NCBI RefSeq assembly: GCF_945952365.1
Contig: NZ_CAMFHX010000028.1
Coordinates: forward strand, 1 to 33,293
Source: an uncultured Cetobacterium sp.
GTDB lineage: Bacteria > Fusobacteriota > Fusobacteriia > Fusobacteriales > Fusobacteriaceae
DNA: 33,293 nt
Reading direction: 5' to 3'
Positions within the stretch are counted from its first letter, which is position 1; the number at the start of each line of letters is the position of its first letter. Below, in pieces: positions 1-33,293 of this stretch. A program made the translations under genes and the position numbers. The notes beneath the pieces were generated by a model that had not been told where the DNA came from, did no database searches, and saw only the letters and a list, made by a program, of their open reading frames with translations.

Positions 1-55
1 GGTGTGGAGCAGGGGAAAAGGTGGAGATAACTTCAAAGCCTTACCTATTGCTATA
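1..55 (+). repeat. 55-bp terminal inverted repeat, left copy
   Basis: Bases 1-55 are the exact reverse complement of bases 33239-33293; the match stops at base 56. By my count 25 of 55 bases are G or C, clearly richer than the flanks. Frame 3 is open through it and reads CGAGEKVEITSKPYLLL, which could be the C-terminal end of a TnpB-like transposon protein running by chance into the next gene, but this is a guess. A match of exactly 55 bases also fits a de Bruijn assembly overlap. Confidence 0.9.
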
Positions 56-3000
56 TAAGGGAGTTGTAATAGGAAAGGTATATTTAGATTTAGATGATGA
101 TGGTTTATTTAATGAAGAGAAGGATATCCCGGTTTCGGGGGTAAAGATATTTTTAGAAAATGGAGATTTTGCAATAAGTGATAGATTTGGAAAGTATAGT
201 ATATATGGAGTTGATGCATTAACTCATGTGGCTAAAGTTTATCAAAACACATTGCCTCTAGGGACAAAAACAAAGAAAATATCAAATCTTCATAGTAGAA
301 ATGGTGAATCTCGATTTATAGATTTAAAAAAAGCTGAGTTAGGAAGAGCTGATTTTGCACTGACTCTAGATGGAAGTAGAGATTTAGAATTTGTAAAGAA
401 AATATTAGAGAAAAGATATGAAGTTTTAGCTCAAAATGATTATGAGTTAGATAAAGCAATCGAGGGAAAATTTTTAGATCAAAAAAAACTGGGAACTAGA
501 AGTGAGTTATCCAATGAACGAGCAACACTTGATGGACGAAATGAATTAGATATAGAAGGTATTAGAAGTATGGTCTTATACGAAAATCTTGCAGTAGAAG
601 AAAAAGAAGCAGAAGAAAAGAAAAGTTTAGTTGAAGAGTGGAATTTGATTCCAGACCATAGATTAGAAGCCGCTCTTTATACTTTTAATAATGATTTAGA
701 TATTATAAATGTTGAGGATAAAAGATTGGTTCCAGAGTTTATGAGTTTTCAAGTAAAAGGACCTGGAGAAGGAACGTTAAAACTTTTTACAAATGATATA
801 GAAGTTTCTCCAGCTAATATAACTTTGACAGCAAAAGTTGCTGAAACAAATGTATTCTTTTTAGAATATAGTTCGGTAAAGTTAGATCCTGGAAAAACAG
901 TTCTTAGACTTTCATATCATGATATGTTTGGTGTTGAAAGAGGTAGAATAGAGAAAGAGGTTTTTGTAAAAGGAAAGTATGATGATGTAAAAGTTGAAAT
1001 AGTTGATAGCTCTGAAGACAGTACCTTAAAAAAAATAAAAATAACAGGTATAGATCAGTATGGATATGGAATAGATCAAAGTTTAACTGTAACTATTGAT
1101 ACAAATAAAGGAAGATTTATAAGTAGTGAAGGAGTGACAGAAAGTAGTGTAACTTTTGTAACGAATTTAGATGGTTATGGAGAGATTGGATATAGACCAA
1201 GTCCAGGAAAAAACAAAGTGACTTTTAAAATAAATGCCGAAGGAAAAGAGAAAGAGGTATCTCTTGAAGTTGAGGGGGATGAGCAGGATTTCTTTTTAAA
1301 TGGAGTTATTGAAGGCCGATATAATTTTAGTAAAAACAGAGATATGAACTTCTTCTTTGAAAAAGAGATTGATTCTCATAAAGATAAGTTTTTCTATAGA
1401 GGAGCAGTATATGCAGAGGGAAATATAGATGATATAGGTTATTTAACTTTAACTTATGATACGAATAAAAATAATGAGGATAAATTCTTCTCATACAAAG
1501 ACCCAGAAGAATATTATCCAATCTTTGGTGATAACTCAACTAAAGGATATGTTGGAAAATCTAAAGATAATCTATTTTTAAAGATGGAAAGAGATCAATC
1601 CTATTTATTGTATGGAGATTATAAAACTGGCGAGATACTAAATCAAAGATTGAGATTGGGAAGATATGATAGAACTTTGACAGGAGCTGTAGTTAAATAT
1701 GAAGATGAAAATGTTTTAGTAACAGGTTTTATAGCTGAAACCTCTAATGTAAAGTATCAAGAGGAGTTTCGTGGTGAAGGAGTTTCAGGACCATATAAAC
1801 TTACTAGAAGAGATATAGTAGAGGGAAGTGAAAAAGTTGTACTTATTGTTAGAGATAAAATAAGTGGATTGATTTTAGAGGAAGAAAATTTAGTGTTAGG
1901 TGACGATTACACTCTTGAATATGATTTTGGAAGACTATATTTTTCAGAACCAATACCTAGTATGGATTTGAGTTTTAATCCAATCTATATTAAAGTTTCA
2001 TATGAAGTGGAGGATGAAAATGGAAAGAAAAGTTTGGTTTATGGTGGCGAGGCCAACTACAAAGTAAATGACAAGGTGATAGTTGGAACCTCTGTTTTTA
2101 AAGATGAAAGAGAGACAGAGAAGCAAGAGGTTATGAATCTACATGCAATTTATGAAAATGAAGATACATTGGTTGTTGTTGAACAGTCATTTACAACAGA
2201 TGAGTTAAGTGAGAAAGGAAATGCTACATCTATATTTGCACAATATGAAAAAGAACATTTAAAAGTTGGGGCAATATATGAAAGAGCAACACCTGAGTAT
2301 GATAATGAAGATGCAAATGTTGAGGATGGTATTCACAGAGGTAAAATTGAAGCAGAGTATAAATTTGAGGAAAAAGGTAAAGTAAAACTCGAATCATCAT
2401 TAGAAGAAAGAACACTAGAAAGTGGAAGTAAGGAAAGAAAAATTGATACTTACTTGGGTTATGAAAGTGAATGGATAAAAAATTTTCAGTATGAAGCGGG
2501 ATTACGTCAATATATAAAAGAAAATATAACAGAGTTAGAAACTGTTTATAGTCTTGGAGGAAGAGTAACTTGGAAAGGAATGGAAAGTGATAAGCTAAAA
2601 CTGTTTTTAGAGTATGAGCAAGGGCTTGAAAATCCTGATCAAAAAAGGATAGCAATTGGAGCAGATTATAAATTGTTTGAGAGAACATCTGTTTATATGA
2701 GACATGAATTAGTTTCAGAACTTAGTGATTTCTACTATTTAGAAGGGAATGAGGAGAGCAATAGAACAGTCTTCGGAGTTAAAACAAATTATTTAGAGAC
2801 AGAGATATATTCAGAGTATCGAGAGGAGAATGATGATGAATCTGTGATTCCTGAGTTTGCATATGGGTTTAAAAGAAAGTTTAAGCCGATAGAAAATTTA
2901 GAAATATTTGGAACTTTTGAAAGAGTTAGTGCTCTAAGTAATGAGGAAAATAGTGAAACAAATCTAACAGTAGGTTACGATTATGAAGAACTTAAATTTG

Positions 3001-3716
3001 GAAGAATGAGAGGAGAGTTTGAATTTGAGATAGAGGATAATTCATCGTTTTTAAATAAACTTAGTTATGGAAAACAATTAAATAAAAGTACATATTTTAT
3101 AGCTAAAAATAGATATTATGCAGAAGATAATGAAGAGGAAAATAGACTTTTAATTGGACTAGCTTATAGAGATGCAGATGATAACTCTTACCATGCTCTT
3201 AATAAATATGAGTTTAACTATTCAAAAAATATTGTAGATGAAAACTATAAAAAATATACACATATAATAAGAAGTGCTCATAATTTTCAAAATGAAACAA
3301 ATAGTGAAAAAAATCTAACATTAGCTGCAAAAAGTAGTAATATAAAATATGATGGAACAGAAAGTAGTTACAGAAGTTATTTACTTGCAGGAGGAATAAG
3401 TTATGATCTTTTTGAAAACTGGACAGCTGGAATTAATTTAGCAACACTGTTTGATAGTGAAAGAAATATAGACTATGGTTTAGGATTTGAACTGGGATAT
3501 ATTTTTAAAAGTAATTTATGGCTATCTTTAGGATATAACTTTATTGGATTTAGAGATAAAGATTTTGATCCAAATGGCGAATTAGCTCAAGGATTGTTTT
3601 TAAGATTTAGAATGAATGTGGGAGATATATTTGATAATTATAGAGGAAAAGGAAAAAAAGAGCCTCCAGAAGAAGTTGAAATAGTAGATGTGTATAATTT
3701 ACCTAAAGAAAAATAA
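3..3716 (+). CDS. Large outer-membrane beta-barrel surface protein, 5' truncated
   Basis: The frame is open from base 3. The only nearby start, GTG at 21, gives 1231 residues without a signal peptide, so the N-terminus is missing. Numbering from that GTG, residues 14-75 look like an SdrD/CNA-B type beta-sandwich (GKVYLDLDDDGLF, then GVKIFLENG and GKYSIYGV). Residues about 340-430 resemble a bacterial Ig-like (invasin-type) domain. From about 430 on there are many alternating amphipathic strands rich in aromatic and acidic residues. The end (LWLSLGYNFIGFRDKDF, then LFLRFRMNVGD) matches the terminal strands of large SdrD-like barrel proteins of Gram-negatives. A surface or adhesin role is inferred; substrate and partner are unknown. 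The first 18 or so codons lie in the terminal repeat and may be foreign to the gene. Confidence 0.8.
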   Translation, partial: CGAGEKVEITSKPYLLLYKGVVIGKVYLDLDDDGLFNEEKDIPVSGVKIFLENGDFAISDRFGKYSIYGVDALTHVAKVYQNTLPLGTKTKKISNLHSRNGESRFIDLKKAELGRADFALTLDGSRDLEFVKKILEKRYEVLAQNDYELDKAIEGKFLDQKKLGTRSELSNERATLDGRNELDIEGIRSMVLYENLAVEEKEAEEKKSLVEEWNLIPDHRLEAALYTFNNDLDIINVEDKRLVPEFMSFQVKGPGEGTLKLFTNDIEVSPANITLTAKVAETNVFFLEYSSVKLDPGKTVLRLSYHDMFGVERGRIEKEVFVKGKYDDVKVEIVDSSEDSTLKKIKITGIDQYGYGIDQSLTVTIDTNKGRFISSEGVTESSVTFVTNLDGYGEIGYRPSPGKNKVTFKINAEGKEKEVSLEVEGDEQDFFLNGVIEGRYNFSKNRDMNFFFEKEIDSHKDKFFYRGAVYAEGNIDDIGYLTLTYDTNKNNEDKFFSYKDPEEYYPIFGDNSTKGYVGKSKDNLFLKMERDQSYLLYGDYKTGEILNQRLRLGRYDRTLTGAVVKYEDENVLVTGFIAETSNVKYQEEFRGEGVSGPYKLTRRDIVEGSEKVVLIVRDKISGLILEEENLVLGDDYTLEYDFGRLYFSEPIPSMDLSFNPIYIKVSYEVEDENGKKSLVYGGEANYKVNDKVIVGTSVFKDERETEKQEVMNLHAIYENEDTLVVVEQSFTTDELSEKGNATSIFAQYEKEHLKVGAIYERATPEYDNEDANVEDGIHRGKIEAEYKFEEKGKVKLESSLEERTLESGSKERKIDTYLGYESEWIKNFQYEAGLRQYIKENITELETVYSLGGRVTWKGMESDKLKLFLEYEQGLENPDQKRIAIGADYKLFERTSVYMRHELVSELSDFYYLEGNEESNRTVFGVKTNYLETEIYSEYREENDDESVIPEFAYGFKRKFKPIENLEIFGTFERVSALSNEENSETNLTVGYDYEELKFGRMRGEFEFEIEDNSSFLNKLSYGKQLNKSTYFIAKNRYYAEDNEEENRLLIGLAYRDADDNSYHALNKYEFNYSKNIVDENYKKYTHIIRSAHNFQNETNSEKNLTLAAKSSNIKYDGTESSYRSYLLAGGISYDLFENWTAGINLATLFDSERNIDYGLGFELGYIFKSNLWLSLGYNFIGFRDKDFDPNGELAQGLFLRFRMNVGDIFDNYRGKGKKEPPEEVEIVDVYNLPKEK

Positions 3717-3785
3717 TAAAGGTTATTTATTTTATGAAAATATGTTATACTATTAATCTGAGAAAATATTATGGAGGAATTTCCA

Positions 3786-4250
3786 ATGAATGAGATATTA
3801 GTAAAAATTTCAAAAAAATATATGGTGGCTTTAGAAAAGCAAAGTCCTGATGATAAAGAGAGTAATGTAATATATGGAAAGATGTTACATATATTAGAAA
3901 AAAATCCTGAATTAAATCTTTTTGGACTTTTAGAAGAGTTAAATAAAGGTAAAAAGTTTTATGAGAAGAACAAAGTTAGAAATCGTAGAGATAGATTGAC
4001 AAATCTAGATATTATGATAAAAAATGCAAATACAATCGTTGATAATCTTTTAGAAGAGGATGAGGAAAGCTTTAGAAAAATAGAGAGAAGCTTAAATAGA
4101 AGCGATATATATAGAGATAGAATGGTTATGAATATCTTATTAGCTGAGTTCCCATCACACGAGTTGCATGAAGTTTACTATACAATAAAAAATGATCAAT
4201 GTAAAAAGTTTTTATTAGAAGTTGTGAATGAATTAAGAGAAGCAAACTAA
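3786..4250 (+). CDS. Small cytoplasmic protein of unknown function
   Basis: This is a 154-residue, charged, probably all-helical protein without signal peptide or membrane segment. I do not recognise the family. The start at 3786 (MNEILVKISKKYM) is chosen because GGAGGA at 3772-3777 is an ideal ribosome-binding site for it. The upstream in-frame ATG at 3771 would place that site inside the gene. An extended -10 (TG, T, TATACT) lies near 3744-3752, so it may have its own promoter despite following the barrel gene by about 70 bp. It ends just before a strong bidirectional terminator. Confidence 0.75.
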   Translation: MNEILVKISKKYMVALEKQSPDDKESNVIYGKMLHILEKNPELNLFGLLEELNKGKKFYEKNKVRNRRDRLTNLDIMIKNANTIVDNLLEEDEESFRKIERSLNRSDIYRDRMVMNILLAEFPSHELHEVYYTIKNDQCKKFLLEVVNELREAN

Positions 4251-4255
4251 AAATA

Positions 4256-4308
4256 AAACATCCTTCGTAGTAGTAAGTAGCTACTATAAAGGATGTTTTT
4301 TATTTTTT
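4256..4308. terminator. Bidirectional intrinsic terminator
   Basis: AAACATCCTT (4256-4265) pairs with AAGGATGTTT (4289-4298), with a second inner stem TAGTAG/CTACTA. A T-rich run follows on the plus strand and an A-rich run precedes it, so it serves both convergent genes. Confidence 0.9.
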
Positions 4309-4323
4309 AAAATTAAATAGAAT

Positions 4324-4815
4324 CTATTGATAAAGAGCTCTTAAAACAATCTGTCCAGAATAAACTCCAAAGTGTGATTCATCTGGACTAGTTGAAGCAG
4401 CAATATGTAGAGTTCTACTACCCTTTTCAGATAGATGAACTACATTATTCTTTGGTGAAAGGTATCCATTAAAACCACCGTCATTATTTGTGCAGTTAAA
4501 AGCAATTTCAAGTGGTTTACCATTTGTTTTAGATTTAAGTGGTAAATAATAGCTATTTCCATCAGATTCTAAACCTTCAAAACTAACTAAAACATTTAAA
4601 TTTTCCTCTCCATGCAATGTAAAGCTAGAATAAGCCGCTCTAAAATCTCCTGGAAGTATATCACCAAAATCTAAATCTGAATCAGCAGTTACGGTTAAAG
4701 GTTTAACAACTTTTGCTGTGACATTCATAACTCCTTGAACACTTGAATCTTCTAAAGCTGGTGAAGTATATGCAAGTATTCCAAATAAAAAACTAAAAGT
4801 TAAAACTTTTTTCAT
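4324..4815 (-). CDS. Secreted DUF4402-like surface protein under c-di-GMP riboswitch
   Basis: The product has 163 residues. Residues 1-20 are a signal peptide (MKKVLTFSFLFGILAYTSPA). The segment VTAKVVKPLTVTADSDLDFG followed by DILPGD is the pattern of DUF4402-type beta-sandwich proteins, which include pilin-like and other surface subunits. The end (YSGQIVLRALYQ) looks like a last beta-strand. No chaperone or usher gene is nearby, so an assembled fibre is not shown. GGAGGG lies 7 bases before the start. The gene is alone on its strand and is preceded by a c-di-GMP-I riboswitch with an overlapping terminator, which points to control by the motile/sessile second messenger. Adhesion or biofilm function is inference. 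Confidence 0.8.
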   Translation of the reverse strand: MKKVLTFSFLFGILAYTSPALEDSSVQGVMNVTAKVVKPLTVTADSDLDFGDILPGDFRAAYSSFTLHGEENLNVLVSFEGLESDGNSYYLPLKSKTNGKPLEIAFNCTNNDGGFNGYLSPKNNVVHLSEKGSRTLHIAASTSPDESHFGVYSGQIVLRALYQ

Positions 4816-4836
4816 TTAATTCCCTCCTCTTAAAAC

Positions 4837-4870
4837 AAAAAAACCAACTACACAAAAAAAGTGTAGCTGG
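4837..4870 (-). terminator. Riboswitch expression-platform terminator
   Basis: On the minus strand CCAGCTACAC (4870-4861) pairs with GTGTAGTTGG (4853-4844, one G-U pair) around a T7 loop and is followed by seven T (4843-4837). Its 5' arm is the last part of the c-di-GMP aptamer, so aptamer and terminator should exclude one another. Confidence 0.85.
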
Positions 4871-4935
4871 CTGTCATTTTAAAGACCCTGTAGCTTTGCG
4901 TCATAAGATTTCTCTTATTTTGCCAAAATATAAAT
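4861..4935 (-). ncRNA. Cyclic di-GMP-I (GEMM-I) riboswitch aptamer
   Basis: Read on the minus strand, it shows the GEMM-I landmarks in order. GGCAAA comes first, then a hairpin of six pairs (ATAAGA/TCTTAT) capped by a GAAA tetraloop. GACGCAAAGC with the conserved CGCAAAGC core follows, then a second stem-loop (GGGTC with GAC) and AGCCAGC at the 3' side. The GAAA loop and the opposite internal loop are the known tertiary contact of this class. It lies about 70 bases before the DUF4402-like gene. Confidence 0.88.
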
Positions 4936-4946
4936 ACTGTACTAAA

Positions 4947-4975
4947 ATAATATAACAAAAAATAGGAAAAGTCAA
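4947..4975 (-). promoter_or_regulatory. Promoter of the riboswitch-controlled gene
   Basis: On the minus strand TTGACT (4975-4970) and TATTAT (4952-4947) are 17 bases apart. Transcription should start near 4940, just before the aptamer. Confidence 0.75.
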
Positions 4976-5093
4976 ATACTTTTACTGTATATTTTAAAAT
5001 ATAAATTAATTGGAAGGAAAACTGTTTATTTTTTTGTAAATAAAATTGTAGAATTAATGATAGAAATTCTTAAAATATAAGGAGATGAGTTAG

Positions 5094-5351
5094 ATGGTTA
5101 TTGCATTTATAGGTGGAATTGTTTTAGGATTTTTATTTTTTTATAGTCTAGATTTTGGGATAAATGAAAGTAAAAAATTTAAAAATCCATCGTTATTTAT
5201 ATTTATTACATCTCTAATTAGAGTTATAATTCTTTTAGCGGGTTTTTATTTCTTGGCACAAAGCAGTGGGCATAAATTTTTTGCAGCTTTAGTGGGAGCT
5301 TTAGTATCTAGAATATATATTGTATATTTTTATAAGAATAAAAGAAATTAA
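5094..5351 (+). CDS. Orphan AtpR-like (N-ATPase) small membrane protein
   Basis: This 85-residue protein has about three hydrophobic segments (3-20, 33-54, 62-80). The middle segment LIRVIILLAGFYFLA and the last one (ALVGALVSRIYIV) resemble AtpR of N-type ATPases, including one arginine in each (R43, R73). In that family the arginines are thought to face the c-ring. N-ATPase atpR normally sits in an operon with other atp genes, but none is present here: the neighbours are a riboswitch-controlled surface gene and cbiK. It could instead belong to another small ATP-synthase-I-like membrane family. GGAGAT at 5081-5086 precedes the ATG by 7 bases. Confidence 0.6.
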   Translation: MVIAFIGGIVLGFLFFYSLDFGINESKKFKNPSLFIFITSLIRVIILLAGFYFLAQSSGHKFFAALVGALVSRIYIVYFYKNKRN

Positions 5352-5422
5352 GTAGTTAAATATCAATATAATATATGTACACTTTCCACAATATTCTTTT
5401 TTTATAGAAAGGTTGAAATAAA

Positions 5423-5428
5423 TATAAT
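5423..5428 (+). promoter_or_regulatory. Probable -10 box of cbiK
   Basis: TATAAT at 5423-5428 matches consensus, but the -35 region 17 bases upstream is poor. It would start the transcript near 5435, right at the left arm of the leader hairpin. Confidence 0.5.
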
Positions 5429-5436
5429 CTAGTGTT

Positions 5437-5484
5437 AATATACCCCTGTGAGATTGAAAAATCAAAATTAAACGGGGGTATATT
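5437..5484 (+). promoter_or_regulatory. Leader hairpin enclosing the cbiK ribosome-binding site
   Basis: AATATACCCC (5437-5446) is perfectly complementary to GGGGTATATT (5475-5484). The right arm contains the only purine-rich ribosome-binding site before the ATG at 5487. The 28-base loop holds a small inner hairpin (GATT, GAAA loop, AATC). This could switch translation by closing or opening the site. It matches no riboswitch class I know. Confidence 0.65.
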
Positions 5485-5486
5485 TT

Positions 5487-6398
5487 ATGAAAAAATTATT
5501 ATTATCACTATTTTGTTTGTCATCAGCAATGGTTATGGCTCATGGTGAAGAGGCTTTTGAGGATGCAAATTTCTATACTGGAGGAAAAAGTGCTGTAATT
5601 ATGACACACTTTGGAACAACACACAAAGACACTAGAGCTAAAACAATTGATACGATTAATCAAAAAGCTATTAAAGCATTTGATGGAAAAGCAGATGTTT
5701 TTGAAGCCTATACATCTAGAATTGTGACGAAAAGAGTAGAAGCTAATGAGGGTATAAAAAAGTATAATCCAAGTGAAGTTTTAACTTCATTAAAAAAACA
5801 GGGATATAAAAATGTTATTATACAGCCAACAAATATAATAGATGGTGTAGAGATGGAATCTATTAAAAGAGAGGCTCTTCTTCATTCAAAAGATTTTAAT
5901 AATTTAAGAGTGGGAGATGCACTTTTAACAGACCCACACCACTATGAAGACACAATAAAAGCTATTATGAAAATAGCTGCACCTATGGGAAAAAGAGAGG
6001 GTGTGGTTTTAGTGGGACATGGAACTTATAACTCTGCGACATCAGCTTATGCTATGTTTGACTATATGGCTAAAGATATGAATGAGCCAATTTATGTTGG
6101 AACAGTTGAAGGGTATCCAACTTTAGAGAATGTTGTGAGACAGTTGAAAAAAGATGGAAAAAAAGAGATAACTTTAATGCCTATGATGTTTGTAGCTGGA
6201 GATCATGCAAAAAATGATATAGCTGGAGATTGGAAAGAAAGTTTAGAAAAAGAGGGGTTTAAAGTAAAAGTAAAACTTACTCCTTTAGGAGAGATTCCTG
6301 AAATTCAAGATATGTTTGTAGGAAATGCAAAATTCTTAGAAAAACATAGAAGTATAGATATTATAGAGAAAAAAGCTGGTTATGCAAAAAATAAATAG
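5487..6398 (+). CDS. cbiK: Exported CbiK-type sirohydrochlorin cobaltochelatase
   Basis: CbiK inserts Co2+ into sirohydrochlorin in the oxygen-independent branch of cobalamin synthesis. The 303-residue product shows both chelatase halves: AVIMTHFGTTHKDTR (36-50) and VVLVGHGT (173-180). It also has VGTVEGYP (204-211) and FVAGDHAKND (235-244). H178, E208 and H240 correspond to the metal-binding and catalytic His, Glu and His of CbiK. Unusually, residues 1-18 form a signal peptide with likely cleavage after VMA, so the mature enzyme should be periplasmic, as described for CbiK-P type proteins of sulfate reducers. A periplasmic role may be metal or tetrapyrrole handling (e.g. haem or iron) rather than B12 synthesis. 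It has its own leader hairpin and terminator and no other cbi gene beside it. Confidence 0.9.
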   Translation: MKKLLLSLFCLSSAMVMAHGEEAFEDANFYTGGKSAVIMTHFGTTHKDTRAKTIDTINQKAIKAFDGKADVFEAYTSRIVTKRVEANEGIKKYNPSEVLTSLKKQGYKNVIIQPTNIIDGVEMESIKREALLHSKDFNNLRVGDALLTDPHHYEDTIKAIMKIAAPMGKREGVVLVGHGTYNSATSAYAMFDYMAKDMNEPIYVGTVEGYPTLENVVRQLKKDGKKEITLMPMMFVAGDHAKNDIAGDWKESLEKEGFKVKVKLTPLGEIPEIQDMFVGNAKFLEKHRSIDIIEKKAGYAKNK

Positions 6399-6410
6399 TT
6401 ATAATTAAAA

Positions 6411-6452
6411 AAATTCCCGTCAAGTTTCTAAAACTAAAACGGGGATTTTTTA
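6411..6452. terminator. Terminator between cbiK and the efflux operon
   Basis: AAATTCCCGT (6411-6420) pairs with ACGGGGATTT (6439-6448, one G-U pair). It is followed by T's and preceded by an A run, so it can serve both convergent units. Confidence 0.8.
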
Positions 6453-6459
6453 TTTAAAG

Positions 6460-7683
6460 TTATTCAGCTCTTAAAGCATCGATAGGATTAAGTTGTGAAG
6501 CCTTTTTAGCTGGAGTAACTCCGAAGATAACTCCAATAAAAGTAGAGACCCCAAGGGCTGACGAAATAGAAAGTATTGAAAATACTGGTGGGATATTTAC
6601 AAAGTATCCAATTATAAGAGCTAACGAAACTCCGATAGCTACACCCACAACTCCACCTATTCCTGTTAAAATAACAGATTCCATTAAAAATTGAATTAAG
6701 ATGTCTTTATTAGTAGCTCCAATAGCTTTTCTTATTCCAATCTCCTTTGTTCTTTCAATAACACTAACCAACATTATATTCATAACTCCGATTCCACCAA
6801 CAAAAAGTGAGATACCAGCAACAAAAGTTATAAATAGATTTAGAGTACTCAGAATTTTATCAAATGAAGCAGCAGCATTACTCATAGTTTCAACTTGATA
6901 TAGTCCTTTAACTCCGCTAATATCCTCTAAAACTTTATTAGCAGCACTCATATCAGTAGCTAACTCTTCTGGGTTTTTAGACTCTACAATTATAGAGTTA
7001 TATCCTCCTGTAGATAGATTATAAACTTTATCATACGTGTTAAGTGGGGTCCTCATAAATCTAGGGATTCTTTGTCCACCCATAACTTTAACAAGTTCTT
7101 CTAATGGATTTTTAAAAACTCCAACAATTTTATAAGTGATAGGGCTATTTTTTCTTCCGATGGCAAAAGACATCTCATTTCCAACAGCATTTTCTGAACT
7201 ACCAAAAAGACTTTTAGCGGTAAGATTATCTATCACTAAGATTTTCTCACCTTTTTCATATTCAAATGGAAGAAAAGCTCTACCGTAAAGATATTCAGCT
7301 TTGTCAATTTTCTCATAGTCTGGAGTAGTTGCAGTGAGCTGTATCATCTCACGTCTACGCCCCACTTCAATAAAAACTCTAGTACTTATATTTGCACTCA
7401 CATTTTTAAAAAGATTAGTTGATTTTAAACTTTCTATTATCTCTGGTTCTAAAAGATATTTCCATCTAAACTCTTCATCATCTTTATCAACTGAGATTGT
7501 AAATTTTCCATATCCGCCCTCTTTTAAATCTCCCGTTATATTTTGTTGTCCACCTTTTCCAATAGCAGACATTGTTATAACGGAAGATATTCCAATGATA
7601 ATTCCGAGCATAGTTAAAAATGATCTGACTTTATTACCTCTTAAATTCTGTATAGCACCTTTTAAACTTTCTAAAAAATTCAT
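6460..7683 (-). CDS. MacB-like ABC transporter permease
   Basis: This is the membrane subunit (407 residues) of a MacAB-type tripartite exporter. The first membrane segment (about 19-42, FLTMLGIIIGISSVITMSA) is followed by a roughly 230-residue periplasmic MacB_PCD domain. A C-terminal FtsX domain has three membrane segments (about 280-400, with ERTKEIGIRKAIGA as the typical coupling-loop motif). The ATPase is encoded separately and its gene overlaps the start of this one by 4 bp, so translation is coupled. It is the last gene of a six-gene operon. Substrates of this class include macrolides, peptides, toxins and lipoproteins, and nothing here tells which. Confidence 0.93.
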   Translation of the reverse strand: MNFLESLKGAIQNLRGNKVRSFLTMLGIIIGISSVITMSAIGKGGQQNITGDLKEGGYGKFTISVDKDDEEFRWKYLLEPEIIESLKSTNLFKNVSANISTRVFIEVGRRREMIQLTATTPDYEKIDKAEYLYGRAFLPFEYEKGEKILVIDNLTAKSLFGSSENAVGNEMSFAIGRKNSPITYKIVGVFKNPLEELVKVMGGQRIPRFMRTPLNTYDKVYNLSTGGYNSIIVESKNPEELATDMSAANKVLEDISGVKGLYQVETMSNAAASFDKILSTLNLFITFVAGISLFVGGIGVMNIMLVSVIERTKEIGIRKAIGATNKDILIQFLMESVILTGIGGVVGVAIGVSLALIIGYFVNIPPVFSILSISSALGVSTFIGVIFGVTPAKKASQLNPIDALRAE

Positions 7684-8357
7684 ATACTTCTCACATCCTC
7701 AATAACCTGACCATCTTTGAATCTGATAACTCTTTTACAAGCTTTACCTACCTCAGGTTCATGTGTAACTATAATTATAGTTTTCCCTTGTTCGTTCAAC
7801 TCTTTAAAAAGTTGCATAATCTCTTTTTCAGAAGTACTATCTAGGTTTCCAGTGGGTTCGTCAGCTAAGATTATAGCAGGTTCATTAACAAGAGCACGAG
7901 CTATGGCTACTCTTTGTCTTTGTCCTCCTGAAAGTTCATTAGGTTTGTGATCTAATCTATCACCTAATCCTACTTTTTCAAGTACAGCTTTGGCTTTTTT
8001 AGTTCTTTCTTTATGATGAACTCCAGAATATAGGAGTGGAAGCTCAACATTTTCTAAAGCTGATAACTTTGAAAGTAGATTGAATGATTGGAATACAAAG
8101 CCAATTTTTTTATTTCTAATTTTAGAGAGCTCTTCATCTTTTAGTTTTGAGACTTCAATTGCATCTAAAATATATTCACCCTCGAAAGTGTGGTCAAGAC
8201 ATCCTAAAATATTCATCATAGTTGATTTTCCACTTCCACTACTTCCCATAATAGCAACAAACTCACCTTTTTCGATAGAGAATGTTATATCTTTTAGAGC
8301 GTGAAGTTTCATCTCACCGTTTATATAGTATTTATCTAAATTTTTAATTTTTATCAT
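7680..8357 (-). CDS. ABC transporter ATPase (MacB/LolD type)
   Basis: This is the nucleotide-binding subunit (225 residues) that energises the FtsX-type permease encoded next. All motifs are intact: Walker [10 protein letters not shown] (38-46), Q-loop Q90, signature LSGGQ (142-146), Walker B IILADEP (162-168) with E167, and H-loop H199. It belongs to the LolD/MacB/FtsE group by length and by DEPTGNLDS after Walker B. The gene overlaps both neighbours by 4 bp (ATGA type junctions). Confidence 0.95.
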
Positions 8358-9457
8358 TGAGGTTTCTTACCTTTCCCTCTAGTAGATTCACTTGAAATCT
8401 CAGAGATATTTATAGTTACTTTTTCATCGGAATTTAAAGATTCTCTTGGATTTGTTAAGAATATCTCTCCAGTAGTTAATCCCCTAGTGATGATGATATT
8501 ATCTCCTTTTAAATCTTTAAATTCGACAACTTTTTTTTCAATTTTTCCATTTTCATCAGAAGTGTAGATATAGTATTCGTTATTATCAAAAAGTAAAGAT
8601 GTTGATGGAATTATTATTCCAGGTTCATCCTCACCTAAGAAGATTCTAGCTGAAACTTTGAAACCAGGTACAATATGTGGAATCTCCTCTGTAGGTCTAA
8701 CTTCAACTTGTAAAACATTTTCCGAAGTTGTTTTAGAAACTTGAGAAACTCTTGAAATCTTTGTGATAACTCCTGGATATGATATTTTCTTTTCGAAAAC
8801 TTCTGGTTTTATAACTAATTTTTGATCTAACTTAATCTCTTTAACTTCATATTCAGGAACCTCTAAAATTATTTTAATATCTGAGAGATCTGCAAGCTCT
8901 AAAAGAGGTTCATCTGTATTAACAGAGTAGTTTTCTTGAGCGTAAAGTGTTGTAACAGTTCCACTAACAGGACTTTCTATTTTTTCAGCTGTCTTTTCTA
9001 AATCCTCTTTATAGTAATCTATACTGATTTCAGATGTTCTTATCTGCTCAGCAAGTTCTTTTACAGAGTTGTTAGAGCTCCCACCTATTTTATTTAGCTC
9101 TTTTTCAACAGAATAGTTTCTTTTTAATTTAGAAAGATTTATCTCCTCTTTTTCCAAATTTCTTTTTATATTATTTCTTTCTGTTTCATCAAACGTCATT
9201 AAAAGTTGTCCTTTTTCTACAAAGTCTCCCTCTTGTATAAGAACATTTTTAACTTTTAATTTTTTATCTACGAAAACTTTTTTAGTGTCATTTGCCTCGA
9301 CGCTTCCATCTACATCAATAAAGCCACTTCCTTTACTAAGAACAGCTCTTTGAGCATTGTATGTGATTTCAGATGAAGTGTTTTGACTTTTAGTTCCACA
9401 TGCAGTAAGACCTAAAGTCATCGTTAAAATTATCGGTATTAAATATTGTTTTTTCAT
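8354..9457 (-). CDS. MacA-like periplasmic adaptor lipoprotein
   Basis: This is the membrane-fusion subunit (367 residues) linking permease and outer-membrane channel. The signal sequence ends in the lipobox LTAC with C20 as the lipidated residue. A lipoyl/barrel-sandwich half (about 44-85, with VFVDKKLKVKNVLIQEGDFV) is followed by a coiled-coil hairpin (about 90-150). The second lipoyl half follows (IESPVSGTVTTLYA, about 160-175), then beta-barrel and membrane-proximal domains. The C-terminus is Lys-rich and hydrophilic. Its start codon overlaps the end of the TolC-like gene by one base. Confidence 0.92.
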   Translation of the reverse strand: MKKQYLIPIILTMTLGLTACGTKSQNTSSEITYNAQRAVLSKGSGFIDVDGSVEANDTKKVFVDKKLKVKNVLIQEGDFVEKGQLLMTFDETERNNIKRNLEKEEINLSKLKRNYSVEKELNKIGGSSNNSVKELAEQIRTSEISIDYYKEDLEKTAEKIESPVSGTVTTLYAQENYSVNTDEPLLELADLSDIKIILEVPEYEVKEIKLDQKLVIKPEVFEKKISYPGVITKISRVSQVSKTTSENVLQVEVRPTEEIPHIVPGFKVSARIFLGEDEPGIIIPSTSLLFDNNEYYIYTSDENGKIEKKVVEFKDLKGDNIIITRGLTTGEIFLTNPRESLNSDEKVTINISEISSESTRGKGKKPQ

Positions 9458-10701
9458 TAAATCTCACTCCTTACTATAATTTGATAGATATATGCATTTA
9501 AAGAGTTTTTAGCTTTCTCCTTTGAAACTTGAAGCTCAAGATAGGTGTCAAAGGCTTCCATAACTTCTGTGTAACTAACTTTTCCAAGTGAATTTTCTAA
9601 TTTTTTTATATCATATTTACTTTTTTCTAAATTAGCACGATTTTCTAAAACAAGATAATCCTTTTGTAAAGTAAAATAACTGTCTTGGACTTTATATCTT
9701 TCAGCCATAGCTTCATTAACTTTTTGGTTGTAAGTAACTTCCTGTTGCATCAGAGAGCTTTCCTCATTGTATAAATTAATATCTTTATAGAAGATATCTT
9801 TTGAAAACTTTAGGAAAACTCTATTCTCATCATTTTCATTATTTCTTTCAACACCAACAGAAATCTCAGGCATATTGTTATCATATTTCATATATTTTAT
9901 ATTTTCTTTTGAAATCTCTTTTTCTAGTTGTAATTTTTGAATATCTTTTTCTCCAACATTTGTAATATATCTATCCAAATCACTTACAGCTGGAGATATA
10001 TCAAGAAGAGATACTCCTGCAAGTTTAAGATTGTAATCGTAATAAAATCTCTCTAAAATTTTATCAAGAATACTTTCAATCTTTTGAATTTCTAACTTAA
10101 TATTATTATAACTAACTAGAAGACTATCTAAATCAATTTTTGGAATAGCCCCTAACTCATAAGATTTTTCGAGAATAGTTTTCTCTTTTTCTAAAGTTAA
10201 AAGAGCATTTTGTTTAAGCTGTAACTCAAATTGATTATCTTTATACTCTTTATAAAGAGATATAAGATTTAATTTTTGAGTTTCTAGTCCTTGTTTTAGC
10301 TCAAGAGTTGTAACATCTCTTGTTATTTTCAGTTTATTTAGTTCACTATCATTTTTAGAAAGAATCAAATCTTTAAGGCTTCTTTGAACTCCATATGTAA
10401 CCTTATTATCCTCATCTTTTTGCTTTTCACCTTGAACATAAAAATCTCCATATGTAACTGTACTTTGGAAAGTGTATCTTTTTTCTTCATCCTTATACTC
10501 TGTACTACCATCAACAGCAACGCCATTATATCTTCCAGTTTTATAAAAATCTTCTTTGAAGTCATTTTGACTATTTTTTAGATTATACAATTGATTTTGA
10601 TAAGATGTTAGATTGATCTCATTCAATAGATTATCCAAAGTTACTTCTTTTGAGTAAAGAAGCTTACTTAAAAGTAGGGTTATTAGTATATATTTTTTCA
10701 T
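9457..10701 (-). CDS. TolC-like outer-membrane efflux protein
   Basis: The product has 414 residues and a signal peptide (MKKYILITLLLSKLLYS). Two long stretches of alpha-helical heptads (about 110-220 and 310-410) are typical of the OEP/TolC family. They contain internally repeated helical pairs such as LKQGLETQKLNLISLYKEY and the later YTEVMEAFDTYLELQ. It would trimerise into the outer-membrane duct of the MacAB-like pump. It is the first transport gene of the operon, 14 bp after the sensor kinase, with a clear AGGAGAAC ribosome-binding site. Confidence 0.88.
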   Translation of the reverse strand: MKKYILITLLLSKLLYSKEVTLDNLLNEINLTSYQNQLYNLKNSQNDFKEDFYKTGRYNGVAVDGSTEYKDEEKRYTFQSTVTYGDFYVQGEKQKDEDNKVTYGVQRSLKDLILSKNDSELNKLKITRDVTTLELKQGLETQKLNLISLYKEYKDNQFELQLKQNALLTLEKEKTILEKSYELGAIPKIDLDSLLVSYNNIKLEIQKIESILDKILERFYYDYNLKLAGVSLLDISPAVSDLDRYITNVGEKDIQKLQLEKEISKENIKYMKYDNNMPEISVGVERNNENDENRVFLKFSKDIFYKDINLYNEESSLMQQEVTYNQKVNEAMAERYKVQDSYFTLQKDYLVLENRANLEKSKYDIKKLENSLGKVSYTEVMEAFDTYLELQVSKEKAKNSLNAYIYQIIVRSEI

Positions 10702-10715
10702 TTGTTCTCCTTTCG

Positions 10716-11963
10716 TTATTGCTTTAGAAATACTTTGAAAATAACTACTTCATCAGTTTCATCGTAATAAAGTTTATAGTTTAAAGAAAGATTTTTTAAT
10801 ATTTCTGAAACAACGGATAAACCTAGTCCAGTTCCACCATATTTTCTAACTTTTTTATCATTTTTTTTAGAAAATGGTTTGAAATATTCAGTTATATTTT
10901 CATTATTCAATGGATGACTACTATTTTTTATAGTTATAGCTTCATTATCTAAAATTATATTGATATTTTTTTTCTCGTTTACATAGGCTAAAGAGTTTAT
11001 AATCAAATTATTCAAACATCGATCTAAAAGTTTTTTATCACTTTCTATAGTTATCTCTTCCAAATTTAAATTTAGATTGATATTATTGAGTTTAAAATCC
11101 ATAGAGTAACGTTTTAAAATATTTTCTAAAGTCTCTTTTAAATTAATACTTTCTTTTTTTATAGGAATATATCCTGATTCCATTTTACAGTAGAAAAGTA
11201 ATTCTTGAATGAGAGCATTCATATTAGAAGCTTCTTGGTTTATATTTTTACATATATCAGGAATCTCTTCATCTTCGATAATCCCATCTAAAATAGCCCC
11301 GCTATAACCATCTATTATAGCAACAGGTGTTTTTAACTCATGAGTGACATTAGATATAAAGTTTTTTCTAAAAAGTTCAGATTTTTTTTGTTTTTCTAAC
11401 TCCTCTTTCAGTTGAGCATTCAGTTCTAAAAGTTCAGATTCTATAGGTTGCCCCATTTTTATAGAAAAAACATAGGCTATATATAAGTTGATTGGAATAC
11501 TTAGAAATATTATATAGATAAAAAACTTCAAAGTAGATTTGATAACATCACTTATTGGCGCAACAGAGGTCGCTACAACTAGCATATACTCCTCATCAAG
11601 TTTTTTAGCTAAAACAATTCTTCGAATATTATCTCGACCAGTTTGAACATCAATAACAGTTTTTCCTGATTTTAGATCTTCCCATAGATAATTCTCTATG
11701 AATTTCATAGAATGAATTTTTGAATTTTTTTTATCTTTTGTAAACGAAATCTCTCTTATGAATATACCATTTTGTTCTGAAAGTTCTGAAAGTTCTTCAA
11801 AATTTTTACGAGTATATTGTTCACTAAGAGATGTAAGCTCTCGTTTTTTTAGTCTGATTTGGTAATTTTCTAGAAAAAGATAGTTTATAAGGACATAAAT
11901 AGCTATGAATCCATATGTAAGTGCATTAAGAAATAGAAATATTTTTAAAGATATTCTTCTCAT
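10716..11963 (-). CDS. Sensor histidine kinase
   Basis: The 415-residue kinase is a membrane sensor pairing with the response regulator encoded just upstream. Two membrane segments (about 8-30 and 145-168) enclose a roughly 115-residue periplasmic sensor region that I cannot assign to a family. There is no clear HAMP signature. The HisKA box VTHELKTPVAIIDGY gives phospho-acceptor H208. The ATPase has the N-box around N318-N323 (NNLIINSLAY), a short F-box region (YFKPFSK) and the G-box GGTGLGLS (376-383). The gene overlaps the regulator gene by 4 bp. Location in the pump operon implies that it senses the pump substrate or envelope stress; the ligand is unknown. Confidence 0.93.
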   Translation of the reverse strand: MRRISLKIFLFLNALTYGFIAIYVLINYLFLENYQIRLKKRELTSLSEQYTRKNFEELSELSEQNGIFIREISFTKDKKNSKIHSMKFIENYLWEDLKSGKTVIDVQTGRDNIRRIVLAKKLDEEYMLVVATSVAPISDVIKSTLKFFIYIIFLSIPINLYIAYVFSIKMGQPIESELLELNAQLKEELEKQKKSELFRKNFISNVTHELKTPVAIIDGYSGAILDGIIEDEEIPDICKNINQEASNMNALIQELLFYCKMESGYIPIKKESINLKETLENILKRYSMDFKLNNINLNLNLEEITIESDKKLLDRCLNNLIINSLAYVNEKKNINIILDNEAITIKNSSHPLNNENITEYFKPFSKKNDKKVRKYGGTGLGLSVVSEILKNLSLNYKLYYDETDEVVIFKVFLKQ

Positions 11964-12619
11964 TCATTCACCTCTTGGAATTTATAACCAACTCCTCGAA
12001 TTGTTTTTATATATCCTTCACCAATTTTTTTTCTCAGAATTTTTATCTGTGTATCAACAACTCTTTCGTCGACTTCAAAATCCATTGGCCAAATATTATT
12101 TAATATTTTTTCTCTTGTTAAAACCAAGTCTTTATTTAAAATAAAATACATCAGAAGAGCAAAGCCTTTATTTCCTAAATTAAGCTCCTCTCCATTTTTA
12201 ATAACTTTATAGTTTTCCTTATCAAGTTCGAGTTCACCAATTTTTTCAAGAGTTGTAAATCTATTTCTTTTGATAAGCGAGTTAATACGAGCCATTAAAA
12301 TTTTTGGTTTAAAAGGTTTGCCTATATAATCCTCTACACCAAGTTCAAGTCCTCTTATTTCATCCTCCTCTTCAGTTCGAGCAGTTAACATAAAAATAGG
12401 AGTATTTGATATTTTCTTTATCTCTTTGCATACCTCCCATCCTTGAATTCCAGGGAGCATTACATCAAGTAAAACTAAGGCATAGTTATCTTCATAAAAT
12501 TTTTCTAAACCAGCTTCTCCAGTTGAAGCTTCAATAACATCATATCCCTCTTTTTCAAGATATCTTTTTAGAATATCTCTTAAAAAATCTTCATCTTCTA
12601 TAATTAAAATTTTTTCCAT
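11960..12619 (-). CDS. OmpR/PhoB-family response regulator
   Basis: The 219-residue protein has a receiver domain (1-115) with acidic pocket E8/D9, phospho-acceptor D52 in LLDVMLPG, T79 and K101 (GKPF). A winged-helix DNA-binding domain (about 125-217) ends in the usual IKTIRGVGYKF. As first gene of the six-gene minus-strand operon it probably activates its own transcript and with it the efflux pump. Possible direct-repeat boxes lie upstream at 12695-12714. The start has AGGAGA about 6 bases upstream. Confidence 0.95.
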   Translation of the reverse strand: MEKILIIEDEDFLRDILKRYLEKEGYDVIEASTGEAGLEKFYEDNYALVLLDVMLPGIQGWEVCKEIKKISNTPIFMLTARTEEEDEIRGLELGVEDYIGKPFKPKILMARINSLIKRNRFTTLEKIGELELDKENYKVIKNGEELNLGNKGFALLMYFILNKDLVLTREKILNNIWPMDFEVDERVVDTQIKILRKKIGEGYIKTIRGVGYKFQEVNE

Positions 12620-12694
12620 AAATAATCTCCTATATTAAAATTAAAGTAACAATATATTCTAACTTAATTTTCAAATATAATCTATTCTATTTTA

Positions 12695-12714
12695 ATTTTG
12701 TGTATTTTATGTGT
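12695..12714 (-). promoter_or_regulatory. Possible direct-repeat box for the response regulator
   Basis: ATTTTGTGT (12695-12703) is followed by ATTTTATGTGT (12704-12714). Tandem boxes of about one helical turn are typical for OmpR/PhoB regulators. The DNA here is AT-rich and the match short, so support is weak. Confidence 0.3.
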
Positions 12715-12849
12715 AATTAAAATTCGAAATATACTGAATAAAAATATAAAGCTGTACTTTTTCGTCTATTTGAGATACAATAAAGTATTGAATGTTTTAT
12801 GGTTTTATAAGTTTTACAGGTTTTGCAATAAATTTTTATGGGAGCATTT

Positions 12850-13092
12850 ATGAGTTATGTAAAAAAACAAGAACTAAAAAAACAGTTTAAAGTGGAGATA
12901 TTTAAGGGAGTTCAAATAATTGACAATGAATCATACGATATAATTGATTCGAGAAAATTTTTCCCAACTTCTGAAGACGCTGTAAAGTATGCGGGAAGTA
13001 TAAAAGATAGATTAGAGGGTGACTGGGTTATTAGATTTTTCAAGAAAAATGAAGAAAACTGGGAGCTTGCAGAGATAATTACAAAAGACTAA
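12850..13092 (+). CDS. Small protein of unknown function
   Basis: This 80-residue soluble protein is not recognised. It has mixed beta and alpha character, with FKVEIFKGVQIID, then DYG-less helix SEDAVKYAGSIKDRL and strand WVIRFFKKN. The start at 12850 (MSYVKKQE) is preferred because GGGAG at 12840-12844 precedes it by 5 bases. An in-frame ATG at 12838 would contain that site and has no site of its own. It is a single-gene unit with a terminator directly after the stop. Confidence 0.65.
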   Translation: MSYVKKQELKKQFKVEIFKGVQIIDNESYDIIDSRKFFPTSEDAVKYAGSIKDRLEGDWVIRFFKKNEENWELAEIITKD

Positions 13093-13094
13093 AC

Positions 13095-13133
13095 AATAAA
13101 AGACCTTACTTTTAAAGTAAGGTCTTTTATTAT
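13095..13133. terminator. Bidirectional terminator
   Basis: A near-perfect 17-bp stem (13095-13111 with 13115-13131) lies between convergent genes with its core AAAGACCTTAC/GTAAGGTCTTT. A and T tracts flank it for both directions. Confidence 0.92.
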
Positions 13134-13460
13134 TTAAGCTTCCAAGTTATTTATATCCTCATCTCCAAATATAATCCACCAAAGGTGTTTTCCTTTTTCT
13201 ATACTAAGTATCTCTTTTATACATGAGTTTTGGTTATCATTATTGATAAGCTTAATATATAGAGGTTCTTTCGTTGTTTTTGGAAGCATATCCCATAATA
13301 ATAACGTTTTAAATCTTAAATCATTTTCATCATATTCTCTTAAGGTTTTCAAAGTTGATAAACTTTTTTTGTAATATTCATTATCAAAATTGAAGGTAAG
13401 TATTTTTTCGTCTGCAATATCTTTTAACATTACTTTTGGTGCCTTTTTTTTAATTTTCAT
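13134..13460 (-). CDS. Small protein of unknown function
   Basis: The product is about 108 residues if started at 13460 (MKIKKKAPKVMLKDIADEKI), chosen because AGGGAGA lies 7-8 bases upstream on the minus strand. A longer frame reaches 13571, but its extra part is low-complexity and carries that ribosome site. No membrane segment is seen. It has a basic N-terminus and an acidic C-terminus (FGDEDINNLEA). I do not recognise the family. Confidence 0.6.
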   Translation of the reverse strand: MKIKKKAPKVMLKDIADEKILTFNFDNEYYKKSLSTLKTLREYDENDLRFKTLLLWDMLPKTTKEPLYIKLINNDNQNSCIKEILSIEKGKHLWWIIFGDEDINNLEA

Positions 13461-13549
13461 GGACAGTTCTCCCTCTAATTTTTTTATTTTTATAAACTTA
13501 AATATTTTGGAGAAGCTTTTATTCAAAAAGTATAAATTTTGAACAAACG

Positions 13550-13566
13550 ACAATATACTATATTGT
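13550..13566. promoter_or_regulatory. 17-bp palindrome upstream of the unknown gene
   Basis: ACAATATA and TATATTGT flank a single C (13558), forming a perfect palindrome about 90 bases before the start at 13460. It may be an operator; the bound protein is unknown. Confidence 0.4.
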
Positions 13567-13626
13567 ATCATAAAATGAATAAGAAAGATTGTTTTATATT
13601 TTTAATTCCTATTTTTTATTAAAAAA

Positions 13627-13655
13627 TTGACATTTAAGAAAAAATATGACATAAT
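13627..13655 (+). promoter_or_regulatory. Strong promoter of the leader/transporter unit
   Basis: TTGACA (13627-13632) and CATAAT (13650-13655) are 17 bases apart, so the -35 is perfect. Transcription would start near 13662, just before the leader ORF ribosome-binding site. Confidence 0.85.
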
Positions 13656-13682
13656 AGTTTAAAATTAGAAAGGGAGGACAAA

Positions 13683-13751
13683 ATGAAAAATATAGCAATT
13701 AAAGAAATCAAATTTAATAATGTACTCCTATTACTGGCAGACTTACTGTAG
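13683..13751 (+). CDS. 22-residue Leu-rich leader peptide
   Basis: A GGGAGG site is followed by ATG at 13683 and a 22-codon frame ending in NNVLLLLADLL. Six of the last eight codons are Leu (CTC, CTA, TTA, CTG, then TTA, CTG after Ala-Asp), and the frame stops at TAG 13749-13751. This is the layout of classical ribosome-mediated attenuators such as those of leucine operons. Control codons sit at the end of a short ORF and overlap the left arm of an RNA hairpin. Two terminators and then an NSS amino-acid transporter follow. That leucine is sensed is inference from the codons. Confidence 0.65.
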   Translation: MKNIAIKEIKFNNVLLLLADLL

Positions 13752-13840
13752 CAATTGTGTTTATGAAAATAATGTAGAAAAAACTACATGGAATCATAGA
13801 TGCAATTGCGTTTTACGTTGTTCATCTGTGAGGGCCAGTA
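13732..13840 (+). ncRNA. Long nested hairpin of the transporter leader
   Basis: Paired segments nest in order. TACTGGC (13732-13738) pairs with GCCAGTA (13834-13840), CTTAC (13742-13746) with GTGAG (13828-13832), and GCAATTG (13751-13757) with CAATTGC (13803-13809). ATGA (13763-13766) pairs with TCAT (13794-13797), and GTAG (13774-13777) with CTAC (13784-13787). The outer left arm is made of the last leader codons, so a ribosome on the Leu codons would block it. It has no T-box or known riboswitch core. Confidence 0.6.
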
Positions 13841-13862
13841 GTTTATTGATAAATAAATGGAG

Positions 13863-13891
13863 ACCTCATAATAAAAATATGAGGTTTTTTT
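13863..13891 (+). terminator. Leader terminator 1
   Basis: ACCTCATA (13863-13870) pairs with TATGAGGT (13878-13885), followed by seven T. It would stop transcription before the transporter. Its right arm can instead pair with AAACCTCAT at 13904-13912. Confidence 0.85.
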
Positions 13892-13903
13892 AATCCTAGG
13901 TCT

Positions 13904-13937
13904 AAACCTCATATTAATTTATGGGGTTTTTATTTTT
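13904..13937 (+). terminator. Leader terminator 2
   Basis: AAACCTCAT (13904-13912) pairs with ATGGGGTTT (13921-13929, one G-U pair) and a T-rich run follows. The left arm is also complementary to the right arm of terminator 1 (13879-13887), giving a 1-2, 2-3, 3-4 choice. Confidence 0.75.
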
Positions 13938-13986
13938 ATAAAATTAGAACTATTAATTTAAAATAAAAGCGATTTAGGAGGATTTT

Positions 13987-15462
13987 GTGGAAGAAAATAG
14001 AGAGCAGTGGAGCTCAAAGATGGGTTTTATTATAGCAGCAATAGGATCAGCAGTTGGTCTTGGAAATATATGGAGATTTCCTTATGTAGTTTATTCAAAT
14101 GGTGGAGGTGCATTTTTAATTCCATATTTTGTAGCAATATTTACAGCAGGAATTCCATTGTTAATATTAGAATATGGAGTTGGTCATAAATATAGAGGTT
14201 CGACACCTCTTTCACTGTTTAGAATAAATAAAAAATTTGAGTGGATGGGTTGGTGGCCAATTATAAGTTCTGGAATTATACTTTGTTATTATTCATTAGT
14301 TCTTAGCATGGCAATGAAATACTTGACGCTTAGTTTTACTAAAGGATGGGGAGTAGATTCAAATAGTTATTTTTATAATGATTTTTTAAATATTTCAAGC
14401 TCACCTTTTGATTTTAAAGGGATTAATAGTCATGTATTAGTAGGAATTATAGCTATTTGGATGATAAATTGGTTTATTTGTTATAAGGGAATAAAATCTG
14501 GAATTGAAAAATATAATAAAATTTTATTACCTTGTTTATTAATAATTGTAATGATTATTGTGATTAGAGGGGTTACTTTAGAAGGAGCAACTCTTGGATT
14601 GAATACTTTATTTACTCCTGATTGGAGTAAGCTTAAAAATCCAAAAGTTTGGATTGCAGCTTATGGACAAGTATTTTTCTCTCTTAGTGTTGGAACAGGA
14701 ATAATGATGACATACTCAAGCTATCTACCTAAGAAAACAGATATCAACAACAGTGCGTTTATGACAGCTTTTGCTAACTGTAGTTTTGAATTTATATGTG
14801 CTATTGGAGTATTTTCAATACTGGGAGTTATGGCTTTTTCTTCAGGTGTTCCAGTAAATGAAGTTGTTAGCAGCGGTATTGGATTAGCTTTTATAGCATT
14901 CCCTAAAGTTTTTTCTCTTATGGGAATCTGGGGAAATATACTTGGAGTTTTATTCTTTATGTGTTTAACATTTGCAGGAATAACCTCTGCAGTTTCATTA
15001 GTTGAAGCTATATCAGCAGCGATAGTAGATAAATTCAATATTGAACGTAAGATTGTTGTTACAAGAATATCTATCTGTGGATTTTTATTGAGTATTATAT
15101 TTGCAACAAATAGTGGTCTATACATTTTAGATATTATGGATAATTTTATAAATAACTATGGAATTGTAAGTGTAGGATTGCTAGAAAGTTTTGTAATAGG
15201 ATGGTATTTAAATGCAGATATTATTAGAAATCATACGAATAGTATCTCTTATATTAGAATAGGTTCTTGGTGGAATATTATAATAAAATATATAACTCCT
15301 TTATTTTTATTTTTAATCTTGATTCAAAGTATATTTAATGAGTTTAAAGCACCGTATGGAGGTTATTCAGGATGGGCTTTGACAGTTTACGGATGGATTA
15401 TTATTTTAATTGGGATTTTAGGAGCTATAATATTAAGTAAAAAAACATGGAAGAGTAATTAA
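13987..15462 (+). CDS. NSS-family sodium:amino-acid symporter (MetP-like large subunit)
   Basis: This 491-residue LeuT-fold transporter imports an amino acid with Na+. Membrane segment 1 has the signature GSAVGLGNIWRFPYVVYSNG (18-37) with its unwound substrate and sodium site. Segment 6 (FFSLSVGTGIMMTYSSYL) is also typical. Length and about 12 segments fit the MetP type rather than the shorter 11-segment Tyt1 type of Fusobacterium. A MetS-like 30-residue gene follows. The start is GTG at 13987, with AGGAGGA 4-5 bases upstream; no ATG is well placed. Expression is probably set by the attenuator before it. MetP moves methionine and alanine, but the Leu-rich leader hints at a branched-chain substrate. 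The substrate is unproven. Confidence 0.9.
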   Translation: MEENREQWSSKMGFIIAAIGSAVGLGNIWRFPYVVYSNGGGAFLIPYFVAIFTAGIPLLILEYGVGHKYRGSTPLSLFRINKKFEWMGWWPIISSGIILCYYSLVLSMAMKYLTLSFTKGWGVDSNSYFYNDFLNISSSPFDFKGINSHVLVGIIAIWMINWFICYKGIKSGIEKYNKILLPCLLIIVMIIVIRGVTLEGATLGLNTLFTPDWSKLKNPKVWIAAYGQVFFSLSVGTGIMMTYSSYLPKKTDINNSAFMTAFANCSFEFICAIGVFSILGVMAFSSGVPVNEVVSSGIGLAFIAFPKVFSLMGIWGNILGVLFFMCLTFAGITSAVSLVEAISAAIVDKFNIERKIVVTRISICGFLLSIIFATNSGLYILDIMDNFINNYGIVSVGLLESFVIGWYLNADIIRNHTNSISYIRIGSWWNIIIKYITPLFLFLILIQSIFNEFKAPYGGYSGWALTVYGWIIILIGILGAIILSKKTWKSN

Positions 15463-15472
15463 AGGAGAGAAA

Positions 15473-15565
15473 ATGACAAACGAAGCGATAATATTTATGA
15501 CTTTAGGATTAACAACACTTTTAGGCGGATTAATAACAACATTTATAATAAATTTTAAAAAATAA
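15473..15565 (+). CDS. MetS-like NSS transporter small subunit (30 residues)
   Basis: The 30-residue protein is nearly one membrane helix: EAIIFMTLGLTTLLGG, then LITTFIINFKK. It matches the pattern of MetS-family small subunits, in which an AII-type start, a small-residue GG motif and a Lys-rich end are typical. It begins 10 bases after the transporter stop with an AAAGGAGAG site. In Corynebacterium MetS is required for MetP activity; the same role is inferred. Genes this short are easily missed by gene finders. Confidence 0.8.
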   Translation: MTNEAIIFMTLGLTTLLGGLITTFIINFKK

Positions 15566-15604
15566 AAAATGGAGATAGTCAGATTTGGCTATCTCCATTT
15601 TTCT
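15565..15604. terminator. Bidirectional terminator after the transporter operon
   Basis: A 14-bp stem (15565-15578 with 15589-15602; core ATGGAGATAG/CTATCTCCAT) is flanked by A and T tracts. It sits between the small-subunit gene and the convergent Rrf2 gene. Confidence 0.92.
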
Positions 15605-15611
15605 TTAGATT

Positions 15612-16118
15612 TTAAAACTCTTTTCTCTCTTTAAACCATTGCATAGTTTCAATTTCAGTTTCTTTTGGCAATATTCTACCGTAGACCTCTTTATAAAGCC
15701 AAGCTAGATTTTTCTTAGAAAGATATTTTTTCATCTCATCCTCACCCTCTTGCATAACTACTTTTATAAAGCAAGGGCATTTTGTATGTGTTGCGGGTAG
15801 ATTATTTGGATCTAGTAAGATATTTTTTTGTCTAATCTCAGCACATTGGAAAAGAGGTTCTTTTCCTTCAACAGCTTCAACTACATCCCAAAATGAGATG
15901 TTTTCGGCAGGACGAGCTAATTCATATCCACCTTTAACTCCAGGAACAGATTTAGTTATTCCAGCTTTTCCAAGCTTGGTAAAAACTTTTGATAAGTATG
16001 ATTCAGAAACTCCTTGGAACTCTGCTAAATCTTTTATTCCAACATAATCTTTATCTTTTAATTTAACAATATATAACAAACAATGAAGAGCGTATTCAAC
16101 TTCTACAGACATTTTCAT
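15612..16118 (-). CDS. Rrf2-family transcriptional regulator
   Basis: The 168-residue product (start at 16118, MKMSVEVEYALHCLL) has an Rrf2 winged helix. The recognition region is GVSESYLSKVFTKLGKAGI, and the wing carries SVPGVKGGYELARP, the family signature. Cysteines C92, C114 and C116 lie where IscR/NsrR-type members hold an Fe-S cluster, but the spacing (C-X21-C-X-C) is not the classic one, so cluster binding is open. The Met at 16133 is rejected because it contains the GGAGGA ribosome site. It is divergent from the PPOX/mini-ferredoxin unit with overlapping -10 boxes, so it probably represses or co-regulates both. Confidence 0.9.
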   Translation of the reverse strand: MKMSVEVEYALHCLLYIVKLKDKDYVGIKDLAEFQGVSESYLSKVFTKLGKAGITKSVPGVKGGYELARPAENISFWDVVEAVEGKEPLFQCAEIRQKNILLDPNNLPATHTKCPCFIKVVMQEGEDEMKKYLSKKNLAWLYKEVYGRILPKETEIETMQWFKERKEF

Positions 16119-16138
16119 AATTAAATCCTCCATCTATC

Positions 16139-16144
16139 TATAAT
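16139..16144 (+). promoter_or_regulatory. -10 box between Rrf2 and PPOX genes
   Basis: TATAAT at 16139-16144 serves the plus strand, and the overlapping ATTATA/TATTAT reading serves the minus strand. Only about 45 bp separate the two starts, so the -35 elements must lie inside the opposite genes. Confidence 0.45.
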
Positions 16145-16163
16145 ATGATTTTAGGAGGATTTT

Positions 16164-16536
16164 ATGTTTAATGAGAAATTTTTAGAGGTTATATCAAAAG
16201 AGGGAGTTGTATCAATTGTAACGACTGGAGTAGATGAAGCTCATGTGTCAAATACTTGGAATAGTTATTTAACTATAGTTGAAGAGAATAAAATTTTAAT
16301 TCCAGCAGCAGCTATGATAAAAACAGAGAAAAATATAGATTTTAATAATAAAGTTAAGTTAACACTTGGGAGTCATGAAGTTATGGGATATAGATATATG
16401 GGAACTGGTTTTTTTAATTGAAGGAACAGCAAAATTTTTAAAATCAGGAGAGCATTTTGATATGATGAAGGAAAAATTCTCGTTTTTAACAAGAGTTTTA
16501 GAAATTACAGTTACTTCGTATAAGCAAACACTGTAA
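16164..16536 (+). pseudogene. PPOX-family flavoprotein gene with a one-base frameshift
   Basis: The frame from 16164 (MFNEKFLEVISKEGVVSIV) is a pyridoxamine-phosphate-oxidase-like FMN-binding fold, including HVSNTWNSYL, PAAAMIKTEKN and LGSHEVMGYRYMGTGF. It stops early at 16421. If one T is removed from the seven-T run at 16409-16415, the frame continues with GTGFLIEGTAKFLKSGEHFD and ends RVLEITVTSYKQTL at the TAA 16534-16536. That gives the usual length of about 123 residues. It is therefore a homopolymer frameshift: a real inactivation, a phase-variable run, or a sequencing or assembly error. The ribosome site GGAGGA lies 4-5 bases before the ATG. The mini-ferredoxin gene follows at 10 bp. 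Confidence 0.85.
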
Positions 16537-16545
16537 GGAGAAAAA

Positions 16546-16638
16546 ATGATAAGAGAGATTGATTCTTCAGCTTGTGTAAGTTGTGGAGCTTGTACATTGG
16601 TTTGTCCAATGAATGCAGTTATAGAAAAAGCAGCCTAG
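16546..16638 (+). CDS. 30-residue single-cluster mini-ferredoxin
   Basis: After an AAGGAG site, ATG at 16546 opens a 30-codon frame with the complete [4Fe-4S] motif CVSCGACTLVCP (C10, C13, C16, C20 then Pro). Ordinary bacterial ferredoxins have about 55 residues and two such motifs, so this is half of one. The stop codon lies inside the terminator hairpin, so nothing longer can follow. Placement directly after the PPOX flavoprotein gene suggests an electron-transfer partner. It could also be a remnant of a longer ferredoxin, but motif, start and ribosome site are intact. Confidence 0.75.
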   Translation: MIREIDSSACVSCGACTLVCPMNAVIEKAA

Positions 16639-16655
16639 ATTTAGGCTGCTTTTTA
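16625..16655. terminator. Terminator overlapping the mini-ferredoxin stop
   Basis: AAAAAGCAGCCTA (16625-16637) pairs with TAGGCTGCTTTTT (16642-16654). It lies between convergent genes and includes the stop region of both. Confidence 0.92.
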
Positions 16656-16973
16656 ATTTCTAGACCCCCACTCATGCATAAGTGTTAAAATTGGAATTAA
16701 CTCCATCCCTTTTTCTGTAATAGAGTATTCAACTTTCGGAGGAACTTGGGGATATTCTTTTCTATTTATTAAGCCATCTTCTGCAAGCTCTTTAAGCTGT
16801 TGTGCTAACATTTTGTGATTTATTCCATTTAATCTTTTTTTTAGTTCACCATATCTATGAATTCCCTCTGTTCCAAGATGCCATAGAATAACGGGTTTCC
16901 ATTTTCCACCCATAAAATCTAATGTATACTCAATAGAGCATTGATATTTTTCTCTTCTTTCTAAATCTCTCAT
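16653..16973 (-). CDS. HxlR-family transcriptional regulator
   Basis: The product is 106 residues if started at ATG 16973 (MRDLERREKYQCSIEYTL), which has AAGGAG 5 bases upstream. The in-frame GTG at 16979 overlaps that site. A single winged helix has the HxlR pattern: one Cys near the N-terminus (C12), then GGKWKPVILWHL, GINHKMLAQQLKELAEDGLI and the wing YPQVPPKVEYSITEKG. Members with one N-terminal Cys often sense electrophiles or oxidants (HypR, YodB, QorR). It is divergent from a VOC-family gene and shares an inverted-repeat operator with it, so that gene is the likely target. Confidence 0.93.
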   Translation of the reverse strand: MRDLERREKYQCSIEYTLDFMGGKWKPVILWHLGTEGIHRYGELKKRLNGINHKMLAQQLKELAEDGLINRKEYPQVPPKVEYSITEKGMELIPILTLMHEWGSRN

Positions 16974-16989
16974 ATTCACTCCTTTACTT

Positions 16990-17018
16990 ACTTTTTAGAT
17001 AGTATATTACTAAAAAGT
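16990..17018. promoter_or_regulatory. Inverted-repeat operator for the HxlR regulator
   Basis: ACTTTTTAG (16990-16998) and CTAAAAAGT (17010-17018) are perfect inverted 9-mers, 11 bases apart. They lie just upstream of the regulator and next to the -35 of the divergent VOC gene, a typical place for an autoregulatory site. Confidence 0.6.
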
Positions 17019-17024
17019 GCATAC

Positions 17025-17053
17025 TTTACATAATTATTATATTAATATATACT
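17025..17053 (+). promoter_or_regulatory. Promoter of the VOC gene
   Basis: TTTACA (17025-17030) and TATACT (17048-17053) are 17 bases apart, and the gene starts at 17106. Confidence 0.7.
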
Positions 17054-17105
17054 AAATGAGTAAATAACGCAAGTTAAAATTTTAAGTAATTTAGGAGGAA
17101 AAAAT

Positions 17106-17615
17106 ATGTATCCAAGAAATTTTTCACATATAGGAATATCAGTACCAAACTTAGAAGAGGCTGTTAAATTTTATAGCGAAGTTATGAATTGGTATGTAAT
17201 AATGGCACCAACTTTAGTAAAAGAGGAGAAGGAAACAGCAATAGGAGTAATGTGTATTGATGTTTTCGGAGAAAACTGGGGTGAATTTAAGATAGCTCAC
17301 CTTTCAACAGGAGATGGAATAGGAATAGAGTTATTTGAATTCCCACAAAATGACAGACCAAGAAATGAGTTCAATCCATACCCTACAGGAGTGTTCCACT
17401 TCTCAGTAAAGGATCCTAACATTGAAGAGTTAACAGCTAAAATTGTAGCTGCTGGTGGAAAGCAAAGAATGCCAATCAGAGAATACTATCCAGGAGAAAA
17501 ACCATATAGAATGGTTTACTGTGAAGATCCATTTGGAAATATAATTGAAATTTATACTCACTCATATGAAATGCACTATGGTGCTGGAGCTTACCAACAC
17601 GAATTAAAAGATTAA
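17106..17615 (+). CDS. VOC (glyoxalase/dioxygenase-fold) metalloenzyme
   Basis: The 169-residue protein has two VOC beta-alpha-beta-beta-beta modules: one begins FSHIGISVPNLEEAVKFYSE, the other GVFHFSVKDPNIEELTAKI and ends EDPFGNIIEIY. H8, E75, H98 and E148 are at the usual metal-ligand positions of glyoxalase I-like enzymes. Divergence from an HxlR regulator suggests induction by a reactive carbonyl or quinone and a detoxifying role. The exact substrate is not visible. It has a good AGGAGG site, its own promoter and terminator. Confidence 0.85.
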   Translation: MYPRNFSHIGISVPNLEEAVKFYSEVMNWYVIMAPTLVKEEKETAIGVMCIDVFGENWGEFKIAHLSTGDGIGIELFEFPQNDRPRNEFNPYPTGVFHFSVKDPNIEELTAKIVAAGGKQRMPIREYYPGEKPYRMVYCEDPFGNIIEIYTHSYEMHYGAGAYQHELKD

Positions 17616-17619
17616 TAAG

Positions 17620-17647
17620 AAAGCAAGGAATTTTTTCCTTGCTTTTT
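17620..17647. terminator. Terminator after the VOC gene
   Basis: AAAGCAAGGAA (17620-17630) pairs with TTCCTTGCTTT (17635-17645), followed by T's. It lies between convergent genes. Confidence 0.9.
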
Positions 17648-18349
17648 CTATCTTTTAGAAATAAATGAAAATTCATAAATTTTTGGATTAAAATAAAGCT
17701 CACTATATTCAAAAGCAATATCATCTTTTGAAATTCCAATAGATGTTTTATAAAAAATTGGTTCAGATTCTCTTAAATCAAAAATTTTTACCAAATCTTT
17801 ATCTGGTAATATGGGTGTAATTTTGTTGTAACTTTCTTTTATTGATAAAGTTTTTTCAACAAAATCATATTTAGAACCTAACATAATATCTTTACTTAAT
17901 TCTGGGAAAAGTTTCTTAGGAAGATATGTATTTTCAAGATTTGCAGGAATATCATCCAAATAACGAACTCTTTTTATAAAAAAGAAAATCTCATCAGATT
18001 TACAATTAAATATCTCTATCAATTTAGAATCTGCATAAATCTCCTTAAACTCAATAACATCAGTATGTGGAGTTTGATTTAAAAAATGAGATTTCTCACT
18101 AAAACTTAATTGTTCACTTATATTTAGATTTAAAGTATTTTTTTTAATATAATTTCCACTTCCAACACGTTTTTCTAAAAGTCCTTTTAATACCAAATAG
18201 TCAATAGCATTTCTAACTGTAACTCTAGTTACATTGTATTCTTCTGCTAAAACTCTTTCAGCTGGAAGACGTTCATTTTTTTTATATACATTATTTAAAA
18301 TTTTCTCTTCTAACTCTTTTGCAATTGCAATATACCTAGGTAATTTCAT
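17648..18349 (-). CDS. GntR-family (HutC/UTRA) sugar-operon repressor
   Basis: The 233-residue protein has an N-terminal GntR winged helix (about 5-70: LPAERVLAEEYNVTRVTVRNAIDYLVLKGLLEK is its core, with the wing VGSGNYIKK). A UTRA effector domain (about 85-230) binds phosphorylated sugars in relatives such as TreR and NagR. It is divergent from the PTS/6-phospho-alpha-glucosidase operon. A perfect palindrome of HutC type (GGTATATACC core) sits at that operon's +1, so it is very likely its repressor, induced by a disaccharide 6-phosphate. Confidence 0.93.
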   Translation of the reverse strand: MKLPRYIAIAKELEEKILNNVYKKNERLPAERVLAEEYNVTRVTVRNAIDYLVLKGLLEKRVGSGNYIKKNTLNLNISEQLSFSEKSHFLNQTPHTDVIEFKEIYADSKLIEIFNCKSDEIFFFIKRVRYLDDIPANLENTYLPKKLFPELSKDIMLGSKYDFVEKTLSIKESYNKITPILPDKDLVKIFDLRESEPIFYKTSIGISKDDIAFEYSELYFNPKIYEFSFISKR

Positions 18350-18384
18350 TCAGCTCTCCTATAAATTTTTTGTTTTATTCTTTA

Positions 18385-18413
18385 ATTATAATTTTTATTT
18401 TAAAAAAAATCAA
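18385..18413 (-). promoter_or_regulatory. Promoter of the GntR regulator
   Basis: On the minus strand TTGATT (18413-18408) and TATAAT (18390-18385) are 17 bases apart, close to the divergent PTS promoter. Confidence 0.7.
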
Positions 18414-18424
18414 TAAAAAAACTA

Positions 18425-18453
18425 TTGACAAATTTCTAAAAATGAAATATTAT
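18425..18453 (+). promoter_or_regulatory. Promoter of the PTS operon
   Basis: TTGACA (18425-18430) and TATTAT (18448-18453) are 17 bases apart. The start near 18460 falls at the edge of the palindromic operator. Confidence 0.85.
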
Positions 18454-18461
18454 GGATTTGT

Positions 18462-18479
18462 AATTGGTATATACCAATT
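18462..18479. promoter_or_regulatory. Perfect 18-bp palindromic operator
   Basis: AATTGGTATATACCAATT is identical on both strands and fits the GT-N-TA-N-AC pattern of HutC-subfamily GntR regulators. It lies at and after the predicted transcription start, so binding would block polymerase. Confidence 0.8.
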
Positions 18480-18502
18480 TAAAAAATAGTTTTGGGGGTA
18501 AC

Positions 18503-20107
18503 ATGGAAAGAGTTTTAAAAAAAGATAACGGTTTAAATTTTGAAAGTCTAAAAAAAACTATAACTCGATTGGGTACCGAGTTTTCTAAAGGTATTTTAGT
18601 ACCTGTATTCACACTTCCGATAGTTGGTATGTTGTTAGCAGTTGGGGTATTGCTCACAAATCCATCTATACCAATTTCTAAAATTGAATGGATTAATAAT
18701 TTTGGAGTTTTAACAAAAGATTCATTACTAAGTATTTTTATAAATCTATCTCCCGTTTTTGCTGTAGGTATTGCATCGGGAATGGCGAAAAGAAAAAAAG
18801 GAGATGCTGGATTAAGTGGAATTATTTTATTCTTTATCTTTCTTTATGCAATGAATTCATTTATGAAAATAAATAACTTGCTAGTTACTGGAGATTTAAG
18901 AGGAAGTGGACAAAGCTTAGTCTTAGGAGTTCAAGTTTTAGATATGGGTGTTTTTTTAGGAATAATTTTAGGATTAGTTACATCATACCTTCATAATAAA
19001 TTTGTTGAGAAAGAGTTTGATGGAGCTATGAGACTTTATGGAAGTTCAAATTTAGCACTTCTAATTGGAATTCCAGTAGTAATAATGTTATCAATTTTCT
19101 TTACATATACGTGGCCGATAATTCAACTCTTCATAGCTAAAATGACAAATACAATAGTTTCAACAGGAGTATTTGGAGTAGGAATTTATGGATTTTTAGA
19201 AAGAGTGTTAATACCAACAGGTTTACATCATCTTTTATGGGTACCAGTTGAACTTTCTTCTATAAGTGGAACGGGTGTAGTTGATGGGCAATATTTAGAA
19301 GGTGTTAGAAATATAGCAATGGCAGAATTATCATCATCAAGTGTAGATAGATTAGGACCAGGAGCAGTATATTTAACAAAAGCGATGAGTAAGATGTTTG
19401 GGTTAGTTGGAGCTGCTTTAGCTATGTATAAGTGTTCAAATAGTGATTTAAAAGAAAAAACAAAAGGAATTTTAATTCCAGCTGTAGGAGCAGCAGTTTT
19501 AGCTGGGGTAACAGAGCCGTTAGAATTTTCATTTTTATTCACAGCTCCCTTACTATTTGTAGTTCATGCAATTTTAGCTGGACTTGGAATGGCAGTAGCA
19601 GCTTTACTTGATTTGAGAGTGATTGCGGTATCAGGAGGAATAGAATTTTTGGCTATGATGTTACCAGCAGGATCAAAAGGTGATACATTTAAATTTATCT
19701 TATTAGGATTAGCACAAATAGGTCTATACTTTGGAATCTTTACTCTTCTAATTAAAAAGTTTAATTTAAAGACACCTGGAAGAGAAGGGGAAGATGTTAA
19801 ACTTTATACAAAGCAAGATTATAAAGAAAAGCAATCAGAAACATCTGTCAAAACTAACAGCGATAAAGCTAAAAATATAGTTTTAGGTTTAGGTGGATCT
19901 GAGAATATAAAAAGTGTTACAAATTGTTACTCTCGATTGAGGGTTCAAGTTGCTAATTTAAATAGTATAGATGAAAGTATTTTAAATACAACAGGATGTA
20001 GTGGAATCGTTAAAAACTCTGAAGGAGTTCAAATTATATATGGCTTATCAGTTCAAAAGATAAAAAAAGAAGTTTGTAAAGAATTAAATATAAAAGATGA
20101 AGAATAA
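18503..20107 (+). CDS. PTS IICB component, alpha-glucoside/maltose type
   Basis: The 534-residue product imports and phosphorylates a glucoside. The IIC domain (about 20-420) has some ten membrane segments and GLHHLLWVPVEL, the conserved substrate-loop motif of the glucose/maltose superfamily, plus VTEPLEFSFLF. After a hydrophilic linker, the C-terminal IIB domain (about 450-534) has SVTNCYSRLRV with phospho-acceptor C475 and GCSGIVKNSEGVQIIYG. No IIA domain or gene is present, so a IIA from elsewhere must supply phosphate. The start at 18503 is set by GGGGGT 5-6 bases before the ATG; the earlier TTG at 18464 lies in the operator. With the GH4 gene 12 bp downstream, the likely substrate is maltose or another alpha-glucoside. 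Confidence 0.9.
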   Translation: MERVLKKDNGLNFESLKKTITRLGTEFSKGILVPVFTLPIVGMLLAVGVLLTNPSIPISKIEWINNFGVLTKDSLLSIFINLSPVFAVGIASGMAKRKKGDAGLSGIILFFIFLYAMNSFMKINNLLVTGDLRGSGQSLVLGVQVLDMGVFLGIILGLVTSYLHNKFVEKEFDGAMRLYGSSNLALLIGIPVVIMLSIFFTYTWPIIQLFIAKMTNTIVSTGVFGVGIYGFLERVLIPTGLHHLLWVPVELSSISGTGVVDGQYLEGVRNIAMAELSSSSVDRLGPGAVYLTKAMSKMFGLVGAALAMYKCSNSDLKEKTKGILIPAVGAAVLAGVTEPLEFSFLFTAPLLFVVHAILAGLGMAVAALLDLRVIAVSGGIEFLAMMLPAGSKGDTFKFILLGLAQIGLYFGIFTLLIKKFNLKTPGREGEDVKLYTKQDYKEKQSETSVKTNSDKAKNIVLGLGGSENIKSVTNCYSRLRVQVANLNSIDESILNTTGCSGIVKNSEGVQIIYGLSVQKIKKEVCKELNIKDEE

Positions 20108-20119
20108 GGGGAGGATATT

Positions 20120-21451
20120 ATGAAAAAATATGTTGTAGTAATTGCTGGTGGAGGAAGTACATTTACACCTGGAGTGGTAAAAGCTTTATTGAGTAAAAAA
20201 AATGAGTTTAAACTAGATGAATTGAGAGTATTTGATATAGATGCAGAAAGACAAAGAAAAATCTCTGTTATAACAAAAAGTGTTGTAGATGAGATGGATC
20301 CAGGATTATTATTTACAGAGCATACAGATCCTGAATCAGCGTTTAAAGATGCAGATTTTGTATTTGCACAAATTAGAACTGGAAAATATGCAATGAGAGA
20401 GTTAGATGAGAAAATACCTCTATCTTTAGATACTATCGGACAAGAGACTTGTGGTCCAGGTGGAATGGCTTATGCATTAAGAGCAATTAAACCAATGGTA
20501 GAATTAGTTGATTATATGGAAAAATATTCTAAAAAAGATTGTTGGATGATAAACTATTCAAATCCAGCTTCAATAGTAGCTGAAGCTATGAGAAGATTAA
20601 AACCAAACTCTAGAGTTCTTAATATATGTGATATGCCAGTAGGTATGATGCAAAAAATGACAGATATATTTAAATGTGACTATGAAGAGATTGAACCAGA
20701 ATACTTTGGACTTAATCACTTTGGATGGTTTACTAGCTTAAAAGTAAATGGAGTTGAAAGAATCGAAGAGATGAAATCATTTATAAAAGAGCACGGTTTA
20801 TTCCCTGAAACAAATTATGACTTACAACATAAAGATGCCTCTTGGCAAAAAACATATAAAAATATGAAATATATATTAAATCTATTTGATGATTATATAC
20901 CAAATACATATATGCAATATTACCTACTTGGAGACTTAGTTTTAAATCAATTAAATAAAGATTATACAAGAGCGAATGAGGTTATGGACGGAAGAGAAAC
21001 AACTTTATTTAAAGCTATAGCTGAGTATGAAAAAACAGGAAATTATGATAGAGAAGCTTTCCATGTAGGAGCTCACGGGTTATTTATAGTTGATGTAGCA
21101 AACTCTTTAGCAAATGATTTAAATAAAAAATATCTAGTAATAGTTGAAAATAATGGTTCTATAAAAAATTTACCAGATGATGCTATGATAGAAATTCCTT
21201 GTTTAATCACTAAAAATGGACCAGTAAGTACATACGAAAACTTAGAGATTCCAACATTTAACAAAGGAATGATTGAGCAACAGTTAGCTTCTGAAAAATG
21301 TTTAGTTGATGCATATATGGAAAACTCTTATGATAAGGCACTAAAGGCATTAACTTTAAATAAAACAGTTTCATCGGCTTTAAAAGCAAAAGATATTCTA
21401 GATAGAATGATCGAAGCAAATAAAGATTTTTGGCCGGAATTAAAAAAGTAA
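20120..21451 (+). CDS. malH: 6-phospho-alpha-glucosidase, GH4 (MalH/GlvA type)
   Basis: The enzyme (443 residues) cleaves the alpha-glucoside 6-phosphate made by the PTS into glucose 6-phosphate and a sugar. It uses the NAD+ and divalent-metal redox mechanism of family GH4. The N-terminus has the NAD-binding VVIAGGGSTFTPG (7-18 region). GQETCGPGG (107-115) and NICDMPVG (168-175) follow, with metal ligands C170 and H200 (GLNHFGWF). The CDMP motif marks the alpha-specific subgroup; beta-specific members have CNVP or similar. Length agrees with MalH of Fusobacterium mortiferum. It is the middle gene of the operon. Confidence 0.93.
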   Translation: MKKYVVVIAGGGSTFTPGVVKALLSKKNEFKLDELRVFDIDAERQRKISVITKSVVDEMDPGLLFTEHTDPESAFKDADFVFAQIRTGKYAMRELDEKIPLSLDTIGQETCGPGGMAYALRAIKPMVELVDYMEKYSKKDCWMINYSNPASIVAEAMRRLKPNSRVLNICDMPVGMMQKMTDIFKCDYEEIEPEYFGLNHFGWFTSLKVNGVERIEEMKSFIKEHGLFPETNYDLQHKDASWQKTYKNMKYILNLFDDYIPNTYMQYYLLGDLVLNQLNKDYTRANEVMDGRETTLFKAIAEYEKTGNYDREAFHVGAHGLFIVDVANSLANDLNKKYLVIVENNGSIKNLPDDAMIEIPCLITKNGPVSTYENLEIPTFNKGMIEQQLASEKCLVDAYMENSYDKALKALTLNKTVSSALKAKDILDRMIEANKDFWPELKK

Positions 21452-21464
21452 ATAGGAGAGAAAA

Positions 21465-22448
21465 ATGAAATATAAACAATTTAAAGCATTAAACGATGAA
21501 AAATTATCTGCTGTTGGATTTGGTTGTTGGGCACTTGGTGGAACTTGGAATAATACAGAAGATAAAAAATCTATTGAAACTATAAAGCGAGCTGTAGAAC
21601 TTGGAATAAACTTTTTTGATGTTGCTCCTATTTATGGAATGGGACATTCAGAAACAATTTTAGGAGAAGCACTTAAAGAGTATGATAGAAAATCTCTATT
21701 TATTGGTACAAAATGTGGTTTAATTTGGGATGAGAATAAAGTTGTGACTAAAAGTATTTCAAGAGAAAGTCTTTATAGAGAGTTAAATGCATCTTTAGAA
21801 AGACTACAAACAAGCTATATTGACCTATATCAAATCCATTGGCCTTTTGAAGGTATGGAGTTAGAAGAGGGTATGGCTACATTAATGGAGATGAAAGAAA
21901 AAGGGCTTATCAGATATATTGGGTTATCTAACTTCTCATTAAAAGATACAAAGAGATGTATGGAGCTAGCACAAATTTCAACTCTTCAAGGATTATATAA
22001 TATGTTAGAACCAAACTCTGAAATATATCATCATAAACAATTAGAATATAGAACTAAAAATGAACTACTACCATTATGTAAAGAGAACGGGATGGCATTT
22101 TTACCTTATAGCCCTTTAATGCAAGGATTATTGACAGGAGAGTTTAAAAAGGAAAATAATTTTGATTCTTCGGATGATAGATCAAAAAATCCAAAGTTAA
22201 ATGGTGAAAGATTTATAAAATATTACGATTGTGTTGAAGAGTTAAAAGAAATAGCAAAAGAGATTGGAAAGCCATTGTCTCAACTAGCTATAAATTGGCT
22301 AATTAATCAAGAGGAGATAGGACCAGTAATATGTGGAGCACAAATTCCAGAACATATAGAGGAAAATGTTAAGAGTACTGAATGGAACTTAGATATCCAA
22401 TATTTAGATAAAATAGAAGAGATATTAAATAGATATAATTTAGATTAG
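21465..22448 (+). CDS. Aldo/keto reductase of the alpha-glucoside operon
   Basis: This 327-residue NAD(P)H-dependent TIM-barrel oxidoreductase has the catalytic tetrad intact: D52 and Y57 (FDVAPIYG), K83 (GTKCG) and H125 (QIHWP). The coenzyme-binding end reads PVICGAQIPEHIEEN. It starts 13 bp after the GH4 gene with a GGAGAG site and ends at the operon terminator, so it is co-expressed. A role in reducing a keto-sugar or aldehyde derived from an unusual disaccharide is conceivable, but the substrate is unknown. Confidence 0.9.
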   Translation: MKYKQFKALNDEKLSAVGFGCWALGGTWNNTEDKKSIETIKRAVELGINFFDVAPIYGMGHSETILGEALKEYDRKSLFIGTKCGLIWDENKVVTKSISRESLYRELNASLERLQTSYIDLYQIHWPFEGMELEEGMATLMEMKEKGLIRYIGLSNFSLKDTKRCMELAQISTLQGLYNMLEPNSEIYHHKQLEYRTKNELLPLCKENGMAFLPYSPLMQGLLTGEFKKENNFDSSDDRSKNPKLNGERFIKYYDCVEELKEIAKEIGKPLSQLAINWLINQEEIGPVICGAQIPEHIEENVKSTEWNLDIQYLDKIEEILNRYNLD

Positions 22449-22471
22449 AATTTTAATAAAAGTGAAAAACT

Positions 22472-22502
22472 AAGAGGCGATGTAAACATCGTCTCTTTTT
22501 TT
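22472..22502 (+). terminator. Terminator of the PTS operon
   Basis: AAGAGGCGATG (22472-22482) pairs with CATCGTCTCTT (22487-22497, one G-U pair) around a TAAA loop and is followed by T's. Confidence 0.9.
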
Positions 22503-22672
22503 AAATATTAAATAGAACACAAATAGTTAATTCAAGTTTCAAATTTTTCATTGTATTCAAGGGTTCAGGTAATATAAGTACGAACAAAATATAAAAACTA
22601 TTGTTATATATTAATCTTTAGGAATAAGTGTTAAAATAATGAAACAAAAAAATTACGGGGGGAATAATTAAT

Positions 22673-23245
22673 ATGAAAAAAATAAAAGCAATTATTACTA
22701 TGCAAGATAATCGAAATTTAACATTTGAACTGTATCCAGAAGTTGCACCAATAACCGTAAATAACTTTTTAGATTTAGCAAATTCAGGATTTTATGATGG
22801 CTTACCATTTCATAGAATAAAAAAAGATTGGGTTTTACAAGGTGGATCAACAGATGGAACATGTGAATCACCGACAGAGTTTTCTATAAAAGGGGAGTTC
22901 TCAGCAAATGGTGTTGAAAATAATATAAAACATAAAAAGGGAACGATATCAATGGCTAGATATGATCACTTTGATAGTGCTGGAGTTCAATTTTTTATTG
23001 TTCATATGGACTATGCTGAAAGCTTAGATGGTAAATATGCAGGTTTTGGTAAACTAATAGATGGTGAAGACCTTTTAGAAGAGCTTGCAAATGTGGAAAC
23101 TGATACAACACCAGGGAAATTTAACCCTCCAATAGTTCCAGTTATAATAAAGAGTATAAGAGTGATTGAAGGAGATTTCAAACTAGGAGAAGTTGAAAGA
23201 ATCTATCCAGCGGTATCAAAAGAATATACAGGAAATGCAAGTTAA
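22673..23245 (+). CDS. Cyclophilin-type peptidyl-prolyl isomerase
   Basis: This 190-residue cytoplasmic cyclophilin assists folding by proline isomerisation. Family motifs: FHRI (46-49, catalytic R48), GVQFFIV (104-110, Q106 and F108) and LDGKYAGFGKL. There is no signal peptide. An insert (CESPTEFSIKGEFSANGVEN) and a C-terminal tail of about 25 residues are typical for small bacterial forms. The ribosome site is GGGGG, 12-13 bases upstream. The membrane protein gene follows after 22 bp, so the two are probably co-transcribed. Confidence 0.93.
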   Translation: MKKIKAIITMQDNRNLTFELYPEVAPITVNNFLDLANSGFYDGLPFHRIKKDWVLQGGSTDGTCESPTEFSIKGEFSANGVENNIKHKKGTISMARYDHFDSAGVQFFIVHMDYAESLDGKYAGFGKLIDGEDLLEELANVETDTTPGKFNPPIVPVIIKSIRVIEGDFKLGEVERIYPAVSKEYTGNAS

Positions 23246-23267
23246 TCATAATTGAGGGAGGTTCATA

Positions 23268-24431
23268 ATGCCAGGTATATTAGCTTTTACAATTTTAATA
23301 ACCATATTTGCAGTAGGTGAGTATATAGCATTAAAAACAAAGGCAACATTTTCAACAGTTTTAGTAGCTTCGGTTTTACTCTTATTTGGATTTTGGATGG
23401 GACTTCCTAAAGATATTTTTGTGAAATCTGGAATTTTACCTGTCGGTGGAGTTTTAATAGGAATTCTTATTACAGGAATGGGGAATCTTTTAGACTTTGC
23501 AGAGCTAAAACGACAATGGAGAACAGTTGGAGTTTCAATATCTACTGTTATAATGGCAACGTCGATTGTATTTTTAGTAGGACAGCTTATTTTAGGACGT
23601 GACCTTGCATTAGCTGGAGCTCCTATTTTTGCAGGAAGCAGTACTGCATCCTTAGTTATGAATACTGAGTTAGTAAAACAAGGAAAAGATAGTTTAGCAT
23701 TATTTGTAATATTGATGTTAGTTTGTCAAACTTTTGTAGGAGTTCCATTAGCTTCTTATCTTTTAAAAAATGCTGCTAGAAAATTTAAAAATAACGAGTC
23801 AGAACGTAATTTATATATGAATTCTTCAGAAGAAACTTCACTTGATAGTGAAAGAAAAATATTACAATTACCTGCTGATTTTGATAAACCATCATTTTCA
23901 ATGGCAAAATTAGGATTAGTAACAGTTTTAAGTTTTTATATTTCAAAATTAACAAATGGAACTTTAAATTATATTGTTATTACTCTTATATTGGGAACTA
24001 TTTTTACAGAACTTGGATTTTTAGAGAAAAATATTTTAGAAAAAACAAAAGCTTCGGGATTTATATTTTTTGCTTGTATAATGTTACTTTTTACAAATCT
24101 TACAAAAGCTGAAGCATCAGAGATAGTTTCATTAATTTTTCCTTTAATAGCAACTCTTGGAATAGGTGCTTTAGGGGCTTGTTTAGCGGGGTATATCTTT
24201 GGGAAGATATTTAAAGTTGAGACATATATGGCTATTTGCATGTGTTTAACTTGTATGTTTGGATTTCCAACGACTATGTTTATGTCAAATGAAGTAGCTT
24301 TTGCGATTGGGGAAACAGAGGACGAAGTAAAAGTTTTAGAAAACTATTTAAGGCCTAAAATGATTACAGCTGGATTTATCACAGGTATTTTTTCAATTGT
24401 AATTGCTGGAATAGTCGTAAATATTATATAA
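23268..24431 (+). CDS. Polytopic membrane protein, putative transporter
   Basis: This 387-residue protein has about ten membrane segments in two halves joined by a hydrophilic loop (about 165-215, rich in Asn, Ser, Glu). Each half has a Gly-rich re-entrant-like stretch (APIFAGSSTASLVMN and CMFGFPTTMFMSNEVAF). Such two-fold architecture is found in secondary transporters with inverted repeats. I recall similar unnamed membrane proteins in Clostridia, but cannot name the family or substrate. It follows the cyclophilin gene with a GAGGGAGG site. Confidence 0.75.
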   Translation: MPGILAFTILITIFAVGEYIALKTKATFSTVLVASVLLLFGFWMGLPKDIFVKSGILPVGGVLIGILITGMGNLLDFAELKRQWRTVGVSISTVIMATSIVFLVGQLILGRDLALAGAPIFAGSSTASLVMNTELVKQGKDSLALFVILMLVCQTFVGVPLASYLLKNAARKFKNNESERNLYMNSSEETSLDSERKILQLPADFDKPSFSMAKLGLVTVLSFYISKLTNGTLNYIVITLILGTIFTELGFLEKNILEKTKASGFIFFACIMLLFTNLTKAEASEIVSLIFPLIATLGIGALGACLAGYIFGKIFKVETYMAICMCLTCMFGFPTTMFMSNEVAFAIGETEDEVKVLENYLRPKMITAGFITGIFSIVIAGIVVNII

Positions 24432-24460
24432 AAAAGTAAGTTTTATACTTACTTTTTTTT
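24431..24460. terminator. Bidirectional terminator
   Basis: AAAAAGTAAGT (24431-24441) pairs with ACTTACTTTTT (24447-24457) and T's follow. It overlaps the last codons of the convergent HxlR gene. Confidence 0.85.
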
Positions 24461-24805
24461 GTTAGATTCACTTCTTTCTTCTCCCCATTCAGCTAAAATT
24501 TTTAAAGCTGGAATTAAATTCTTTCCCAAATCAGTAATAGAATATTCGACTTTTGGTGGAATATCAGGGTATATTTTCCGACTCACAATTTGATGATCTT
24601 CTAATTCTCTCAGTGCCTCTGTTAAAACTTTTTTACTAATTCCAGGAAGAAGTCTTCTTAATTCAGCAAATCTAAGAGTCCCTTTATTTAAATGCCACAA
24701 AATAAGAAGCTTCCATTTCCCACCAATAATATCCATAGCTAAATTTAAAGAGCATTTATACTCAACACCATTTAGAATATATTTATTATTACAACAATCA
24801 CTCAT
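24449..24805 (-). CDS. HxlR-family transcriptional regulator
   Basis: The 118-residue winged-helix regulator has the HxlR pattern GGKWKLLILWHLNKG, GISKKVLTEALRELEDH and YPDIPPKVEYSITDLG. Three cysteines near the N-terminus (C4, C5, C18) include the one at the sensing position of redox-active members (YKCSLNLAMD). It is divergent from the DJ-1-like and ABM-nitroreductase genes, which are its probable targets. AGGAGGG precedes the start by about 10 bases. The Lys-rich C-terminus is encoded by the terminator sequence. Confidence 0.93.
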   Translation of the reverse strand: MSDCCNNKYILNGVEYKCSLNLAMDIIGGKWKLLILWHLNKGTLRFAELRRLLPGISKKVLTEALRELEDHQIVSRKIYPDIPPKVEYSITDLGKNLIPALKILAEWGEERSESNKKK

Positions 24806-24845
24806 TGGAATCTGCCCTCCTATAAATTTTCAATTCTTGCTACAC

Positions 24846-24874
24846 AGTTTAAAACTTTTATATTTTTTTGTCAA
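24846..24874 (-). promoter_or_regulatory. Promoter of the HxlR gene
   Basis: On the minus strand TTGACA (24874-24869) and TAAACT (24851-24846) are 17 bases apart. Confidence 0.75.
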
Positions 24875-24894
24875 CTAAAATAATTAGGTTACAA
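24868..24894. promoter_or_regulatory. Imperfect inverted-repeat operator
   Basis: TTGTCAACTAA (24868-24878) and TTAGGTTACAA (24884-24894) are inverted 11-mers with two mismatches, spaced by 5 bases. They cover the -35 of the HxlR gene and lie about 35 bp upstream of the divergent -10, fitting control of both directions. Confidence 0.5.
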
Positions 24895-24925
24895 AAAAGT
24901 GCCTTCTTCTCATATTAGAAATAAG

Positions 24926-24934
24926 TGATATAAT
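24926..24934 (+). promoter_or_regulatory. Extended -10 promoter of the DJ-1-like operon
   Basis: TG, one base, then TATAAT (24929-24934) is an extended -10. No convincing -35 is present. Confidence 0.65.
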
Positions 24935-24975
24935 AGTTTTCATAGACATGAAATAAAAAATTAGGAGGAGAAATT

Positions 24976-25569
24976 ATGAAAAAAATATTAATGTTAATTT
25001 TATCTTTAACGTTATGTTTAACATCTTTTGCAAAAGGAGGAAAAATAGCTTTTATTTTACCAGAAACAAATTACCAAGAAGCTGAAATTTTTAATCCAAT
25101 TGACATTGTTAAAAAAGCAAATCTTCAATATGACCTTATAGGAATAAAAAAAGGAGAAATTGTTGGAGATAATGGAGGAATATTAAGAATTCAAAAGGAC
25201 ATAACTGAGATGAAGGATGAAGAATATGACGCAATTGTGGTTATAGGTGGTTCTGGAGGGCCGGCTTCACTATGGGAGAATACGATACTTAGAGAAAAAA
25301 TTGTGAAGTTCAATGAAGAAAAAAAAGTTGTTGGTGGAATCTGTGCTGGAGCAGTTGCAGTTGCTAAAACAGGTATTTTAAATGGAAAAAAAGCGACAAC
25401 TTATTCTGATTCACAATTTAAAGGATTTATAGATGAGTTAAAAAAAGTAAATGTTAAATTTGTTGATAAAAATACAGTGACGATAGGAAATGTCGTAACT
25501 TCTAATGGCCCGATTGGTTCAATAGAATTTGGTCATAAAATAGTAGAAATGGTAAATAAAACTAAATAA
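24976..25569 (+). CDS. Exported DJ-1/PfpI-family protein
   Basis: The 197-residue product has a signal peptide (1-19, ending LTSFA), so it acts in the periplasm, unusual for this fold. The DJ-1 core is clear: IAFILPETNYQEAE with E35, DAIVVIGGSGGP, and the nucleophile elbow GGICAGAVAVAK with C123, then TYSD and the closing VTSNGPIGSIEFG. Members act as glyoxalase/deglycase, protease or chaperone, and often protect against reactive carbonyls. It heads a two-gene unit with the ABM-nitroreductase gene, divergent from an HxlR regulator, which points to electrophile or redox stress. Confidence 0.9.
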   Translation: MKKILMLILSLTLCLTSFAKGGKIAFILPETNYQEAEIFNPIDIVKKANLQYDLIGIKKGEIVGDNGGILRIQKDITEMKDEEYDAIVVIGGSGGPASLWENTILREKIVKFNEEKKVVGGICAGAVAVAKTGILNGKKATTYSDSQFKGFIDELKKVNVKFVDKNTVTIGNVVTSNGPIGSIEFGHKIVEMVNKTK

Positions 25570-25584
25570 ACAAGGAGGTAGAAA

Positions 25585-26361
25585 GTGATAAGAGTAGTTG
25601 TAGAGATTCAAGTTAAAGCTGAAAAAAAGTTAGAATTTTTAAATATAGCACAAAATTTAGTAGCAGAAAGCAGAAAAGAAAAGGGATGTATTGAATATAA
25701 TTTAATAGACTCTGGAATTGAAAACCAATTATATTTTGTTGAGAAATGGGAAACTATGGTGGATTTAAAAAACCATGCAGCAGCGCCACACTCAAAAAAA
25801 TATGGAGAGCTACTAAAAGAGCTAAAAGAGGTTGAATTACCAGTTGAGGTTTATGAAACAGAAAAAAGAGATTCAATTATTAAAAGAAGAAGTATTAGAA
25901 ATTATACAAATGATATCGTTTCTAACGATATAGTTGATAGAATAATTCGTGCGGGAATGTTTGCTCCATCAGCAGGAAATCAACAAGGATGGGAATTTGT
26001 TGTTATTAGAAATAGAAAAATACTTGACGATTTAGCAAAGATGAGTCCGTATGCAACACCGTTAAATAAAGCTAATATTGCTATTTTAATTTTAGGAAAT
26101 AAAAACGTTAGATTCCCACAAAATTTAGAGCAAGATTTAAGTGCTGCAACTCAAAATATTTTATTACAAATAACTGAAGAGGGATTAGGTGGAGTTTGGC
26201 TTGGAATATCTCCAGAAAACGATAGAATGGAGCTAGTAAAAAATAGTTTAAATTTAAATGATAATATAATTCCATTTGCGATTGTTCCTTTTGGTTATTC
26301 AACTGAAAAAGAAAAAATTGTAGATAGATATGATTTAACGAAAGTATGGAATATAGATTAA
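25585..26361 (+). CDS. ABM domain-nitroreductase fusion protein
   Basis: The 258-residue product joins two domains. Residues 1-92 form an antibiotic-biosynthesis-monooxygenase (ABM) ferredoxin-like domain (IRVVVEIQVKAEKK, CIEYNLIDS, FVEKWETMVDLKNHAAAPH). Residues 95-258 form a short FMN-dependent nitroreductase (RRSIRNYTND at 101-110, FAPSAGNQQGWEFVVI, GLGGVWLGI, PFAIVPFGY). Combined quinone/electrophile monooxygenase and reductase activity is inferred. The start is GTG at 25585 after AAGGAGG, 15 bp after the DJ-1-like gene. No frameshift separates the domains, so the fusion is real in this sequence. Confidence 0.9.
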   Translation: MIRVVVEIQVKAEKKLEFLNIAQNLVAESRKEKGCIEYNLIDSGIENQLYFVEKWETMVDLKNHAAAPHSKKYGELLKELKEVELPVEVYETEKRDSIIKRRSIRNYTNDIVSNDIVDRIIRAGMFAPSAGNQQGWEFVVIRNRKILDDLAKMSPYATPLNKANIAILILGNKNVRFPQNLEQDLSAATQNILLQITEEGLGGVWLGISPENDRMELVKNSLNLNDNIIPFAIVPFGYSTEKEKIVDRYDLTKVWNID

Positions 26362-26365
26362 TTGC

Positions 26366-26398
26366 TAAAGCACCTAAATATCTAGGTGCTTTATTTTT
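26366..26398 (+). terminator. Terminator of the DJ-1/nitroreductase operon
   Basis: TAAAGCACCTA (26366-26376) pairs with TAGGTGCTTTA (26383-26393), then T's. Confidence 0.92.
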
Positions 26399-26537
26399 AT
26401 TTAAAATTCACCCTTCTAGCTTATCTAATTAAATATATCCAAAATTTTGAAAGAATCTTTTTTTATAAAAATAAATGACTAAAGGAAAATTAATCAAAAT
26501 ATTGAATAAAAATAAAAAGATAATAGGTGGTGGTATT

Positions 26538-26657
26538 ATGAAAAGTAATAATTCTAAAAAGATTTGTTTTAATAGAAAGAAAAAACAATTTAGCACTAAC
26601 TATTTACTAATATTAGCATTTTTTATTTCAACAATATTTTGCTTGTTTTATGGATAA
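26538..26657 (+). CDS. Possible 39-residue membrane peptide
   Basis: ATG at 26538 is preceded by a GGTGGTGG stretch and opens a 39-codon frame. It has a very basic N-terminal half (KKICFNRKKKQF) and one C-terminal membrane helix (YLLILAFFISTIFCLFYG). A longer frame from 26475 has no ribosome site. The frame ends 5 bases before the convergent XRE gene, with no terminator between. No family is recognised and coding status is uncertain. Confidence 0.35.
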   Translation: MKSNNSKKICFNRKKKQFSTNYLLILAFFISTIFCLFYG

Positions 26658-26661
26658 AAAC

Positions 26662-27198
26662 TTATTTTTTTATTGAAAACCAATGAGTTATAGAAGGAAT
26701 ATTTCCAGAATTTCTATATTTATGAGGGGTATTTTTCTTTATATAGATTGAATCCCCCTCTTTCAATTTATAAATTTTTCTATCAGATAGATTTATTTCC
26801 AACTCCCCTTTTATAACAAGTCCAATTTCGTCATGAGAATGACTCCATCTTATATTTTCAGAAGTACACTCAGGATCTATAACAACATAACTTCCATTAA
26901 AATCTGGATTTTCAGGAATTAAATTATAATATTTTGTTCCTTCTTTACTTGATTTAAAAAGTAACTCTCTATCATCAGCTCTTAAAATAGAAACTGATTC
27001 TTTATCTTCTTTTAATAAATCTATTAGACTTATATCTAAAACTTGGCAAATTAATTGTAGATTTGCAATAGAAGGACTATTTATATCTCTTTCTAAATTA
27101 CTTATAAATCCAACAGAAAGCCCTGTTTTTTCGGAAAGTTCTTTTATAGATAAACCACGATCTTTTCTTAATAATTTTATTTTTTCAGATATTTCCAT
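26662..27198 (-). CDS. XRE-cupin transcriptional regulator
   Basis: The 178-residue product has an N-terminal helix-turn-helix of Cro/CI type (6-60; GLSIKELSEKTGLSVGFISNLE is its core) and a C-terminal cupin domain (about 105-175). The cupin shows SHSHDEIGLVIKGELEI, EGDSIYIKKNTPHKYRN and an aromatic end. Such regulators (PuuR/SutR class) control amino-acid, polyamine or sulfur genes and bind a small ligand in the cupin. It is divergent from a LysE-type exporter gene, its likely target. Confidence 0.93.
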   Translation of the reverse strand: MEISEKIKLLRKDRGLSIKELSEKTGLSVGFISNLERDINSPSIANLQLICQVLDISLIDLLKEDKESVSILRADDRELLFKSSKEGTKYYNLIPENPDFNGSYVVIDPECTSENIRWSHSHDEIGLVIKGELEINLSDRKIYKLKEGDSIYIKKNTPHKYRNSGNIPSITHWFSIKK

Positions 27199-27233
27199 TG
27201 TTTTACACCTATCTTTCTTAATTCTTTGCCTTT

Positions 27234-27262
27234 ATTATATCATAAAAACTATTTTAGTACAA
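27234..27262 (-). promoter_or_regulatory. Promoter of the XRE-cupin gene
   Basis: On the minus strand TTGTAC (27262-27257) and TATAAT (27239-27234) are 17 bases apart, with TG at the extended -10 position. Confidence 0.75.
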
Positions 27263-27297
27263 AATTCAAAATTCTGAAGAAATTATTCATTATTTTG

Positions 27298-27326
27298 TTG
27301 ATTAAAACAAAAAATTATGATAATAT
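27298..27326 (+). promoter_or_regulatory. Promoter of the LysE-type exporter
   Basis: TTGATT (27298-27303) and TAATAT (27321-27326) are 17 bases apart. Confidence 0.65.
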
Positions 27327-27378
27327 CTTTCTATAATATTAATATTACAAACAAAATTAGAAAAAAGGACGGATTTTT

Positions 27379-27972
27379 ATGACACTAAGTTTTTTATTTT
27401 CATCGCTAGCTGTTGCAGCAACACCTGGAATAGCGACTGTATACGTTTTGAATAACTCAGCTTCTTTAGGAAGAAGAGAAGGAATTATTTCAGCTTTAGG
27501 AATTATGACAGGAGGAATGATTTATAATATTATTGCTGCTGTAGGATTATCATCGTTAATATATCTTTTTCCAAATTTGCTTAGTGCTATAAAAATAGGA
27601 GGAGGACTTTATTTAATATATGCAGGAATAATGACATTAATAAGTAAAAGCACTGAAAGTCCCGATAACATAAATTCTGTAAAAAATAATTGTTATTTAA
27701 AAGGAATAATTACAAATTTAGCAAACCCTAAAATTTTATTATTCTTTGTTACATTTATTCCTCAATTTGTAAAAAATACAGATAATTACGGTATGGAATT
27801 TATAATGTTAGGAAGCACATATCTTTTAGTTGAAATTATGTGGTTTATTTGTTTAGCTACATTTATATCTATGTTTGTAAAAACTACAAACGGTAACTTT
27901 AAAAAATATATGAAATATATTTCTTCAGCAGTTTATTTAGCAATGGGATTAGTTCTTATTGTAAATCTTTAA
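27379..27972 (+). CDS. LysE/RhtB-family amino-acid exporter
   Basis: The 197-residue inner-membrane protein has about six segments and the family pattern: an N-terminal ATPGIATVYVLNNSASLGRREG with the conserved PG, GGGLYLIYAGIMTL, and ITNLANPKILLFFVTFIPQF. Substrates of relatives are basic or neutral amino acids and homoserine; here it is unknown. A divergent XRE-cupin gene probably regulates it, e.g. by sensing the excreted amino acid. The ribosome site AAAGGA lies about 10 bases upstream. Confidence 0.92.
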   Translation: MTLSFLFSSLAVAATPGIATVYVLNNSASLGRREGIISALGIMTGGMIYNIIAAVGLSSLIYLFPNLLSAIKIGGGLYLIYAGIMTLISKSTESPDNINSVKNNCYLKGIITNLANPKILLFFVTFIPQFVKNTDNYGMEFIMLGSTYLLVEIMWFICLATFISMFVKTTNGNFKKYMKYISSAVYLAMGLVLIVNL

Positions 27973-28125
27973 AAAGACCTATAGATTAAAATAAAGAAAA
28001 TATTATTTCAAAACATTTTTTTAATGATAATAAAGTAATGCATTGTGTTCTCAACTCTTTAAAAGGCTAAATTACAAATATATAAAAATAATTTTTATTT
28101 TGGATAATTTAGATGGAAAAATAGG

Positions 28126-28161
28126 AGGTTTTAAGATATATTTCTCTTAAAACCTCTTTTT
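28126..28161 (+). terminator. Terminator in the gene-free stretch
   Basis: AGGTTTTAAG (28126-28135) pairs with CTTAAAACCT (28146-28155), extended by a G-C pair, then a T run. It lies 150 bp after the exporter stop. Confidence 0.85.
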
Positions 28162-28261
28162 CTATATTTTAAATCTCGCATTATATAAAATTATATCTCT
28201 TTTAATTTTATAATAATTTATATATTTAATTAGATTCTAGTAATATCAACAAAATATATCT

Positions 28262-28281
28262 CGTATTTTACATAAAATACG
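28262..28281. promoter_or_regulatory. 20-bp palindrome with hairpin potential
   Basis: CGTATTTT, ACAT, AAAATACG forms a perfect 8-bp inverted repeat with no T run after it. It lies about 105 bp upstream of the aldo/keto reductase gene and may be an operator. Confidence 0.4.
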
Positions 28282-28386
28282 ACCTTTAATAATATCTGAG
28301 TTTTTTATAATTGTTTTAATATAAAGTTTGTGTTATTCTTAATTGAAGATTTATTTTTATAAAATAACTTATACGGGGGTAAATTT

Positions 28387-29376
28387 ATGAAATATAAAAA
28401 ATTAGATAATTCAGAATTAACTGTTTCTCAAATTTGTATGGGGTGTATGGGATTTGGAGACTCTAAAGATGGACATCACTCTTGGACTTTAAATGAAGAG
28501 GAAAGTCACAAAATAATAAAAAGTGCTTTAGAAATCGGAATTAATTTTTTTGATACAGCAATAGCCTATCAAAATGGTAGTAGCGAAAGGTATTTAGGAA
28601 GTGCAATTAAAAAATATGCTAAAAGAGAGGATGTTATAATTGCTACTAAATTTTTACCTAGAACATCCGAAGATATAGCTAAAGGAGTTACAGGGCAACA
28701 ATATATTAGAGATATGGTAAATAAAAGTTTGAAAAACTTAGATACAGACTATATTGATTTATACATCTATCATATGTGGGATTACAATACTCCTTTATAT
28801 GATATAATGGACGGGCTTAATCAAATGGTTTTAGAAGGTAAAGTTAAATATCTTGGTATTTCTAACTGTTATGCTTGGCAGATTGCAAAAGCTAATGCTT
28901 TGGCTGAAAAAGAGGGGTTTAGTAAATTTATATCGATTCAAGGTCACTATAATCTGATATTTAGAGAAGAAGAAAGAGAGATGATACCGTTCTGTAAAGA
29001 TCAAAATATCTCAATTACTCCATATAGTCCTCTTGCTGGAGGAAGACTTTCTAAGCCTGTTGGGGAGACATCAAAAAGATTTTTAGAAGATCAATATGCC
29101 AAATCTAAATATGATTTAACTAAAGAGCAGGATAATATAATTATTGAAAGGGTTTTAGAACTAGCAACTAAAAAGAATGTGACTATGACAGAGATTTCAT
29201 TAGCTTGGCTTTTATCAAAAGGAGCTATTCCTGTTATGGGTGTTACAAAATTATCACATCTTGAAGGGATTATAAATGCTAATAATATTCAGTTAACTAA
29301 TAAAGAGATTAGCTATCTTGAAGAACCATACATACCTCATAAGTTAGTTGGGATTCTTGCTGAAAATAGAGGTTGA
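28387..29376 (+). CDS. Aldo/keto reductase, second copy
   Basis: The 329-residue NAD(P)H-dependent TIM-barrel reductase carries D56 and Y61 (FDTAIAYQ), K88 (ATKFLP) and H129 (YIYHMWD) as catalytic tetrad. GVTKLSHLEGIINA follows at the coenzyme site. It belongs to the general bacterial YhdN/IolS-like group and is only distantly like the copy at 21465-22448. It stands alone with a GGGGG ribosome site and its own terminator. The substrate is unknown. Confidence 0.9.
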   Translation: MKYKKLDNSELTVSQICMGCMGFGDSKDGHHSWTLNEEESHKIIKSALEIGINFFDTAIAYQNGSSERYLGSAIKKYAKREDVIIATKFLPRTSEDIAKGVTGQQYIRDMVNKSLKNLDTDYIDLYIYHMWDYNTPLYDIMDGLNQMVLEGKVKYLGISNCYAWQIAKANALAEKEGFSKFISIQGHYNLIFREEEREMIPFCKDQNISITPYSPLAGGRLSKPVGETSKRFLEDQYAKSKYDLTKEQDNIIIERVLELATKKNVTMTEISLAWLLSKGAIPVMGVTKLSHLEGIINANNIQLTNKEISYLEEPYIPHKLVGILAENRG

Positions 29377-29383
29377 AAAACAA

Positions 29384-29419
29384 AAAAGAGATTTAGAATA
29401 TTTCTAAATCTCTTTTATT
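29384..29419. terminator. Bidirectional terminator
   Basis: A 15-bp stem (29384-29398 with 29402-29416; core AGAGATTTAGAA/TTCTAAATCTCT) is flanked by A and T tracts. It lies between convergent genes. Confidence 0.92.
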
Positions 29420-30163
29420 TTAAGTATTATACAGTTTAAAAAACTCTTCATTAAAAGGCAATTCAACAATTAGCCTTTCAGATGTTTTTCCAATGCTTTT
29501 TCTTTTAATTTTTATTCCAACTAGATCTTTTGTATTTTCACAATGAGTTCCACCACAAGGAACGATATAGCTACCACATTTCCAATACAGAGCCTCATTT
29601 TCCTCTGGATGAGAGAATATATTTATTGGAATATTTTTATCTATATATTCATTACAATGAGATTCTATTTGGGCTATTTGTTCTGGACTAAATTTAAAAT
29701 CTATTGAGAAATCAAGTCTTCCATATTTATCAGTTATTTTAGCACCAACTATTTTTTTATCAATACCCCGAAACATCTCTTCTAATACCATTAAAGCAAG
29801 ATGTAAACCAGAATGATGAAGAGTTGCTTGAGCTCTTTTTACACTATCTAACTGTATAAGAAATTTTTCATCTTTTTGGAATTCATAATTACTTTCTATA
29901 TGATGTACAATTTGATTTTCTACTTTTATACTAGGAAAGTCACTTAAGAAAAGGTTTCTTCCCTTAATTTTTGTTGTATTATAAAATGGAATCTGAGAGC
30001 CATCTTTACATCTTATTAAGACTCCAACATCTCCTATCTGCCCTCCACCCTCTGGATAAGCAACAGATTTATCAAATACTAATCCATTTTCCGTTCTTTC
30101 AATTAAAATAGCTTCACATGATGTTTGAAATTGATTTCTATAATATATTTTTTCTGTTTTCAT
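29420..30163 (-). CDS. AlaX-type alanyl-tRNA editing protein
   Basis: The 247-residue stand-alone editing enzyme hydrolyses mischarged Ser- or Gly-tRNA(Ala). The N-terminal beta-barrel part has SVAYPEGGGQIGDVG (33-47), as in AlaRS and AlaX-M/L. The editing core has zinc ligands H117 and H121 (HSGLH) and C203 and H207 (CGGTH). The C-terminal KRKSIGKTSERLIVEL closes the domain. Length fits the medium AlaX type. It is divergent from a MocR regulator with direct-repeat sites between them, so its expression may depend on an amino acid or PLP status. Confidence 0.92.
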   Translation of the reverse strand: MKTEKIYYRNQFQTSCEAILIERTENGLVFDKSVAYPEGGGQIGDVGVLIRCKDGSQIPFYNTTKIKGRNLFLSDFPSIKVENQIVHHIESNYEFQKDEKFLIQLDSVKRAQATLHHSGLHLALMVLEEMFRGIDKKIVGAKITDKYGRLDFSIDFKFSPEQIAQIESHCNEYIDKNIPINIFSHPEENEALYWKCGSYIVPCGGTHCENTKDLVGIKIKRKSIGKTSERLIVELPFNEEFFKLYNT

Positions 30164-30219
30164 AATCGCTCCCTTAAACTTTATTGTTAATAAGATTTAC
30201 AAATATTAAAAAAAATAGT

Positions 30220-30281
30220 ATAACAGTGATATCAGTGAAATATATTTTTAATTTTACAAAACTATAACAGTTATGTCAATG
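30220..30281. promoter_or_regulatory. Direct-repeat operator between alaX and MocR genes
   Basis: ATAACAGTGATATCAGTG (30220-30237) and ATAACAGTTATGTCAATG (30264-30281) match at 15 of 18 bases, 44 bp apart, about four helical turns. Direct repeats are the usual site type of MocR regulators. Confidence 0.55.
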
Positions 30282-30295
30282 TTATATATTAAAAA

Positions 30296-30309
30296 CTGTA
30301 GTACTACAG
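30296..30309. promoter_or_regulatory. 14-bp palindrome before the MocR start
   Basis: CTGTAGTACTACAG is identical on both strands and ends just before the GGAGG ribosome site (30312-30316). It could be an operator or an RNA hairpin. Confidence 0.4.
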
Positions 30310-30320
30310 ATGGAGGTTTT

Positions 30321-31733
30321 ATGAAAAATAACTCAGCAGAAAAGAAAATACCTATTTATTTAAAAATTTATGAAGACTTAAAAAATAAAATTGAAAAAAA
30401 TGAATATCCAGAAAACTCTAAATTGCCATCAATTAGGCAACTTGCTCTAAAATATAAACTAAATAATATTACAATTATGAAAGCTTTTACTCTTTTAGAA
30501 AAAGAGGGGTATATTATAAAAAAACGTGGTATTGGAATATTTGTAAAATCTAAAGAATCTTTATTTTACAACACACCATCTAATAATCTTATTGAAACTT
30601 TTAAAGTTGGTCAATTAAAAGAAAATAATCGTATTAATTTTGCAAGTGGAACTCCTTCAGAAGATGTTTATCCATTCGAAATTTTTAAAAAATTATATAG
30701 TGATGTTTTAGAAGAATCTGGTCCTAAAATTATGCTATATCATCCTACTCAAGGTTTAGAGGAGCTTCGAGAAGTGATTAAGAAAAGTGTTGAAGATAAA
30801 GGTATTTTTGTATCTAAAGATGATATACAAATAACTAGCGGTTCACAGCAAGGATTGGATTTGATATTAAAAACACTTTCATCTAAAAGAAAAAGTAAAA
30901 TAATCGTAGGAAATCCAACTTATCATGGAGCTTTAAACACTTTTAAAACAAATTGTAAAATTTATCCTGTAGAAATGGAAGAGGATGGCTTTAATCTTAC
31001 TCAATTAGAAAACATCTTATCTGAAGAAAAAATATCTTTCATATATACAACAATGGATTTTAGTTGCCCCACAGGTGTTTCTTGGAGTGAAGAAAAGAAA
31101 CAAAAGTTAATTTTATTAGCTAAAAAATATAACACCTTGATTGTAGAGGATGATTTTGCATCAGAACTTTCATTTTACAATACTCCTAGAACTTCTATAA
31201 AATCTTTAGATTCTGATAATAAGACTGTTATTTATATTAAATCATTTTCTAAAATAATTATGCCAGGCTTAAGATTAGCATATATGATAGTACCAACTGA
31301 GCTTATTTCTAAAATAGTAACGGTTAAGTTTACCACAGATATATCGACATCAGCTCTTGATCAAAAGGTTTTAGCTCATTTTTTGAAGGGTAATTTTTTG
31401 AAATTACATATAGAAAATCTAATTAAAATTTATAAAGAAAGATATCTTGTTTTAACTAAGAAACTAAAAGAGATACCCTTTATAGATGTTGTGTATAATA
31501 TTGATGGTGGTTTTTATGTTTGGATAAAACTAAATGATACAATAGATTCGAGTCAATTTTACTTAAAATGTAAAGAGAATAATGTTTTACTTCTTTCTGG
31601 AAATGTTTTCTTTTTAGATAATCAGAAAAATCAATATTTCAGAGTGAGCTTTGCAACTACAGATATTCCAGAAATTATAGATGGGATAAATCGTTTAAAA
31701 AATTATATAAAAATATTTGACAAAACCATGTAA
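30321..31733 (+). CDS. MocR-family regulator (GntR helix-turn-helix plus aminotransferase fold)
   Basis: The 470-residue product starts at 30321 (MKNNSAEKKIPIYLK), set by GGAGG 4-5 bases upstream; the earlier in-frame ATG has no site. A GntR winged helix (about 10-75: LPSIRQLALKYKLNNITIMKAF) is joined by a linker to a fold-type-I aminotransferase domain (about 105-465). That domain has SGSQQGLDLIL, NPTYHGAL, EDDFASEL and SFSKIIMPGLRLAY, with K311 binding pyridoxal phosphate. MocR proteins act as PLP- and amino-acid-responsive activators or repressors (PdxR, GabR, TauR). Targets may be itself and the divergent alaX-type gene. Confidence 0.93.
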   Translation: MKNNSAEKKIPIYLKIYEDLKNKIEKNEYPENSKLPSIRQLALKYKLNNITIMKAFTLLEKEGYIIKKRGIGIFVKSKESLFYNTPSNNLIETFKVGQLKENNRINFASGTPSEDVYPFEIFKKLYSDVLEESGPKIMLYHPTQGLEELREVIKKSVEDKGIFVSKDDIQITSGSQQGLDLILKTLSSKRKSKIIVGNPTYHGALNTFKTNCKIYPVEMEEDGFNLTQLENILSEEKISFIYTTMDFSCPTGVSWSEEKKQKLILLAKKYNTLIVEDDFASELSFYNTPRTSIKSLDSDNKTVIYIKSFSKIIMPGLRLAYMIVPTELISKIVTVKFTTDISTSALDQKVLAHFLKGNFLKLHIENLIKIYKERYLVLTKKLKEIPFIDVVYNIDGGFYVWIKLNDTIDSSQFYLKCKENNVLLLSGNVFFLDNQKNQYFRVSFATTDIPEIIDGINRLKNYIKIFDKTM

Positions 31734-31770
31734 AATGAGTTATAAAAGTATTGGAGAAATTAAATATTAA

Positions 31771-31922
31771 AATTTTTAGGTGCTTCGGCATAACAAGGAA
31801 GTAGGTGAGATTCCTACGCAGCCTCCGCTACTGTAATGAGGATGAAACTATATTAACCACTGGATATTTCTGGGAAGGATAGGAGTAAAATGATTCTAAG
31901 TCAGGAGACTTACCTAAAAATT
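31771..31922 (+). ncRNA. Cobalamin riboswitch
   Basis: The conserved elements appear in order. A closing stem AATTTTTAGGT (31771-31781) pairs with ACCTAAAAATT (31912-31922). GGTGC comes next, then AAGGAAG, TAGGTGAGATTCCTACG, and the B12 box GCAGCCTCCGCTACTGTAA. CCACTGG, GGGAAGG, and AAGTCAGGAGACTTACCT complete it. This is the adenosylcobalamin-type architecture. It ends 35 bases before the start of the next gene; no terminator lies between, so control is more likely translational. Usually B12 lowers expression. Confidence 0.95.
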
Positions 31923-31936
31923 ACACAAAAATTGTT

Positions 31937-31956
31937 AGGAGTGAACAAGGAGTGAA
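31937..31956 (+). promoter_or_regulatory. Duplicated ribosome-binding sequence after the riboswitch
   Basis: AGGAGTGAA occurs at 31937-31945 and again at 31948-31956, just before ATG 31958. The second copy is correctly spaced. TTAGG (31935-31939) is complementary to CCTAA in the riboswitch closing stem, a possible switch. Confidence 0.55.
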
Positions 31957-31957
31957 T

Positions 31958-32362
31958 ATGAGTAAAGATCTAAAATGGGATTATGAAAAATTTAAAAAGT
32001 TTGACAGTTTTATCAGAGAATTTAAAACTTATAGTGATGTGCTTCAATTTTTAAATGAAGTTCTCACTATTATGAAAGAGAAAAAAGAGTTTCTTAACAA
32101 CATTACAAAACTTAGTGCTGAAGAACAACTTCTACTTTTCTATCTAAAGAAAAAAAAGAATTTTAAAAATATCAAAGATTTCTATAAAAATTATGTTGAA
32201 TTTTGCCAAGAATGTTATATTTCATTGAATAACAATCTATACGAATCTAGAAAATGGGAAAAACAAGCTGTATTTCATATCAATCAAAAAAGTAGCTTTT
32301 TAATTAAATTAGAAACGATTCAAGCTAATCTAGTTTCTGTTCAAAATAATTTTTTGAATTAA
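31958..32362 (+). CDS. Unknown helical protein under cobalamin riboswitch
   Basis: The 134-residue protein is soluble, Lys- and Phe-rich and predicted all-helical, with no signal peptide, membrane segment or B12-binding motif (no DXHXXG). I do not recognise the family. ATG 31958 is used because AAGGAG precedes it by 5 bases; the in-frame GTG at 31952 overlaps that site. It is the only gene after the riboswitch before a terminator, so its level should follow cobalamin. Two cysteines lie close together (FCQEC). Possible roles are in B12-dependent metabolism, replacement of a B12 enzyme, or cobalt handling, with no direct evidence. Confidence 0.8.
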   Translation: MSKDLKWDYEKFKKFDSFIREFKTYSDVLQFLNEVLTIMKEKKEFLNNITKLSAEEQLLLFYLKKKKNFKNIKDFYKNYVEFCQECYISLNNNLYESRKWEKQAVFHINQKSSFLIKLETIQANLVSVQNNFLN

Positions 32363-32382
32363 AATAGCTTTTTAAATAAAGT

Positions 32383-32417
32383 AGGTATCTTAAAAATAAT
32401 TTTAAGATACCTTCTTT
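32383..32417. terminator. Bidirectional terminator
   Basis: AGGTATCTTAAAA (32383-32395) pairs with TTTTAAGATACCT (32400-32412), with T's after it. It lies between convergent genes. Confidence 0.9.
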
Positions 32418-32433
32418 TTCAATTTAATTAATT

Positions 32434-33238
32434 TTATTCTCTCTCTTCTGGATAAACTAATCCCCATTCTTTACGAAGATTTGTCATTATATCCATAACC
32501 TCTTTTGTTATTTCTAAACGAGTAAGTTTAGATTCACCAGATATAGCTTTTTCCATATCTAACATCTCATAATAAAGAGCATCTTTAGTGTCTCCAATCT
32601 CAATAATCTCTGTTGCACCTGTCTCTGTATAAACTATTGTAGCTTTTTGAGCTCTTGGATACTCCATTATTTCTATATAACCTTTATCGCAAGAAATAAC
32701 AGCACGCTTAGGTTGTTTTGAATGTAGTGTCAAAGCTATTGTTGCCATCTCTTGCTTTTCATTCATTAATAGTATTCCAGCTTGCTCATCTACTCCTGAT
32801 GGAGCAAATTTAACTTGACTTGATACTTGAGTTATCTTCGCAGACATAAATAATCTAGCAAATGATATTGCATATACTCCTATGTCTAAAAGAGCTCCTC
32901 CAGCAAGATTTGGATTAAAGAAACGATTTTCCATATCATACTCTTTATAACTTCCAAAATTTAATTGAATCATTCTTAGCTCACCCAATTTTCCAGAATC
33001 AATTCTATCTTTTAAATCTTTATAAATTGGCATATGGAAAATTGTCATAGCTTCAGCTAATACAACATTTTTTTCTTTAGCTAAAGTAATAGCTCTATCT
33101 AACTCATCACTATTTAACGTAATAGCCTTCTCACAAAGAATATGTTTGCCATTTTCAATCGCTTTTAACATAAAATCAATATGAGTATTATGAGGCGTTG
33201 TAATATATATTACATCTACATTCTCATCCACAAATAGT
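32434..33238 (-). CDS. Gfo/Idh/MocA-family oxidoreductase, 5' truncated
   Basis: About 267 codons remain of a family that is usually 320-340 residues. The first Rossmann part with the GxGxxA NAD(P) motif is missing. What is left begins in the middle of the nucleotide-binding domain (DVIYITTPHNTHIDF, then GKHILCEKAITLN with the catalytic-site Lys of the EKP-like motif). It continues through the substrate domain (GGALLDIGVYAISFA, with D and Y at the active site) to a normal C-terminus. The frame is open up to the start of the terminal repeat at 33239, where a stop arises, so truncation is due to the contig end or an inserted element. The GTG at 33231 is not a real start. Confidence 0.9.
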
Positions 33239-33293
33239 TATAGCAATAGGTAAGGCTTTGAAGTTATCTCCACCTTTTCCCCTGCTCCACACC
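33239..33293 (-). repeat. 55-bp terminal inverted repeat, right copy
   Basis: It is the exact reverse complement of bases 1-55. It interrupts the oxidoreductase gene: the native frame ends at 33238 and a TAA arises at the junction. Confidence 0.9.

Follow-up and report, generated by a model that had tools for sequence, protein, structure and literature searches.

A Leu-codon leader before an NSS transporter gene of Cetobacterium as a putative, recodable ribosome-mediated transcription attenuator

In the enterobacterial trp, his, leu, ilv and phe leaders, a ribosome stalled at the control codons of a leader peptide picks one of several mutually exclusive hairpins, with an intrinsic terminator as one outcome. 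Firmicutes are usually portrayed as users of T-boxes and riboswitches. Leader-peptide systems are nevertheless described in this group: in Peptostreptococcaceae, a His-run leader precedes the his operon together with a terminator and an antiterminator (Ashniev et al., 2022; PMC9413887), and the S. aureus ilv attenuator has a Leu-rich leader peptide (PMC5794164), although it controls a biosynthetic operon and its sequence was not compared with ours. The histidine attenuators were reported for his only, without a link to Leu, Phe, Tyr, Trp or Pro versions or to the trpB motif (RF04312). This motif, found in Firmicutes and Fusobacteria before amino-acid genes, was published as a strong riboswitch candidate, with a classic attenuator not ruled out by the authors (Narunsky et al., 2024; PMC11109978). 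Leucine T-box leaders also sense tRNA-Leu, but they bind it directly, have no leader peptide and are an unrelated RNA.

Here we describe a leader in a 33,293-nucleotide stretch of DNA (the window) from an uncultured Cetobacterium sp. In the absence of expression data, we consider it very likely that this leader acts as a ribosome-mediated transcription attenuator, with charged tRNA-Leu as its signal and an NSS, probably leucine, importer under its control. Ribosome-mediated attenuation itself is old and its his branch is published, but there is strong reason to regard the window leader as a new, recodable variant. Unlike in the enterobacterial leaders, one scaffold is reused with different codons, the codon arm pairs with the antiterminator strand, and two or three terminators are broken in a cascade. 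The Rfam models of the enterobacterial leaders did not match this family at cut-off, the proteobacterial-type His_leader model (RF00514) reaching at best 31.0 against a cut-off of 49 (locus L189). No description of the Leu, Phe or Tyr versions or of the terminator cascade was found in the open-access literature searched.

The leader locus and its pairing scheme

The sequence-only reading had proposed a promoter, a Shine-Dalgarno (SD) sequence, a 22-codon ORF with six Leu codons among its last eight, a long nested hairpin and two terminators, and all of these were found where it had placed them (Table 1). The leader peptide ends in LLLLADLL, and the short ORF, with an SD sequence before it and a series of control codons for a single amino acid, is what is expected of an attenuator. 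The fold of the whole leader (-76.7 kcal/mol, z = -5.5) was not equalled in stability by any of 100 shuffled sequences. A pattern scan returned a single terminator-like site, terminator 2 (T2) at 13904-13929, with 0.1 expected, while terminator 1 (T1, 13863-13891) was evident from sequence and folding. No Rfam model matched the leader stretch at cut-off. The only Rfam matches in the window, both away from the leader, were a cobalamin and a c-di-GMP-I riboswitch, at 31761-31931 (+) and 4859-4934 (-), respectively.

The reading had also predicted control of the import of leucine or a related amino acid. That the gene encodes an NSS protein was confirmed (PF00209, E = 4.7e-113, 379 bits against a Pfam cut-off of 27; LeuT, E = 2.8e-59). 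Leucine is the probable substrate, but this is inferred, transport not having been shown, and LeuT-like NSS proteins differ in what they carry.

Table 1. Features of the leader and the downstream gene, in window coordinates
Feature	Position	Strand	Basis
Sigma-70-type promoter TTGACA-17-CATAAT, extended -10 (TG before -10)	13627..13655	+	consensus only, 11/12 positions
SD GGGAGG of leader ORF	13672..13677	+	sequence; SD also before leader ORF in relatives
Leader ORF MKNIAIKEIKFNNVLLLLADLL and stop, 22 codons	13683..13751	+	leader end conserved in 20 Leu-type loci
Regulatory Leu codons CUC CUA UUA CUG	13725..13736	+	CUC at 13725-13727 is the inferred stall codon (codon 15)
Codon arm A (UUACUGGC)	13731..13738	+	pairs with 3' part of arm 3; helix 96-99% paired, compensatory changes including in the window
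Arm 1, begins at last base of stop codon	13751..13758	+	1:2 helix 97-100% paired, up to 5 pairs with double changes
Arm 2	13794..13810	+	partner is arm 1 or arm 3, both covary
Arm 3, antiterminator 5' strand	13817..13841	+	2:3 94% paired; 3:4 95.8% paired
Arm 4	13858..13872	+	partner is arm 3 (ON) or arm 5 (T1)
Arm 5 and U tract	13877..13891	+	with arm 4 forms T1 (13863-13891); 4:5 94.5% paired, covaries
Conserved UCCUAGG spacer element	13894..13900	+	shared by all 20 NSS leaders of the Leu type and by many other leaders
Arm 6	13904..13917	+	5:6 96.2% paired, covaries
Arm 7 and U tract	13918..13937	+	with arm 6 forms T2 (13904-13937)
SD AGGAGGA of transporter gene	13976..13982	+	sequence
Regulated gene, NSS (SNF, PF00209) amino-acid:sodium symporter	13987..15462	+	PF00209, LeuT match, clostridial orthologs

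Seven RNA arms follow the leader ORF and can pair either as 1:2, 3:4 and 5:6 (ON) or as 2:3, 4:5 and 6:7 (OFF, with two terminators). The mutual exclusion of 1-2, 2-3 and 3-4 pairings proposed from sequence alone was upheld but refined, from four arms to seven exclusive arms and an additional pairing of the codon arm with arm 3. Two terminators are correct for the window, and some Leu-type relatives have three.

Covariation supports most of these helices. Across 22 sequences, A:3 combined with 2:3 was 95.0% paired with 7 pairs doubly changed, and A:3 combined with 1:2 was 96.7% paired with 8; for neither combination did any of 500 shuffles match the doubly changed cells or the covariation score, and pairing dropped to 22-44% in slid controls. 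The A:3 helix of the window itself carries two compensated changes (UUAGC/GCUAA to CUGGC/GCCAG), and a three-way change at locus L009 preserves both 1:2 and 2:3. For the terminator region, arms were taken from alignment A4, an automatic search based on U tracts having missed many T1 sites. In 40 two-terminator sequences, 4:5, 5:6 and 6:7 were 94.5, 96.2 and 97.0% paired with strong covariation, and the inter-terminator pairing 5:6 covaried about as well as the terminators themselves; part of its conservation may stem from T2 being a copy of T1. The 3:4 helix was 95.8% paired compared to at most 48% when slid. No double compensatory changes in 3:4 were found in the alignment, and a swapped-arm energy test on this helix showed no locus specificity, consistent with its low variation. 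Thus, the mutually exclusive, covarying antiterminator and terminator helices expected of an attenuator are present, with the exception that 3:4 lacks double changes.

We also noted that the UCCUAG(G) element between T1 and T2, invariant in the window and many relatives, is often complementary to the SD sequence of the gene in NSS loci, yet it is kept where the SD is not complementary. The complementarity of UCCUAG as an anti-SD was not locus-specific.

Ribosome position and the proposed mechanism

In the mechanism we propose, when leucine is plentiful the ribosome would reach the stop codon and cover arm 1, allowing 2:3 to pair and leaving 4:5 and 6:7 free to form two successive terminators. 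If charged tRNA-Leu is scarce, the ribosome would stall at the CUC codon, covering arm A and exposing arm 1, such that 1:2, then 3:4, then 5:6 would form and both terminators would be broken in one cascade. Without translation, A:3 would favor termination. Leucine is inferred to be the signal because of the control codons and because an orthologous NSS gene is preceded by a T-box (see below); stalling, read-through in the cell and the timing of both are likewise inferred and have not been observed.

The geometry and folding agree with this scheme computationally, as do conservation, covariation and the tracking of codons with genes. With the ribosome edge set, by assumption, 15 nt past the first base of the A site, a ribosome with its A site at CUC ends just beyond arm A and short of arm 1, whereas one at the stop codon covers arm 1. 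In stepwise folding as arm 4 emerges, a ribosome at codons 15-18 gave 9.3 bp of 3:4 and no 2:3, while a ribosome at codon 21 to the stop codon gave ~12-13 bp of 2:3 and only 2-4 bp of 3:4. In the stalled state, 10.3 bp of 5:6 formed as arm 6 emerged. The same was seen across 122 related leaders, where 5.3 of the 6 nt of the antiterminator core were paired in the stalled state compared to 0.2 at the stop codon; the switch ran in the expected direction in 114 of the 122 and was reversed in none. This test is partly independent of how the leaders were found, because the model used to find them (R2) contains A:3 and 2:3 but not 1:2 and 3:4. When 14 nt of arm 1 were shuffled, pairing in the stalled state fell from 4.9 to 0.4 bp and the computed switching was lost; shuffling the arm 4 region lowered this pairing from 4.9 to 1.6. 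By folding only, then, the stall position leads to the antiterminator and the stop position to the terminator, as an attenuator requires. It counts against the scheme that, even with a stalled ribosome, the antiterminator has to compete with the terminator at equilibrium; the switch must therefore be kinetic. A further point against it is that Leu codons 21 and 22, near the stop codon, would yield the OFF state if the ribosome paused there. The attenuator interpretation of the sequence-only reading is thus supported by the conserved Leu/CUC leaders, the covarying alternative helices and the folding with ribosome position, with the response to leucine inferred.

Conservation, origin and exchange of control codons

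At 17 clostridial loci and in a sister fusobacterial species, orthologous NSS genes are preceded by a leader that shares its end, CUC codon, stop codon, arms and tandem terminators with that of the window. Eighteen leaders align across the whole core, and the CUC codon as well as core bases of the stop boundary and of arms 1, 2 and 3 are invariant in this alignment. All 20 Leu-type leaders that were read terminate in a Leu run, with similar peptide ends (e.g., RVLLLLAELI and NNLLLLANL), and all 20 contain CUC, a codon used for only 14 of 855 Leu codons (1.6%) in the genes of the window. A leader ORF or Leu codons not conserved in relatives would have refuted the attenuator reading; the leaders read gave the opposite result, and the alternative helices covary.

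The relatives had been expected in Fusobacteriota and were instead mainly in Clostridia. A covariance model of the leader (R1) detected it in 17 clostridial genomes and in only 2 of 98 fusobacterial genomes, ruling out a home of the Leu type in Fusobacteriota. The NSS protein, encoded in a host genome of 2.5 Mb, shares 74-76% identity with its clostridial orthologs, ~50% with the closest other proteins of its own family and 95% with that of one sister species, and it is nested in a clostridial clade of the NSS tree with support of 100/99. Given the tree position, the identities and the distribution of the leader, we infer that gene and leader were likely transferred together between phyla. An ortholog in a Ruminococcaceae MAG (L013), which nests in the Leu clade of the same tree, has a T-box instead of such a leader. 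Its specifier is apparently CUC, by our own reading of the codon after GAA in the specifier region.

Beyond what the sequence-only reading proposed, the leader belongs to a larger, recodable family. Weak R1 matches in the same genomes proved to be the same scaffold with different codons. A general model (R2) matched in 42 of 71 genomes of the family of Romboutsia and 43 of 207 of the family of Clostridium but only 9 of 391 class-wide, and approximately 130 loci were read for leader codons. Leu leaders precede the NSS clade of the window. Phe or Tyr leaders are found before BrnQ-like genes and the other NSS clades, ABC permeases of the CD0873-operon type have Phe, Tyr or Val-rich ones, and hisZ is preceded by His leaders. 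The codon type (Leu, Phe or Tyr) requires 6 changes on the NSS tree, compared to a minimum of 4 and a shuffled mean of 36.3. A single RNA arm (UUUAGC) can encode Leu-Ala or Phe-Ser by a one-base shift of frame. Since one scaffold occurs with different control codons ahead of different amino-acid genes, the codon run would set the amino acid sensed.

One operon in a Clostridioides-like genome lies behind a YYYYYSHYF leader, and its binding protein matches 6HNI (E = 3e-198), a CD0873-type protein that binds tyrosine (PMC6816091). At locus L226 (Clostridioides-like, G514 C1:1046500-1056200), two aromatic ABC operons adjoin, one of the CD0873 type with a Tyr leader and one with a Phe leader; from its leader, the paralogous operon is predicted to encode a phenylalanine rather than a tyrosine transporter. 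Genes annotated as BrnQ (e.g., L126:1723-3009) fit the branched-chain carrier model TIGR00796 yet carry Tyr/Phe leaders; judging by these codons, it is possible that their substrate is aromatic and the annotation misleading. Mixed control codons (LYYHHHR) were seen before hisZ-like genes at two loci (L197 and L200). The genome of the window itself has a second copy of the scaffold (L255, contig C5:40622-40742), with a His-run leader (MSQLFVNLNTLHHHHRY and stop) before a gene for a family-3 ABC amino-acid binding protein.

The trpB motif resembles the downstream half of this scaffold: its P1 corresponds to 2:3 and its P2 to T1, and our loci have its layout (P1 hairpin, GGCU, P2 terminator) and align with it over its full length (1-107). 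The RF04312 model, however, has no leader ORF or arm 1, and all loci here fall below its cut-off of 59 bits (34.8 for the window, 54.7 for the best relative). No member above cut-off was found in 884 sampled genomes. When RF04312 matches were read in Fusobacteria, a leader ORF was in place at 30 of 30 loci; most showed a plain codon run, and in a few no more than one or two codons matched. The leaders carried Pro codons at PutP genes, Trp codons at TrpX, aromatic codons at DAHP synthase and His codons at genes for binding proteins. PutP, TrpX and DAHP synthase were identified by matches to curated models that exceeded the cut-off, and a curated match also supports hisZ behind His leaders. Newly read clostridial matches also had a leader ORF, except L266, which we judged a false positive. 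We conclude that our loci are related to the trpB motif in layout and sequence without being formal members, and that attenuation probably explains the motif, an inference for the motif as a whole. Several loci also appear to be of the Peptostreptococcaceae his attenuator type.

Alternative explanations and implications

A metabolite-binding riboswitch, in which an amino-acid-related ligand would be bound by the RNA itself and the small ORF would have no role, has in its favor the published candidacy of the trpB motif and the matches of our loci to RF04312 at 35-55 bits. Against it, there is no conserved unpaired core, one scaffold serves Leu, Phe, Tyr, His, Trp and Pro genes with the codon run as the changing part, and arm 1 adjoins the stop codon of the leader; the authors of the motif could themselves not exclude an attenuator. 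We consider a riboswitch very unlikely. There is similarly little room for nascent-peptide arrest, in which the peptide sequence rather than charged tRNA-Leu would stall the ribosome, possibly together with an antibiotic or metabolite. The ends of the Leu-type peptides are indeed similar, but the similarity comes largely from the codon arm UUAGC, which is bound to pair with arm 3 and is read in another frame as Phe-Ser in other members, and the identity of the codons follows the downstream gene.

The remaining alternatives are all but excluded. The T-box of the L013 ortholog, with its apparent CUC specifier, makes tRNA-Leu a plausible signal for the NSS gene, but a T-box or other tRNA-binding leader is contradicted by the lack of any match to the RF00230 covariance model in the window or the related leaders scanned. 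A free small RNA like the E. faecium sRNA_2410 family (RF02863, annotated as a free sRNA in Rfam) is suggested by two scaffold members that match that model above cut-off (L100, 68.0; L128, 62.4). Position, leader ORF and terminators indicate a cis leader, however, and sRNA_2410 was observed as two transcripts (PMC5593968), which two successive terminators could produce.

Under the preferred attenuator reading, a bolder interpretation also appears likely: the trpB-motif riboswitch candidate, the clostridial his attenuators and E. faecium sRNA_2410 would constitute one reprogrammable family of ribosome-mediated attenuators across Clostridia, Fusobacteria and some Bacilli, in which new control codons, even those that arise when one arm is read with a shifted frame, re-target the switch to genes of Leu, Phe, Tyr, His, Trp, Pro or mixed aromatic type, with tandem terminators released jointly by a domino of pairings. 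This would provide a testable replacement for a published riboswitch candidate and spare the search for a ligand, and Firmicutes would have a widespread, ribosome-read alternative as modular as T-boxes. Substrates could be predicted from leader codons alone: the NSS clade of the window would take Leu, the BrnQ-like and remaining NSS clades Phe or Tyr, and the transporter of the ABC operon adjoining the CD0873-type one Phe. If the one-family interpretation is true, the leader would name the substrate of many unassigned transporters.
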